DNA of 64,000 nt, taken from Halothiobacillaceae bacterium. Its GTDB lineage: Bacteria > Pseudomonadota > Gammaproteobacteria > Halothiobacillales > Halothiobacillaceae. Shown here one piece after another: positions 1 through 64,000 of this stretch (position 1 is the stretch's first letter; the number at the start of each line of letters is the position of its first letter). The DNA lies in contig JAQVHL010000001.1 of the NCBI GenBank assembly GCA_028696185.1, positions 62,001 through 126,000 on the forward strand. The letters are read 5' to 3'. Both the position numbers and the translations under genes were made by a program. The notes below the pieces were generated by a model that did not search any database, was not told the origin of the DNA, and saw only the letters and a program-made list of their open reading frames with translations.

Positions 1-187
1 TGGGTTTCAGGCAACCCGTCATCTGACCAAGGATCCGGCCACCGCTGCGATTCCAGTGGTAATGGTCACGACCAAGGACCAGGAAACCGACAAGATCTGG
101 GGTATGCGTCAGGGGGCCAAGGAATACCTGGTGAAACCTGTCAAGGAAGCGGATCTGATGCGCGTCATCCGCAGTCTGATCGGCTAG
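1..187 (+). CDS. pilH: PilH-like response regulator, C-terminal part (5' end outside window)
   Basis: The frame is open from base 2 and gives the last 61 residues of a CheY-type receiver. Visible are the end of beta-4 (IPVVMVTTK) with the conserved Thr, and the KP motif in EYLVKPVKEADL that closes the acidic pocket. The phospho-acceptor Asp lies outside the window. It is directly followed by a CheW-like gene, an MCP and a ChpA kinase, which is the pilGHIJ-chpA order of twitching motility systems. By analogy it would be the phosphate-sink or output regulator acting on type IV pilus retraction. PilH is chosen over PilG only because of its position next to pilI. Confidence 0.85.
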   Translation, partial: GFQATRHLTKDPATAAIPVVMVTTKDQETDKIWGMRQGAKEYLVKPVKEADLMRVIRSLIG

Positions 188-201
188 GTTAGAGGAAGAT
201 C

Positions 202-747
202 ATGGTCAGGGCAGACACCGCGTTTGATTACTTCAGGGAAATCGATCGCCTTGCGGCACGCAATGCTGCCGGCATGCCCAAGCGCAAGGACCCCGGCAAG
301 CTGTGGCAGGGTTTGGTCTACAAGGTTGGAGATGCCACGTTGGTCACTCCCCTGGACCAGATTGCTGCGATCCTGCCCGTTCCCCGACTCGTGCGGGTGC
401 CGGGCGCCAAGCCGTGGGCGCTGGGGGTGGCGAACGTGCGTGGCAGTTTGACTGCGCTGTTCGATATGCACGGCTTCCTTTACGGCAGCAATATACTTCA
501 GGACAGACGTTCTACCGTTCTGGTCTGCAAGAGCGATCAGCTCAATGCGGCGCTGATTGTCAGTGCTTCGCTTGGATTGAGAAATTTTCTGGAAAGTGCC
601 CGTGAGCCGAGCCGCAACCGCGAGCCGGCCCTGGCGGCCTGCGTCGAATACGACGTCAGGGACGGGCAGTCCGTCTATCCCGTTTTCGATTTCGCTCGGC
701 TCTACGTTACCCCATCGTTCCGCGATGTGGTGGCGAAGGAAAACTGA
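202..747 (+). CDS. pilI: PilI, CheW-like coupling protein
   Basis: This 181-residue cytoplasmic adaptor has a CheW domain covering most of its length: VTPLDQIAAILPVPRLVRVPG, then the typical WALGVANVRGSLTALFDMHGFL segment around residues 73-95. CheW proteins bridge the chemoreceptor tip and the P5 domain of the kinase; here the partners would be PilJ and ChpA, encoded next. ATG is preceded by a GAGGAAG ribosome-binding site and lies 14 bases after pilH. The length fits PilI of Pseudomonas (about 178 residues). Confidence 0.9.
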   Translation: MVRADTAFDYFREIDRLAARNAAGMPKRKDPGKLWQGLVYKVGDATLVTPLDQIAAILPVPRLVRVPGAKPWALGVANVRGSLTALFDMHGFLYGSNILQDRRSTVLVCKSDQLNAALIVSASLGLRNFLESAREPSRNREPALAACVEYDVRDGQSVYPVFDFARLYVTPSFRDVVAKEN

Positions 748-809
748 GTGGTCGCGTTCGGGGCTGTGGCTACGAATAATGACATATGTCAAGCATGTGA
801 GAGGATGAC

Positions 810-2840
810 ATGAGACTGGGCGGTAACTTGGTTGGAAAAGCGCACAGCGCGTGGCTGATTCCACTGATCGTGGCGGCCGGGGTTCTCTTTCTCGGGACCG
901 TCGGTACGTTCACCTTCGTGGCCATGACCGAACAGCAGTACCTGGAGCGACGACTGCTTTCGACCCAGGTCGAGCGTCTGGGGCAGGACATCACCATCAA
1001 CGTACTGCGCGCCGTGCGCGGTAACGAAAAAGCCTTCGCGGACCTGACCACCGAACAGCAGTCCATGAAGTCCCAGCTCACCATGCTCAAATCCGGGAAT
1101 CCGGCCACAGGGCTTGGCGCACTGCCGCAGGATCACATGGCGGCGTTCCAGGATATGGAAGGCTCATGGAAGCTGCTCGATACCCAGCTCAACGGGGTTC
1201 TTTCAGGCAAGGAAGCCATTGTAGGCGTTGCCGAGATTTCCAAAGGCATTACCCGCTTCCTGCCGGATCTGCTCGCGGCCTCGGATGAGGTCGTTCAGCG
1301 CCTGGTGCAGAGTGGCGCTGACTCCTCGCAGATTTACGTGGCAACCCGGCAGCTCATGCTGATCGAACGCATCCGCATCACGCTTTCCGAAATTCTCAGC
1401 GGAAGCGAGGAAGCCGTGACCGCTGCCGACCGTTTCGGACGCGACGTCGCACTGTTTGGTCGGGTGCTTGATGGCATGCTGCAGGGCGATGCCATGCTGG
1501 GGCTGCAGCGTGTATCCGATGAGGGCGCGCGTGCCAAGCTGCGCGATGTGGCGGTACTCTTCTCCACTCTCAACCAGAGCGTGAATGAACTGCTCTCCCG
1601 CGCTCCGGATCTGCTGGCGGCCAACCAGTCGTCACTGCGTGCCGACGAAATCTCCCGAGCCTTTGGTCAGCGCAGTTCCAGCTTCAAGGATTCGATGGTC
1701 GCAGACTATGACTCGTTGTCTGTCTACTCCTTCGTCGGTTTCGCACTCGGTGGTCTGACCGTGATCGTCATGATCGCCCTGGGTTTTGGTCTGGTAAGCG
1801 ACACCCGTCGCCGTCTGGAAGAAACCGAGGCGCAGAACCAGCGTAACCAGCAGGCGATCCTGCGACTTCTCGACGAGATGATGACCCTGGCTGACGGTGA
1901 CCTGACCGTGCATGCCACGGTGACCGAGGATATCACCGGCGCGATTGCGGACTCCGTGAACTACGCGATCGATGCACTGCGTGAGCTCGTATCCACGATC
2001 AACCAGACCTCCGAACGTGTGGCGTCTTCATCGGCCCAATCGCAGTCGGGTTCATTGCGTCTTGCTGAATCCTCGCAACAACAGGCGCAGCAGATCAGTG
2101 AGGTGAACGAATCCATTGCACAGATGGCCGAGACCATCAACACCGTCTCCCAGGATGCGCAGGATTCGGCCCGTGTTGCACAGTCTTCGGTTGACGTGGC
2201 GCACAAAGGCTCCGTCGCGGTGCGCGAAACCATCAAGGGTATGGACGCCATCCGTGAGCAGATTCAGGAAACCTCCAAGCGAATCAAGCGACTGGGTGAG
2301 AGCTCTCAGGAGATTGGTGACATCGTCGGCCTGATTACCGACATTGCTGACCAGACCAACATCCTTGCACTCAACGCGGCGATTCAGGCGGCGATGGCAG
2401 GTGAGGCCGGTCGCGGGTTCGCCGTGGTCGCTGACGAAGTACAACGCCTCGCGGAGCGTGTTGGTAATGCAACCCGCCAGATTGAAACCCTGGTGAAAAC
2501 AATTCAAACCGACACCAGCGAAGCCATGCTCGCGATGGAACAGACTACGACCAACGTGGTAAGCGGTGCAGCGCTGGCTGAGAACGCGGGCAAGGCGCTT
2601 GAAGAAATCGAAGGTGTGTCCTGGACGCTCGCGGAGCGAATCAAATCCATCGCCGAAGTGGCCCAGACCCAGTCGACCGTAGCCATGGGCCTACGGGAGG
2701 CGATGTTTGGCATTCGCGAACAGACGCAGGGGACTGCTGAAGAGGCGACTCAGGCGGCACAAGAGATCGGCAAGATGACGGCCCTCTCTACCGAGCTCAA
2801 GACTTCTGTCGCCGGCTTCAAACTGCCTGAAGCGGGCTAA
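810..2840 (+). CDS. pilJ: PilJ, methyl-accepting chemoreceptor for twitching motility
   Basis: This is a 676-residue receptor. One membrane helix spans about residues 15-38 and a second about 304-328, which brackets a periplasmic sensor region of about 265 residues. A HAMP-like stretch ([19 protein letters not shown]) and a long helical signalling domain follow. The hairpin tip near residues 511-552 reads [19 protein letters not shown] then [19 protein letters not shown], the PilJ variant of the MCP signature with Gln and Met where E. coli receptors carry Glu and Arg. It should signal through PilI to ChpA. GAGG precedes the ATG. Length matches PilJ (about 680 residues). Confidence 0.93.
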
Positions 2841-2954
2841 AAAGCCCAGCGAGCTTCGGGCTTACTACACGGGAGCGCCGCCATGCGGCGTCCTGGTTGC
2901 CGTGCCGACTCTCCAAGGAGGGCGGCGCGACTTAAACAGTGATGGGAATTGGCA
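2834..2954 (+). other. pilJ-chpA gap with two small hairpins
   Basis: The pilJ stop codon lies inside a 5-bp hairpin (GGGCT, loop AAAA, AGCCC). A second hairpin, CGCCGC-CAT-GCGGCG, lies at 2876-2890. Neither is followed by a run of T, so they are not convincing terminators. They may protect or process the message between the receptor and kinase genes. Confidence 0.4.
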
Positions 2955-5900
2955 ATGCGCGCAGCCTACACCATGGATGTCATCGCCCTGTCCTGGGTGC
3001 GGGGCGGCTTGGACGAGGAGCTGTTGCTGCTTCGGCAGGCTCTTGAGGATTATTCGAGCGATGCCGGGCACATCGAGCGTCTGAGCGAGGCGCGTGCCGC
3101 CGCTCACCGTATCTATGGTGTGCTAGGCGTACTGCATGCCCAGCCCGCTCGTCTGCTTTTGCGCGAGCTGGAAGTTTTCTTCACCTCCTCACGTGCTGAG
3201 CGTGCCGATGAAAGCGCGCTCGGACCCTACATCCAGGCGATACTTCAACTTGAAGTTCTGCTGGATCGTCTACAGACGGGACAGCCTGTCCCGCTCGCCG
3301 CGCTTACTGACCTTGTGAACGACATGCGAGCCGTGCGCGAGCTTCCGGTCCTATCCCTGCGTGAATTGACGCTGGATATGGCCCTGCTCGAACGGCTCGA
3401 CGATACACCGGTCTTGCTCAATGCGGATCGTGAAGCCGAAGTGGCCACGGCGCGACGCGCGTTCTTTGAAAAAGCCCTGCTGGGCTGGTTTCAGGGCCGA
3501 TCTGGCGCGCTGGATGAGCTTTCTGCTGTTTTTCAGGAGCTGGAAGCGGCGGCCCAGCCGCCGGAACTGCGCCTTTTCTGGGGTTTGGGGATTCGGCTCG
3601 TTGCGGCTCTTGGCGCAGGGCACATGGTGCCCTCTGCACCTGTCAAAGCGCTGTTCGGGCGTGTGAATCGCCTCATCAAGCTGCTCTCAAACGAAGGTCT
3701 TGCGCGTCTTGATATTTCCGAAGTGCGCGATCTTTCGCGCATGATCGTTATGCAGATGCTCGAAGGGGTTCAGTTTGAGAATCTCCCGGATATCCTCCGC
3801 CCAATCCATGAGTCCCTGGCACACGTGCCAGTTGATGAAGATGAAGAAGCCTTCATTGGTCTGGATCGTGGTGCGCGCCGACAGGTCGCATCCGTGTTGC
3901 GCGAGGAAATCGCTCATCTGCAGGACGTGCTCGACATCTTCGTTCGTGGTAAACGCACGGATCTGGCCCCGCTGATTTCTGTTGCGCCCCGATTGCGCCA
4001 GATTGGCGAAATTTTCGCCATGCTCGAATTGATGCGTCAAGGCGAAGTGCTGATCCAGACCAGTAATACGCTTGACGCTATCGGACGAGGTGAGCGACCG
4101 CTGGAAGAGCGGGATTTGATGGTGATGGCCGGCGCCCTGATGCGGGCCGATGTCGGGGTCGATCAGTATGAGCTGATGGGCGGCGCGGGTAATGGCGAGG
4201 AGCAGGTCCTGCTCAGTGATGCCTCGGTTATCAAGGCAGTTGAAGCCATTGCCAGCAACAGTCTCGACGATATTTTACTGGCCAAGGAAATTCTCCAGGA
4301 TGGCATGCTCAATGCCGAGAAACAGGCTCGGCTTCCTGAGGCGCGTGAGCTTGTCTTGCGCGCTCAACGTGTGTTTGGTGTCATCGGTCTGGAAACAGTG
4401 CGCCCCTTGCTTAGCGGCATCGTGCAGTTTGTCGATGACTACCTGATCGAGCAGCGCCGGGTTCCCGGAGAGATGGCTCTGAATGCCTTGGCCGATCTAT
4501 TCGGTAGTGTTGAATACTATCTTGAAAACCTTCGTGATTACCGTCAGGAACTGAGCGGCTTCCTTACGGTTGGCTTCCGTTCATTGGCTCAGCTGGGATA
4601 CACGTCCGACCGCGAAGGTCGAAGTGAGACGGTCCGCGCTGGCGAAGCTGCTGCTGCCGCCGAAGCTGCTGCCGCCGAAGCTGCTGCCGCCACAGAAGCC
4701 GGTGCAACTGAGGCTGAAATCGAAACCGTTGAAGCGGTCGATACGTTTAGTGTCTCGACTGAAGAGCCGCATCCACCCCTCGAACTTGCCACGGTATCGA
4801 GCGAAGCTGTTCTGCCTTTCGAGGAGCTGCTACAGCAGGCACTCGAAACTCCGGCACTGGAAATCGAGCCGAATCAGGCAGTGGTATCCCCGCACGAAAT
4901 AGAGCCGTTGCCGCTTGAGCGTGCTGAAGGCGAAATGCTTGGGGTGCTTGGTCCTGAGGCGGAGGAAGTGAGCTCTGAGTTTGCCCTTTTGCTTGCGGAG
5001 GCGATAAAGGCTCCCGAAGAGGAGGTATTGCCCGCCCCGCTTGCGTCCAGTGGAATATCCGAACCCGCCAGCGTGCCTGGTGTCGCGGCTCCAGTGCCAG
5101 AGTCCATGCGGGAGTCTGCCCTCGAAAGTGCGCTTGTTGCCGAGTCGATTGGGGAGGAACTTTCCACCGATGATGCGCTGGGTCTTGCGCAGCTGGTGGA
5201 AGGCGAGCCCGATGAAGAAATCCTGGATATCTTCATCGAAGAGGCAAGCGAAGAGCAGGAAAACATCCGCGACCGGCTCACCTTGTGGAAAGCCCGCCCC
5301 AGCGATATGGAAACCTTGGCGGCATTGCGTCGCTCCTTCCATACACTCAAAGGCAGTGGACGTATTGTCGGTATCGAAGCTATCGGTTCTCTGGCCTGGG
5401 CCTATGAAAATCTGCTTAACAATATCCTCGATGGACGTATCCGCCATTCGCGGGAAATCTTCGAGGCTGTTGAAGCCACGGCAGAATACCTACCGACCTT
5501 GATAGGTGCGCTACGTGGTGATGCGCCGGCTTCACGTACTCAGGTCCAAGCCCTGCAGTCCCGTGCTGAGCGTCTGCTGAACACCGGTGCTGAAGAGCTT
5601 GATCTTTTGGTGCTGCGCGATCCTGTCCTGCGTGAAATTTTCACGGTGGAGTCCAGTGGCTATCTCGATACGCTGGAGGACACCTTCTCTAAGGCACGTG
5701 CCAGTGGTCACACACTGGTTGCAGACGAGCAACTCATACGTTTGACCCATACCCTGTTAGGTAGTGCGCGAACAGCAGACGTTCGGGAAATGGCGAAACT
5801 CGCCGACCGGATGGAGCGCTATATCCGGGAGTGTGCCGATCACAACCAGCGTATTGGTTCGCATGGGCTCGATGTGTTGCTTGAAGCGACAGCGGGTGCG

Positions 5901-8900
5901 CGTTCCATGCTGGGCTGGCTTGCCGATCCGGCGCAGGGCAAGCCGTCTTTTGAGTCTGTCGAGCACCGTCTGGATACCTTGCTGGCAGAGCTTTCAGGTC
6001 AGATGGCCAGGGAGCAGGAAGCGCGAGCTGAAGCGCATCGGGAAGATACGGCGGCGCCGAAAGGGTTGTGGACAGCGACCGTTGCCGATATCGATGCGCA
6101 TCCAGGCGCACTCAGTGAATCCGATATCCAAGCCATGCTCGCCCGTGGCACTCTCCCTGAAGAGCCTGCTGTAACGATTGAAACAGCTACGTTTGACATT
6201 GAAAAGGCAGGGCAGGGCAAGGAGATACTGGAGTTGCCTTCCGGGTTGGCTCTGGAAGCGCAGGAGTCCGAATCGACAAGTGCTGGTTTGGATGAGCTTC
6301 TCAGCTGGGATTTCTCAAGTGGCAGCGAATCCGATCATGAACCGTTGACGGAGGAAGAGCGCGCGCTGTTCGAAATGGAACTGCTCTCTGAGGAAGAGGC
6401 GGCGCCTAAACCCCAGGCGGTTCCTCAATTTGTTATCGAAGACTTCGCACTTAGCGGCGTCGAACTGGGTGGGGTTGAGCCTGAGGAGCTGGTACTCCCC
6501 GAAGAACTGGCACAGCCTGAAGAACTGGCACAGCCCGAGGAACTGGCACAGCCTGAGGAACTGGCACAGCCTGAGGAACTGGCACAGCCTGAGGAACTGG
6601 CACAGCCCGAGGAACTGGCACAGCCCGAGGAACTGGCACAGCCCGAGGAACTGGCACAGCCCGAGGAACTGGCACAGCCCGAGGAACTGGCACAGCCCGA
6701 GGAACTGGCACAGCCCGAGGAACTGGCACAGTCCGAAGAACTGGCACAGCCCGAAGAACTGGCACAGCCCGGGGAACTGGCACAGCCCGGGGAACTGGCA
6801 CAGCCCGAGGAACTGGCACAGCCCGAGGAACTGGCACAGCCCGAGGAACTGGCACAGCCTGAAGAATTGGCACAGCCTGAAGAACTGGCGCATCCCGAGG
6901 AATCCATTGTCCCGGTTGCCCCCGTAGCCATTCCCGCTCCTATCGCTCCCGCAATGGAGGTTCGTCCGCCGGAAAATCCTGCCGATCAGGATTACGACAT
7001 TCTGCGCATCTTCATCGAGGAAGCGGAGGAAATCGTCGAAGACGCGGACCGCGAACTGTCGGCCTGGCGTGAGCGTCCGACAGACATCGGACATATCCGC
7101 ATCATTCAGCGCCAGCTGCACACCATCAAGGGTGGGGCCCGCATGGCCGGCATGTACAACTTTGCCGACCTGCCCCACGAGGTGGAGACCCTGCTCAACG
7201 AAGTGTTGTCGGGCAAGTTGCCGCCCAACGACGCATTGGTGAGTTTCGTTCAGCGCTGCTTTGACCGGATGCATCAGTTGCTTGAGCAAGTCAATGAGAT
7301 GCAGCCGATTGCCCACCAAACCGATGCGCTGGAGGAGATCTACCGCTTTGCTCACGGTGAGCCCTTGGCGGCCCCGGTCGAAACGAAGGAGCTGAAGGCG
7401 GCTGCAGCGCCGGAAGTGGTCGCTATTGTCGAACAGGCTTCCGTGCCCGTCCTGCCCGAGCTTGTGCCTCCCGAGCCGGTTGTTTCCCCGCCCGTCGAGC
7501 CCCTCCTTGAGGAAGCGCCAGCCGCACTTGAGTTGCCGGTTGAGTCCTTGGTCGAGTCCTTCGAGCCCAGCGAAGCGGAAGCTGAGCCGGTCGAGGCCGC
7601 CGTGGCGGAGGAAAAAACTCCGGAACCTTTGGCTCCTCCGCCTCCGGTCGTTCCCGAACCGGCAGAGGCGACGCCCATTGCGGCCCTTGCCGCTGCCGAG
7701 CCAAGCGTGGCTGCGCAGGAACTTCGCAGGGAGCAGTTGCGCGTCGATGCTCATGTGGTCGATCAGATGGTTGGTTTCGCTGGAGAAGCCTCGATCTATC
7801 AGGCGCGTCTGGAGCGCCAGGTATCCGAGTTCGCTCGTCAGCTGGAAGAACTCAAACATACCGTTGGTCGCTTGCGCACGCAGCTGCGGCGCATGGAAAT
7901 CGAAACCGAAGCTCAGATGCTCTACCGCTTCCAGCAGGAAACGGGGCGCAGTGCGGAAGAGTTTGACCCCCTGGAGTTCGACCGCTTCTCCCAGTTGCAA
8001 GAGCTCAGTCGCGGCGTCATGGAAAGCCTCAGCGACATCAACAGTGTTCAGGAAGCACTGGAAGATTCGGCAGAGGAAGCCGAGATGCTGCTGGTTCAGC
8101 AGGAGCGATTGTCCAACGAGCTGTCCAGTCAGCTGCTATCGCTGCGCATGGTGCGCTTCAACGACATCGTTCCGCGCTTGCGCCGTATCGTGCGTCAGAC
8201 AGCGGGGGATCTGGGCAAACGTGCGGAACTGTCGGTCAGCGGAGGGGAAACCGAGCTGGACCGTGGCGTGCTGATCAATATGCTGCCGCCGTTTGAGCAC
8301 ATGATCCGTAACTCTCTGGCGCATGGTATCGAAAAGTCCGAACAGCGGCGCGAGAAGGGCAAGACCGAAACCGGACGTATCCATCTGGATGTCAGCAGCC
8401 AGGGCGGGAACATCGTTCTGCGTGTATCGGACGACGGTGCCGGTCTCGATGTACCCGCACTCAAGCGCAAGGCGGTCAGTCGAGGGTTTGCCCACAGCGA
8501 AGATGAAATCTCCGACAGTGACGCTTGCCAGCTTATTTTTGAGTCCGGTTTCAGCACGGCCAAGGAAATCAGCCAGGTCGCCGGGCGTGGTGTGGGTATG
8601 GATGTTGTCGCCTCGGCCATCCGTCAGCTCGGTGGGCATGTCGATCTTGATACGCAGGCTGGCAAGGGCACGACCTTCACCATTCTGTTGCCGCTTACTC
8701 AGGCCATAACCAACGGTGTACTGGTCAGCGCAGGCGAGGATCACTACGCCGTACCTTACAAGGGCATAGTCGGCATCATCCGTGTTCCAGCCGTACAACT
8801 GGCAGAGGAATACAGCCGGGATACCCCGGTGGTGACTTACAACGGCGAGACCTATCTGTTGCACTATATGGGGCATCTGCTCTGGGGCGGGCAGAATCGC

Positions 8901-9569
8901 ACTCCGGATCTGTCCAGTGGCATGCGTCCGGTTCTGTTGGTGCAGCTGGGGGAGCGCCGGCATGCGATTCATGTGGATCACCAGTTCGGTACCGTTCAGC
9001 TGTTCATCAAGTCGCTCGGGCCTCAGCTTGGACAGCTGCGCGGTCTGGCTGGCGCAACGATCGCCAGCGATGGGAATGTCGTCCTCGTCCTGGAGCTTGC
9101 CGAGCTTCTGCGTGCCCAGGCTACCCTGCGTCGCCCGGCCGGACGCCCCGAAGCCGTTGTTGAAGCCAAGCGTGCAGGGCGTCCGCTGGTGCTGGTCGTT
9201 GACGACTCCATTACCATCCGCAAGGTCACCACGCGAATCCTGGAGCGCAACAATATGGATGTCATGGCGGCGAAAGATGGTGTGGAGGCGATTGGCTTGC
9301 TGCACGAAATCAATCCGGACCTCATCCTCAGCGACATCGAAATGCCGCGCATGGATGGTTTCGAACTCTTGAGTGCTATCCGCAACGATCCGCGTTTCGC
9401 TACGGTGCCGGTGGTGATGATCACCTCGCGCACGGGGCAGAAGCATCGGCAGAAAGCCGAGGAAATGGGGGTCAGTGGTTACCTGGGCAAACCTTATACC
9501 GAGGCCGACCTGCTCGCGGAAATGGCGCGCCATCTGCAAGGTCGTCTGGGTCAGGCGGTAGGAGAGTAA
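2955..9569 (+). CDS. chpA: ChpA, giant hybrid chemosensory histidine kinase with hexapeptide repeat array
   Basis: This 2204-residue CheA-type kinase would control type IV pilus function. The N-terminal half holds degenerate and intact Hpt domains: HTLKGSGR (His796), a variant HTLLGSAR (His932) and HTIKGGAR (His1389). Long acidic Ala/Pro/Glu linkers separate them; residues 1182-1313 are 22 tandem copies of PEELAQ. A P3-like helical region follows, then an ATP-binding domain with N box HMIRNSLAHGIE (His1782) and boxes DDGAGLD and GRGVGMD, then a CheW-like P5 domain. A C-terminal receiver has acceptor Asp2127 in LILSDIEMPRMDG and the KP motif. ATG 2955 is chosen because GGGA lies 7-8 bases upstream; an in-frame TTG at 2949 is the alternative. 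Confidence 0.93.
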   Translation: MRAAYTMDVIALSWVRGGLDEELLLLRQALEDYSSDAGHIERLSEARAAAHRIYGVLGVLHAQPARLLLRELEVFFTSSRAERADESALGPYIQAILQLEVLLDRLQTGQPVPLAALTDLVNDMRAVRELPVLSLRELTLDMALLERLDDTPVLLNADREAEVATARRAFFEKALLGWFQGRSGALDELSAVFQELEAAAQPPELRLFWGLGIRLVAALGAGHMVPSAPVKALFGRVNRLIKLLSNEGLARLDISEVRDLSRMIVMQMLEGVQFENLPDILRPIHESLAHVPVDEDEEAFIGLDRGARRQVASVLREEIAHLQDVLDIFVRGKRTDLAPLISVAPRLRQIGEIFAMLELMRQGEVLIQTSNTLDAIGRGERPLEERDLMVMAGALMRADVGVDQYELMGGAGNGEEQVLLSDASVIKAVEAIASNSLDDILLAKEILQDGMLNAEKQARLPEARELVLRAQRVFGVIGLETVRPLLSGIVQFVDDYLIEQRRVPGEMALNALADLFGSVEYYLENLRDYRQELSGFLTVGFRSLAQLGYTSDREGRSETVRAGEAAAAAEAAAAEAAAATEAGATEAEIETVEAVDTFSVSTEEPHPPLELATVSSEAVLPFEELLQQALETPALEIEPNQAVVSPHEIEPLPLERAEGEMLGVLGPEAEEVSSEFALLLAEAIKAPEEEVLPAPLASSGISEPASVPGVAAPVPESMRESALESALVAESIGEELSTDDALGLAQLVEGEPDEEILDIFIEEASEEQENIRDRLTLWKARPSDMETLAALRRSFHTLKGSGRIVGIEAIGSLAWAYENLLNNILDGRIRHSREIFEAVEATAEYLPTLIGALRGDAPASRTQVQALQSRAERLLNTGAEELDLLVLRDPVLREIFTVESSGYLDTLEDTFSKARASGHTLVADEQLIRLTHTLLGSARTADVREMAKLADRMERYIRECADHNQRIGSHGLDVLLEATAGARSMLGWLADPAQGKPSFESVEHRLDTLLAELSGQMAREQEARAEAHREDTAAPKGLWTATVADIDAHPGALSESDIQAMLARGTLPEEPAVTIETATFDIEKAGQGKEILELPSGLALEAQESESTSAGLDELLSWDFSSGSESDHEPLTEEERALFEMELLSEEEAAPKPQAVPQFVIEDFALSGVELGGVEPEELVLPEELAQPEELAQPEELAQPEELAQPEELAQPEELAQPEELAQPEELAQPEELAQPEELAQPEELAQPEELAQPEELAQSEELAQPEELAQPGELAQPGELAQPEELAQPEELAQPEELAQPEELAQPEELAHPEESIVPVAPVAIPAPIAPAMEVRPPENPADQDYDILRIFIEEAEEIVEDADRELSAWRERPTDIGHIRIIQRQLHTIKGGARMAGMYNFADLPHEVETLLNEVLSGKLPPNDALVSFVQRCFDRMHQLLEQVNEMQPIAHQTDALEEIYRFAHGEPLAAPVETKELKAAAAPEVVAIVEQASVPVLPELVPPEPVVSPPVEPLLEEAPAALELPVESLVESFEPSEAEAEPVEAAVAEEKTPEPLAPPPPVVPEPAEATPIAALAAAEPSVAAQELRREQLRVDAHVVDQMVGFAGEASIYQARLERQVSEFARQLEELKHTVGRLRTQLRRMEIETEAQMLYRFQQETGRSAEEFDPLEFDRFSQLQELSRGVMESLSDINSVQEALEDSAEEAEMLLVQQERLSNELSSQLLSLRMVRFNDIVPRLRRIVRQTAGDLGKRAELSVSGGETELDRGVLINMLPPFEHMIRNSLAHGIEKSEQRREKGKTETGRIHLDVSSQGGNIVLRVSDDGAGLDVPALKRKAVSRGFAHSEDEISDSDACQLIFESGFSTAKEISQVAGRGVGMDVVASAIRQLGGHVDLDTQAGKGTTFTILLPLTQAITNGVLVSAGEDHYAVPYKGIVGIIRVPAVQLAEEYSRDTPVVTYNGETYLLHYMGHLLWGGQNRTPDLSSGMRPVLLVQLGERRHAIHVDHQFGTVQLFIKSLGPQLGQLRGLAGATIASDGNVVLVLELAELLRAQATLRRPAGRPEAVVEAKRAGRPLVLVVDDSITIRKVTTRILERNNMDVMAAKDGVEAIGLLHEINPDLILSDIEMPRMDGFELLSAIRNDPRFATVPVVMITSRTGQKHRQKAEEMGVSGYLGKPYTEADLLAEMARHLQGRLGQAVGE
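6498..6893 (+). repeat. 18-bp tandem repeat array in chpA, 22 units
   Basis: This is exactly 396 bp, made of 22 in-frame copies of CCCGAGGAACTGGCACAG, each encoding Pro-Glu-Glu-Leu-Ala-Gln. Variants are few: CCT for CCC, GAA for GAG, one Ser for Pro, two Gly for Glu, and a last unit ending in His. Near-identity at the nucleotide level, including synonymous sites, points to recent expansion by slippage or unequal exchange. Because the unit is a multiple of three, copy-number change would lengthen or shorten a linker between Hpt domains without shifting the frame. Confidence 0.97.
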
Positions 9570-9575
9570 AAAGGC

Positions 9576-10022
9576 ATGGACAACGCCGAAGAGCAACTCT
9601 ATGCGGTTCGTCTGCCCTTGCAGGGGCTGACGCTCGTGGTTCCCTACTCGGTCATGGCCGAGATCATCAACTGGGAGGTTCCGGACAGTACTACCTTGCG
9701 TCAGTGGCGACTTGCTGAAATCGACTGGCGCGGCTGGAAGGTACCTCTGGTCAGTCTTGAACTGGCCTGCGGTCAGGTCTTCATGCCCCCGGCCGGTCGT
9801 GTGCGCGTCGCCATCCTGTACACCCTGGGAGGGGATCGCCAGCGTCCCTACATGGCTGTATTGCTCAATGGCGTGCCGCGCACGGAGCGTGTGAGTCGTT
9901 CGGACTTGGTGGGCGCAGGTGGTGTGGGCTGTCCGCTGATCGCCTTCATGGCTCGCCTGCGCGATCAGGATGTAGGACTGCTGGATATTGAAGAGCTGGA
10001 GCGGCGTATCGCGGCGGCGTGA
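9576..10022 (+). CDS. chpC: ChpC-like CheW-domain protein
   Basis: This 148-residue protein starts 6 bases after the chpA stop. It is a single CheW-type domain: LTLVVPYSVMAEIINW near the N-terminus and WRGWKVPLVSLELACG near residue 55. In Pseudomonas the pil-chp cluster ends with chpB (methylesterase) and chpC (a second CheW). Here no chpB lies between, so adaptation of PilJ may depend on a methylesterase elsewhere, or not occur. The assignment to ChpC is by position and domain; sequence alone says only CheW-like. Confidence 0.8.
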   Translation: MDNAEEQLYAVRLPLQGLTLVVPYSVMAEIINWEVPDSTTLRQWRLAEIDWRGWKVPLVSLELACGQVFMPPAGRVRVAILYTLGGDRQRPYMAVLLNGVPRTERVSRSDLVGAGGVGCPLIAFMARLRDQDVGLLDIEELERRIAAA

Positions 10023-10055
10023 GTTTTTGGCTTAAAGCTTGAATTCGCGTTCTTG

Positions 10056-10083
10056 TCGGCCCCCATTGTGGGGCCGCATTTTC
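10056..10083 (+). terminator. Rho-independent terminator after chpC
   Basis: The hairpin GGCCCC / GGGGCC around CATTGT is followed by GCATTTTC, 34 bases after the chpC stop. The rest of the gap to 10245 shows no gene I can support. Confidence 0.7.
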
Positions 10084-10245
10084 ATTGGCGGGCAGAGAGG
10101 CTGTTTGCAAAAAGAAGGTTTGCATGACGCCTTGGACCAAGCAGAACGGCGCGGCTCCTCTCCCCCATGGCGGTCCCAAGGGGCCCTTCCCTGCGCCCAC
10201 GCTCGTCCAGAAAAAAATCCTGCTGAACAGCCCCAGTCAATCCGC

Positions 10246-11025
10246 TCAAAGCGTGCCGGATTCGGTTTCCGTGGAACCGGTGGCAAGATCGCCCCACAGG
10301 GTCTGTACCACAGTGAGGGCGACCACCCCGGCGGTTTCAGTGCGAAGCACGCGCGGACCGAGACGAACGCCTTCAAATCCGGCGGCGCGTGCTGCCGTGA
10401 TTTCATTCTCATCCAGTCCGCCTTCCGGCCCGATCAGCAGGCGCACAGCTCGGGGGCGGGCGGGAACGCGGGTGAGCGGGTGGACTGCTTCCGGATCCAG
10501 CGTCAAGGCAAGCTCGTTTTCTTCGCGGGGTAAAACCAGCGCCTGGGAGAGCTTGATTATCGGGTCAATGCGGGGTGGGATGTCGCGCTGGCATTGTTCG
10601 CAGGCCGAACGTGCTATCTCGATCCAGCGTTGCAGGCGCCGTTCGGCGCGCTCACCGTCCAGGCTGACCATGCTGCGCTGTGTATGAATCGGCGTGATGC
10701 GGTTAATCCCCAGTTCCACTGCTTTCTGGATGGTGTACTCCATGCGCTCCCCGCGTGATACGCCCTGCAGCAGATGCGTTTTCAAGGGGGATTCCGTCTG
10801 GCTGGGGATGAACTGCGCTACGACGATGCGCGCGGGTTTGTCCTGGATGAGTTGCGCATGGAATGCTCCTGTCTGACCGTTCAAACCCAGGCCGTTGAAT
10901 ACGCGCAATTCGGCGCCCGGGCGCAGGCGCAGGACGCGAGTCAGGTAATTGGCTTGTTCGGCCGGAAGGTCGAGGTGCAGGCCCACACTCAGGGGGGCAT
11001 CAAGAAAAAGGCGGGGAATGCGCAT
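10246..11025 (-). CDS. rsmE: RsmE, 16S rRNA m3U1498 methyltransferase
   Basis: RsmE methylates N3 of uridine 1498 in 16S rRNA with S-adenosylmethionine. The 259-residue protein has the N-terminal PUA-like RNA-binding part (MRIPRLFL, then HLDLPAEQANYLTRVLRLRP) and a C-terminal SPOUT domain with its trefoil-knot motifs LLIGPEGGLDENEI and RLGPRVLRTETAG. ATG 11025 is chosen because it begins the family's usual start and lies 2 bases past the bioA stop; the frame extends upstream inside bioA. It is the last gene of the stomatin-nfeD-bioA-rsmE transcript. Confidence 0.93.
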   Translation of the reverse strand: MRIPRLFLDAPLSVGLHLDLPAEQANYLTRVLRLRPGAELRVFNGLGLNGQTGAFHAQLIQDKPARIVVAQFIPSQTESPLKTHLLQGVSRGERMEYTIQKAVELGINRITPIHTQRSMVSLDGERAERRLQRWIEIARSACEQCQRDIPPRIDPIIKLSQALVLPREENELALTLDPEAVHPLTRVPARPRAVRLLIGPEGGLDENEITAARAAGFEGVRLGPRVLRTETAGVVALTVVQTLWGDLATGSTETESGTL

Positions 11026-11027
11026 GC

Positions 11028-12392
11028 TCAGTCTCGGGTAGCGATGTCCAGCGATTCGATCAGGACCCCACACAAGATATCGATTTCGTCTTCATCAATC
11101 ACATACGGTGGCATGAGGTAGAGTGTGTTGCCCAGGGGGCGCAGCAGCGCGCCGCGCGACAGGGCATGCCGGTAGGCTCTCAGGCCGCGACGTTCCAGCC
11201 ATGAATACTCCTCCGGCTTGCGTGCATCCGGTCGCATATCCACGGCAAGGATCATCCCGGTGCGCCGTAGATGGGCAGCGTGTGGGTGATCCCGCAGTGG
11301 TGCAAGTTGCGCCTCCATGCGCGCCCCCAGTGAGCGATTGCGCTCCAGCACCGGTTCGCGCTCGAAAATCTCAAGCGTCGCCAGGGCCGCAGCGCAGGCC
11401 AATGGATTGCCCGTGTAGGAATGCGAATGCAGGAAGGCGGAGAGTTTTTCGTAATCGTCGTAGAAGGCGTCGTAGATCCGCTCGGTGGTGAGTACGGCGG
11501 ACAGGGGCAGGTAGCCGCCGGTCAGTCCCTTGGACAGACAAAGAAAGTCGGGCGTGATGCCGGCCTGTTCGCAGGCGAACAGCGTACCGGTGCGCCCGAA
11601 ACCGACGGCAATCTCATCCGCGATCAGGTGGACACCATGGGCATCGCACAGCTCACGAAGGCCGGCGAGGTACGCCGGGTTGTGCATGCGCATGCCGCCG
11701 GCGCATTGGACTAGGGGTTCGATGATGACCGCACAGACGTCCTGTGCATGCTGCTCCAGGGTTTCGCGCATGGCCTCCAGTGCCCGGAGGGTGATGGCCG
11801 CGCAATCCTCGCCCGGTGTGCGCTGGGCGCAGTCGGGTGAAGCGACGGTGATGGCCTCCATCAGTAGCGGCTGGTAGGTACTCTTGAACAGGCTGACATC
11901 GCCGACCGACAGCGCGCCCAGGGTTTCTCCATGGTAGCTGTGGCGCAGGGTGATGAACTTGCGCTTGTTGGTCAGGCCGGTATTGAGCCAGTAATGAAAG
12001 CTCATCTTGAGCGCGACTTCGATCCCCGAGGAGCCGTTATCGGCATAGAACACCCGCGAAAGCCCCGGCGGGGTGAGTGCCACGAGTTTCTCGGAGAGTT
12101 CGATGACCGGTTCATGGCTGAAACCGGCGAGGATGACATGCTCCAGCCGGTCGAGCTGGTCACGCAGGCGGGCATTGATGTGTGGGTTGGCATGTCCGAA
12201 CAGGTTGACCCACCAGGAGCTGATCGCATCCAGGTAACGCTGGCCATCGAAGTCGTACAGCCAGACGCCTTCACCGCGGGCGATGGGAATGACGGGCAGG
12301 CGCTCGTGGTCTTTCATCTGGGTGCAGGGGTGCCATAGCACGGAGAGGTCGCGGGCCATCAGGCCCGCGTTAGTTAGCGGGGGGCGGTTCAC
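11028..12392 (-). CDS. bioA: BioA, adenosylmethionine-8-amino-7-oxononanoate aminotransferase
   Basis: BioA converts KAPA to DAPA in biotin synthesis, using S-adenosylmethionine as amino donor and pyridoxal phosphate. The 454-residue protein shows the family landmarks: LWHPCTQMKDHE near residue 19, YLDAISSWWVNLFGH, the class III aminotransferase motif LIADEIAVGFGRTGTLFACE, and the cofactor lysine in LCLSKGLTGGYLPLSAVL. GTG 12392 overlaps the nfeD stop (GTGA) with AGGTGGAG upstream; ATG 12359 is a possible alternative start. The other biotin genes are not nearby. Confidence 0.93.
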   Translation of the reverse strand: MNRPPLTNAGLMARDLSVLWHPCTQMKDHERLPVIPIARGEGVWLYDFDGQRYLDAISSWWVNLFGHANPHINARLRDQLDRLEHVILAGFSHEPVIELSEKLVALTPPGLSRVFYADNGSSGIEVALKMSFHYWLNTGLTNKRKFITLRHSYHGETLGALSVGDVSLFKSTYQPLLMEAITVASPDCAQRTPGEDCAAITLRALEAMRETLEQHAQDVCAVIIEPLVQCAGGMRMHNPAYLAGLRELCDAHGVHLIADEIAVGFGRTGTLFACEQAGITPDFLCLSKGLTGGYLPLSAVLTTERIYDAFYDDYEKLSAFLHSHSYTGNPLACAAALATLEIFEREPVLERNRSLGARMEAQLAPLRDHPHAAHLRRTGMILAVDMRPDARKPEEYSWLERRGLRAYRHALSRGALLRPLGNTLYLMPPYVIDEDEIDILCGVLIESLDIATRD

Positions 12393-12874
12393 GCGTCGCT
12401 GTCTCCACCTGTTACGCTGGGGGTGTCATGCCGGCGCACGCGCAGGGACGTGCCTTCGACGCCGATAACCTCGACAGGGGTGCCGGCAGGCAGATTGGGG
12501 CCGACGATTTTCCAGCTTGTGTCATCGACCTTGAGCTTGCCCACCCCGTTGACGATGGCCGAAGCCAGGGTGAACACGCGGCCGATGTACTGCTCTCCGC
12601 GTCGGTTGAGGGTGGGGTGATCCGTGGGGATGGGATGGCGTTTTACATAGCGTCGTCCGGCAAGGACCATGGTGACCGCCAGTGCGGAGTAGAGCAGAAG
12701 CTGATAGGGCCAGCCCAGGTCCGGGAACAGCCAGCCAACCCCACCCATGATGAGGGCGGCCAGTCCCAGCCAGAGGAACAGCGTCGAGGGCGCGAAAATC
12801 TCAAGCGCTATCAGCAAAACGCCGATGACGAACCAGCCCCAGTAGCTCCAGCCCCAGAGGTCGGCTTCACTCAT
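12389..12874 (-). CDS. NfeD-like membrane protein
   Basis: This 161-residue protein begins with aromatic WGWSYWGW and has three to four hydrophobic helices up to about residue 75. A soluble OB-fold-like NfeD domain follows (GRVFTLASAIVNGVGKLKVDDTSW, then GTPVEVIGVEGTSLRVRR). NfeD proteins pair with SPFH/stomatin proteins and are thought to serve in membrane quality control or microdomain organisation. It overlaps the stomatin gene upstream by ATGA and bioA downstream by GTGA, so translation is probably coupled. It corresponds to E. coli YbbK's partner YbbL-type short NfeD. Confidence 0.9.
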   Translation of the reverse strand: MSEADLWGWSYWGWFVIGVLLIALEIFAPSTLFLWLGLAALIMGGVGWLFPDLGWPYQLLLYSALAVTMVLAGRRYVKRHPIPTDHPTLNRRGEQYIGRVFTLASAIVNGVGKLKVDDTSWKIVGPNLPAGTPVEVIGVEGTSLRVRRHDTPSVTGGDSDA

Positions 12875-13791
12875 GACTTGCGCTCGCTGCTGCCGAAGGT
12901 GGATTTGGCGATTTCGGCGATGCCGGCCAGGCTGCCCAGGATCTGGGAGGTTTCCACCGGCAGCATGATGACCTTCTGGTTCGGCGCGGTGGCCACGGCC
13001 TGGAAGGCTTCGATGTACTTCTGTGCGACGAAGTAATTGACCGCCTGCATGTCCCCTTTGGCAATGGCTTCGCTGACCATGTCGGTGGCGCGGGCTTCAG
13101 CCTGTGCCAAACGCTCGCGGGCCTCGGCTTCGCGGTAAGCGGCTTCTTTTTCGCCTTCGGCCTTGAGGATCTGGGACTGCTTTTCCCCTTCGGCCTTGAG
13201 GATCTGCGCCTGGCGCTGGCCTTCGGCTTCGAGAATCGCGGCGCGTTTCTCGCGTTCGGCTTTCATCTGCCGGGCCATGGCGTCTACCAGATCCTTGGGC
13301 GGGGTGATGTCCTTTATCTCGATGCGGGTGATCTTGGTGCCCCAGGGGCCGGTCGCTTCGTCGACCACGGACAGCAGGCGGCCGTTGATTTCGTCGCGCC
13401 GCGACAGCAGTTCGTCGAGATCCATCGAGCCCATGACGGTACGGATATTGGTGGTCACCAGGTTGAGGATGGCGTATTCGAGGTTATGGACTTCATAGGC
13501 GGCACGCGCGGAATCCAGCACCTGGAAAAAGACCACACCATCGACCTGCACCATGGCATTGTCGCGGGTGATGATTTCCTGCGAAGGCACGTCCAGCACC
13601 TGTTCCATGACGTTCACCTTGTGACCGACACGGTCGATGATCGGAATGATAAGGTGCAAGCCGGGTGAGAGGGAGCGGGTGTAGCGCCCAAAACGCTCGA
13701 CGGTGTATTCAAGCCCCTGCGGGACGGTCTTGACCCCCGTCAGGACATACAGCACGGCAAGGATCAGGATCGAGAGAGCGAAATAGGTCAT
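12871..13791 (-). CDS. SPFH/band 7 (stomatin, QmcA-like) protein
   Basis: The 306-residue protein has one N-terminal membrane helix (residues about 3-19). A band 7 domain follows: VPQGLEYTVERFGRYTRSL, then ITRDNAMVQVDGVVFFQV. A long charged coiled coil then repeats ILKAEGEKQ/ILEAEGQRQ around residues 185-235. Paraslipins of this type oligomerise at the inner membrane. The adjacent nfeD gene is the classic partner. No peptidase domain is seen. It is the first gene of the operon; an 8-bp inverted repeat (GCGGAAGG / CCTTCCGC, 13822-13846) lies just upstream. Confidence 0.9.
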   Translation of the reverse strand: MTYFALSILILAVLYVLTGVKTVPQGLEYTVERFGRYTRSLSPGLHLIIPIIDRVGHKVNVMEQVLDVPSQEIITRDNAMVQVDGVVFFQVLDSARAAYEVHNLEYAILNLVTTNIRTVMGSMDLDELLSRRDEINGRLLSVVDEATGPWGTKITRIEIKDITPPKDLVDAMARQMKAEREKRAAILEAEGQRQAQILKAEGEKQSQILKAEGEKEAAYREAEARERLAQAEARATDMVSEAIAKGDMQAVNYFVAQKYIEAFQAVATAPNQKVIMLPVETSQILGSLAGIAEIAKSTFGSSERKS

Positions 13792-13865
13792 GACAGACTC
13801 CAGAGGGTCCGGGGCAGGGAGGCGGAAGGCGACGAGACACCTTCCGCGAGTTTAGCGCGCGTCGG

Positions 13866-14735
13866 TCAAAGTTCCATGTCGGTCGTGGGCGCGATGGCCT
13901 TCCACAGGGCCTGGACCGGTTCGAGCTGGTTCATGGTGTAGAAATGCAGCCCCGGCGCCCCCTGCCGGAGCAGCTCGTGACACAGGCCGGTCACTACATC
14001 GTGGCCGAAGGCGCGGATCGAGGTCAGATCGTCACCCATCGCTTCCAGGCGCTTGCGCAGCCAGCGCGGAATCTCGGCGCCGCAGGCATCAGAGAAACGT
14101 GCAAGCTGGGTATAGTTGAGGATGGGCATGATGCCCGGCACCACCGGAATCGACAGCCCCCGTTTTTCGCAGTCGTCGATGAAGCGCAGGTAGGCGTCGA
14201 TCGAGTAGAAATACTGCGTGATCGCGCTGTTGGCGCCGGCCTCCACCTTGCGGCAGAAGGCGTCGAGATCGGTGTGTGCGGAGAGCGCCTGAGGGTGAAA
14301 CTCCGGATAGGCGGCCACTTCGATCCAGAAATGATCGCCGGTTTCGGCGCGGATGAATTCCACCAGCTCGTTGGCGTAGCGGAAGTCCCCGGTATCGCGC
14401 ATGCCGGAAGGCATGTCCCCACGCAAGGCGACAATGCGGCGTATGCCCTGCGCGCGGTAGGCCTCCAGAATGGCGCGGATGCTCTGTTTCGTGGCGCCGA
14501 TGCAGGAGAGGTGCGGGGCGGTTTCGACCCCGGACTCGGCCTGGATTTCGCGCACGGTGTCGAAGCTGCGCTCCTGGGTGGAGCCTCCCGCACCGTAGGT
14601 CACCGAGAAGAACGCCGGCTGCATCTGCACGGCGAATTCGCGGTAGACGGCGCGTAGTTTCTGCGCGCCCTCCTCGGTTTTGGGCGGGAAGAATTCGCAG
14701 GAGAAATGCGGCGGGTGCTGACGCTGGGATTGCAT
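13866..14735 (-). CDS. metF: MetF, 5,10-methylenetetrahydrofolate reductase
   Basis: MetF is a flavoenzyme that makes 5-methyl-THF, the methyl donor for methionine synthesis. The 289-residue TIM-barrel protein shows FSCEFFPPKTEEG at the N-terminus, FFSVTYGAGGSTQERS, RRIVALRGDMPS, and the C-terminal GLHFYTMNQ. The start is ATG 14735 because AAAGGAG lies 7 bases upstream; the same frame stays open far into ahcY, but that part is not real. It lies 11 bases after ahcY and completes a methyl-cycle operon metK-ahcY-metF. Confidence 0.94.
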   Translation of the reverse strand: MQSQRQHPPHFSCEFFPPKTEEGAQKLRAVYREFAVQMQPAFFSVTYGAGGSTQERSFDTVREIQAESGVETAPHLSCIGATKQSIRAILEAYRAQGIRRIVALRGDMPSGMRDTGDFRYANELVEFIRAETGDHFWIEVAAYPEFHPQALSAHTDLDAFCRKVEAGANSAITQYFYSIDAYLRFIDDCEKRGLSIPVVPGIMPILNYTQLARFSDACGAEIPRWLRKRLEAMGDDLTSIRAFGHDVVTGLCHELLRQGAPGLHFYTMNQLEPVQALWKAIAPTTDMEL

Positions 14736-14746
14736 GCGCCGCTCCT

Positions 14747-16141
14747 TTAGTAACGGTAGGTGTCGGGCTTGAACGGGCCCTCGACCGGCATGCCGATATA
14801 GGCGGCCTGCTGGGCGGTCATGCGGGTGATGACCCCGCCGAATCCCTCCACCATGTAGCGCGCCACCTCCTCGTCCAGCGCTTTGGGTAGCACGTCCACG
14901 CGGATGAGCGCGGCGCGCTCGGCCGCCGGCCGCCGGGCGAAGCCGGCCTGGTAGAGATGGATCTGCGCAAGAACCTGGTTGGCAAACGAGCCGTCCATGA
15001 TGCGGCTGGGATGGCCCGTGGCATTGCCCAGGTTCACCAGACGCCCTTCGGAGAGCAGGATCAGGTAGTCGTCGCTGGCAAGATCGGGCGTCTGGCCAGC
15101 GGCGCAGTCGCGGTAGACCTTGTGTACCTGCGGTTTGACCTCTTCCCAGGCCCAGTGGGTACGCATGTAGGCCGTGTCGATTTCGCTGTCGAAGTGCCCG
15201 ATGTTGCAAACCACCGCGCCTTTTTTGAGTGCCTTGAGCATCGGAGCGTCACAGACATTGACGTTGCCGGTGGTGGTGACGATCAGGTCGGTCCGGGAAA
15301 GCAGGGCGCGGTCCACACTGTTGTCCGTGCCGTCGTTCACGCCGCCAAGGTAGGGGGAGACGACTTCAAACCCGTCCATGCAGGCCTGCATGGCGCAGAT
15401 TGGGTCGATTTCAGAGACCTTGACGATCATGCCTTCCTGGCGAAGGGAGGCGGCCGAGCCCTTGCCTACGTCGCCGTAGCCAATCACCAGCGCGTGTTTG
15501 CCGGAAAGGAGGTGGTCGGTGCCGCGCTTGATCGCGTCGTTGAGCGAGTGACGGCAGCCGTATTTGTTGTCGTTCTTGGACTTGGTTACCGCGTCGTTGA
15601 CGTTGATCGCCGGCACTTTGAGCGTGCCTTTCTTCAGCATTTCCACCAGGCGATGCACGCCGGTGGTGGTCTCCTCGGAAAGGCCATGCACCTCATCCAG
15701 CAGCGCGGGGTACTTGTCGTGCATCAGCCAGGTCAGGTCGCCGCCGTCATCGAGAATCATGTTCGGCGTCCAGCCCTCCGGTCCGTGGATGGTCTGCTCG
15801 ATGCACCACCAGAATTCCTCTTCCGTCTCGCCCTTCCAGGCGAATACCGGGATGCCGGCGGCGGCAACGGCCGCAGCGGCGTGATCCTGGGTGGAGAAGA
15901 TGTTGCACGAGGACCAGCGCACCGAGGCGCCCAGCGCCACCAGCGTCTCGATCAGCACGGCGGTCTGGATGGTCATGTGGATGCAGCCGGCAATGCGCGC
16001 GCCGGCCAGCGGTTGCTCGGCTTCGTATTTGCGGCGGATCGCCATCAGGGCGGGCATCTCGGTTTCCGCGATGCGGATTTCCTTGCGGCCCCAGTCGGCG
16101 AGGGCGAAATCGGCAACCTTGAAGTCAGTGAAAGCGGACAT
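14747..16141 (-). CDS. ahcY: AhcY, S-adenosylhomocysteinase
   Basis: AhcY hydrolyses S-adenosylhomocysteine to adenosine and homocysteine with tightly bound NAD. This removes the inhibitory product of methyltransferases. The 464-residue protein shows the substrate region [16 protein letters not shown], the catalytic segment [14 protein letters not shown] with Lys and Asp, and the NAD-binding [14 protein letters not shown]. The long insert of about 40 residues ([18 protein letters not shown]) is typical of proteobacterial enzymes. An AGGAG site precedes the ATG. Its leader holds an S-adenosylhomocysteine riboswitch, so expression should rise when substrate accumulates. Confidence 0.96.
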
Positions 16142-16170
16142 GCAACGTTCTCCTGTTGTGGGTAGGGGAA

Positions 16171-16245
16171 GGGCGCCGTTGCATGGTGTGCTCCCACCCA
16201 CCGAGCCTGACAAGGTGAAACCTTGCTGCAGCGCCCCTCGGTGGG
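16171..16245 (-). promoter_or_regulatory. S-adenosylhomocysteine (SAH) riboswitch upstream of ahcY
   Basis: Read on the minus strand, the 9-bp P1 stem pairs CCCACCGAG with CTCGGTGGG. Inside it lie the conserved core GGGGCGCTGCAGCA and the P2 hairpin CAAGGT-TTCA-CCTTG, followed by TCAGGCTCGG. The downstream CAACGGCGCCC can pair with GGGCGCTG to give the pseudoknot. Order, core sequences and position match the known SAH riboswitch (for example the Ralstonia version with GAGGAGCGCUGC and CCAGGCUCG). The ribosome-binding site follows 15-20 bases later. The known class switches expression on when SAH binds. Confidence 0.93.
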
Positions 16246-16264
16246 CCGGGGTGTTTCAGGGGGA

Positions 16265-17425
<1,161 letters not shown>

Positions 17426-17512
17426 CAACTTGGGTTCCCGTGGACGAACGATAAGGTCGGCGAAGTGTAGCCAAAAACCGCGCGCCTCGCAGCATGCGGG
17501 CGAGGATGGCCC

Positions 17513-17542
17513 AAAAGACGAGGCCGCCCGGCGGCGGCCTCG
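17513..17542 (-). terminator. Rho-independent terminator after the PhnD-like gene
   Basis: On the minus strand, a 10-bp GC-rich stem CGAGGCCGCC / GGCGGCCTCG with loop GCCG is followed by TCTTTT. It lies 20 bases past the stop and separates this gene from metK. Confidence 0.85.
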
Positions 17543-17562
17543 ACGATGTGCGATGGGCTGTA

Positions 17563-18369
17563 TCAGTAACCGAAGGTACCGCGCAGGAGTTCGGCCTGGC
17601 CGGTGTACTCGTTGTTCTGGGAGGGGACAAAGGCGGAGAGGTTGGATTTGCGCAGCACTTCACGTCCGGCTTCGGTGTCCTTGGCCTGCACCAGTGCGGT
17701 GCGCAGTTTGTCACGCATATCCACGGGTACGCCGGGGGCGGCGGACATCGCCAGGAAAGGGATGGCCTGGGTGGTCATGACCACGTTCAGGTTGGGGTAG
17801 CCTGCGGCAATCGGGGTGGGAATCAGTGCCGCTTCGGCCTTGCCATTCAGCACGGCCTCGACGGCGGCGCGGGTAGTGTCGGTATGTACCAGGCGCGGCT
17901 GACGGGTGGGGTTGGAGAAAATCTGGTACAGCACCAGGCTGCTTACGCTGGGCGAGGGTTGCGTTGCGACGCGGCGATTGACCAGCTCCTGGGGGTCGAG
18001 CACGGTCAGATCGGGGGCGGTGACCAGGGATTGGGTGACCTGGCCATCCAGGCGAGCGACCACGTTGAATTTCTGGCGCTGGATGCGGAAATCTGTCATC
18101 GGTGCGGAGTCCAGTACCAGCTCGTAGCTGCCTCCCTGGCGGGCTTTTTCCCAAAAGCTCAGGTAGTTAGGGTAGGTGACAAGCTGGATTTCCTGGCCGA
18201 TGGTCTTGCTCAGATAGTCGGCAAGTGGGGTGAAGGTGGTCCGGGTTTCCTCTTCGGCGAAGAAGGGGGGGATGGCCAGGCGCAGCGGCGCGGCGAGGGC
18301 CGGGAGCGTTAGCAGAGCGAGTGTCAGCGCGGCAAGGAGGCGCGGTAGGGTGGACGTTATTTTCATCAT
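17563..18369 (-). CDS. PhnD-like periplasmic substrate-binding protein (orphan)
   Basis: This 268-residue exported protein has a clear signal peptide ([16 protein letters not shown], cleavage near residue 27). The mature part is of the phosphate/phosphite/phosphonate binding type: [35 protein letters not shown], and [21 protein letters not shown]. Such proteins normally feed an ABC importer or a sensor kinase, but no permease, ATPase or kinase gene is adjacent. The ligand cannot be told from sequence. It is divergent from a thioredoxin-like gene and followed by its own terminator, so it is probably monocistronic. Confidence 0.82.
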
Positions 18370-18424
18370 GTTCTGTTAGTCTTGGGGGAGATGTACAAAA
18401 TATGACGATGGTTTGATTAGTCAA

Positions 18425-18976
18425 ATGGTTAGACTTGAGACCCCCATATGTGAATTCGATAGCCCCGCGCCGGACTTCGTGCTGCCTGGTGTCGATGGTC
18501 GCCTCTGGCGTCTGGCCGATTGTCGGGGCGAGCGCGGCCTCCTGGTCATGTTCATCTGCAATCACTGTCCCTACGTGCAGGCGATCCTTGACCGTCTGGT
18601 GCGCGATGCGCATGAGCTGAAGGCGCTGGGTGTGGGTGTGGCGGCGATCATGCCCAACGATGTCGATGCCTATCCGGAGGATGGTCCTGCGTACATGGCC
18701 CGCCTGGCGAAGGAGCGGGGTTTCGCCTTCCCTTATTTATATGACGAAACACAAGCGGTCGCCCATGCCTACGGGGCGGTATGCACGCCGGATTTTTTTG
18801 GATACAACGCTGATCTTGGCTTGCAATATCGCGGCCGTCTGGACGAAAGCCGCAAGGAGCCGGCCCCCGGTGCGCGTCGGGAGCTTTTCGAGGCGATGTC
18901 CCAGGTGGCTCGAACCGGGCATGGGCCGCGGGATCAGGTGCCGAGCATGGGCTGCTCGATCAAGTGGAAAGACTGA
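18425..18976 (+). CDS. Thioredoxin-like AhpC/TSA family protein
   Basis: The 183-residue protein has a thioredoxin fold of the peroxiredoxin-like type. SPAPDFVLPGVDG is followed by the active-site motif FICNHCPYVQAI (Cys-Asn-His-Cys), then PYLYDETQAVAHAYGAVCTPDFF and a C-terminal PSMGCSIKWK. No signal peptide is seen, so it is cytoplasmic. The CNHC motif is typical of a family of unknown substrate. ATG 18425 is preferred over an in-frame TTG at 18413. Its promoter must lie in the short AT-rich gap shared with the PhnD-like gene. Confidence 0.85.
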   Translation: MVRLETPICEFDSPAPDFVLPGVDGRLWRLADCRGERGLLVMFICNHCPYVQAILDRLVRDAHELKALGVGVAAIMPNDVDAYPEDGPAYMARLAKERGFAFPYLYDETQAVAHAYGAVCTPDFFGYNADLGLQYRGRLDESRKEPAPGARRELFEAMSQVARTGHGPRDQVPSMGCSIKWKD

Positions 18977-19167
18977 GGCGGGCCGGTGTTGCCCGTGCTG
19001 CGCGGAAGCGCGGTTGATAAGTTGAGCATTCTTGGTGAAAATGGTCGGACTCGTGCCGGAGATAGAGTCCGCACGTCCGCGAAGGATTAGTATTCACCGA
19101 TTTCCATGCGCCGCGACCCGCGCGTCGGGGCGCTTCCCGATTTCTTGTTTCTCGTTGGAGAGTCTTC

Positions 19168-21162
19168 ATGTCGACGCGCAGAGAGCTTGCGAACGCCGTT
19201 CGTGTCCTGAGTATGGATGCTGTTCAGAAGGCCAATTCCGGCCATCCGGGTGCCCCCATGGGCATGGCGGACATCGCCGAAGTGCTGTGGAACGATTTCC
19301 TCGCCCATAATCCTTCCAATCCGTCCTGGGCCAACCGCGACCGCTTCGTGCTGTCCAACGGCCATGGCTCGATGCTGATCTACTCCCTGCTGCACCTCTC
19401 CGGCTACGAGCTGCCGATGGAAGAGATCAAACGCTTCCGTCAACTGCATTCCAAGACCCCGGGGCATCCCGAATACGGCTACACCCCGGGCGTGGAAACC
19501 ACCACCGGCCCGCTGGGTCAGGGCATCACCAACGCCGTGGGCATGGCCATCGCCGAAAAAATGCTCGCCGGCCAGTTCAACCGTCCCGGCCACGGCATCA
19601 TCGACCATTACACCTACGTGTTCATGGGCGACGGCTGCATGATGGAAGGCATTTCCCACGAAGCCTGCTCGCTTGCCGGCACCCTGGGCCTGGGCAAGCT
19701 CGTGGCTTTCTGGGATGACAACGGCATCTCCATCGACGGTCACGTCGAAGGCTGGTTCACGGATGACACCCCGAAGCGCTTCGAAGCTTACGGCTGGCAC
19801 GTTGTGCGTGATGTGGACGGCCACGACGCCGAGGCTATTGCCAAAGCCATCCGCGAAGCCCGCTCGGTCAACGACAAGCCGACCCTGATCTGCACCAAGA
19901 CCGTGATCGGTTTCGGCGCGCCCAACCTGTGCGGTACCCACGATTGCCACGGCGCCCCGCTGGGCGATGCCGAAATCAAGGCCACCCGCGAGAATCTGGG
20001 CTGGACCCACGAGCCCTTCGTGATCCCCGAGGAAATCTACGCCGGCTGGAGCGCCAAGGCCAAGGGCGCCGAGCGCGAAGCTGAGTGGAATGCCCGTTTC
20101 GAGGCCTATGCCCAGGCCTATCCGGCTGAAGCCGCCGAGCTCAAGCGCCGCCTTGCCGGCGAACTGCCTGCCGACTGGGCCGAAAAGGCCGCCGCCTTCA
20201 TCAAGGGCGTGGCCGAGAAGGGCGAAACCATCGCCACCCGCAAGGCATCCCAGAACGCCATCACCGGCTATGCCGCGCTGCTGCCGGAGCTCGTCGGCGG
20301 TTCCGCCGATCTCGCGCCGTCCAACCTGACCACCTGGAAGGGCTGCCGCGCACTGACCGCCACCGAGGCGGACGCCAACTACATCCACTACGGCGTTCGC
20401 GAATTCGGCATGAGCCACATCATGAACGGCATCGTCCTGCACGGCGGGTTCATCCCGTTTGGCGCGACCTTCCTGATGTTCTCCGAATACGCGCGCAACG
20501 CGCTGCGCATGTCCGCCTTGATGAAGGTCGGCACCATCTACGTCTACACCCATGACTCCATCGGTCTGGGCGAAGACGGCCCGACCCACCAGCCGGTCGA
20601 GCAGATTGCCACCCTGCGCATGATCCCGCGCATGTCCGTCTGGCGTCCCTGCGACGCGGTCGAGTCCGCGGTGGCCTGGAAGGTCGCGGTCGAGCGTCGC
20701 AATGCGCCCACCACCCTGATCTTCTCCCGCCAGAACCTGGCCCATCAGGCTCGCATCGATGCGCAGATTGCCGACATCGAGAAGGGCGGCTACGTGCTCA
20801 AGGACTGTGCCGGCACGCCGGAGTTGATCCTCATCGCCACCGGCTCCGAGGTCGATCTGGCCGTCAAGGCGGCCGACGAGCTGACCGGCAAGGGCCGTAA
20901 GGTTCGCGTGGTCTCCATGCCTTCTACCGATCAGTTCGACGCGCAGAGCGCCGAATACAAGGAAAGCGTCCTGCCTGCCGCCGTGACCCGCCGTGTGGCG
21001 GTCGAAGCCGGCGTGACCGCCTTCTGGCACAAGTACGTTGGTCTCAGTGGCGCCGTGGTTGGTATCGACACCTTCGGCGAATCCGCACCGGCGGGCGAGC
21101 TGTTCAAGCTGTTCGGCTTCACCGTCGAGAACGTGGTCAAGACCGCCGAAGGCCTGTTCTGA
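19168..21162 (+). CDS. tkt: Transketolase
   Basis: Transketolase moves two-carbon units between sugar phosphates in the pentose phosphate or Calvin cycle. The 664-residue protein has the N-terminal [19 protein letters not shown] and [15 protein letters not shown]. The thiamine diphosphate motif starts with [13 protein letters not shown] and ends with [10 protein letters not shown]. The pyrimidine-binding domain carries [19 protein letters not shown]. Length fits the family (about 665). GGAGAG precedes the ATG. As the first gene of the tkt-gap-pgk-pyk-fba block it probably serves carbon fixation as well as pentose metabolism. Confidence 0.96.
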
Positions 21163-22248
<1,086 letters not shown>

Positions 22249-22256
22249 TGCCTACT

Positions 22257-22281
22257 GGGGGACTCCGGTCCCCCTTTTTTT
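22257..22281 (+). terminator. Rho-independent terminator after gap
   Basis: GGGGGAC-TCCG-GTCCCCC is followed by seven T, starting 8 bases after the gap stop codon. It uncouples gap (and tkt) from pgk. Confidence 0.95.
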
Positions 22282-22300
22282 AGTCACTCAGCGGAGTTTT

Positions 22301-22332
22301 CGGCCAAGCCCTGCGGGCGAAGGGCTTGGCCG
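22301..22332. other. 12-bp perfect hairpin in the pgk leader
   Basis: CGGCCAAGCCCT and AGGGCTTGGCCG form a perfect 12-bp stem with an 8-base loop, 40 bases before the pgk start. No T run follows, so it is not a standard terminator. It could be an operator, a message-stabilising or processing stem-loop, or a second weak termination site. Confidence 0.6.
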
Positions 22333-22371
22333 ATAATTTCGTCATTTCATCGATTCCTTTAGGAGAGCGAC

Positions 22372-23553
22372 ATGTCCGTCATCAAGATGACCGATCTTTC
22401 CCTGGCCGGTAAGCGCGTACTGATCCGTGCCGACCTGAACGTTCCCGTCAAGGATGGCAAGGTCACCAGCGACGCGCGCATCACCGCCAGCATGGCCACC
22501 ATCGAGCACTGCGTGAAGGCCGGTGCCCGTGTGATGGTCACCTCCCACCTGGGGCGTCCGGAAGAGGGTGTGTTCTCCGAAGAAAACTCCCTGCAGCCGG
22601 TTGCGACGGACCTGTCCGCCAAGCTGGGCAAGCCGGTCCGCCTGATCCGCGACTGGACCGAGGGGGGCTTCGACGTGGCCGAGGGTGAGGTCGTCCTGCT
22701 TGAGAACTGCCGCTTCAACAAGGGCGAGAAGAAAAACGACGAAACGCTGTCGAAGAAATACGCCGCCCTGTGCGACGTGTTCGTGATGGACGCCTTCGGC
22801 ACCGCACACCGCGCGGAAGCCTCCACCCACGGCGTGGCCCGTTTCGCGCCGGTTGCCTGTGCCGGCATGCTCCTGACGGAGGAGCTTTCCGCACTGGAGA
22901 AGGCGCTGGCCAATCCGGCGCGTCCGATGGTCGCCATCGTCGGCGGCTCCAAGGTGTCCACCAAGCTCACCGTGCTCGAATCGCTGTCCGAGAAGGTTGA
23001 CCAGCTCGTGGTTGGTGGCGGTATCGCCAATACCTTCCTCAAGGCAGTCGGTCATAATGTTGGCAAATCCCTGTGCGAAGATGACCTCGTGCCGACGGCC
23101 CAGGCCTTGATGGAAAAGATGAGCGCGCGCGGCGCATCCATCCCGGTGGCGGTCGATGTGGTGGTGGGCAAGAAGTTTGACCCCAACGAGCCGGCGGTAC
23201 TGAAGAGTGCCGACGCCGTGGCCGAAGACGAGATGATCTTCGACATCGGCCCGAAATCCGCTCAGGAGCTCGTCGAGATCATCATGAAAGCCGGTACCGT
23301 GGTGTGGAACGGACCTGTAGGCGTGTTCGAGTTCGATCAGTTCGGCGAGGGCACCCGGAAGATCGCCGAGGCGATTGCCAATACCCCCGCCTTCACCCTG
23401 GCGGGCGGCGGTGACACCATCGCGGCGATTCAGAAGTACGACATCTTCGACAAGGTGTCCTATATCTCCACCGCAGGTGGCGCCTTCCTGGAGTACCTCG
23501 AAGGCAAGACGCTTCCGGCCGTCGCCATCCTTGAAGAGCGCGCCAAAGGCTGA
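22372..23553 (+). CDS. pgk: Phosphoglycerate kinase
   Basis: This 393-residue enzyme transfers phosphate between ATP and 3-phosphoglycerate. It shows the N-terminal substrate motif [16 protein letters not shown] with RIxAS, the SHLGRPE loop, [15 protein letters not shown], the hinge GGSKVSTKL, and the C-terminal nucleotide loop GGGDTIAAI. Length is normal. AGGAGAG precedes the ATG. The gene is separated from gap by a terminator and continues into pyk and fba, so this second part of the block may have its own promoter. Confidence 0.96.
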
Positions 23554-23660
23554 GTCTGTGAGGGGAGGCGGTGCCTTCCCAGGCAGCGTGTTTGATTCAA
23601 ACCGCTCGCAGGGGCGCGACGGTAGCATACGAACAGGCCAGGGACGGCCGAAGGTCCAGA

Positions 23661-25115
23661 ATGAGAACGGGTTTGAAACGACGTACCAAGATTGTGGCCA
23701 CTCTCGGCCCTTCCACCGATACCCCTGAGGTCATCGCCGGCATCGTTGAGGCCGGGGTTGATGTGGTTCGCCTCAACTTTTCCCATGGTAAACCGGAGCA
23801 TCACAAGCACCGGGCGCAGATGGTCCGCGAGGTGGCCGCACGCACAGGGCGGCATGTCGCGATTCTTGGCGACCTTCAGGGCCCGAAGATCCGTATTGAC
23901 CGTTTCCGCAACGGCAAGGTCACGCTGGCCGAGGGGGCGACTTTTGTCCTGGATGCAGAGCTTGACAAGGACGATGGTGATGAGACCCATGTAGGCATTA
24001 CCTACAAGCAGCTCGTGCAGGACTCGCGTCCCGGCGATGTGCTGCTGCTCGACGACGGGCGCATCGTGTTCAAGGTGCGCGAAGTGATTGGCCAGCAGAT
24101 CCACTGCACCACCCTGGTGGGTGGGGAGCTGTCCAACAACAAGGGCATCAATCGTCAAGGGGGGGGGCTGTCCGCGCCGGCCATTACCGAAAAGGACCGT
24201 GAGGATATTCGACTGGCCGCTGAAATTGGCGTCGACTACATCGCCGTGTCCTTCCCGCGTTCCGGGGCTGACATCCACGAAGCGCGTGCCCTGCTCAAGG
24301 CCGCCGGTTCGAGCGCCGCAATCGTGGCCAAGATCGAGCGCGCCGAAGCCGTCGATTCCATTCGCGAGATTGTCGAAGCCAGCGATTCGATCATGATCGC
24401 GCGCGGTGACCTGGGGGTGGAAATCGGTGATGCCGAGCTGCCGGCCGTACAGAAAGCCTTCATCCGTCTGGCGCGGGACATGAACCGTCCGGTCATCACC
24501 GCCACGCAGATGATGGAAACGATGATCGTCAACCCGATTCCGACCCGCGCGGAAGTTTTCGACGTGGCCAATGCCGTGCTCGATGGCACCGACGCGGTGA
24601 TGCTCTCCGGCGAAACCGCCTCCGGTCGCTACCCCGTCAAGGTGGTGGAAACGATGGCGCGCATCTGTGAGCGGGCGGAAAGCCAGATCGAGGCCAAAAC
24701 GCCGCAGCCGCCGCTGGACATTCCCTTCGATCGCATCGATCAGGCCATCGCCATGACGGCGATTTACGTGGCGAACCACCTGCCGGTACGCGCCATCGTG
24801 GCCTTGACCGAATCCGGCGCCACGCCGCTGTGGATGTCCCGCGTGGACACCGACATTCCCATCTACGGTCTGACCCGTCGTGAGGCCACCGCGCGCCTGA
24901 TGGCGCTCTATCGTGGCGTGGAGGCGGTGCATTTTCCCTACGAGTCCAAGGATCACGCTGAAGTGAACCGCATCATCATCGAGGATCTCTGCCGTCGCGA
25001 GATGCTGGGTGACGGTGATGTGGTCGTCATCACCAAGGGCGATCTGATGGGCCAGATGGGCGGCACCAATGCCATGAAGATTGTCCGGGTTGGCGATGTC
25101 ATTGGTTCCGCGTGA
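23661..25115 (+). CDS. pyk: Pyruvate kinase
   Basis: This 484-residue enzyme makes pyruvate and ATP from phosphoenolpyruvate. It shows KRRTKIVATLGPSTDTPE at the start, VRLNFSHGKPEHH, ILGDLQGPKIRI, the active-site IVAKIERAEAVDSI (with Lys), MIARGDLGVEIG and VMLSGETASGRYP. The C-terminal domain ends KGDLMGQMGGTNAMKIV. ATG 23661 is chosen because it starts the family's N-terminus and has AAGG 10 bases upstream; the open frame continues back to the pgk stop. Placement of pyk between pgk and fba is common in autotrophic proteobacteria. Confidence 0.95.
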   Translation: MRTGLKRRTKIVATLGPSTDTPEVIAGIVEAGVDVVRLNFSHGKPEHHKHRAQMVREVAARTGRHVAILGDLQGPKIRIDRFRNGKVTLAEGATFVLDAELDKDDGDETHVGITYKQLVQDSRPGDVLLLDDGRIVFKVREVIGQQIHCTTLVGGELSNNKGINRQGGGLSAPAITEKDREDIRLAAEIGVDYIAVSFPRSGADIHEARALLKAAGSSAAIVAKIERAEAVDSIREIVEASDSIMIARGDLGVEIGDAELPAVQKAFIRLARDMNRPVITATQMMETMIVNPIPTRAEVFDVANAVLDGTDAVMLSGETASGRYPVKVVETMARICERAESQIEAKTPQPPLDIPFDRIDQAIAMTAIYVANHLPVRAIVALTESGATPLWMSRVDTDIPIYGLTRREATARLMALYRGVEAVHFPYESKDHAEVNRIIIEDLCRREMLGDGDVVVITKGDLMGQMGGTNAMKIVRVGDVIGSA

Positions 25116-25217
25116 CGGACTCCGCCTGACTCCACGTAAGCAATCAAGTAATATCCTTTCGATGGGCTGCCTGCGGGCAGCCGGCGCTTTCAAACTCAAC
25201 AAACCAGGAGATGCGTC

Positions 25218-26282
25218 ATGGCGCTTGTTTCCCTTCGCCAGCTTCTTGATCATGCCGCCGAGCACGGTTACGGCATGCCGGCCTTCAACGTCAACAACAT
25301 GGAACAGATCCACGCGATCATGCAGGCCGCCGACAAGGTCGACAGCCCGGTGATCCTGCAGGGGTCTGCCGGCGCGCGCTCCTACGCGGGCGAGCCGTTC
25401 CTGCGTCACTTGGTGGCTGCTGCCGTTGAAATGTACCCGCACATCCCGGTCGTCATGCATCAGGACCACGGTTCCGATCTGGGTGTGTGCCTGCGCGCCA
25501 TCCAGTCCGGCTTCAGCTCCGTCATGATGGACGGCTCCCTGATGGCCGACATGAAGACCCCGGCCTCCTACGAGTACAACGCCGGCATCACCGCGAAGGT
25601 TGCCGAAGTCGCGCACAGCGGCGGCGTGTCCGTGGAAGGCGAACTGGGCTGCCTGGGTTCCCTGGAAACCGGCAAGATGGGCGAAGAAGACGGCCACGGC
25701 GCGGAAGGCGAGCTGGATCACTCCATGCTGCTGACCGATCCGGAAGAAGCGGCCCAGTTCGTGCGTGACACCGATGTGGACGCCCTGGCGATTGCCATCG
25801 GCACCTCCCACGGCGCCTACAAGTTCACCCAGAAGCCGACCGGCAAGGTGCTGCGCATCGATCGCGTCAAGGAAATCCACGCGCGCATCCCGGGCGTTCA
25901 CCTGGTCATGCACGGTTCGTCCTCCGTACCGGAAGACTGGCTGGAAATCATCAACAACTACGGCGGCGACATGGGCCAGACCTATGGCGTACCGGTTGAC
26001 GAAATCGTTGAAGGCATCAAGCACGGCGTTCGCAAGGTCAACATCGACACCGACCTGCGCATGGCTTCCACCGGCGCCATCCGCAAGCACCTGCACGACA
26101 ACCCGGCCAACTTCGACCCGCGCAAGTTCCTGAAGGAAGCCACCAAGGCGATGGCCGGCATCTGCCAGGCCCGCTTCGAGGCCTTCGGCGCCGCTGGCAT
26201 GGCGTCCAAGATCAAGCCGATCTCTCTGGACGACATGCGCAAGCGTTACGAGTCCGGCTCGCTCAAGCAGCAGGTCAAGTAA
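25218..26282 (+). CDS. fba: Class II fructose-bisphosphate aldolase
   Basis: This 354-residue zinc-dependent aldolase would also cleave or form sedoheptulose bisphosphate in the Calvin cycle. Visible are the zinc ligands in [10 protein letters not shown] and [14 protein letters not shown], the family signature around [16 protein letters not shown], and the phosphate-binding [12 protein letters not shown] and [11 protein letters not shown]. The sequence resembles the CbbA/class IIB type of autotrophs. AGGAG precedes the ATG. The 102-base gap after pyk contains a GGCTGCC-TGC-GGCAGCC hairpin at 25165-25182 without a T run. Confidence 0.95.
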
Positions 26283-26321
26283 GCCTATTTCGCGCGGCGA
26301 GAAGCGCCGTGTGAGAGGGAT

Positions 26322-26349
26322 AAAAAGGCGGCCACGGGCCGCCTTTTTT
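26322..26349 (+). terminator. Rho-independent terminator after fba
   Basis: GGCGGCC-ACG-GGCCGCC is followed by six T and preceded by five A, 44 bases after the fba stop. It ends the carbon block; a TATAGT box at 26354-26359 may belong to the promoter of the next gene. Confidence 0.93.
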
Positions 26350-26438
26350 CGCGTATAGTCCCCCCTGTGCGGCTTCCGTGAGGAGCACGCTATTTTCCGC
26401 CCACGGGGCGCCACTACTGGATACCGATGGAGTACGGC

Positions 26439-27371
26439 ATGCAGCAGAACAGCAAATTCCGCCTCATTACCCGCAGCGACTTCGACGGTCTGGTCTGTGC
26501 GGTGCTGCTCAAGCATCTCGACCTGATCGACGATATCCTGTTTGTCCATCCCAAGGACATGCAGGACGGCAAGATCGAAGTGACGGATCGCGACATCACC
26601 ACCAACCTGCCCTACGTTTACGGCGTGCATCTGGCTTTCGACCATCACCTGTCGGAAACCCTGCGCAATGTCGAAACAGACAATCACATCATCGATCCCG
26701 ATGCCCCGTCCGCCGCGCGGGTGGTCTGGCGTCATTATGGCGGGCACGAGACCTTTCCGGCTGCCTGGGACGAAATGATGGAAGCCGTGGACAAGGGCGA
26801 TTCGGCTCAGTTCACCAAGGATGAAGTGCTGAACCCGACTGGCTGGGTGCTGCTCAACTTCCTGATGGATGCACGTACCGGTCTGGGGCGTTTCCGCAAT
26901 TTCCGCATCAGCAATTACCAGTTGATGATGGATCTGATCGAGTACTGCAAGAATCACACGATCGATGACATCCTTGCCTTGCCGGATGTGAAGGAGCGCA
27001 TCGACCTGTATTTCGAGCAGGAGCCGCTGTTCAAGGCGCAGATCGAGCGTTGCGCCACCGTACATGCCAATCTCGTCGTGCTCGATCTGCGCAACGAGGA
27101 CGTCATTCATGCCGGCAACCGTTTCGTTATCTATGCCCTGTTCCCGCAGTGCAATATTTCCATCCATGTCATGTGGGGCGTGAAGCAGCAGAACACTGTG
27201 TTTGCTACCGGCAAGTCGATTTTCGACCGCAGTAGCCGCACCAATGTTGGCGAGCTGATGCTCAATTACGGCGGAGGCGGCCACGAGGCGGCAGGTACCT
27301 GCCAGGTGGAAAACGAGCGTGCGCCTGCCGTGCTCAAGGCGCTGATCGACCACATTACCCGTGACGGCTGA
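26439..27371 (+). CDS. DHH-family phosphoesterase
   Basis: The 310-residue cytoplasmic protein has the DHH motifs RSDFDGLVCAVLLKH (residues about 11-25) and LAFDHHLSE, and a C-terminal DHHA1 domain ending GGGGHEAAGTCQVE. Members are manganese-dependent phosphoesterases such as exopolyphosphatase-like enzymes, nanoRNases or cyclic-dinucleotide phosphodiesterases; which substrate applies here is open. ATG 26439 has GGAG 6 bases upstream; ATG 26427 is also in frame. The gene stands alone between two hairpins. Confidence 0.85.
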   Translation: MQQNSKFRLITRSDFDGLVCAVLLKHLDLIDDILFVHPKDMQDGKIEVTDRDITTNLPYVYGVHLAFDHHLSETLRNVETDNHIIDPDAPSAARVVWRHYGGHETFPAAWDEMMEAVDKGDSAQFTKDEVLNPTGWVLLNFLMDARTGLGRFRNFRISNYQLMMDLIEYCKNHTIDDILALPDVKERIDLYFEQEPLFKAQIERCATVHANLVVLDLRNEDVIHAGNRFVIYALFPQCNISIHVMWGVKQQNTVFATGKSIFDRSSRTNVGELMLNYGGGGHEAAGTCQVENERAPAVLKALIDHITRDG

Positions 27372-27397
27372 GGCGCTCGCGCCCACCGAAACAATCC

Positions 27398-27444
27398 ACG
27401 CACAAACAGCAAGGGGGCCTATGGCCCCCTTGCTGTTTGTGCGT
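27398..27444. terminator. 22-bp perfect inverted repeat between convergent genes
   Basis: A stem of 22 perfect base pairs (outer arm starting ACGCACAAACAGC, inner end AAGGGGGCC) closes a three-base TAT loop. It lies 26 bases after the DHH gene stop and 113 bases before the end of uvrA, which runs toward it. Being symmetrical it could end transcription from both sides, although no clean T run follows. Its length and lack of mismatches are unusual for a terminator. Confidence 0.65.
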
Positions 27445-27459
27445 CCTCATGGGCGCAGA

Positions 27460-27490
27460 CCTGTGGGAGCAAGCCCCGCTGTGAGCGGGT
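27460..27490. repeat. REP-like palindromic sequence (candidate)
   Basis: CCTGTGGGAGCAAGCCCCGC followed by TGTGAGCGGG resembles the short REP elements of pseudomonads and xanthomonads, which begin TGTGGGAGC and carry a GC-rich imperfect palindrome in gaps between convergent genes. Only one copy is seen in the window, so identity is uncertain. Confidence 0.4.
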
Positions 27491-27557
27491 AAGCGTGAGC
27501 AAGGTGAAGGGCAAGGGCATGAGGGGGTGAGTGTGTGGAGGACGCGTGGATCGCACG

Positions 27558-30392
27558 TCAAGCGGTGTTCAATAGCCGCGCCAGATAGCGGCCGGTATGC
27601 GACTGTGGATGGGCCGCTACTTCTTCTGGGGGGCCTTGGGCGATGATGCGTCCGCCTCCGTTGCCGCCTTCCGGCCCCAGATCGATGACCCAGTCTGCCG
27701 TTTTGATGACGTCCAGGTTGTGTTCGATGATTACCACGGTGTTGCCGTGCTCGCGCAAGGTGTGCAACACGCGCAGCAGTTGTGCGACATCGTGGAAATG
27801 CAGGCCCGTGGTGGGCTCGTCGAGGATGTAGAGGGTACGTCCGGTATCGCGCTTGGAAAGCTCGCGGGCGAGCTTCACCCGCTGGGCCTCCCCGCCGGAG
27901 AGTGTCGTGGCGTTCTGGCCCAGGCGGATATAGCCCAGACCCACTTCCATCAAGGTCTCCAGTTTGCGGTGTATGGCGGGAACCGCGCTGAAAAAGGCGG
28001 TTGCGTCCTCTATGGTCATGTCCAGAACATCGGCAATCGTCTTTCCCTTGTAGCGGATGTCCAGGGTTTCGCGGTTGTAGCGCTGGCCATGACAGACATC
28101 GCAGGGGACGTACATGTCTGGCAGGAAGTGCATTTCAACCTTGATGACGCCATCGCCCTGGCAGGCTTCGCAACGTCCACCTTTGACATTGAAGGAAAAG
28201 CGTCCTGGCGAATAGCCCCGCGAGCGTGCTTCGGCCGTGCCGGCAAACAGTTCGCGTATGGGGGTGAACAGGCCCGTATAGGTGGCGGGGTTGGACCGGG
28301 GGGTGCGTCCGATGGGGCTTTGATCAATGTCGATCACTTTATCGAAGAAGTCCATGCCTTCATGGCGTTCGTAGCAGGCCGGCGATTCACTCGCGCCGTT
28401 CAGGGCCTGCGCCGCGAGGCGGTACAGCGTGTCGTTGATGAGCGTGGATTTGCCGGAGCCGGAGACCCCCGTGACACAGACCAGAAGTCCAACCGGAATT
28501 TCCAGCGTGTCGCCTTGCAGGTTGTTTCCTGTCGCGCCGTAAAGCCGGAAGATGCGCTGGGGGTCCGGCATAGGCCTGTTCTGGGGTACGTCAATGCGCA
28601 CACGCCCGGAAAGGTACTGGCCGGTAAGTGAGTCGGGATGGGCGGCAATGGCCGCCGGTGCCCCGCTGGCAATGACCTGCCCCCCATGCACCCCGGCGCC
28701 TGGGCCAATGTCCACAACATGGTCGGCGGCACGGATGGCATCCTCGTCGTGTTCGACAACGATTACGGTATTGCCCAGATCACGCAGATAGGTCAGGGTC
28801 GCGAGCAGGCGGTCGTTATCACGCTGGTGCAGACCGATGGAGGGTTCGTCGAGGATGTAGGTGACGCCAACGAGTCCCGAACCAATCTGACTGGCGAGAC
28901 GGATACGCTGGGCTTCACCGCCAGACAGGGTCTCCGCGCTGCGATCCAGCGAGAGATAGTTGAGGCCGACATTGACCAGAAAGCCCAGACGCGCTTCGAT
29001 TTCGCGTGCGATTCGCGCGGCGATCTCTGCCTTGTTTCCTTCAAGCTGCAGCTCGCGGAAGAAGTTCAGTGTTTGATCTATGGGCAGGCGCGTCAGGGCG
29101 GGCAGGCTCTGCCCGCCAACAAAAACATGGCGGGCAGCCAGATTCAGGCGCGTGCCGCAGCAGCTCGCGCAGGGCTGCTCGGAAAGGTATTTCGCCAGTT
29201 CCTCGCGCACGGCCTGGGAGTCGGTCTCCCGGTAGCGGCGCTCCATGTTGGGCAGGATGCCCTCGAAGGCATGCACCCGAAGGCTGGTTTTGCCGCGCTC
29301 TCCCAGGTAGCTGAAGGCGATTTCCTCCTGCCCGCTGCCGTAAAGAACGGCCTGGCGAACCTGCTCGGGCAGGGCGTTGAAGGGGGTTTCAGGGTCGAAA
29401 TCGTAGTGCCGCCCCAGCGATTGCACGATCTGGAAGTAATAGGCATTGCGCCGGTCCCAGCCACGTACGGCGCCGGCGGCCAGAGACAGTTCGGGGTGAA
29501 CCACGACCTTGTCCGGGTCGAAAAACTGGCGTGTGCCCAGCCCATCACAGCTGGGGCAGGCACCGGCCGGGTTGTTGAAGGAAAACAAGCGCGGTTCAAG
29601 TTCGGTCAGGGCATAGCCGCAGACAGGGCAGGCATGGCGTGCCGAGAAGTCAATGGTCTCGCCTTCCTCGCCCTCCATCGGTGCGATGCGTGCCCGACCG
29701 TCAGCAAGTCGCAGCGCCGTTTCAAAGGACTCTGCCAGACGCAGGCCCAGGTCAGAGCGGACCTTGAAGCGATCCACCACCACCTCGATGGTGTTCTTGG
29801 CCTTGGGGTCGAGCTCCGGCACGGCGTCGATTTCATGGACCTCGCCATTGATCCGCACGCGTAGAAAGCCTTGAGCGCGCCATTCATCGAAAAGCTTGCT
29901 GTGTTCACCCTTGCGGCCGACGATGACCGGGGCCAGCAGCATGAGACGCCGGCCTTCCGGGGTGATGAGCACCTGGTCTACCATCTGGCTGACCGTCTGC
30001 GCCTCCAATACCGTGTCGTGCTCGGGGCAGCGCGGTGTTCCGGCACGCGCGAACAGCAGGCGAAGGTAGTCGTAGATTTCCGTGACGGTGCCGACCGTCG
30101 AGCGCGGATTGTGCGAGGTGGTTTTCTGTTCGATGGAGATGGCCGGAGACAGGCCTTCGATGTGGTCTACATCGGGTTTTTCCATCATCGAAAGAAATTG
30201 CCGCGCATACGCCGATAGTGATTCGACGTAACGACGCTGCCCTTCCGCGAACAGCGTGTCAAAGGCGAGAGAGGACTTGCCCGAACCGGACAGGCCGGTA
30301 ATGACGGTGAGTTTTTCCCGGGGAATATCCAGGTCGATGTTCTTGAGGTTGTGCGTGCGCGCGCCGCGGATGCGGATGAACGGATCGGCCAT
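27558..30392 (-). CDS. uvrA: UvrA, excinuclease ABC subunit A
   Basis: UvrA is the damage-recognition ATPase of nucleotide excision repair. The 944-residue protein has two ABC ATPase modules: Walker [15 protein letters not shown] and [14 protein letters not shown], and signature motifs [13 protein letters not shown] and [13 protein letters not shown]. Zinc-finger cysteine pairs are CPVCGYAL...CPSCDGLG and CEACQGDG...CDVCHG. Length is typical (about 940). ATG 30392 opens [20 protein letters not shown]; an in-frame TTG at 30416 has no better ribosome-binding site. It is divergent from ssb around a LexA-like box, as in E. coli. Confidence 0.96.
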
Positions 30393-30415
30393 GTGGGTAA
30401 CCGTGGGGCTGGGCA

Positions 30416-30435
30416 AACTGCTATATTAAGCAGTC
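30416..30435. promoter_or_regulatory. Candidate LexA (SOS) box between uvrA and ssb
   Basis: CTGCTATATTAAGCAG lies at 30418-30433, fits CTG-N10-CAG and is palindromic with an AT-rich centre. The E. coli LexA consensus is CTGT-N8-ACAG, so the fourth base on each arm differs (C/G for T/A). The position matches the SOS box in the divergent uvrA-ssb region of E. coli. Confidence 0.6.
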
Positions 30436-30504
30436 ATGCCCGTTGCGGGCAAAACGGTTTTGCGGTTTTCCGCTCAGGGCGGAACAGCTTGAGGAGAGGG
30501 TGAG

Positions 30505-31059
30505 ATGGCGCGTGGCGTGAACAAGGTCATTCTGGTTGGCAATCTGGGGGCGGACCCCGAAGTTCGCTACATGCCCAGTGGCGGGCAGATCACCAATGTC
30601 CGTCTGGCGACCAGTGAGAGCTGGAGAGACAAGGCCAGCGGCGACATGCAGGAACGTACCGAATGGCATCGGGTCGTGTTTTTCGGGAAACTGGCGGAAA
30701 TCGCCGGTGAATACTGCCGCAAGGGCAGCCAGATCTATGTCGAGGGCAGTCTGCGTACACGCAAATGGCAGGACCAGAGCGGTCAGGACCGTTACTCCAC
30801 GGAAATCGTTGCCAGCGAAATGCAGCTTCTGGGGGGGCGGACGGGGGCTGGCGCCGCTGGGCAGGGCTACGGTGGGGGCGGAATGGATGACTACGAGCGC
30901 ATGCCCGCGCGCGGTGGCGAGAGCAACTACGCCGCGCCGCGAGAAAACGCACCGCGTCGCGAAGCGCCTCCGGCTCGCCCGTCCTCCTCGCCCCCGGCAG
31001 CCCAGGATAATTATGGCGGTTATGGCGAAGCCTTCGGCGACGACGACATTCCCTTCTAG
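30505..31059 (+). CDS. ssb: Single-stranded DNA-binding protein
   Basis: SSB coats single-stranded DNA in replication and repair. The 184-residue protein has an N-terminal OB fold ([22 protein letters not shown], then [35 protein letters not shown]). A low-complexity Gly/Ala/Pro/Arg tail follows, ending in the acidic tip DDDIPF that docks partner proteins. GGAGAGG precedes the ATG. The gene is divergent from uvrA. Confidence 0.96.
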
Positions 31060-31092
31060 GATTTACCCTGGCGCAAGTGAAAGAGTAGGTTC

Positions 31093-32073
31093 ATGTTCGC
31101 GCTGCTCCCTGCTTTTGCCGCCGTTGCGGTCGGGCTGATCGCCCTGGCCTGGAGCGCGGACCGTTTTGTGGAGGGAGCGGCGGTGACCGCACGTCATCTG
31201 GGGGTTCCCGCGCTGCTGGTGGGGATGCTGGTGATTGGTTTTGGCACCTCTGCTCCGGAGCTCCTGGTGTCCGTCACGGCCGCCGGGCAGGGAAATGCGG
31301 CGCTCGCGCTGGGTAACGCCATTGGCTCCAATATCGTCAATATTGCGCTTATCCTCGGGTTGACGGCGGTTATTGCTCCGATAGCCGTGCATTCGGGCAT
31401 CATTCGCCGGGAAATCCCGCTTCTTATGGCGGTCACGGCGCTCTTCAGTCTGTTGGCTCTGGATGGCGGACTGACCCGTCTGGACGGAGCGCTTCTTGTT
31501 CTTGCGCTGGGCGGAATCGTCGGCTGGTCTATCTGGCAGGCCCGTCGCCATCGTGACGATGCCCTGTCCGGTGAGGTGGAGCTCAAGTTGCAAGAGGAGG
31601 CGCCCCTCACGCCCGGCCGTGCGTGGTTGTGGCTTGCCATGGGTCTGCTGGTGCTGCTGGCCAGCTCGCGCCTGCTGGTCTGGGGGGCGGTGGAAATCGC
31701 CCAAGCCTTCGGCGTCAGTGATCTGGTCATCGGCCTGACCATCGTCGCGCTGGGAACCAGCCTGCCGGAACTGGCCTCGTCCATCGTCGCCGCCCGACGC
31801 GGCGAGCCGGATCTGGCTCTGGGCAATGTCATCGGTTCCAATCTCTTCAATACCCTGGGCGTGATTGGCGTGGCGGTGCTGATTCAGCCCTTTGCGGTGG
31901 CGGGCGCAGTTCTGTGGCGTGATTTGCCGGTCATGATCGCCCTGACGTTGGGCATGGCGGCGATGGCCTGGGGATTCACCAGTCCGGGGCGGCTGACCCG
32001 TGTCGAAGGGGCGGTGCTGGTTTTCGCCTATCTCAGCTACACGCTCCTGCTACTGGGTACGCGCTGGCCTTGA
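31093..32073 (+). CDS. CaCA-family Na+/Ca2+ exchanger (YrbG-like)
   Basis: This 326-residue inner-membrane protein has about ten hydrophobic helices in two homologous halves. Each half carries an alpha-repeat: FGTSAPELLVSVTAAGQG with ALGNAIGSNIVNI, and LGTSLPELASSIVAARRG with ALGNVIGSNLFNTLG. These are the ion-binding motifs of calcium/cation antiporters. E. coli YrbG is the nearest known form; the transported ion cannot be fixed from sequence. The gene starts 33 bases after ssb, and its stop overlaps the possible TTG start of the endonuclease V gene. Confidence 0.92.
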   Translation: MFALLPAFAAVAVGLIALAWSADRFVEGAAVTARHLGVPALLVGMLVIGFGTSAPELLVSVTAAGQGNAALALGNAIGSNIVNIALILGLTAVIAPIAVHSGIIRREIPLLMAVTALFSLLALDGGLTRLDGALLVLALGGIVGWSIWQARRHRDDALSGEVELKLQEEAPLTPGRAWLWLAMGLLVLLASSRLLVWGAVEIAQAFGVSDLVIGLTIVALGTSLPELASSIVAARRGEPDLALGNVIGSNLFNTLGVIGVAVLIQPFAVAGAVLWRDLPVMIALTLGMAAMAWGFTSPGRLTRVEGAVLVFAYLSYTLLLLGTRWP

Positions 32074-32114
32074 ACGAGAAAAACGCTTTTCGTGCCGAGC
32101 TTGCGGACGGGGGA

Positions 32115-32843
32115 ATGTCGGACGGTGAGGGGGCTCGCCTTGGCATTGCTCAAGCCCGTGCCTTGCAGACGCGCTGGGCAGCCGCCATCGAGAGGGAAGA
32201 CCGCTGGGTCGAGCCGCGCTGCGTGGTGGGGGTGGATGTGGGATTCGAGGCGCGAGGACAGATAACGCGCGGTGCGGCGGTGCGCTTCGATGTGCCGAGC
32301 CGGACAGCGCGGGAGGCGGTGCTTGCGCGCGGGCCAACAGGTTTTCCTTATGTGCCGGGATTGTTGTCGTTTCGAGAGGCGCCTGCCCTGCTGGCAGCCC
32401 TGTCCGCGATGGAGGCGGTCCCGGATTGCCTGATCTGCGACGGGCAGGGCATTGCCCATCCTCGCCGTTTCGGCATTGCCTGTCATCTGGGGCTGGCGCT
32501 GGATTGTCCAAGTATCGGGGTGGCTAAATCGATACTGGTCGGTCAGGCGCAGACGCCACCGGATGTGCGTGGCGCCTGGACCCCCTTGGTCGATCAGGGG
32601 GACGTGATCGGTGCGGCCTTGCGCACGCGTGTGGGTGTGAAGCCCGTTTATGTGTCGGTCGGTCACCGTGTGTCGTTGCAGACGGCGCTGGATTGGGTCA
32701 TGGCCTGGGTGACGCGCTACCGTTTGCCGGATCCGGTGCGGCTGGCGGACCGGATGGCATCACGGCGCGGGGAAGTGCCTTTCGCGGTGCGTGAGGTGTT
32801 TTTCGGGCAACATCCAGTTAGCGCGGACGGGGCTTTCTGTTAG
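32115..32843 (+). CDS. nfi: Endonuclease V (deoxyinosine endonuclease)
   Basis: Endonuclease V nicks DNA one base 3' of deoxyinosine to start repair of deaminated adenine. The 242-residue protein shows VVGVDVGFEARGQITRGA (catalytic Asp), the wedge GFPYVPGLLSFRE, CLICDGQGIAHPRRFGIA (metal-binding Asp) and SIGVAKSILVG (conserved Lys). The C-terminal region RVSLQTALDWVMAWVTRYRL also matches E. coli Nfi. ATG 32115 aligns with the E. coli start; a TTG at 32070 overlapping the exchanger stop is an alternative. It joins uvrA and ssb as a repair gene in this neighbourhood. Confidence 0.92.
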   Translation: MSDGEGARLGIAQARALQTRWAAAIEREDRWVEPRCVVGVDVGFEARGQITRGAAVRFDVPSRTAREAVLARGPTGFPYVPGLLSFREAPALLAALSAMEAVPDCLICDGQGIAHPRRFGIACHLGLALDCPSIGVAKSILVGQAQTPPDVRGAWTPLVDQGDVIGAALRTRVGVKPVYVSVGHRVSLQTALDWVMAWVTRYRLPDPVRLADRMASRRGEVPFAVREVFFGQHPVSADGAFC

Positions 32844-32881
32844 TCTTTCCGGATTCCCCCTATTTTTCTCAGGCTGCCGGT

Positions 32882-33664
32882 ATGAGCGAGATGCCCGACC
32901 TTGATGCGCAACGTCCTGCCCGTCCACGTCGCCGGGCAATCTATCTGTTGCCCAATCTGTTCACCACGGCGGCGCTGTTCGCGGGTTTCTACGCCATCAT
33001 CGCCGCCCTGTCCGGACGCTTCGAGGCGGCGGCGGTGGCGGTGTTCGTGGCCATGATCCTCGACGGGCTCGATGGCCGTGTCGCGCGCCTGACCAATACC
33101 CAGAGCGAGTTCGGCGTTCAGTATGACAGCCTGTCGGATGTAATTTCCTTCGGTATGGCGCCTGCGTTGGTGATGTATCAGTGGTCGCTCGTGCATCTGG
33201 CCGGGGAATTCAGTTTCGGCGGCAAGCTGGCCTGGCTTGCCGCCTTTGTCTATGTGGCCGGCGCCGCCCTGCGTCTGGCGCGCTTCAATGTGCAGGTGCA
33301 TGTGGTGGACAAGCGCTTTTTCATCGGTCTGGCCAGCCCGGCGGCGGCGGCGCTGATGATGGGGATGGTGTGGATGGGGGTGGACGAGAATGTGCCTGGG
33401 CGCGAGCTGATGCTGTTGTCGCTGGTGGTGACGCTCGCCGCCGGGCTGCTGATGGTGAGCAATTTCCCCTACTACAGCTTCAAGGCGCTGGATCTGCGGC
33501 GCAGCGTGCCGTTCATCGTGGTGCTGGCGCTGGTGCTGTTTTTCGTGATCGCCGCCAGCGATCCGCCGAAGGTGCTGTTCGGCTTCTTCCTGCTTTATGC
33601 CTTGTCCGGCCCGCTGGTGGGGCTGCTACGCTGGCGTCGCCGTCGCCGTCGCGAGGCCGCCTGA
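32882..33664 (+). CDS. pssA: CDP-diacylglycerol-serine O-phosphatidyltransferase
   Basis: This 260-residue membrane enzyme makes phosphatidylserine, the precursor of phosphatidylethanolamine. The CDP-alcohol phosphotransferase signature is complete: DGRVARLTNTQSEF then GVQYDSLSD. Around it lie seven to eight hydrophobic helices, beginning LPNLFTTAALFAGFYAIIAA. The C-terminus is strongly basic (RWRRRRRREAA). It is the integral-membrane subclass II PssA, not the E. coli peripheral type. leuA follows; pssA-leuA adjacency is common in proteobacteria. Confidence 0.93.
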   Translation: MSEMPDLDAQRPARPRRRAIYLLPNLFTTAALFAGFYAIIAALSGRFEAAAVAVFVAMILDGLDGRVARLTNTQSEFGVQYDSLSDVISFGMAPALVMYQWSLVHLAGEFSFGGKLAWLAAFVYVAGAALRLARFNVQVHVVDKRFFIGLASPAAAALMMGMVWMGVDENVPGRELMLLSLVVTLAAGLLMVSNFPYYSFKALDLRRSVPFIVVLALVLFFVIAASDPPKVLFGFFLLYALSGPLVGLLRWRRRRRREAA

Positions 33665-33718
33665 GCCTGCATGTATGGCGTGCGGGCGCCCTTCGCCTGT
33701 ATAGTCATGCGTCTTGCG

Positions 33719-33740
33719 GACGGCGTGTGGGCCGTCTTTT
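33719..33740 (+). terminator. Terminator or attenuator hairpin between pssA and leuA
   Basis: GACGGC-GTGTGG-GCCGTC is followed by TTTTGTCTTT, 55 bases after the pssA stop and 49 before leuA. A TATAGT at 33701-33706 lies just upstream and could be a -10 box, in which case this hairpin would act as an attenuator in the leuA leader. No Leu-rich leader peptide is seen. Confidence 0.65.
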
Positions 33741-33788
33741 GTCTTTACTTCCGGCGGCCCGGCCCGCCGTTTTGATCGGTACCGACTT

Positions 33789-35336
33789 ATGAGCGTCAAA
33801 GACAAACTCTTCATTTTCGACACCACCTTGCGCGATGGCGAGCAGAGTCCCGGTGCGTCGATGACGCGCGACGAGAAGGTGCGCATAGCCAAGGCACTGG
33901 AGCGCATGCGGGTGGACGTGATCGAGGCCGGGTTCCCGATCGCAAGCCCCGGTGACTTCGAGGCCGTACAGGCCGTGGCGGCGGCAGTGAAGGAAAGCAC
34001 GGTCTGCGGTTTGTCCCGTGCCCTGGACAAGGACATCGACCGGGCGGGTGAAGCCCTGAAGCCTGCGGCGCGTTCGCGCATTCACACCTTTATCGCCACC
34101 AGCCCGATTCACATGCAGATGAAGCTGCGCATGACGCCGGACGAAGTGGTGGAGCAGGCCATACGTGCGGTGAAGCGCGCGCGGCAGTACACCGACGATG
34201 TGGAATTTTCCGCCGAGGACGCGGGGCGTTCGGAGCTCGACTTCCTGTGTCGGGTGATCGAGGCCGCCATCGATGCCGGGGCTACGACGATCAATATTCC
34301 CGATACCGTGGGTTACAACATCCCTCAGCAGTTCGGGGAAACCATCCGTCAGTTGATCGAGCGCGTGCCCAATTCGGACAAGGCCGTGTTCTCCGTGCAT
34401 TGCCATAACGACCTGGGGCTGGCTGTGGCCAACTCGCTGGCCGGGGTGCTCAATGGCGCCCGTCAGATCGAGTGCACCATCAACGGACTGGGGGAGCGGG
34501 CCGGTAATACGGCGCTGGAAGAGGTGGTCATGGCGGTGCGCACCCGCCAGGACGTGTTCGCCTGCGACACGACTATCGATACCACGCAGATCGTGTCGAC
34601 CTCGCGTCTGGTGTCGACCATCACCGGTTTTCCCGTGCAACCGAACAAGGCCATCGTCGGTGCCAATGCCTTCGCGCATGAGTCCGGCATCCACCAGGAC
34701 GGCGTGCTCAAGCATAGGGAAACCTACGAGATCATGCGCGCCGAAGATGTGGGCTGGACCGCGAACCGCATCGTGCTGGGCAAGCACTCCGGTCGCAATG
34801 CCTTTCGCACCCGTCTCAAGGAACTGGGCATCGAGTTCGCGTCCGAGGCCGAACTCAATGAGTCTTTCGAGAAGTTCAAGGTGCTGGCGGACAAGAAGCA
34901 CGAAATCTTCGATGAGGACATCCAGGCGCTGGTCAGCACGGCCTCGACGGTGGAGCCGGAATATGTGCGTCTGGTTTCTCTGCATGTCTGCTCCGAAACC
35001 GGCGAGACGCCGCTGGCGCGTGTCGTGCTGTTGATCGACGGGCATGAGCAGGCGGCCGAGTGCGAGGGCGGCGGTCCGGTGGACGCGACTTTCAAGTGCA
35101 TCGAAAAACTGCTAGAAAGCGGTGCCAACCTGCAGCTTTATTCGGTGAACAACATCACCAGCGGAACGGACGCGCAGGGGGAAGTTACCGTGCGTCTGGA
35201 AAAGGCCGGGCGTATCGTCAATGGTCAGGGCGCAGACACGGATATCGTCATCGCCTCCGCCAAGGCATATATCAATGCGCTGAACCGCGTGTTGCTGCCG
35301 GAGTCCCGTCAGCATCCCCAGTTGGGCGATGTTTGA
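33789..35336 (+). CDS. leuA: 2-isopropylmalate synthase
   Basis: LeuA condenses 2-oxoisovalerate with acetyl-CoA in the first step of leucine synthesis. The 515-residue protein has the catalytic TIM barrel ([52 protein letters not shown]). The subdomain containing [18 protein letters not shown] follows, then a C-terminal LeuA dimer/allosteric domain ending [16 protein letters not shown], the site of leucine feedback. Length is typical. ATG 33789 matches the family start, though the ribosome-binding site is weak. Confidence 0.95.
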
Positions 35337-35344
35337 GTTCTGCC

Positions 35345-35746
35345 ATGTCACTTTCCCGTGAGGCGGTGCTCGCCGTGCTGGGCATAGAGCGTTGGCGTGA
35401 GCGCGCGCCAGCGGTGGCGCCCATCCTTGCCGAACCGACAGGGGAGCGCGTGGCGCCTGAGGTGCTGCGGCTGATTCATCCCGATACCCTCAGCGAGGCG
35501 GCGGCTCGCTTGCTGGAGGACATCGCACGTGCCCTGCAGAGCGCGCCGCTGCCGATGGAACGTGTCGCGCTGCCCGCGGGCGCCGCCTTGCCCGTCGGGT
35601 CTGAGGTAAACCTGTTGTTCGGCCTGACGGTCGCGCCGGGTGAGTCCGGCGAGGCCCTGCCCGCGCTCGATGCGCTGCTGGCCTCGCCCGAGCGCAAGGC
35701 CGAGCTCTGGCGCCGTTTGCGTCCGCTGGTCGCCACTGTCCGCTGA
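35345..35746 (+). CDS. holD: HolD-like protein, putative DNA polymerase III psi subunit
   Basis: This 133-residue protein overlaps rimI by ATGA. In E. coli the gene before rimI is holD, and two segments resemble HolD: the N-terminal AVLGIERWRERAP (compare QQLGITQWSLRRP) and the C-terminal ALDALLASPERKAELWRRL (compare ALTDLRANPTARAALWQQI). Psi links the clamp loader to SSB via the chi subunit. The middle part is poorly conserved and HolD proteins diverge fast, so this rests on synteny plus two short matches. It could instead be an unrelated small protein. Confidence 0.68.
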   Translation: MSLSREAVLAVLGIERWRERAPAVAPILAEPTGERVAPEVLRLIHPDTLSEAAARLLEDIARALQSAPLPMERVALPAGAALPVGSEVNLLFGLTVAPGESGEALPALDALLASPERKAELWRRLRPLVATVR

Positions 35747-36219
35747 TGCGTCTGCCTTATCGACATCCGCTCTCCATTCGTTCGATCCGCGAGGATGATC
35801 TGCCGGGGATCATGGCGGTTGAAGTCGACGCTTATCCGTTTCCATGGAGCGAAGGCTTGTTCCGTGACTGTCTGGCGGCGGGGTACGACGGCTGGCTCGT
35901 GCATGAGCGCGGGGATGTGGTGGCGTATGCCATTGTCATGCGCGTCATCGACGAAGCGCATCTGCTCAATCTCTGTGTCGCGCCTCACTGGCAGGGCCAG
36001 GGGATCGGGCGTGCGCTCATCGAATGGCTGAAGAAGCAGCTGTCCGGTGCGGGGGCGGTCAGCCTGTGGCTGGAGGTGCGGGAGTCGAACACCGTGGCCC
36101 AAACCTTGTACGAGCACAGCGGATTCATGCGGGTGGGCGAACGCAAGGGATACTACCCGGCGGGTGGTGGGCGCGAGAACGCGCATGTCATGAGCTTGAC
36201 CCTGCCCGTGGCCGATTGA
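35746..36219 (+). CDS. rimI: RimI, ribosomal protein S18-alanine N-acetyltransferase
   Basis: This 157-residue GNAT-family enzyme acetylates the N-terminal Ala of ribosomal protein S18. The acetyl-CoA loop is LCVAPHWQGQGIGRALIEWL, and the C-terminal part reads ESNTVAQTLYEHSGFMRVGE then RKGYYP, the RimI signature with the catalytic Tyr region. The ATGA overlap with the holD-like gene indicates co-translation and repeats the E. coli holD-rimI pair. Confidence 0.92.
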   Translation: MRLPYRHPLSIRSIREDDLPGIMAVEVDAYPFPWSEGLFRDCLAAGYDGWLVHERGDVVAYAIVMRVIDEAHLLNLCVAPHWQGQGIGRALIEWLKKQLSGAGAVSLWLEVRESNTVAQTLYEHSGFMRVGERKGYYPAGGGRENAHVMSLTLPVAD

Positions 36220-36267
36220 GGCCGTGCGCTGGGTACACGGATGGGCCAATTAGCCTCCCAGGCCGCT

Positions 36268-36298
36268 GGCGGCGGAACAGATGTTTCCGCCGCCCTTT
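36268..36298 (+). terminator. Hairpin terminator after rimI
   Basis: GGCGGCGGAA / TTCCGCCGCC is a perfect 10-bp stem with a 7-base loop, followed by CTTTG. It lies between rimI and the convergent slyD. The weak T run leaves some doubt. Confidence 0.6.
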
Positions 36299-36327
36299 GC
36301 TCCGTCCGGGATCTGACGGACGTTCGA

Positions 36328-36816
36328 TCAATGATCGTGGTGATGACCGTCCGGGCCGTGGGCGTGGCCATGTGCGATTTCATCGGGGGTGGCATCGCGC
36401 ATTTCCAGCACGGTAATTTCGAAGTGCAGGGTTTCGCCCGCCAGCGCGTGGTTGGCGTCGAGGGTGATCTGATCGCCGTTTACCGCCACGACCGTGACGA
36501 CTTCAAGCCCGGCATCGGTATGCGCCTGGAAGCGCATGCCCGGCTCGATGGCGTCCACACCTTCGAACAGGTTGCTGGGCACGGTCTGCACCAGTTTCGG
36601 ATCACGCTCGCCATAGGCATCCGTCGGGGGGATGCTGATCTTGAACTGTTCGCCTGCTTCGCGGCCTTCCAGTCCTTTTTCCAGGCCCGGAATGATGTTG
36701 TCATGCCCGTGCAAGTAGGCCAGCGGCCCCTGTCCAGCGGAGCTGTCGATCACCTCACCGGCGTCGTTGGTGAGGGTGTAGTCGATGGTTACGACCATGT
36801 TGGGGCTCACGCGCAT
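36328..36816 (-). CDS. slyD: SlyD-type FKBP peptidyl-prolyl isomerase
   Basis: This 162-residue chaperone-isomerase shows the FKBP start VVTIDYTLTNDAGEVIDSS and GQGPLAYLHGHDNIIPGLEK. An IF-domain insert follows (ISIPPTDAYGERDPKLV). It ends in a short His-rich tail (HGHAHGPDGHHHDH) that could bind nickel or other metals, as in hydrogenase maturation. The tail lacks the Cys clusters of E. coli SlyD. It is 20 bases downstream of galU and probably cotranscribed. Confidence 0.9.
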   Translation of the reverse strand: MRVSPNMVVTIDYTLTNDAGEVIDSSAGQGPLAYLHGHDNIIPGLEKGLEGREAGEQFKISIPPTDAYGERDPKLVQTVPSNLFEGVDAIEPGMRFQAHTDAGLEVVTVVAVNGDQITLDANHALAGETLHFEITVLEMRDATPDEIAHGHAHGPDGHHHDH

Positions 36817-36836
36817 GGGCGTTCTCCTGTCGCTGC

Positions 36837-37661
36837 TCAGCGTCGGCTGAGGTGGTAGAAATGGTTGGTGGCGGCCACGAAACCACTCGGGCTGCCGCAG
36901 TCGAAACGCTGTCCCTGGAACTTGTAGCCGATCACCCGGCCCTGGTCGGCCTGAACGCGCAGCGCGTCGGTGATCTGGATCTCACCGCTGGTGCCCGGTG
37001 GCGTTTCGCGCAGGATGTCGAAAATGTCCGGGGTCAGGATGTACCGGCCGATGATGGCCAGATTGCTGGGGGCCTGGTCGGCCGCTGGCTTTTCAATCAT
37101 GTTGTTGATGCGGAAAATACCCGGTTCGATTTCCTCGCCGGCAATCACCCCGTATTTGTGGATGTCCGCCATCGGGACTTCCTCAATGGCCACGATGCTG
37201 CATTCGAAACGCTTGTACAGCTCTACCATCTGCGCCAGCACGCCTGTGTCACGGCCTTCGCACAAGTCGTCCGCCAGCAGTACGGCGAAGGCTTCTTCAC
37301 GACCGATCAGGGTTTCGCCGGTGAGAATGGCGTGGCCCAGGCCTTTCATTTCGATCTGACGGGTGTAGGAGAAGGTGCATTCGTCGATGATGCGGCGGAT
37401 GCCGGTCAGCAGGCCTTCCTTGCTGGAACCGCGAATCTGGTGCTCCAGCTCGTAATTGACGTCGAAATGATCCTCAAGTGCGCGCTTGCCGCGACCGGTA
37501 ACCATGGCCATGGTGCGTATTCCGGCCTCCATGGCTTCTTCGACGCCGTACTGGATCAATGGCTTGTCGAGAATGGGCAGCATTTCCTTGGGCAGAACCT
37601 TGGTGGCGGGCAGGAAGCGGGTGCCGTAACCGGCAGCGGGAAAAAGACATTTATGGATCAT
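36837..37661 (-). CDS. galU: UTP-glucose-1-phosphate uridylyltransferase
   Basis: This 274-residue enzyme makes UDP-glucose for polysaccharides and lipopolysaccharide. It has the nucleotide-binding start CLFPAAGYGTRFLPATKVLPKE, the sugar-phosphate site KGLGHAILTG, AVLLADDLCEG, and the C-terminal YKFQGQRFDCGSPSGFVAAT. It is slightly shorter than most GalU proteins (290-300), ending soon after the last core motif. It lies 36 bases downstream of a thioredoxin-like gene on the same strand. Confidence 0.94.
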   Translation of the reverse strand: MIHKCLFPAAGYGTRFLPATKVLPKEMLPILDKPLIQYGVEEAMEAGIRTMAMVTGRGKRALEDHFDVNYELEHQIRGSSKEGLLTGIRRIIDECTFSYTRQIEMKGLGHAILTGETLIGREEAFAVLLADDLCEGRDTGVLAQMVELYKRFECSIVAIEEVPMADIHKYGVIAGEEIEPGIFRINNMIEKPAADQAPSNLAIIGRYILTPDIFDILRETPPGTSGEIQITDALRVQADQGRVIGYKFQGQRFDCGSPSGFVAATNHFYHLSRR

Positions 37662-37697
37662 GATGCGCTCGGACGTGTCCGGTGTTGGAAAATGTGT

Positions 37698-38034
37698 TCA
37701 ATCATAGCCTGTTTCGAAACGCATGGCATAAGCCCGGCTGAGCGCCTCGACCAATTGGGCGGGGCTGAAGTTGCGCGCGTGCCGCAAGGTTTCGCGCCCA
37801 TCGAAATAGACGATCAGGGTAGGGACGGCGAAAACACCGAATTGCGCGGCGGTTGCCGGCGACTGACGGGCGTCGATGGAGTGAAAGGCGAGGCGGGGGA
37901 GCTGCTGCGCAAACAGGGTCTGGGTGCGCATTTCAAGTACCGGGCAGACACTGCATTCGGGGCTGCCGAACCAGAGCGCCAGCGCGGGATCCCTGGCGAT
38001 GCGGGCGTGCAGCGCGTCCACGGTGTTGGGTGTA

Positions 38035-38048
<14 letters not shown>
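37698..38048 (-). CDS. Thioredoxin-like protein with CSVC motif
   Basis: This 116-residue cytoplasmic protein has a short thioredoxin fold. The redox motif is FGSPECSVCPVLEMRTQ (Cys-Ser-Val-Cys), and the cis-proline loop is FGVFAVPTLIVYFDGRE. Helix 4 and strand 5 are present, so the domain looks complete. The non-standard CxxC suggests a reductase or chaperone for a specific partner. It overlaps the DUF2069 gene by 14 bases, in a wrbA-DUF2069-thioredoxin-galU-slyD series. Confidence 0.85.
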
Positions 38049-39074
<1,026 letters not shown>

Positions 39075-39116
39075 TTAAACTGCTTCGAAAGCTATCGAAC
39101 AAAGGTCGTCGCTGCA

Positions 39117-39659
39117 ATGGGTAAGCTGTTTTCCAGTGTTTTTGAGGGGGTGCTATGGAATAGCCGCCTGGTCGTGCTGGTTTCCGTACTTGCCAGTCTG
39201 GTTGTGGCGTTCGTGATGTTCTACGTTGCGACCGTGGATGCGTATTTTCTGGTGTCTCACCTCGCGCACTATGCTTCGCCCTCCCTGCCGGAAGTTGAGC
39301 GTCTTGACTTGCGCAACCAGACCGTGACCCATGTGGTAGAAGTGGTTGATGGTTATCTTCTGGCGACCATCCTGCTGATTTTTGCGATGGGGCTGTATGA
39401 GCTGTTCATACGCAAGATCGATCAGGCCGGTGAAAGCGAAGCCTCTACCAATGTGCTGATCATCCGCAATCTGGATGACCTGAAAAACCGCCTGGCAAAG
39501 GTCATCCTGATGATCCTGATCGTCAAATTCTTTGAGCATGCCATCAACATGCCCTTCTCGACCCCTATGGACTTGCTGACTTTCGCCGGCGGCATTGCGC
39601 TGATCGGTTTGGCCTTGTACCTGTCGCACAAGGGCGAACATACCCAGGACTCTCACTGA
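39117..39659 (+). CDS. UPF0114 (YqhA-like) membrane protein
   Basis: This 180-residue inner-membrane protein has hydrophobic segments LVVLVSVLASLVVAFVMFYV, YLLATILLIFAMGLYELFI, VILMILIVKFFEHAI and LLTFAGGIALIGLALYL. The middle motif VVDGYLLATILLIFAMGLYE and the segment LDDLKNRLAKVI match the YqhA family, which has no established function. ATG 39117 gives the usual family length. It opens an operon with two exported thioredoxins, a TolC-like channel and an adaptor. Confidence 0.82.
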   Translation: MGKLFSSVFEGVLWNSRLVVLVSVLASLVVAFVMFYVATVDAYFLVSHLAHYASPSLPEVERLDLRNQTVTHVVEVVDGYLLATILLIFAMGLYELFIRKIDQAGESEASTNVLIIRNLDDLKNRLAKVILMILIVKFFEHAINMPFSTPMDLLTFAGGIALIGLALYLSHKGEHTQDSH

Positions 39660-39681
39660 TCCTCAACAACCGGTAAATCTC

Positions 39682-40173
39682 ATGCGTTCCGTTTCGTTGT
39701 CACTTCTGGCGGCTACTGTCCTGCTTTTGAATCTGGGCATGGCGCGAGCCGATGCTCCCATGCCGGAATTCCGTCTGCCGGACATCACCGGTCAGTCGCA
39801 TGCCTTGAGCGATATGCGCGGCAAGTGGGTGGTGGTGAACTTCTGGGCAACCTGGTGCCCGCCCTGTCGCGAGGAAATCCCCGAGCTGATTCAGTTTCAT
39901 GACCGCCACTATCGCAAGGATGCCGTCGTCTGGGGGGTGAACCTGGAGAAAATCGATCAGGCCAAGCTGGCCGGTTTCGTCGATGAGCAGATGATCAGTT
40001 ATCCGGTGATGAATATGGGGCCGACGCGCAATACGCCGGTAGGCCCCATTCCCGGGTTGCCGACGACCTATCTCGTCGCGCCGGATGGACGTGTGGTAGC
40101 GCGTACCGTGGGAACGGTGACGAGTGAGATGCTGGAAAAATACATGGCCCGTTGGGAGGCCGAACGGAAATGA
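39682..40173 (+). CDS. TlpA-like exported thioredoxin
   Basis: This 163-residue protein starts with a signal peptide (SLSLLAATVLLLNLGMARA, cleavage near residue 23). A TlpA/ResA-type thioredoxin domain follows: WVVVNFWATWCPPCREEIPE with the CPPC active site, and a cis-proline loop IPGLPTTYLVAPDGRVV. Such proteins reduce disulfides in the periplasm, for example in cytochrome c or sulfur-oxidation proteins. It lies 22 bases after the UPF0114 gene. Confidence 0.9.
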   Translation: MRSVSLSLLAATVLLLNLGMARADAPMPEFRLPDITGQSHALSDMRGKWVVVNFWATWCPPCREEIPELIQFHDRHYRKDAVVWGVNLEKIDQAKLAGFVDEQMISYPVMNMGPTRNTPVGPIPGLPTTYLVAPDGRVVARTVGTVTSEMLEKYMARWEAERK

Positions 40174-40227
40174 CCGGCGGTACCTGATCGCACGGTTGTT
40201 CACTATCTGTTGATGCGGGAGAAGTAC

Positions 40228-40743
40228 ATGATGTTTCTCAAGGCCTTTGCCCTGACGGGCGTGCTGCTGTTTGCCCCGGTCGCCCTGGCGGCGGAGGGGT
40301 TTTTCGATGATTCGTTCGGCAATCTCAAAGAAGATCTGACCGAGGCCAAAACTTCCGGCAAAAAAGGGATATTTGTCTTTTTCGAGATGGATGAGTGCCC
40401 CTTCTGTCATCGCATGAAGACCACGGTTTTCAACCAGCCCAAGGTTCAGGAGTACTTCAACGCGAATTTCGTCAGGGTGCCTATCGACATTGAGGGCGAT
40501 GTGGAAATGGTCGATTTCTCAGGCAAGACCATGACCCAGAAAGACTTCGCCTTCAAGCAGCACCGCGTGCGCGCCACGCCGGTCATGGCCATTTTTGATC
40601 TCGATGGCAAGCTGGCGGTCAAGTTTACCGGCCCGACCAAGAGCGCCGAAGAGTTCCTCGCCTTTGGTGAGTTCTATGTCAGTGGCAAGTACAAGGAGCC
40701 GGGCATGAGCTTTGCCCGCTACAAGAGCGATAAGGGGCTCTGA
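40228..40743 (+). CDS. Exported thioredoxin-fold protein with CPFC motif (SoxW/DsbD-C-like)
   Basis: This 171-residue protein has a signal peptide (LKAFALTGVLLFAPVALA, cleavage near residue 20). Its thioredoxin domain reads GIFVFFEMDECPFCHRMKTT, with active site CPFC, and ends in a cis-proline loop VRATPVMAIFDLDGK. The type matches the thioredoxin_2/SoxW group, which keeps periplasmic sulfur-oxidation or other secreted proteins reduced. ATG 40228 is chosen because GGGAG lies 6 bases upstream. Only 2 bases separate it from the TolC-like gene. Confidence 0.87.
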   Translation: MMFLKAFALTGVLLFAPVALAAEGFFDDSFGNLKEDLTEAKTSGKKGIFVFFEMDECPFCHRMKTTVFNQPKVQEYFNANFVRVPIDIEGDVEMVDFSGKTMTQKDFAFKQHRVRATPVMAIFDLDGKLAVKFTGPTKSAEEFLAFGEFYVSGKYKEPGMSFARYKSDKGL

Positions 40744-40745
40744 GC

Positions 40746-42113
40746 ATGAACATCCCCTCCGCAGGACGCCGGGCGCGGCCATTCGCGGTATTGTTGCTGG
40801 CCTGCTGTACCCTGCCGGCCTGGGCCGAAAAGCCGCCCTTGCCCAGTCCGCTCACGCTTGATTTCGTTCTTGGCGCACCGGTGGACGAGCATTACGAAGT
40901 CCAGGCCCGGCAGGCGGAGCTCGATGGAGCGCGAGCGGCGCAGCAGGGGGTGGAGGCGCGTGATGGGCTCACCGCCAGCCTGCACGGTCATCTGCGCTGG
41001 ATCGACCCGGCTAATCTCGCGGCGGATCAGCGCAACAATGACAATGGGGTCTACCTCATCGCCCGCAAGCGCCTGTACGACTTTGGGCGCTTTGAGGCCC
41101 AGCGTGATGCCTCTCGCGTCGAAGTCGGTGGGCGCGAATGGGTTGTGCTCGATGCCCGGCAGCAGCGCCGACTGGGTTTGATGCGCGATTATTTTGACGT
41201 GCTGCTTTCTGATCTGGACTTCTCGGTATTCAACGAGGGCATGGCCATCGCCTACGTGACACTGGACAAGGCGCGCGATCGCGCCGAGCTGGGTCAGGTC
41301 AACCGGGTTGAACTGCTGCGCGAAGAGTCTCAGTACCAGGACGTGCTGCGTGAGCGCAACCGCGCCCAGAATGCACAGCGCATCACCCGCGCACGTCTTG
41401 CCGAAGGCCTGGCCCGCCCCGGCGAGCTTTCCGCCGAACTGACCGAACCGAAGCTCGATGCCATCTTCGCGCGCGAGCCGGGCGACTATCAGGTGCTGGT
41501 TCGTGAGGTGCTGGACGCCAATCCGACCCGCAAGGCGATGTTGGCACGGGTTGAAGCTGCTGGATTGCGCGTGCGTGCAGCCCAGGCCAAGCAGATGCCG
41601 GAGATCTACACCGAAGTGGAGGCGGGGCGCTTTGTTCGCGAAGTCGGCTCACGCGATCCCTTCCGTGCGGGCCTGTACATCAACGTGCCTCTGCTGACCG
41701 GGGGCGCGGTTGATGCTGAGCGCGCCAAGACCGAGGCCGAGCGTTTGAACGCGCAAAGCGATCTGGCGCGCATCGACGCGGCCTTGCGCCAGCGTACGCT
41801 GGAGCTATGGCAGGAAATTCAGCTTCTGCGCGGCACCGCCATGGAGGGCGACCGGCTGCGTGCTGAATATCGCGACCTGTATTTCACCCGTAGTCAGGCC
41901 CTGTACGAGATGGAGGTCAGCGCGGACCTGGGGGACAGCATGGTCCGCCTCTCCGAGGCCCGTCTGGCCCAGGCTCGAACGCTTTACCGGCTGGCTCTGG
42001 CCTGGGCCGAGCTGGACATGCTGCGCGGCAAGGACCTGAGCGAATTTGCCCGTGTCGCCGCCGTGAATGAAAAAAAACCGGATACGACCGCTGAGGAGAC
42101 AAAAACGCCATGA
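40746..42113 (+). CDS. TolC-family outer-membrane channel protein
   Basis: This 455-residue protein has a signal peptide (PFAVLLLACCTLPAWA, cleavage near residue 27). Its body is a long alpha-helical OEP-type structure with two similar halves (residues about 60-215 and 245-430). Landmarks include YLIARKRLYDFGRFEAQRDA and a second-half counterpart YINVPLLTGGAVDAERAKTEA. It should trimerise into an outer-membrane exit duct. It is coupled by an ATGA overlap to the adaptor gene downstream. No inner-membrane pump gene is in the operon. Confidence 0.88.
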   Translation: MNIPSAGRRARPFAVLLLACCTLPAWAEKPPLPSPLTLDFVLGAPVDEHYEVQARQAELDGARAAQQGVEARDGLTASLHGHLRWIDPANLAADQRNNDNGVYLIARKRLYDFGRFEAQRDASRVEVGGREWVVLDARQQRRLGLMRDYFDVLLSDLDFSVFNEGMAIAYVTLDKARDRAELGQVNRVELLREESQYQDVLRERNRAQNAQRITRARLAEGLARPGELSAELTEPKLDAIFAREPGDYQVLVREVLDANPTRKAMLARVEAAGLRVRAAQAKQMPEIYTEVEAGRFVREVGSRDPFRAGLYINVPLLTGGAVDAERAKTEAERLNAQSDLARIDAALRQRTLELWQEIQLLRGTAMEGDRLRAEYRDLYFTRSQALYEMEVSADLGDSMVRLSEARLAQARTLYRLALAWAELDMLRGKDLSEFARVAAVNEKKPDTTAEETKTP

Positions 42114-42874
42114 TCGGTAAGGCCCATGTACTCGCAACGTCGCTGGTCCTGGGGATGACGCTGGGCACTGCCAGCGCCCAGGCTGGCGAGTATTCCGGTC
42201 AGGTCGATTGGGCCGGGCGCACCGTCCTCTCCCTGCCGGTGACCGGGGTTGTACAGAGCGTCAATGTGCGGGCGGGAGAGCAGGTGGCGCGTGGCACTGT
42301 TCTGCTGGCCCTGGACCCGCGTCCCTTTGAGGCCCGCCTGCAGCAGGCGCGTGCGACCGGTGACGGCCTCACGCGCAAGCGAGGGGAAGCCGAGCGTGAC
42401 GTAAAGCGCGCCCAGGAGCTCTATGACCGAACGGTGCTGTCCGATGCCGAGCGAGAAAAGGCGCTGATCGTCTTCGAAAGTACCGATGCTCAACTGCGTG
42501 CGGCGCGCGCGGCGGCCCAGGTCAGCGCTTGGGAAAAAGAGCAATCGGTCCTTAAAGCACCTTTTGATGCCCGTGTGCTGGCCGTGCGGGTCAGTCCTGG
42601 CGAAACAGTGGTAGCCCAACTCGATGCCCGTCCGCTCATCGAGCTGGCCCGGGCCGATCGTCGACGTGTCCTGGTCGAGGTGGAGGCCGATGTGGCAGCC
42701 CGCCTCAAGCTGGACGCACCGGTCAAACTGAGCGTGTCCGGCGGGCGTCAACAGGAGGGCGTTATCGCCGAAATTGCCTCAACGGGCGAAGGCGCACGCT
42801 ACCGCGTGGCGGTGGAGTTTTCTCCGGAAGGCGATGTCGTGGCAGGGCAGCCCGCCAAGGTCGTTCTGCCCTGA
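42110..42874 (+). CDS. Short RND-type periplasmic adaptor (membrane-fusion protein)
   Basis: This 254-residue protein has a signal peptide (MIGKAHVLATSLVLGMTLGTASAQA). It then shows the membrane-fusion pattern: a lipoyl half-motif LSLPVTGVVQSVNVRAGEQV, a helical hairpin (residues about 65-135), the second lipoyl half LKAPFDARVLAVRVSPGETV, and a beta-barrel part. It ends soon after that, without the C-terminal membrane-proximal domain of full-length adaptors (350-400 residues). It overlaps the TolC-like gene and is the last gene of the operon. Confidence 0.85.
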   Translation: MIGKAHVLATSLVLGMTLGTASAQAGEYSGQVDWAGRTVLSLPVTGVVQSVNVRAGEQVARGTVLLALDPRPFEARLQQARATGDGLTRKRGEAERDVKRAQELYDRTVLSDAEREKALIVFESTDAQLRAARAAAQVSAWEKEQSVLKAPFDARVLAVRVSPGETVVAQLDARPLIELARADRRRVLVEVEADVAARLKLDAPVKLSVSGGRQQEGVIAEIASTGEGARYRVAVEFSPEGDVVAGQPAKVVLP

Positions 42875-42888
42875 CGGGGAGGTTTCTT

Positions 42889-42934
42889 TGTGCCAATAAA
42901 AAAAAGCGCCTTTCGGCGCTTTTTTATTGGCACA
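42889..42934. terminator. Bidirectional terminator between adaptor gene and proS
   Basis: The arms TGTGCCAAT-A8-GCGCC and GGCGC-T6-ATTGGCACA pair with only a two-base bulge, giving A and T runs on both sides. It serves the adaptor gene on plus and proS on minus. Confidence 0.93.
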
Positions 42935-42942
42935 TGGGCTTG

Positions 42943-44670
42943 TCAGGGCTTACGCATGGCCTGGATGCGCTGCACGAGGGTGTCGACCAGTCCTTCGAGA
43001 GGGAGGTGACTGTTGTCCTCATCAAGGCGGGCGCGGAACTCTACTGTGCCGCTTTCCAGGCCGCGTTCGCTGATGACGATGCGCAGGGGCAGGCCGATAA
43101 GCTCCATGTCGGCGAAGGCCACGCCGGGACGTACTTCGCGGTCGTCCAGCAGCACGTCGATACCCGCTGCCGTCAGTTCGGCATAAAGCGCTTCAGCCCT
43201 GTCGCGCACGGCTGGTGAGCGATGGTGGTTGATGGGGATGAGGGCAAGATCGAAGGGAGCCAGCGGTGCGGGCCAGCGAATGCCGCGCTCGTCGAAGTTT
43301 TGCTCGATGGCGGCGGCTACGACGCGAGAGACGCCGATGCCATAGCAGCCCATGGTCATGACCTGCGCCTGGCCCTGTTCATTGAGTACGGCGGCGTTCA
43401 TGGCGCGGCTGTACTTGTCGCCCAACTGGAAGATATGGCCGACTTCGATGCCACGACGGATGACGAGGTGCCCCTTGCCGTCCGGGCTGGGATCGCCTTC
43501 GACCACGTCGCGGATGTCGGCGACGATGTCGGGCTCCGGCAGGTCGCGGCCCCAGTTGACGCCGGTGAGGTGATATTTAGGCTTGTTGGCGCCGCAGACG
43601 AAATCGGCCATGGCGGCCACACTGTGGTCGGCAATGACGCGGATCGCGGTACGGTCAAGTCCCACGGGGCCGAGGAAGCCCGGTGGACAGGCGAAGGCCG
43701 CGCGGATTTCCTCTTCGCTTGCGAGGCGGAAGTCGGCCAGGCCCGTGAGTTTGCCGGCCTTGATCTCGTTGAGCTTGTGGTCGCCGCGCACGAGCAGGAC
43801 ATGCAGGCTGTCGCCTGCCATGACCGCAATCAACTTGACGGTGCGCGAGAGCGGCAGGTCGAGCAGGGCGGCAACGTCTTCACAGGTGGTCTGCTTTGGG
43901 GTCTCGACTTCGCATAGCGCTTCGCCCGGAGCGGGGCGGGGCGCGCCCGGGGGCAGGGCTTCGGCAAGCTCTACGTTGGCGGCGTAGTCGGATTCGGTTG
44001 AGAAGGCGATCGCGTCCTCCCCGGAGGAGGCGAGCACGTGGAATTCGTGCGAGCCGGTGCCGCCGATGCTGCCGGTGTCGGCGCGCACGGCGCGGAAGTC
44101 CAGCCCCAGGCGGGTGAAGATGCGGGTGTAGGTCGCGTGCATCACCTCGTAGGTGGCCTGCAACGACGCCGGGTCCATGTGGAAGGAGTAGGCGTCCTTC
44201 ATCAGGAATTCGCGCGCGCGCATGACGCCGAAGCGCGGCCGGACTTCGTCGCGGAATTTGGTCTGGATCTGGTACCAGCACACCGGTAGCTGCTTGTAGC
44301 TTTTGAGTTCGCGGCGGGCGAAGTCGGTGATGATTTCTTCGTGGGTCGGGCCAAAGCAGAATTCGCGTGCGTGACGGTCCTTCAGGCGCAGCAGCTCGGG
44401 GCCGTATTGCTCCCAGCGGCCGGACTCCTGCCACAGTTCGGCGGGCTGGACGGCAGGCATCAAAACTTCAAGAGCGCCAGCGCGGTCCATTTCCTCGCGC
44501 ACGATGCGTTCGACCTTGCGCAGTACCTTGAGGCCCAGCGGTGTCCAGGTGTACAGGCCGGCGGCCAGACGGCGGATCAGGCCGGCGCGCAGCATGAGCT
44601 GGTGGCTGACGACTTCGGCGTCGGACGGGGTTTCCTTGAGGGTGTTCAGGGGAAAGAGCGAGGTGCGCAT
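42943..44670 (-). CDS. proS: Prolyl-tRNA synthetase (bacterial type)
   Basis: This 575-residue class II synthetase charges tRNA-Pro. Motif 1 and its surroundings are [20 protein letters not shown]. Motif 2 contains [20 protein letters not shown], and motif 3 lies at [19 protein letters not shown]. The YbaK-like editing insert sits between ([33 protein letters not shown]), which removes mischarged Ala. A C-terminal anticodon-binding domain follows. ATG 44670 begins the family's [15 protein letters not shown]; 51 further in-frame residues upstream are not family sequence. Confidence 0.95.
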
Positions 44671-44728
44671 GTGTCGTGGACTTGTGTGGGAATAGGGGTG
44701 CCCGCACGGTGGGGCATCGGGGGCGGCT

Positions 44729-45073
44729 TCAGAAGGTCTGGCCGTTCCAGCCGAAACGCTCGGGCCGTATATCGGAAAATTCGATGTAGATGCGTTCCGC
44801 CGGGATGCCCGGCTGGCGCTCAAGGAGCTTGCATAGTGCTTTGCTTGCCGCCCCGATCTGCGCCTGGGTCAGGCCTATGCTCTTGAACTCAAGATAGGCG
44901 CAGGGCGCATCGCTGGCCGCAAAGTGCAGGGCGGCTCCATCGTTGATGCGAACCATCACATAGGATTCGGGCTTGCCCAGAAGGCAAGCGGCCTCGGCGG
45001 AGAGCGCCTCCAGGCAGGCGGAACGCTCTTCGTCGCTCAGCCTCAGATTGGTGTCAAGGCTGACAACCGGCAT
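44729..45073 (-). CDS. MIF-like tautomerase
   Basis: This 114-residue protein, the size of human MIF, matches the macrophage migration inhibitory factor/D-dopachrome tautomerase family. The catalytic Pro follows the initiator Met (MPVVSLDTN). The active-site Lys lies in [12 protein letters not shown]. Further matches are [25 protein letters not shown] and the C-terminal GWNGQTF. In bacteria such proteins may act as phenylpyruvate tautomerases; the physiological role is unknown. It starts 2 bases after the DUF4124 gene and lies 58 bases before proS. Confidence 0.88.
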
Positions 45074-45075
45074 GC

Positions 45076-45573
45076 TTACTTGCCCTTTCCAGCGCCGCCC
45101 GGAACACAGAACTGCTTGGCGCGCTTCTGTTCTTCCTCGACGCGCTTGTTGCGCTCTTCGGTGGTGAGCGGGCGATAGTCGCCGTTGTCGTCCTTGGTCA
45201 TGAGCAGGGAATCGCCCTTGAGGAGCTCAAGATTACGCTGCGCTTCCTGGCATTGTTTTTCGGCTTCCTCCCGCGGGAAGGCCGCGACTTCAGGTGGGGT
45301 TTCGGCCTTTTCGTCCTTTTTCTCGTCCTTGGCTGCGTCCTTTTCCGGGGCGGCGGGGGGCGTCTCGGGCTTGGTGGCTTCCGCCGGTGGGGCGGGGGGC
45401 ATGACCGGTTTGACTTCAAGCGTGTCGGCAGGGCGGTTGGCCGGCGGCGTCTGGGAGAAAACCACACGGCCGCTCTCGTCCACCCACTTGTAAACTTCGG
45501 CCGCCTGAGAGGCAGCGGTGCCCAATGCGAGTACACAGACCAGCGAGGTCAGCAGGCGACGTCCATGATGCAT
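45076..45573 (-). CDS. DUF4124 periplasmic protein
   Basis: This 165-residue protein has a signal peptide (RRLLTSLVCVLALGTAASQA, cleavage near residue 25). The short DUF4124 domain AEVYKWVDESGRVVFSQTPP follows. The rest is a Pro/Ala/Lys/Glu-rich linker (residues about 55-105) and a charged helix containing QCQEAQRNLELL, ending QFCVPGGAGKGK. The family has no known function. ATG 45573 follows GGGGAG. It is the first gene of the DUF4124-MIF-proS transcript. Confidence 0.85.
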   Translation of the reverse strand: MHHGRRLLTSLVCVLALGTAASQAAEVYKWVDESGRVVFSQTPPANRPADTLEVKPVMPPAPPAEATKPETPPAAPEKDAAKDEKKDEKAETPPEVAAFPREEAEKQCQEAQRNLELLKGDSLLMTKDDNGDYRPLTTEERNKRVEEEQKRAKQFCVPGGAGKGK

Positions 45574-45623
45574 GCGCGTTTCTCCCCGGGCGCTCCGCCC
45601 GATCTGGTTTAATATTGCGGTAA

Positions 45624-45654
45624 AGTATAGCTCAGCAAACTGAGGCTGTATCAA
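45624..45654 (-). promoter_or_regulatory. Candidate sigma-70 promoter of the DUF4124-MIF-proS operon
   Basis: On the minus strand, TTGATA (-35) and TATACT (-10) are separated by 19 bases. The spacer carries the inverted repeat CTCAG-TTTG-CTGAG, which could be a repressor site. Both hexamers match the consensus at five of six positions, though the spacer is a little long. Confidence 0.45.
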
Positions 45655-45746
45655 GCCTTATCGCGCTGAGCGGTGTTGTCTGGCGGATGCACGGAGGCGT
45701 CTTGCTGGCGGCATCGCAACCCATAAGAAGTACTCAGGGGGTTTTC

Positions 45747-46799
45747 GTGATCGGCAAAACGCTTTTCTGCGCATGCGCGCTCGTCCTGGGGTCGCTGGCT
45801 CATGCGGCCGATTCGCTTGAAACATTCGCGGTTCATGAAGAAATCGTGCCCAACACGCGTCTGCTGGACGGCTCCGTTGAGGCGGTACGCGCGGCGACGG
45901 TCAACGCGGAGATATCCGGCCGGGTCAGCGAGATCGGCTTCGATGTCGATGATTTCGTCAAACGCGGCGATGTACTGGTGCGCTTCCGTGATGTGGAAGT
46001 CGGGTCGCGCGTGCGTCAGGCCGAGGCGTCCCTCGCCGAGGCGCGGGCGCGACTGACGGAAGCCGAGGGCGATTACCGCCGCATTCAGAAGCTGCACGAG
46101 CAGCGTCTTGTTTCTCAATCCCAGCTTGATAACGCGCGTGCGGCCTATGAGTCGGCACGGGCCCGGGTGGAGTCGGCACGCGCTCAGCTGACTTCAGCCA
46201 AGGAGCAGCGGGACTATACCGAGGTCAAGGCACCTTTCAGTGGTTTCGTGACCCAGCGGTTTGTCGAGGTGGGGGAATCCGTTTCAGTGGGAACCCGCCT
46301 GTTTTCCGGCGTTTCGCTGGAGAAGCTGCGCGTGAGTGTGATGGTGCCGCAGCGGCTGATCGAGCGCGTGCGCGCTTCGGGCAAGGCGCGCGTGGTCTTC
46401 GGCGATGGGCGTGCGGTGGACTCCGAGTCCCTGACTGTCTACCCCTATGCGGATGCCGCCACGCATGATTTCAAGGTGCGTGTCAACCTGCCCCCTGGGG
46501 TCGAGGGCCTGTATCCGGGCATGTTCCTCAAGGTGGCGTTCGATCTGGGAGAGAATCCGCGCATGCGCGTACCGCTACAGACGGTGGCTTTTCGTAGCGA
46601 GTTGACCGGTGTTTATGTGGTCGGTGAGGACGGGCGGGTGAGTCTGCGGCAGGTCCGCCTGGGTGAGCGCCACGAGGATGGGCGTATCACGGTTCTGGCC
46701 GGGCTCTCGCCGGGCGAGCGTGTGGCGATGGATCCGATTCGTGCCGGTGTGTTGCTCAAGGCCCAGGCCCAGGCACGCCAGCAGGCAGAGGCGCGCTGA
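45747..46799 (+). CDS. RND efflux periplasmic adaptor subunit
   Basis: This 350-residue membrane-fusion protein has a signal peptide (KTLFCACALVLGSLAHAA). The lipoyl halves are VNAEISGRVSEIGFDVDDFV and DYTEVKAPFSGFVTQRFVEV, flanking a coiled-coil hairpin at about residues 80-155. Beta-barrel and membrane-proximal domains follow, containing GLYPGMFLKVAFDLG and RITVLAGLSPGERVAM. GTG 45747 is chosen because AGGGGG lies 5 bases upstream and the signal peptide begins there. Three bases separate it from the pump gene. Confidence 0.92.
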   Translation: MIGKTLFCACALVLGSLAHAADSLETFAVHEEIVPNTRLLDGSVEAVRAATVNAEISGRVSEIGFDVDDFVKRGDVLVRFRDVEVGSRVRQAEASLAEARARLTEAEGDYRRIQKLHEQRLVSQSQLDNARAAYESARARVESARAQLTSAKEQRDYTEVKAPFSGFVTQRFVEVGESVSVGTRLFSGVSLEKLRVSVMVPQRLIERVRASGKARVVFGDGRAVDSESLTVYPYADAATHDFKVRVNLPPGVEGLYPGMFLKVAFDLGENPRMRVPLQTVAFRSELTGVYVVGEDGRVSLRQVRLGERHEDGRITVLAGLSPGERVAMDPIRAGVLLKAQAQARQQAEAR

Positions 46800-46802
46800 G
46801 CC

Positions 46803-49800
46803 ATGAGTCACGCAAGCACCCCGCCGTTGGGCATTTCCGGGCGGATCGCCCGTCAGTTCCTGCATAGCGAGATCACACCGCTCTTGGCGCTGGTCGGGCT
46901 TCTGCTGGGTTTGTTCGCCATCCTCGTTACCCCGCGCGAGGAGGAGCCGCAGATCAACGTCACCTTCGCCAATGTCTTCATCCCCTATCCAGGGGCGACG
47001 GCGCAGGAGGTGGAGAGTCTGGTGGCCTCGCCGGCCGAACAGGTGCTGTCGGAAATCAGCGGCATTGAGCATATCTATTCCACCTCGCGCCCCGGTATGG
47101 CCGTCTTGACCGTACAGTTCGAGGTGGGGGAGGATCCGACCGATGCCATCGTGCGCTTGTACAACAAAATCTATTCCAATCAGGACTGGCTGCCGCCGGG
47201 CGTGGGCATTGGTCAGCCGATCATCAAGCCCAAGGGCATCGATGATGTGCCCATCCTTACCCTGACCCTGTGGCAGCGCGATGATGCACAGGGCGCCTAT
47301 GACATCCGTCAGGTGGCGCATGCCATTGAGGCCCAGCTCAAGCGGGTGCCGGGAACACGCGACATCTACACGGTCGGCGGTCCCGAGCGGGTCGTCAGCA
47401 TCCGTCTCGACCCGCAGCGTCTGGCGGGCTATGGCATTGCGCTGGACGATCTGCGTAATGCGCTCACCACGGCGAACCGCTCCTACGATGCCGGGGCGCT
47501 GGTGGCCGATAATCTGGAAATACCCCTGCAGGCCGGTACTTTCGTCACCGCGCCCGAAGAAGTGCGCATGCTGGTCGTCGGTCTGCACGAAGGCAAGCCC
47601 GTGTATCTGTGCGATGTGGCCGAGGTCAGCATGGGGCCGGACGTGCCGACCCAGTATGTCTTTACCGCCCAGGGCGCGGCCTCAGGTGAGCTGCCGGGGC
47701 TGGAGTATCCGGCGGTTACGGTTGCGGTCGCCAAGAAGCCGGGGGAGAACGCGGTGGACATCGCACGGACGATCATCCAGCGCATTGAGCTCCTCAAGGG
47801 GACGTATATCCCCGAAGGCGTCGAGATCACGGTGACTCGCAACTACGGGCAGACCGCGGACGACAAGGCCAGTACGCTGATCCACAAGCTGATCTTCGCC
47901 ACGGCCATTGTGGTGGTGCTGGTCGGTCTGGCGCTGGGCTTTCGCGAGGCGGTCATTGTGGGGGTGGCGATCATCGTCACCCTGGCCATGACCCTGTTTG
48001 CTTCCTGGGCCTGGGGCTTCACCCTGAACCGTGTTTCCCTGTTCGCCCTGATCTTCTCCATTGGCATCCTGGTTGACGATGCCATCGTGGTGGTGGAGAA
48101 CATTCACCGGCATATGCAGCAGGGAGGGCGCAGCCTGGCGCAGGCCATTCCCATTGCGGTGGACGAAGTCGGCGGGCCGACCATTCTCGCCACGCTGACG
48201 GTGATTGCCGCGCTCTTGCCCATGGCGTTCGTCACCGGCCTGATGGGGCCGTACATGAGCCCCATTCCGATCAATGCGAGCATCGGCATGCTGATCTCGC
48301 TGGTCGTGGCTTTCGTGGTGACCCCCTGGCTGACCTACCGTCTGCTGGGCAAGGTGGCCGTGGCGCACAACGAAACCGAGGAGCAGCACGCGGGTGCGAT
48401 GCTGCGTCTGTACCAGCGCGTGCTCACGCCCATGCTGCGTGAGCGGCGTGGTGCGCCGGGGCGCTGGCTGCTGCTGTTCTTCATCCTTATCCTGATCGGG
48501 GGCTCGCTGTCGCTGGGCTACATGAAGCTCGTGGTGCTGAAGATGCTGCCCTTCGACAACAAGTCGGAGTTCCAGGTTGTGGTGGACATGCCCGAAGGCA
48601 GCAGCCTGGAGCAGACCACGCGCGTGCTCCGGGCCCTGGGGGAGCGGCTTTCCACCGTCCCGGAGGTGCTGGATTACCAGATCTATGCCGGGACGGCCGC
48701 GCCGATCAACTTCAACGGGCTGGTGCGTCAGTATTATCTGCGTTCGGGTGCCAATGTCGGGGATATTCAGGTCAATCTGGTCGATAAAGCGCAGCGCAAA
48801 CGCAAGAGTCATGAGATTGCCCTGTCCGTGCGTGAGCCCTTGCAGGACATCGGACGTCGCTACGGCGCCAACGTCAAGCTTGTCGAAGTCCCGCCGGGGC
48901 CGCCGGTGCAGTCGCCCCTGGTGGCCGAGGTCTATGGGCTGGATTATCTGGGGCAGATCGACGTGGCCAAACAGCTGCGCGCCTATTTCGAGTCCACGCC
49001 CGATATCGTCGATGTCGATGACAGTGTGGAGGAGGCCTCGCTGCGCCTGATCGTCCATGTGGACCGGCAGAAGGCTGCGCTGTGGGGCGTGGACCAGGAC
49101 GCCATCGCCTTTGCCGTCAAGGCGGCGCTGACCGGGCACGATGCCGGTATCATGCACGGCGCACACGAAAAATATCCGGTGCCGCTGCGCATGGCCCTGC
49201 CGGTCGCGGAGCGGGGCGATATCGAAAATCTGCTTGCCTTGAAAGTGCGCAGTCGCGAGGGGCAGATGATCTCGCTGGGCGAACTGGTCAAGGTGGAGTT
49301 CACTCGCCGCGAGTTCAGCATCAACCACAAGGATCTGCTGCCTGTGGTCTATGTCACGGCAGACATGGCCGGGTCGACCGACAGTCCACTGTACGGCATG
49401 TTCGAGATGGTGCTGGATCTGCCCAACCGGCCGATGGATGGCGGGGCGCTCAAGCAATTCTTCATCAGTCAGCCGGACAACCCTTACGAGTATTCCATCA
49501 AGTGGGATGGCGAGTGGCAGATTACCTACGAAACCTTCCGTGACATGGGTATCGCCTATGGCGTGGGGCTGATCCTGATTTACCTGCTGGTGGTGGCGCA
49601 GTTCCGCTCCTATGTGGTCCCCCTCATTATCATGGCGCCGATCCCCTTGACCGTGATCGGCATCATGCCGGGGCATGCCCTGCTGGGGGCGCAGTTCACT
49701 GCCACCTCCATGATCGGCATGATCGCGCTGGCGGGGATCATCGTGCGCAACTCGATCCTGCTGGTGGATTTCATCAATGAACAGACACGACGGGGTATGG

Positions 49801-50039
49801 ACTTTCAGGATGCGGTGATTCATGCGGGGGCGGTCCGTACCAAGCCCATCGTGCTCACGGCGCTTGCGGCCATGCTGGGTGCCTTGTTCATCCTTGATGA
49901 TCCGATTTTCTCCGGGCTGGCGATCTCGCTGATCTTCGGCGTGCTGGTTTCCACTTTGCTGACCCTTGTCGTCATTCCGGTGGTGTATTACGCCTACATG
50001 TACCGTCGCCTGCACCGTCTGCGTCCGGTGCAGGTCTGA
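46803..50039 (+). CDS. RND (AcrB-type) efflux pump, inner-membrane subunit
   Basis: This 1078-residue proton-driven exporter has the RND layout of twelve membrane helices with two large periplasmic loops. The proton-relay pair of aspartates is in TM4, SIGILVDDAIVVVENIHRHM. Other landmarks are VSLFALIF, the second half's MIGMIALAGIIVRNSILLVD, and TKPIVLTALAAMLGA. The sequence is nearer the divergent RND group related to cation or uncharacterised export than to AcrB itself; the substrate is unknown. No outer-membrane channel is in this operon. A terminator follows the stop. Confidence 0.94.
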   Translation: MSHASTPPLGISGRIARQFLHSEITPLLALVGLLLGLFAILVTPREEEPQINVTFANVFIPYPGATAQEVESLVASPAEQVLSEISGIEHIYSTSRPGMAVLTVQFEVGEDPTDAIVRLYNKIYSNQDWLPPGVGIGQPIIKPKGIDDVPILTLTLWQRDDAQGAYDIRQVAHAIEAQLKRVPGTRDIYTVGGPERVVSIRLDPQRLAGYGIALDDLRNALTTANRSYDAGALVADNLEIPLQAGTFVTAPEEVRMLVVGLHEGKPVYLCDVAEVSMGPDVPTQYVFTAQGAASGELPGLEYPAVTVAVAKKPGENAVDIARTIIQRIELLKGTYIPEGVEITVTRNYGQTADDKASTLIHKLIFATAIVVVLVGLALGFREAVIVGVAIIVTLAMTLFASWAWGFTLNRVSLFALIFSIGILVDDAIVVVENIHRHMQQGGRSLAQAIPIAVDEVGGPTILATLTVIAALLPMAFVTGLMGPYMSPIPINASIGMLISLVVAFVVTPWLTYRLLGKVAVAHNETEEQHAGAMLRLYQRVLTPMLRERRGAPGRWLLLFFILILIGGSLSLGYMKLVVLKMLPFDNKSEFQVVVDMPEGSSLEQTTRVLRALGERLSTVPEVLDYQIYAGTAAPINFNGLVRQYYLRSGANVGDIQVNLVDKAQRKRKSHEIALSVREPLQDIGRRYGANVKLVEVPPGPPVQSPLVAEVYGLDYLGQIDVAKQLRAYFESTPDIVDVDDSVEEASLRLIVHVDRQKAALWGVDQDAIAFAVKAALTGHDAGIMHGAHEKYPVPLRMALPVAERGDIENLLALKVRSREGQMISLGELVKVEFTRREFSINHKDLLPVVYVTADMAGSTDSPLYGMFEMVLDLPNRPMDGGALKQFFISQPDNPYEYSIKWDGEWQITYETFRDMGIAYGVGLILIYLLVVAQFRSYVVPLIIMAPIPLTVIGIMPGHALLGAQFTATSMIGMIALAGIIVRNSILLVDFINEQTRRGMDFQDAVIHAGAVRTKPIVLTALAAMLGALFILDDPIFSGLAISLIFGVLVSTLLTLVVIPVVYYAYMYRRLHRLRPVQV

Positions 50040-50050
50040 CTGCCGGAAGT

Positions 50051-50090
50051 AAAAGCCCGTCACCGCCCCGTGCCGTGACGGGCTTTTGTC
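50051..50090 (+). terminator. Rho-independent terminator after the RND pump gene
   Basis: AAAAGCCCGTCAC and GTGACGGGCTTTT form a 13-bp stem with an 11-base loop, followed by GTCTTAT, 11 bases past the stop. Confidence 0.92.
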
Positions 50091-50167
50091 TTATCCCGAC
50101 CAGAAAGTTTCAATGGCTCTGGTATTGCTGATAAACTGAACCAAGCCACTCATAGAAAAGAGTTGTC

Positions 50168-51091
50168 ATGGCCGATCGTCGTCTCAAGGTATTTCACACC
50201 GTTGCCCGGCTGCTGAGCTTCACCAAAGCCGCCGAGGCGCTTCATATGACCCAGCCTGCGGTGACCTTCCAGGTGCGCCAGCTGGAGGAGCACTTCGACA
50301 CGCGTCTGTTCGATCGTACCCACAACCGGGTGACGCTGACCGACGTAGGCCAGGTGGTGTACGAAATTTCTGAACGCATCTTCGAGCTGTATGACGAGAT
50401 GGATCGCCGGGTGCGGGAAATGACCGGCGGCATGGGCGGTTCGCTCAATGTCGGTGCGAGCATGACCATTGCCGAAAACATGTTGCCCGCGCTCCTGGGT
50501 AAGTTCCGCCAGAAGCATCCCGAGCTTCAGGTGCGCCTCAAGGTCGGCAATACCGAGAGCATCGTTTCCATGGTCGAGCACAATGTGATCGATCTGGGAA
50601 TCGTCGAAGGATCGGTCAACAACAAAAATCTTCTGGTTGAACGTTGCCGTTCGGACGATCTGGTGGTCATCATGCCGCCGGATCACCCCCTGGCCGTTCG
50701 CGAGTCGTTGTCGGTCCACGAATTGATGCCGCACAGCTTCATCTGTCGCGAGGAAGGCTCGGGAACCCGTGAGGTGGTCATCAACTATCTTGCCGAGCAA
50801 GGCTTTCCGAACGGCTGGGACGTGTGCATGGAACTGGGCAGTCCGGAGGCCATCAAGGGGGCGGTCGAAGCCGGCATGGGCCTGTCGATCATGTCCTCAT
50901 CCGGTATTACCAAGGAGCTGCGCTTGGGGTTGCTCAAGGGGGTTCCCCTCAATCCGCCGCTCACGCGCGAGTTCTCCTTCGTGCGCCAGCGTCACAAATT
51001 CCGTCTGCCGGCCATGGAGGAGTTGCTGGATTTCTCCCGCGAGTATTGCCGCGATAGCGACCCTCAATGCGGGCTTTGCGCCCGGAGCTGA
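50168..51091 (+). CDS. LysR-family transcriptional regulator (CysL-like)
   Basis: This 307-residue regulator has an N-terminal winged helix: LKVFHTVARLLSFTKAAEAL and HMTQPAVTFQVRQLEEHFDT. The effector-binding domain has MEHNVIDLGIVEGSVN-type strand motifs and FICREEGSGTREVV, the pattern of the CysL/YwfK subgroup. That subgroup and the related CbbR regulators control sulfur and carbon assimilation genes. The C-terminus carries a Cys pair (DPQCGLCARS). No target gene is adjacent, so the regulated operon is unknown. Confidence 0.9.
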   Translation: MADRRLKVFHTVARLLSFTKAAEALHMTQPAVTFQVRQLEEHFDTRLFDRTHNRVTLTDVGQVVYEISERIFELYDEMDRRVREMTGGMGGSLNVGASMTIAENMLPALLGKFRQKHPELQVRLKVGNTESIVSMVEHNVIDLGIVEGSVNNKNLLVERCRSDDLVVIMPPDHPLAVRESLSVHELMPHSFICREEGSGTREVVINYLAEQGFPNGWDVCMELGSPEAIKGAVEAGMGLSIMSSSGITKELRLGLLKGVPLNPPLTREFSFVRQRHKFRLPAMEELLDFSREYCRDSDPQCGLCARS

Positions 51092-51243
51092 TTCCGTCAG
51101 GGATCGGTTTTAAAGCCGGATGAAACGCAGCCGCCGTAAGGCGGCTGAATTCTTTGTATCCGGCAGGAAAAAAAGGCAGGACAGGGCTGAAGAGCGGGTT
51201 TGCATGCCCGCCGATTTCCGGGCATGCGCTACCGGGCCTGCTG
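51092..51243. other. Gap with two hairpins between lysR and glycine-zipper gene
   Basis: A stem CAGCCGCC-GTAA-GGCGGCTG at 51128-51147 followed by AATTCTTTG probably ends the LysR transcript. A second stem, GCATGCCCG / CGGGCATGC at 51202-51227, lies just after the convergent lipoprotein gene on its strand but lacks a T run. Nothing else is seen in this stretch. Confidence 0.6.
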
Positions 51244-51477
51244 TTATTTCTTCTTGTTCCGTTCGTGAACATTGCCGATAACGGCGCCGGCAGCACCACC
51301 GACCACGGCGCCCGTGACCGGGTCGCCTCCGGAAATGGCCGAGACACCGGCCCCGGCAGCCGCGCCGATGGCCCCGCCCTTGACAGTGGCCTTTTCTCGC
51401 GGCCCCAGGCTGTTGCAGCCGGCAAGCAGGGCGGTGGCAAGCAGGAGGGGGATCGTCAGTCGTGTCATGCAGGGCAT
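51244..51477 (-). CDS. Small glycine-zipper lipoprotein
   Basis: This 77-residue protein has a lipoprotein signal peptide ending LLATALLAGC (lipid-modified Cys about residue 21). A glycine-zipper region follows: VKGGAIGAAAGAGVSAI, then GAVVGGAAGAVIGNV. It ends in a basic tail, HERNKKK. Such Gly-zipper proteins insert into or line the outer membrane; the precise function is unknown. ATG 51477 has AAGGAG 8 bases upstream, a better fit than ATG 51468. Confidence 0.8.
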   Translation of the reverse strand: MPCMTRLTIPLLLATALLAGCNSLGPREKATVKGGAIGAAAGAGVSAISGGDPVTGAVVGGAAGAVIGNVHERNKKK

Positions 51478-51535
51478 GGTCTGGGCTCCTTGGTACGGTG
51501 TTGCGGTGACGTGGAAAAAGGGCTTTCGCCGCTCC

Positions 51536-52951
51536 TCAGAGGGTATCCGAGGCGAAGTCCGCCAGTCGTGAGCGTTCACCGCGCATCAGGGTGACATGCC
51601 CGCCGTGCGGCCATCCCTTGAAGCGGTCCACGACATAGGTCAGGCCGGAGCTGGTTTCGGTCAGGTAAGGTGTGTCGATCTGCGCGATGTTTCCCAGGCA
51701 AACCATTTTCGTGCCAGGGCCGGCGCGGGTGATAAGCGTCTTCATCTGCTTGGGGGTGAGGTTCTGCGCTTCGTCGATGATGACGAACTTGTTCTGGAAG
51801 GTGCGTCCGCGCATGAAGTTGAGCGAGCGGATCTTGATGCGTGAACGCAGCAGGTCGTTGGTGGCGGCGCGCTCCCAGCTCCCGCCGGATTCGATCTTGG
51901 ACAGCACTTCCAGGTTGTCCATCAGTGCGCCCATCCACGGCGTCATCTTTTCCTCTTCCGTGCCCGGTAAAAAACCGATGTCCTCGCCGACGGGGATCGT
52001 CACGCGGGTCATGATGATTTCGCTGTACAGATTACTTTCCAGCGTCTGGGCAAGACCGGCGGCCAGGGTGAGGAGCGTCTTGCCGGTACCGGCCTGGCCG
52101 AGCAGGGTGACGAAGTCGATATCCGGGTCCATCAGCAGGTTGAGCGCAAAGCTCTGCTCGCGGTTGCGGGCGTTGATGCCCCAGACTGTATGCTTGGAAT
52201 GCTGGTAGTTGGTCAGCACTTCCACCACGGCGCTGCCGTCGGCTTCAATGCGGCGCACGGCCGCCTCGAACGGGGCGGGCTCATCCAGAGCGATGCACTG
52301 GTTGGGCAGCCAGTCGCGGGTCAGCGGCCCCCGGATGTGGTAGTAGGAGCGGCCTTCTTCTTTCCAGGATTCCAGCTCACGGCTGTGATGATCCCAGAAG
52401 TCGGGAGGAAGGCGTTCCAGGCCCGAGTAAAGCAGGTTGACGTCGTCCAGCGCCTGATCGTTGTGATAGTCCTCGGCGGGGATGCCCAGGGCCATCGCCT
52501 TGATGCGCAGGTTGATGTCCTTGGAGACAAGGATGACATCGCGCTCAGGCCAGGTTTCGCGCAGGCCCAGGGTAATGCCGAGAATCTCGTTGTCAGCCCG
52601 TCCGCCGGCCAGCCCGCCGGGCAGGCTGGAAGCCTGGTTGCGGGTTTGCAGGAACAGTCGTCCGCTGCAGACCTTGCGCGTGTCTTCGCTCAATAGCGGC
52701 GAGGTCAGGGGCAGGCCGGCGTCGATGCTGCCAATGTCCGCGTGGGCGAGAAGATCGTCGAGAAAGCGACTGACCTGGCGGACGTTGCGCGCCACTTCCG
52801 ACATGCCCTTCTTTCCGGCGTCCAGTTCTTCCAGGACAACCATCGGCAGGTAGATGTCGTGCTCCATGAAGCGGAACAGGGAGGTGGGGTCGTGCATCAG
52901 CACATTGGTATCGAGCACGAACAGGCAAGGCCGGGTACGCTTTGGGTTCAT
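51536..52951 (-). CDS. PIN-domain PhoH-family ATPase
   Basis: This 471-residue protein fuses a PIN ribonuclease-like domain with a PhoH ATPase. The PIN domain has FVLDTNVLMHDPTSLFRF, VVLEELDAGKKG and the acidic DVILVSKDINLRIKA. The PhoH part has Walker A LGQAGTGKTLLTLAAGL, EIIMTRVTIPVGEDIGFLPG and Walker B KFVIIDEAQNLTPKQMK. It is the PhoH2/YlaK type, thought to couple RNA unwinding to cleavage. The acidic PIN residues are kept, so it is probably an active nuclease. It is transcribed away from bcp with a 42-base gap. Confidence 0.92.
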   Translation of the reverse strand: MNPKRTRPCLFVLDTNVLMHDPTSLFRFMEHDIYLPMVVLEELDAGKKGMSEVARNVRQVSRFLDDLLAHADIGSIDAGLPLTSPLLSEDTRKVCSGRLFLQTRNQASSLPGGLAGGRADNEILGITLGLRETWPERDVILVSKDINLRIKAMALGIPAEDYHNDQALDDVNLLYSGLERLPPDFWDHHSRELESWKEEGRSYYHIRGPLTRDWLPNQCIALDEPAPFEAAVRRIEADGSAVVEVLTNYQHSKHTVWGINARNREQSFALNLLMDPDIDFVTLLGQAGTGKTLLTLAAGLAQTLESNLYSEIIMTRVTIPVGEDIGFLPGTEEEKMTPWMGALMDNLEVLSKIESGGSWERAATNDLLRSRIKIRSLNFMRGRTFQNKFVIIDEAQNLTPKQMKTLITRAGPGTKMVCLGNIAQIDTPYLTETSSGLTYVVDRFKGWPHGGHVTLMRGERSRLADFASDTL

Positions 52952-52993
52952 TCTCGCGGTTTCCTGTGGCGGGAGGAGGCGGAAGTGGCCATG

Positions 52994-53473
52994 TCAGCGC
53001 GGGGGGGGCAGCGCCAGCACGGCTTGCAATACGGTATCGGCATGTCCGGGAACCCTGACCTTTTCCCAGCGCTCTCGGATGACACCATGGGCATCGATGA
53101 GCAGGGTGGTGCGCTCGATACCCACATAGTCGCGCCCGTAGAGCTTCTTGGGCTTGAGGACGCCGTACAGCGTGCACAGCGTGCCTTCCGGGTCGCTGAT
53201 CAGGGGAAAAGGCAGCTCATGCTTTGCTCGGAAGTTCTCATGCGTACGGATCGAATCACGCGACACGCCGATCAGGTGCGCGCCGGCCTGTTTGAACTGT
53301 GCCTGCCGCTGGGCAAAGTCGCGCGCTTCGTTGGTGCAGCCGGGTGTATTGTCCTTGGGGTAAAAATACAGAACGACTGGGGCACCGCGCAGCGAGGAGA
53401 GGCTCAGCGGCATCCCACCCGTAGCCAGGGCGGTGAAGTCCGGGGCAATCTGGCCGGGCTGGGCGTGGCTCAT
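52994..53473 (-). CDS. bcp: Bcp/PrxQ-type peroxiredoxin
   Basis: This 159-residue thiol peroxidase shows IAPDFTALATGG, then VVLYFYPKDNTPGCTNEARD with the peroxidatic Cys in the PGCT motif. The usual resolving Cys five residues later (TxEA-C pattern) is replaced: the segment reads CTNEARD, so this is a one-Cys or atypical Bcp. Phe-Pro-Leu-Ile-Ser-Asp-Pro and LYGVLKPKKLYGRDYVG follow as usual. ATG 53473 lies 2 bases past the gcvR stop; bcp after gcvR is the E. coli order. Confidence 0.92.
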   Translation of the reverse strand: MSHAQPGQIAPDFTALATGGMPLSLSSLRGAPVVLYFYPKDNTPGCTNEARDFAQRQAQFKQAGAHLIGVSRDSIRTHENFRAKHELPFPLISDPEGTLCTLYGVLKPKKLYGRDYVGIERTTLLIDAHGVIRERWEKVRVPGHADTVLQAVLALPPPR

Positions 53474-53475
53474 GC

Positions 53476-54009
53476 TCAGCTGCCTCGGTCGGGATCGAGC
53501 GCTGCGTCCAGATTCATGCTGTCGCAGAGGTCGAAGAAGGCGTTTTTCAGGTGGGCGATGTGCAGGTCGGAGGGGACATCGACCAGTGCGCGCAGTGACA
53601 TCAGTGGCTCGCTGCTGCGCGCGGGTGTGTAGCATTGCGTGGACAGCTCACGCACGCGGATTTCGTGCTGCAGGAAGAAGCGGGTCAGCGCGCCTGCAAC
53701 GTCCTGGCTGGCGAGTCCGATGGCATCGACGACGTAGGGCAGCCAGCTGTCGTGCGGCGGCTCGCCTTCGGCGCGTTGCAGGGTCAGGGCCAGGCCAAGC
53801 TCGGAAGAGAGCGCGTTGAGCGCGGTTTCCAGACGGGCCAGGCGATCCCAGCTGCCCAGGATCATCAGGCAGCCGGTGAATTCGCTGCCCAGGGCGATCA
53901 GGCGGCTGTCATGGAGCTGGCAGCGGTTCTGGGCAATCAGGGGCAACAGGCGTTGCAGCAGGTCCGGGCGGTCCGGTCCGGCGAAGGTCACGACGAGACG
54001 CGTTTGCAT
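53476..54009 (-). CDS. gcvR: GcvR-like ACT-domain regulator
   Basis: This 177-residue protein has two ACT domains. The first begins LVVTFAGPDRPDLLQRLLPL; the second contains VDAIGLASQDVAGALTRFF and IRVRELSTQCYTPARSSEP. In E. coli GcvR binds glycine and restrains the GcvA activator of the glycine-cleavage operon. Whether this homologue does the same is inferred. The neighbourhood (bcp behind, dapA-bamC divergent) is that of E. coli. Confidence 0.87.
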   Translation of the reverse strand: MQTRLVVTFAGPDRPDLLQRLLPLIAQNRCQLHDSRLIALGSEFTGCLMILGSWDRLARLETALNALSSELGLALTLQRAEGEPPHDSWLPYVVDAIGLASQDVAGALTRFFLQHEIRVRELSTQCYTPARSSEPLMSLRALVDVPSDLHIAHLKNAFFDLCDSMNLDAALDPDRGS

Positions 54010-54113
54010 GGATAGTTCCGGTCAAAGACCGCTCCAGTCTACAACGTGCGGCGTCCCCTGCAAGCCTTGCGCATGGCCGCGCAGATTTGAGGTGATTTTA
54101 CCTTGCGCGAGCC

Positions 54114-54143
54114 TTGTCACGACTCGGGGCGAGTGGTTACTAT
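54114..54143 (+). promoter_or_regulatory. Candidate dapA promoter with internal inverted repeat
   Basis: TTGTCA (-35) and TACTAT (-10) are separated by 18 bases, 89 bases before the dapA start. The spacer contains ACTCG-GGG-CGAGT (54122-54134), a perfect short inverted repeat where a regulator could bind. The remaining sequence between gcvR and dapA shows no gene. Confidence 0.45.
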
Positions 54144-54231
54144 GCTTTTTTTCAATGACGCACGCGCGCGGGCTTTGCCGCCATGGCAGTGCCGCGTCGA
54201 GTCGCGGGCCTTTTCCAGGACAGAACGCAAG

Positions 54232-55110
54232 ATGTTTCACGGCAGCCTCGTCGCCCTCGTTACCCCCATGCGGCCGGATGGCGCGCTTGATTTTGAAGCA
54301 TTGGCGCGACTGGTCGAGTTTCATGTCGAGAAGGGCACTGATGCGCTGGTGGTCATGGGCACGACCGGGGAGTCCGCGACCCTGGATGTCGATGAGCATA
54401 TCGAGGTCGTGCGCCGTAGTGTGGCGTTGGCCGCCGGGCGTTTGCCCGTCATCGCCGGCACCGGTGCCAACTCCACCCGCGAGGCCATCGAGTTGACCGA
54501 GGCGGCTCGCCGTGAGGGGGTGGACGGGTGTCTGCTGGTCACGCCCTACTACAACAAGCCGACCCAGGAAGGGCTGTACCGTCATTATCGTGCGATTGCC
54601 GAGGCCGTCGCCCTGCCGCAGATCCTCTACAACGTTCCTGGGCGCACCGGTTGTGACATGCAGCCGGCTACCGTCGAGCGGCTGGCGGACATCCCGAACA
54701 TCGTAGGCATCAAGGAGGCCAGCGGCTCCCTGGAACGCACGGCGGAGCTTATCCGGCGTTGCGGTGACCGGATGGACGTGTTCAGCGGTGATGATGCCAT
54801 CGCTCGCGAGGTGATCCTGCAGGGCGGGCGTGGGGTGATTTCCGTCACGGCCAACGTTGCGCCGGAGGCGATGCACCGGATGTGTGCCGCAGCGCTCGCA
54901 GGAGAGACCGAGAACGCGGCACGCATCGATGCCCCTCTGGCCGGACTGCACGCCCAGTTGTTCTGTGAATCCAATCCCATTCCGGTAAAGTGGGCCCTGT
55001 GGCGCATGGGGCTGATCGATACCGGCATCCGCTTGCCGCTCACGCCGCTTGGCGAGGCCTGCCAGGGCCCGGTCAGCGAGGCGATGCGCCAGGCGGGCCT
55101 GATTTCCTGA
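54232..55110 (+). CDS. dapA: 4-hydroxy-tetrahydrodipicolinate synthase
   Basis: DapA condenses pyruvate with aspartate semialdehyde on the way to lysine and diaminopimelate. The 292-residue TIM-barrel protein opens FHGSLVALVTPMRPDG. It has VVMGTTGESATLDVDEH, the tyrosine motif LLVTPYYNKPTQEGLYRH, and the Schiff-base Lys in NIVGIKEASG. ATG 54232 begins the family's N-terminus. bamC follows 15 bases later. Confidence 0.95.
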   Translation: MFHGSLVALVTPMRPDGALDFEALARLVEFHVEKGTDALVVMGTTGESATLDVDEHIEVVRRSVALAAGRLPVIAGTGANSTREAIELTEAARREGVDGCLLVTPYYNKPTQEGLYRHYRAIAEAVALPQILYNVPGRTGCDMQPATVERLADIPNIVGIKEASGSLERTAELIRRCGDRMDVFSGDDAIAREVILQGGRGVISVTANVAPEAMHRMCAAALAGETENAARIDAPLAGLHAQLFCESNPIPVKWALWRMGLIDTGIRLPLTPLGEACQGPVSEAMRQAGLIS

Positions 55111-55125
55111 CGCAAGGAGCCATGC

Positions 55126-56253
55126 ATGGCCGCGCTTGATCCTGTTCGTACCCTGATCGTTACCAGCCTCGCCCTCGGCGTCGCGGTGGGGTGCTCCTAT
55201 ATTCCCGGACTGTCCAAGGACGAGTCCAAGCAGGCGCGGCGTCAGACCATGACGCCGAATCTGGAGGTTCCGCCTGCCTTCACCGTGCCCGACCCTTCCC
55301 TGAACGTCGCCGTGCCCAAGGTGGCCTCTGCGCGTGAGGCCAGCAGCGCCAATGCCGGCGGTGCCGGTTCGGCTGTCCTGCTCAAATCGGCCAAGGCCCG
55401 TCTGGAGGGTAGTCCGGACAGTCGCTGGCTGGTGGTCGATGCTCCGGCCAACGCCGTCTGGCCGCGGGTGCAGGGCTTCGTTCAGGAAGAGGGCTATGTC
55501 ATCTCGCGTATCGACCCCAAGCTGGGCGTGGTCGAAACCGACTGGACGGGCGGTGAGGAAGTCCGCCCCGAGGAGTACGGGCTGACCCGCTTCCTGCGCA
55601 TGGCGAAGAATATCTTCTTTGTGCCCGATTACATGGACAAGGTGAAGCTGCGTGTCGAGCGCGGTGATAGCGACGATCAGACGCGGGTTTTTATTACCAG
55701 TCAGCGTCTGGAGCGTGTCGAGGATGCGCCCATGGTGCCCAACGCACCGTCGGACTCCTACAGTTGGGGCGCCGCCGCGCCTAGCGCCGATCTGGACGCC
55801 GAGTTGCTCAATCGCCTGATGATCTACATCGGCGGCGAGAATGACGCGGAAGGGCGTGAGCGCGTGAATGCGACCTTCCAGCCGCGTGCGGAGCTGCTGT
55901 ACGACGCGGACAAGGAGTCGCGCATCATCGTTGCCAGACAGCAGTACCCCATCGTCTGGAATCGTACCCGCATGGCGCTGGATCGCATGGGCTTTGATAC
56001 CGTGAAAGCCAGCGAGGAGGATGGCACCTTGCGCCTGCATCACGCCAACCCACGTCTGCTGTACGAAAACGTGACCCTGCGCGGAGTGGAGCTCAAGCAG
56101 GGCGACACGCTCGAAGCGGATCTGACCGTGCAGATCAAACCGCAGCGCAAGGGTGGGGCGCATATCGAATTCTCCGGCTTCAAGGCCAGTGGCGGCGAGC
56201 TGCCGCGCTTTGTCGACATCGTGGCGAACCGGCTGAACGAACAGCTGCGCTGA
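55126..56253 (+). CDS. bamC: BamC-like outer-membrane assembly lipoprotein
   Basis: This 375-residue lipoprotein would belong to the BAM complex that inserts outer-membrane proteins. A signal peptide ends GVAVGC (lipid Cys near residue 23; the lipobox is weak, with Ala at -3). An unstructured N-terminal segment with LEVPPAFTVPDPSL follows, the part that contacts BamD in E. coli. Two helix-grip domains follow, including RWLVVDAPANAVWPRVQGFV, VVETDWTGGEEV and the C-terminal GTLRLHHANP...VDIVANRLNEQ. Position behind dapA supports the call. Confidence 0.9.
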   Translation: MAALDPVRTLIVTSLALGVAVGCSYIPGLSKDESKQARRQTMTPNLEVPPAFTVPDPSLNVAVPKVASAREASSANAGGAGSAVLLKSAKARLEGSPDSRWLVVDAPANAVWPRVQGFVQEEGYVISRIDPKLGVVETDWTGGEEVRPEEYGLTRFLRMAKNIFFVPDYMDKVKLRVERGDSDDQTRVFITSQRLERVEDAPMVPNAPSDSYSWGAAAPSADLDAELLNRLMIYIGGENDAEGRERVNATFQPRAELLYDADKESRIIVARQQYPIVWNRTRMALDRMGFDTVKASEEDGTLRLHHANPRLLYENVTLRGVELKQGDTLEADLTVQIKPQRKGGAHIEFSGFKASGGELPRFVDIVANRLNEQLR

Positions 56254-56706
56254 GCCGTCTTTTGTTTGGCAGGCAGGGGGCGCTATGCTCCCTGCCTGTT
56301 TCATTTGTTCGCCGTGACGTGCCCGCCGTTCGCATCAGTGCGGTGTCTCTGTGCTGCTACCCTCGCGGTTGCCAGACGCCTTCCCAGCGTTTGCGGTATT
56401 GTGGATAATGCAGAAACGCGAACGGCCCCAGCCCCTGTCCGAAGCCGCACCCCAATAATGACAAGGCGTAAGGACAGAGGTGTTATGTCGGTTCGTTGTC
56501 CACATGTTCACTGGATGATGCTGAAGATGGAATTTCCTGTCCGTCTTTGGCATGTCGGTCTGTCTCATCCGCGCTCTTTTGTCGCGCAGCCCTGGCGGAT
56601 ATTGCGTCGCACGCAGCGTGCTGTCCTGTTGCGGCTCGTCTGTTTGTTCGCGTCGCTCTACTTGAGTCATCGGTCTTTTTTCCGCCAGGCTAGTTGCTGA
56701 AGCACC
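56254..56706. other. 453-bp stretch without a supported gene; terminator and leader of the signalling operon
   Basis: It begins with the bamC terminator. The remaining 400 bases are less GC-rich than the neighbours and hold no family-like reading frame. A frame from ATG 56485 to 56700 (71 residues, with GAGGTG upstream) is Arg/Cys-rich and unlike any family I know. Because the next gene encodes an ANTAR antiterminator, this region is where a self-regulating leader RNA might lie, but I see no clear paired hexaloop hairpins by eye. Confidence 0.5.
56270..56307 (+). terminator. Rho-independent terminator after bamC
   Basis: CAGGCAGGG / CCCTGCCTG with a G-T and G-C extension forms an 11-bp stem around CGCTATG, followed by TTTCATTTG, 16 bases after the stop. 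Confidence 0.85.
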
Positions 56707-57303
56707 ATGCCGGGCAAGTCACTTTTGTTTGTCGATGATGATCGACTGATTCTTGGAACCCTGGGCGAAGGATTGCGTGATGCCGGCTATGCGGTGGTTA
56801 CCGCCGACTCCGGCCGGACCGCGCTGGAATACGCCAGGACGCGCACGTTCGATCTGGCGATTCTCGACGTGCGGATGCCGGGCATGTCCGGTATCGAGCT
56901 GGCCGCGCTTCTGCGCGATGAGCATGCCATCCCTTCCTTGTTTCTGTCCGCCTTTGACGATCAGCCCACCGTGGATATGGCCATACAAGCCGGAGGTCTG
57001 GGGTATGTCGTCAAACTGATTACCGTCGCCAAGCTGATTCCGGCTGTTGAGGCTGCGCTGGCGCGTGCCCGCGACCTCAAGGCATTGAGCGATCAGGCGG
57101 CGCATCTGGAAAAAGCCCTGCTGGCCAATCGTACGACCAGTGTGGCCGTCGGTATTCTCATGGTTGAGTTGGGGTGCTCCGAAAGCGAGGCGTTTGCCTA
57201 TCTGCGCCGTGCCGCGCGGAATCGTCGGGAAAAGCTTGAGGCGGTGGCTGAGGAAATCGTCTCTTCCTTGCGGCCCGCGCCGGAGCGGGAGGATGAGCGA
57301 TGA
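56707..57303 (+). CDS. Response regulator with ANTAR RNA-binding output domain
   Basis: The 198-residue protein has a receiver (LLFVDDDRLILGTLGEGL; acceptor Asp in LAILDVRMPGMSG near residue 54). The usual Lys-Pro after beta-5 is Lys-Leu here (GYVVKLITVAKL). A coiled linker leads to a C-terminal ANTAR domain at about residues 140-190 (RTTSVAVGILMVEL, then AFAYLRRAARNRREKLEAVA). ANTAR regulators bind twin-hairpin RNAs and stop terminators forming. The next gene, overlapping by ATGA, is a HisKA_2 kinase, the partner type known from EutV/EutW. Confidence 0.9.
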   Translation: MPGKSLLFVDDDRLILGTLGEGLRDAGYAVVTADSGRTALEYARTRTFDLAILDVRMPGMSGIELAALLRDEHAIPSLFLSAFDDQPTVDMAIQAGGLGYVVKLITVAKLIPAVEAALARARDLKALSDQAAHLEKALLANRTTSVAVGILMVELGCSESEAFAYLRRAARNRREKLEAVAEEIVSSLRPAPEREDER

Positions 57304-58334
57304 GTTCGGCCTGGCTGGAACCGGGTCTGGGACGTACGCGGGGGCGTGAGTTCGAAACCCTGCTCGATGCCTTGGCCATGCCGGTGTTTTTCAAGGATAC
57401 CGGATTGCGCCTGATGCGTGTGAATCGCGCTTATGGTGAATTGCTCGGTCGTCCGACCTCCGAATTGGTGGGGCTGCGGGCTGGGGATTTGTTTCCTGCA
57501 GAGCTTGCCGAACGTTGCGATGAGGAGGACAGGCTGGTCCTCGCTCAGGGCGAGGCGCGGTCTTTCCCGGATCGGCTTATGGCCGGTCCGCAAGGGGGCT
57601 TGCAGTATTTCAGTATCTACAAGGCACCAATGCGCGACGACTCCGGAGCGATGGTCGGGCTTGTCGGTTTTGCCACCGATGTTACCGAGCGGCGTCTGGC
57701 CGAGGCCGAACGCTTGACGGCCTTGCAGCAGCAGCGTGATGCATTGGTTCAGGAAGTGCATCACCGTATCAAAAATCATCTGCAGGGCGTGGCCGGTCTG
57801 CTGCATCGCAGTATGGGCGCGCATCCCGCCTTGGCCGGTCCCTTGCGCGGTGTTCTGGCGCAGGTGGAGTCCATCGCCGGGATTCATGGACTGCAAAGCC
57901 GTCAGGGTACGCAACAGCTTAATCCCGGAGAGGTAATTGCGATGATTGCCCAGCTGGCGCAGGAGCCTGTCGATGTGCATTGCGAGGGTATCGCGGCCTG
58001 CTTGTCGGAGGAGGATGCGGTTCCCTTTGCCCTGACGCTCAACGAGCTGATCAGTAACGCACTCAAGCATCGCGACGCGGTGCGGGCCGAACCGGTGCGG
58101 GTGCATGCCTACCAGGATGATCGGGGGCTGTGGGTCGAGATTCTCAATGCGCCGGCTCGCCTGCCGCCGGGGTTCGATTTTGCGGCGAGGCAGGGCTTGG
58201 GAACGGGATTGCGTCTGGTGGGTAGCCTGTTGCCCAGCGAGGGCGCAAGCCTTGGCTTTGAAGAGAGCGGTGGACGGGTCCGCACCTGCCTGCATATTCA
58301 GGCGGTACGCCTGCCGTCGCGGTGCGGGCCCTGA
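57300..58334 (+). CDS. PAS-domain HisKA_2-type sensor histidine kinase
   Basis: This 344-residue protein has no membrane segment, so it senses a cytoplasmic signal. One PAS domain covers about residues 18-132 (VFFKDTGLRLMRVNRAYGEL to GLVGFATDVTERR). The phosphorylation helix is LVQEVHHRIKNHLQGVAGLL, with its His in the HHRIKNHLQ motif of HisKA_2/HWE-like kinases. A compact ATP-binding domain has N box LTLNELISNALKH and G box GLGTGLRLV. It should phosphorylate the ANTAR regulator encoded just upstream. Confidence 0.9.
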   Translation: MSSAWLEPGLGRTRGREFETLLDALAMPVFFKDTGLRLMRVNRAYGELLGRPTSELVGLRAGDLFPAELAERCDEEDRLVLAQGEARSFPDRLMAGPQGGLQYFSIYKAPMRDDSGAMVGLVGFATDVTERRLAEAERLTALQQQRDALVQEVHHRIKNHLQGVAGLLHRSMGAHPALAGPLRGVLAQVESIAGIHGLQSRQGTQQLNPGEVIAMIAQLAQEPVDVHCEGIAACLSEEDAVPFALTLNELISNALKHRDAVRAEPVRVHAYQDDRGLWVEILNAPARLPPGFDFAARQGLGTGLRLVGSLLPSEGASLGFEESGGRVRTCLHIQAVRLPSRCGP

Positions 58335-58355
58335 CGAACCCTCACGGAGAGGACG

Positions 58356-60611
58356 ATGGAAGGAACGAGCGATGCACAGGGATCCTCCGCCGAAGCGCCT
58401 CTGGAGCAGGCGCGGCAGCGTATCATGGACCTGGAGCTACTGGAGGCGCTGTATGCCCAGGCGCTGGAGGAAGCGCATGGGCATCAGGAAGAGCTGCGCA
58501 CCCGTTGCGAGTCGCTGCAGCAGGGGCAGGCGTCGCTTGCCGAACAGGTTCGCCGTTTTCGTGAGCTGTTTGAGTTTGCCCCGATGGCGTATCTGGTGCT
58601 GGATGCGAGTGGCGCCATTATCGAGGCGAATTTCGCGGCCTGCCAGATGCTCGGGGCGAGTGGGCGCAGTCGCCTGATGCGGCGCCCTTTGCGGCTGTAT
58701 CTGCCGCAGGCCGAGCGCATGGCTTTTGATGCCTTGATCGCGCAGGCGCTGGAAACGGGCGCTCCGTCCTCGCTCGATAGCTGCTTTGAAGGACGCAATG
58801 GAGCGAAAGCCCTGGTGCAGATCAATCTGCTCGCCGATACGGATGAGGGGGGGAAGCCCTTGTACCGGGTGGCCGCACTGGATGTCACCGGACGTCACGA
58901 AAGTGACGAGCAACGTCGGCTTGCTGCCACGGTATTTGAGGAGAGCAGCGACGGGGTCATGATTACCGATCCGGTGGGGCGCATCCAGCGGGTTAACCGG
59001 GCCTTTACTCAGGTGACCGGCTACAGCGAGAGCGAGGTGCGAGGGCGCAAGGCGGCCCTGCTGGCCTCCGGGCGGCAGGACAAGGCGTTCTATCAGGCGA
59101 TGTGGGCGCAGATCGGGCGCGAGGGCAGCTGGCAGGGAGAGGTATGGAACCGGCGCAAAAACGGTGAAATCTACCCCGAATGGCTGAAAATCCGCACGGT
59201 CTTTTCCGCGGATGGGCGGGTGTTGCACCGTGTGGGTACGTTCAGTGACATCAGCGATGCGCGTGGCCTGCATGGCGAATTCGACCGCTACGCTTTCTAC
59301 GACATGCTTACCGAGTTGCCAAACCGCACCTTGTTCGGTGAGCGTCTCAAGCATGCGCTGGTGCGCGCGCATCGCGATCAGTCCCCGGTGGCCCTGTTGT
59401 TTCTCGATCTGGACCGCTTCAAGTGGGTTAACGACACCCTGGGGCACCAGACCGGTGATCTGCTGTTGCAGGATGTGGCCTCCCGTCTGCGCTCCGTGGT
59501 GCGCGCCAATGACACCGTGGCGCGTCTGGGGGGCGACGAGTTCACGGTGATCCTGTCAGACCTGGGGCGTGACGAGGTGGCGCATGACAACGCGGCACGC
59601 ATTGCGGGTAAGGTATGCACCGCACTGGCGCGCCCGTTCATGATCGGCGGGCATGAGATTGTCATTGGATGCAGCCTGGGAATCGCCATGCACCCGGAGG
59701 ACGGGGAAACGCAGGCTGAGCTGGTCAAGCATGGGGATATTGCCATGTATGAGGCCAAGCGGCAGGGCGGGGGGCGGGCAGTGTTCTTTTCTTCGGGCAT
59801 GAATGCACGGGTGGCGCGTCGTGTGCAACTGGGTACAGAATTACGCCATGCGCTGCGCCACGATCAGCTTGCCCTGGTTTACCAGCCGGTGATCGATGTC
59901 GCCGCGCAACGGGTGGCGGGGGTTGAGGCCCTGTTGCGCTGGGGGGCGGAGGGGGTGGAACCGGTGGGGCCGGAGGAACTGGTTTCCATCTTCGAGGAGA
60001 TCGGCCTGGGTGACGAGCTGGCGCGTTGGGTTCTACGCAGGGCTTGCGACGAGTTGCTGTCGGTGGGCTTTTTTACCTTGCCGCAGCGCTGGTGCTCGAT
60101 CAATGTTTCACCCTCGCAATTGGCGCGCAATCACATTGGCTGGGTGACGAAAATCCTGGAGGCGGTAGGCTTGCCGCCCCGCAGTATCGTGCTGGAAGTG
60201 ACCGAGGAGCACTTCAAATGCGGTACGGAGACGATCAGCGATATTCTCGGGCGTTTACGTGCCCAGGGTGTGCGCGTTGCCCTGGATGATTTCGGGCTGG
60301 GGTATTCTTCGCTGGCCCAGCTGCGTCATCTGCCCATCGACATGATCAAGATAGACCGGGGCTTTATCCGTTCATTGCCGGATGAGCCTCAGGATCTGGC
60401 CATCGTCGAGGCTGTGCTGATTCTGGCACGCCGGCTTGGGCTGGATTTCCTGGCTGAAGGCGTGGAGACGGCGGGGCAACTCGACGAGCTTGTACGTCAC
60501 GGCTGTCCCCTCGTGCAGGGGCATGTCTTCGCCGAGCCGATGCCGGTCCAGGCTTGCCGCGACTGGATCGATTCCTTCTGTTCAACCCAACACCCTGTGA
60601 GCGCATCATGA
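58356..60611 (+). CDS. PAS-PAS-GGDEF-EAL cyclic-di-GMP turnover protein
   Basis: This 751-residue cytoplasmic protein starts with a coiled coil, then PAS 1 (ELFEFAPMAYLVLDASGAII) and PAS 2 (VFEESSDGVMITDPVGRI). The cyclase domain has YDMLTELPNRTLF and RLGGDEFTVIL, preceded by an RxxD inhibitory site (RAND) five residues before. The phosphodiesterase domain keeps EALLRW, INVSPSQLARN, LEVTEEHF, LDDFGLGYSSLAQL, IKIDRGFI, AEGVET and VQGHVF, so all usual catalytic positions are filled. It may both make and degrade cyclic-di-GMP. It lies 21 bases after the kinase gene. Confidence 0.93.
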   Translation: MEGTSDAQGSSAEAPLEQARQRIMDLELLEALYAQALEEAHGHQEELRTRCESLQQGQASLAEQVRRFRELFEFAPMAYLVLDASGAIIEANFAACQMLGASGRSRLMRRPLRLYLPQAERMAFDALIAQALETGAPSSLDSCFEGRNGAKALVQINLLADTDEGGKPLYRVAALDVTGRHESDEQRRLAATVFEESSDGVMITDPVGRIQRVNRAFTQVTGYSESEVRGRKAALLASGRQDKAFYQAMWAQIGREGSWQGEVWNRRKNGEIYPEWLKIRTVFSADGRVLHRVGTFSDISDARGLHGEFDRYAFYDMLTELPNRTLFGERLKHALVRAHRDQSPVALLFLDLDRFKWVNDTLGHQTGDLLLQDVASRLRSVVRANDTVARLGGDEFTVILSDLGRDEVAHDNAARIAGKVCTALARPFMIGGHEIVIGCSLGIAMHPEDGETQAELVKHGDIAMYEAKRQGGGRAVFFSSGMNARVARRVQLGTELRHALRHDQLALVYQPVIDVAAQRVAGVEALLRWGAEGVEPVGPEELVSIFEEIGLGDELARWVLRRACDELLSVGFFTLPQRWCSINVSPSQLARNHIGWVTKILEAVGLPPRSIVLEVTEEHFKCGTETISDILGRLRAQGVRVALDDFGLGYSSLAQLRHLPIDMIKIDRGFIRSLPDEPQDLAIVEAVLILARRLGLDFLAEGVETAGQLDELVRHGCPLVQGHVFAEPMPVQACRDWIDSFCSTQHPVSAS

Positions 60612-63520
60612 CGTCGCCCCGCTATGTCGTTGGCATCGGAGCCTCTGCCGGAGGGCTGGAAGCCATCGAGTCCTTTTTCCGGCAGATGCCCACCGACAGT
60701 GGCGCTGCCTTCGTCGTCATTCAGCATCTCTCTCCCGACTACAAGAGTCTGATGGTCGAGCTGCTGACCAAACACACCACCATGCCGGTTCTGCGCTCAG
60801 AAGATGGGATGACGGTACAGGCCGATCATGTGTATCTGATCCCACCGGGCAAGAACCTGCGTCTGTTCCATGGCAAATTGCTGCTGTCGGATCAGGAGGG
60901 GGGGCGGGGCATCAACCTGCCCATCGATATTTTTCTGCGCGCGCTGGCCGAGGATCAGGGCGAGAAGAGCATTGCCATCATCCTCTCCGGCACCGGCTCC
61001 GATGGCACGCGCGGTATCCGCGCGGTGAAGGAGCAAGGGGGCATGATCATGGTGCAGTCCGAGGAAACGGCGCGTTTCGATGGCATGCCCAAGAGCGCGA
61101 TCAATACCGGGCTGGCGGATTTCGTGCTCGGTCCCGAAGACATGCCCGTGCAGCTGCTGTCCTATATGAAGCATCCAACGGTGACCAAGGCGGAGCGTTC
61201 CACGGCACTGGCTTCCGACGAGGACGGCCTGACGCGCATTTTCGCCTTGCTGCGTGAGCGTTCGAAACTTGATTTCACCTTCTACAAACCCAGTACTGTG
61301 ATCCGCCGCATAGAGCGGCGCATGACGGTCAATCAGGTGCAGGAGTTGCGTGATTATGTCCGTTTTCTGGAGCGTTTTCCGGGAGAAGTGGGGCATCTTT
61401 ACCGCGAGCTGTTGATCGGGGTGACGCGTTTCTTCCGCGACAAGCCCGCCTGGGATTGGCTGGATGAGCAGGTCTTGCCTGACGTTTTCGAGCGCGCCAA
61501 CGGCCGGGAAGTGCGCATGTGGGTGGCAGGGTGCTCCACCGGAGAGGAGGCTTACACGCTGGCCATGGTCTGCCGCGAGGTGATGGAGCGTCTGGGGCGG
61601 GTCGTCGATGTGAAGATTTTTGCTACCGATGTGGATCGGGACGCCGTGCAACGTGCCGGCGCCGGCGTCTATCCGGAAAGCATCGTCGCCGATCTTTCCC
61701 CCGCGTTGCTGGGCAAGTATTTTCAGCGCCGTGACGAGAATTTCCATGTGGCACGTGGCCTGCGCGAAATGGTGGTATTCGCGCCGCACAATCTGCTCAA
61801 GGATCCGCCGTTCACCAATATCGATTTCATCTCCTGCCGAAACCTGCTGATCTATCTGCAGCCGGTGCTGCAGAAGAAAACGCTCGACCTGTTCAGTTTT
61901 TCCCTGCGTCAGGAGGGCGTGTTGCTGTTGGGCAGCAGCGAAACGATAGGTGATTCAGCGGATGTCTATGAACCCCTGCATCCGAAGTGGCGGATCTATC
62001 GGGCCAAAGCGAAACGTCGCCTGAGCGATGCCCATGAAATAAACCATTTTTCCGGGACGCTGGCTTCGTCGGAGCTGGGGCGCCCTCTTGCGCGAGGCGC
62101 ACTCCGTCCGGTTCAGGAGGATCGCTTGCTGGGGCGTTTGCTCGAAGGGCTGAGCGGTCGACTTCTACCCCTGACCCTGGTGGTTAACGAGCGCATGGAG
62201 TTGCTGCATGTGGAAGGCGATGCCGAGGGTGTGCTGCGCCTGCCTTCCGGGCGGATGCGCAACGATGTTACCCGGCTGGTCAGTCACGATCTGGCCATTC
62301 CGCTCGCCACGGGCTTGCAGAAGGTCTTCAAGACCGGGGAGGGTCTGGTCTATACCAATGTTCATCTCAAGGGGCCGGCGGGCGTCCGGACCGTCGACCT
62401 GCGCCTTATGGCCTTGCCCGGTCGCAAGGGGGATGAGGCTCTGGCCGCCGTGCTGGTGCAATCCGTCGGGGCGCGTGAGGCCGATGGTGCGCAGGAGGAG
62501 CGTTTCGATCTGGATCGCGTCGCCGAGCAGCGTATCCGTGATCTGGAAGGTGAGCTGCAGTTCACACGGGAAAACCTGCAGGCCACGGTGGAAGAGCTGG
62601 AGACAGCCAACGAAGAGCTGCAGGCGGCGAATGAGGAGCTTCTGGCCAGCAACGAGGAGTTGCAATCCACCAACGAAGAGCTGCAATCGGTCAACGAGGA
62701 GCTCTACACGGTGAATGCGGAGTTCCAGACCAAGATCGCCGAGTTGTCCCAGCTTAACAACGATCTGGACAACCTGATCTCCGGCAGTGAAATCGCGACG
62801 CTGTTCCTGGATGCGCAGTTGCGTGTGAGGCGCTACACCCCTGCCCTGACGCGTCTGTGCCGCATTATCGACAGCGATATCGGGCGGCCGATTACCGATC
62901 TGAGCCATCAGATGCTGGATGTCGATCTCAGTGCCCTGGCCCAGCAGGTGCAGATGGCGCGTGAAGCGCTGGACCTGGAAGTGCGTACGCGCGATGGGCG
63001 ATGGTATCTGCTCAATGCCCATCCCTACTGTATCGGTCGTCAGCCGACCGGCTCGGTGGTTATGAATCTGGTGGAGGTCACCGAGCTGAAAAACGCCCAG
63101 GAGACGCTGGCGCGCAGTCAGGCCCGCCACGCCCAGGCCCTGCGTGCGGTGGGAATCGCGCTCTGGGATTGGGATATCGTCGCGGGTACGCTCACCTGGT
63201 CGGAATCGATAGAGGCACTGACCTGCGTGAGTGTCGAGCGTCTGGGGAACCCTTTCGAGAGCTTTGGGGAGATGGCCTGTCCGGACGACCGAGCCCGTTT
63301 GCGTCAGGCACTGATCGACTGTGTCGAACACGGCCAGCGTCTTGAGATCGACTTCGGTCTTCTGCGTACCGAAGGTCTTGTTTCGCCGGTCAGGGCGGTG
63401 GGCGTGGTGCGGCGTGACGAGAGCGGGCGCGCCGTGCGTCTGCTAGGCATGCTTCATCTGCTAGAGGTGCAGGCCGATGCTGAAACCTCCCTTCCTTGCC
63501 TGCAAGGTACGGATCAATGA
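60608..63520 (+). CDS. CheB-CheR-PAS fusion protein
   Basis: The 970-residue protein starts directly with a CheB methylesterase domain and has no receiver. Catalytic Ser is in [12 protein letters not shown], His in VIQHLSPDY, and Asp in [15 protein letters not shown] CheR methyltransferase follows (residues about 215-475) with [14 protein letters not shown], the SAM site [14 protein letters not shown]-like [16 protein letters not shown], and [17 protein letters not shown] long coiled coil (about 640-720) is built on NEELQ-type repeats, and two PAS-like domains end the protein. ATG 60608 overlaps the previous stop (ATGA). Which receptor or kinase it modifies is unknown. Confidence 0.93.
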
Positions 63521-64000
63521 GTTCCCTCGCCCCACAGTCGAGTGCTGCCGACAAGGCGGTGGATCCGCTCGACGCCGCGCTGCGACGTATTGCGGAGCTG
63601 GAGGAGCAAGCGCTGACGCATCGTGTCACCCTGGATAACCTGCATCTGCACAAAGCCGAGTTATTGGCGCAGAACGATGAATTGCGTCAGGCGCAGGCGA
63701 ATCTGGAAGCGGCTCGTCTCAGGCATCAGGCCCTGTTCGATTTTTCCCCGGTCGCGCATTTTCTGGTCAGCGTCAATGGCATGATTCTCAAGACCAATCG
63801 CGAGGCGGCACGCCTGATCGGCATTGATGCCCAGGCGCTGTACGGCTTTCACATGCCCAATCTGACCGGGGACAGCCAGCAGCGCGTGGCGATGCTGAAT
63901 TTTCTGGAGGCGCTACGGGATGGGGAGCCGCCGTCACCGCTGGCGCTGGGCTTGTTCCATCGCGACGGGGGGCAAACGCGGGTGCAACTGCATGGCAGCC
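63517..64000 (+). CDS. PAS-domain signalling protein, N-terminal part (3' end outside window)
   Basis: The first 161 residues are in the window. An N-terminal coiled coil (LRRIAELEEQALTHRVTLDN, AELLAQNDELRQAQANLEAA) leads to a PAS domain beginning ALFDFSPVAHFLVSVNGMIL. The layout and PAS sequence resemble the start of the GGDEF-EAL protein two genes upstream, which suggests duplication within the operon. The output domain (kinase, cyclase or other) lies beyond the edge. The ATG overlaps the CheB-CheR stop by ATGA. Confidence 0.85.
   Translation, partial: MSSLAPQSSAADKAVDPLDAALRRIAELEEQALTHRVTLDNLHLHKAELLAQNDELRQAQANLEAARLRHQALFDFSPVAHFLVSVNGMILKTNREAARLIGIDAQALYGFHMPNLTGDSQQRVAMLNFLEALRDGEPPSPLALGLFHRDGGQTRVQLHGS

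Follow-up and report, generated by a model that had tools for sequence, protein, structure and literature searches.

The chpA gene of a Halothiobacillaceae bacterium (assembly GCA_028696185.1) carries a tandem array of 22 units of 18 bp, each encoding PEELAQ or a close variant. We consider it likely that this array is a coding minisatellite, that it adds length to an acidic and probably disordered spacer separating two Hpt domains in the type IV pilus kinase ChpA, and that the length and sequence of this spacer are loosely constrained. The array is a striking case of an ordinary process and does not represent a new system, because in relatives these spacers have, time and again, acquired repeats of other kinds. 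Positions below refer to the window, meaning the whole 64,000-nucleotide stretch of contig JAQVHL010000001.1 that was analysed, and the features placed between 202 and 10022 lie on the plus strand.

The chpA gene and its genomic neighbourhood

The array lies in a gene of 2206 codons (2949–9569), for which TTG at 2949, ATG at 2955 or a later ATG are start candidates. The encoded protein comprises an N-terminal Hpt-like region, three more Hpt domains, a CheA core (dimerisation, HATPase_c and CheW) and a receiver domain. Pfam matches cover Hpt in four stretches, HATPase_c, CheW and a C-terminal Response_reg, and the H-kinase_dim score falls slightly under its cut-off. An Hpt domain with the motif HTLKG (5217–5486, 2.4e-15) lies two domains upstream of the Hpt domain that flanks the array. 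The linker holding the array is bordered upstream by an HTLLGSA Hpt domain (5628–5855, 1.2e-07) and, directly after the array, by an HTIKGGA Hpt domain (6996–7289, 4.6e-15), as located by local searches.

The gene order is pilG-pilH-pilI-pilJ-chpA-chpC: ahead of chpA lie genes for two receivers, a CheW protein and an MCP of the PilJ type, and after it comes a second CheW gene. The pilI-like CheW gene occupies 202–747 (Pfam CheW, 2.3e-18), the pilJ-like chemoreceptor gene 810–2840 (MCPsignal and PilJ), and the chpC-like CheW gene 9576–10022 (1.4e-06). Elsewhere in the genome, PilT and PilB families score above their cut-offs, indicating that pilus motors are present. On the grounds of its domains, of the flanking receiver, CheW and PilJ genes, and of PilT and PilB, the locus is a Pil-Chp cluster and the kinase gene is chpA/pilL. 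Separately, three PilT-family ATPase genes, all above the family cut-off, stand in tandem at G000:C34:7375-10711 (L189, L190 and L191).

Structure of the array

The 22 units run without interruption from 6498 to 6893, all in the chpA frame, and correspond to ChpA residues 1184–1315; the count and frame reported in the earlier note are thus exact. TRF delimits the array at 6478–6902, with 23.6 copies, 93% matches and a score of 689. Its edges are decayed, with a PEELVL unit on the 5' side (6480–6497) and a half-unit, PEESIV, on the 3' side (6894–6911). The consensus unit CCCGAGGAACTGGCACAG accounts for 11 of the 22 units, and the seven other unit types (eight in total) differ from it by one to four bases, the final two units being the most diverged. 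The description of the array as 22 copies of PEELAQ holds for the number of units, although the exact peptide occurs in 18 only, the other four reading PGELAQ (two adjoining units), SEELAQ (one) and PEELAH (one). Similarly, the statement that synonymous positions are almost invariant applies to most codons, whose third bases show zero or one change across the units, but not to the third bases of the proline and the first glutamate codons, which vary in 6 of 22 units each.

All six reading frames are open through the array, as had been noted. Such openness arises by chance in 36% of random units of the same base composition, and in 43% of in-frame 18-mers of chpA if these are tandemly repeated, so that the open antisense frames are unremarkable for a unit of this kind. 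The largest antisense ORF, of 560 residues, has no Pfam match. Meaningful antisense genes were accordingly discarded as an explanation, and the earlier warning that these frames mislead was well placed.

An acidic spacer between Hpt domains

The linker as a whole (6069–6980) spans about 304 residues, compared with 54–114 in relatives. It joins the fourth and fifth Hpt-like domains, a numbering that is our own reading and that includes one degenerate N-terminal Hpt-like region without a Pfam match. Aspartate and glutamate make up 32% of the array, lysine and arginine are absent (0%), and the surrounding stretch is likewise acidic and nearly free of lysine and arginine; with Hpt-like domains on both sides, the earlier description of an acidic linker between Hpt domains is borne out. 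A single-sequence AlphaFold2 model, of low confidence throughout (pLDDT of about 50), leaves the array without secondary structure and renders the next Hpt domain helical. Judging by composition and by this low-confidence model, the array region is probably disordered, and the length of this acidic spacer is likely to be under loose constraint. A second, smaller in-frame array of the EAAAA type (15-bp unit, 2.8 perfect copies; 4643–4699) is found in another ChpA linker, before the next Hpt domain.

Local and recent duplication

Within the 372 kb sampled for an in-genome ranking, equal to 13% of the genome, three arrays reach a TRF score of at least 80. Two of them are in chpA, and the top score of 689 is followed by 98, the value that the runner-up within the window also has. 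The PEELAQ-type unit has no copy elsewhere in the genome and none in 95 related genomes. The possibility that it is common to relatives or to viral contigs was rejected, with zero matches in either.

Identical units adjoin each other 11 times, as against 5.5 in shuffled order (p=0.0003). This clustering implies that duplication works locally and that neighbouring copies have been re-duplicated, and it lends support to the earlier proposal of a recent expansion. The array thus has the features of a coding minisatellite: it is tandem, its units are multiples of three, it is in frame and its duplication is recent. A hairpin as the driver of expansion finds no support. As a single strand, the DNA folds worse than 100 of 100 shuffles (z=+2.5), and the RNA of the array folds no better than shuffles. 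Because the unit measures 18 bp and contains no stop codon, a change in copy number alters the length of the spacer only, in agreement with the frame-neutral variation that the earlier note had proposed.

Two further repeats occur in the window. A 33-bp repeat of 2.3 copies (13151–13227, minus strand) encodes QILKAEGE repeats in an SPFH/stomatin-like gene, and a similar 33-bp repeat exists in the relative G023. A degenerate 21-bp repeat (62591–62703; 5.4 copies, 69% matches) is heptad-sized and possibly encodes a coiled coil.

Arrays in the ChpA linkers of relatives

The family sample consists of 27 genomes from four genera (g2, g3 and g4 below are genera of this sample), and in 26 of the genomes the Hpt domain that follows the array is clearly matched. 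The comparison covered one genome per species, and the genus of the source organism is represented by a single genome. At a TRF threshold of at least 80, in-frame arrays are present in the ChpA linkers of 15 of the 26 family genomes that have the gene. Their units differ by lineage and are unrelated to PEELAQ, including ET, EA, EAV, EAA, DTQA, PEQM and others. Genomes of g2 carry 6-bp ET or EA arrays, all five of g4 carry 9-bp EAV or EAA arrays, one g3 genome has a mixed EAV/DAV array, and further units measure 12, 15, 24 and 45 bp. As a refutation of its proposal, the earlier note had named a copy number that is the same throughout the related genomes; across species this condition does not hold, since the PEELAQ unit occurs only here and the arrays and copy numbers of relatives differ. 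In the relative G022, a frameshift and a stop at the 5' edge of a 9-bp array (L097, at about 5303, reversed strand) split ChpA into two ORFs; the frameshift may be genuine or may stem from misassembly at the array.

In the family, linkers hold 19 of the 23 arrays, the other 4 fall outside chpA, and the domains are free of them (binomial p=2e-11, with linkers forming 17.5% of the sequence), where two arrays whose contigs break inside them are entered twice, related genomes are not independent, and the enrichment is relative to domains and outside sequence only, so that ChpA may simply be rich in long linkers. In a class-wide sample of another 40 ChpA genes, 11 contain linker arrays, with 13 arrays in linkers, none in domains and 2 outside (p=2e-9). 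The periods of all linker arrays (32 of 32) are multiples of three. Acidity is also a shared trait: family arrays contain 35% Asp/Glu and 0.6% Lys/Arg, compared with 24% and 5% in the rest of the linkers and 16% and 11% in the domains. Since arrays avoid the domains and every period is divisible by three, the linkers of ChpA recurrently gain repeats through in-frame duplication, and the PEELAQ array is the strongest example seen.

The linker that holds the PEELAQ array can be followed across the family. It contains no array in g2 and g3, whose 20 genomes group with the source genome on a ChpA-core tree that is midpoint-rooted and has a long branch to the source genome. The corresponding linker of g4 bears an array of an unrelated unit. 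Because g2 and g3 lack an array in this linker and the g4 unit is unrelated, the simplest reading is that the arrays of the source genome and of g4 had independent origins.

Interpretation and alternative explanations

Under the loose-spacer explanation, replication slippage or unequal recombination would have produced in-frame duplicates of an ancestral PEEL-type motif. Adjoining copies were then re-duplicated over and over, as the clustering of variants shows. Any change in copy number would then modify spacer length and nothing else. The spacer itself may be a flexible tether with negative charge, holding the Hpt domains at a distance from each other while allowing them access to the kinase core and to the receivers. 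Its exact length and sequence would be loosely constrained, and a spacer of this kind would allow different species to accumulate, independently, the different acidic repeats that are observed in the same linkers.

A more ambitious proposal is that the array functions as a contingency-like locus, in which copy number changes frequently within the population, linker length modifies phosphotransfer from ChpA to PilG and PilH in a quantitative manner and, through it, twitching or surface sensing, and mutability itself is selected. The frame-neutral unit and the near-identical copies fit this idea, as do the recurrent independent ChpA-linker arrays of many lineages and the EAV/EAA array, whose copy number differs between related species (roughly 14, 20 and 23; in another two the array is split by assembly). 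However, protein tandem repeats are associated with disorder in general (PMC7230257), and disordered linkers collect repeats without selection for mutability. Many family members that possess ChpA lack a strong array, and substitutions within the array indicate that it did not form in one recent burst. We therefore regard this proposal as improbable. A broader version seems just as doubtful: throughout Gammaproteobacteria, selection would have made the linkers between the Hpt domains of Chp kinases into recurrent hotspots where length varies in frame, which would provide a heritable, reversible length dial for surface-motility signalling.

Selection could instead act on the peptide, with PEELAQ retained as an ordered rod or as a multivalent binding platform for some partner in the Pil-Chp system. 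The exact hexapeptide is preserved in 18 of the 22 units, and 8 of 10 inferred transitions in the array are synonymous, whereas 7 of the 18 transitions that could occur would be (p=0.01). This lean speaks somewhat against the loose-spacer reading, as it suggests that the peptide is under a degree of constraint, although the test is a weak one built on few events (11 inferred base changes). On the other hand, the unit is found in none of the 95 relatives, the corresponding linkers of orthologues consist of unrelated peptides, a proline recurs every six residues and no secondary structure is predicted, albeit at low confidence. A structured or binding repeat is thus very unlikely.

That the array or its copy number is an assembly error is scarcely credible: the draft comprises 112 contigs, the longest exact repeat inside the array is 123 bp and the contigs of relatives G024 and G025 break within their own arrays, but the array lies inside a 219-kb contig with eight distinguishable unit types, decayed edges and an intact frame, no stray copies occur on other contigs, and related genomes have comparable arrays. 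The exact number of 22 units in this 112-contig draft is nonetheless provisional and needs long-read confirmation, because of the 123-bp exact internal repeat and because the contigs of relatives break inside such arrays.

The presence of different arrays in the ChpA linkers of more than half of the family and of about a quarter of the class-wide sample suggests that evolution leaves the length and sequence of these linkers free, whereas composition stays acidic. ChpA linker arrays consequently offer natural length variants for testing the role of the spacer. If copy number also varies within populations, they would be a simple means by which surface behaviour could vary.

Comparison with known systems

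Multi-Hpt CheA proteins are well described (PMC10782961, PMC12632253), and the latter paper considers the reason for the many phosphotransfer domains of ChpA poorly understood. According to these papers, ChpA of Pseudomonas aeruginosa is a large CheA-like kinase with several Hpt-like domains, a CheA core and a C-terminal receiver, and it is encoded with pilG-, pilH-, pilI-, pilJ- and chpC-like genes; the protein and locus described here share this plan. They differ in that fewer Hpt domains are recognised and that one linker contains the 22-unit PEELAQ array, a tandem repeat in P. aeruginosa ChpA receiving no mention in the available text of either source. More broadly, no description of tandem repeats or VNTRs in ChpA or CheA linkers was found in the open-access literature.

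The array resembles bacterial coding minisatellites, or in-frame VNTRs, of disordered regions in its multiple-of-three unit, near-identical copies, decayed edges and low-complexity acidic setting. Coding minisatellites are more often described from surface proteins, whereas this one sits in a cytoplasmic signalling kinase and is known from one genome. A further parallel is provided by CheA, in which flexible linkers connect Hpt/P1, P2 and the core and so tether phosphotransfer domains to the kinase core. In the ChpA studied here, by contrast, successive Hpt domains are linked to one another, by a tether roughly three times longer than in relatives.
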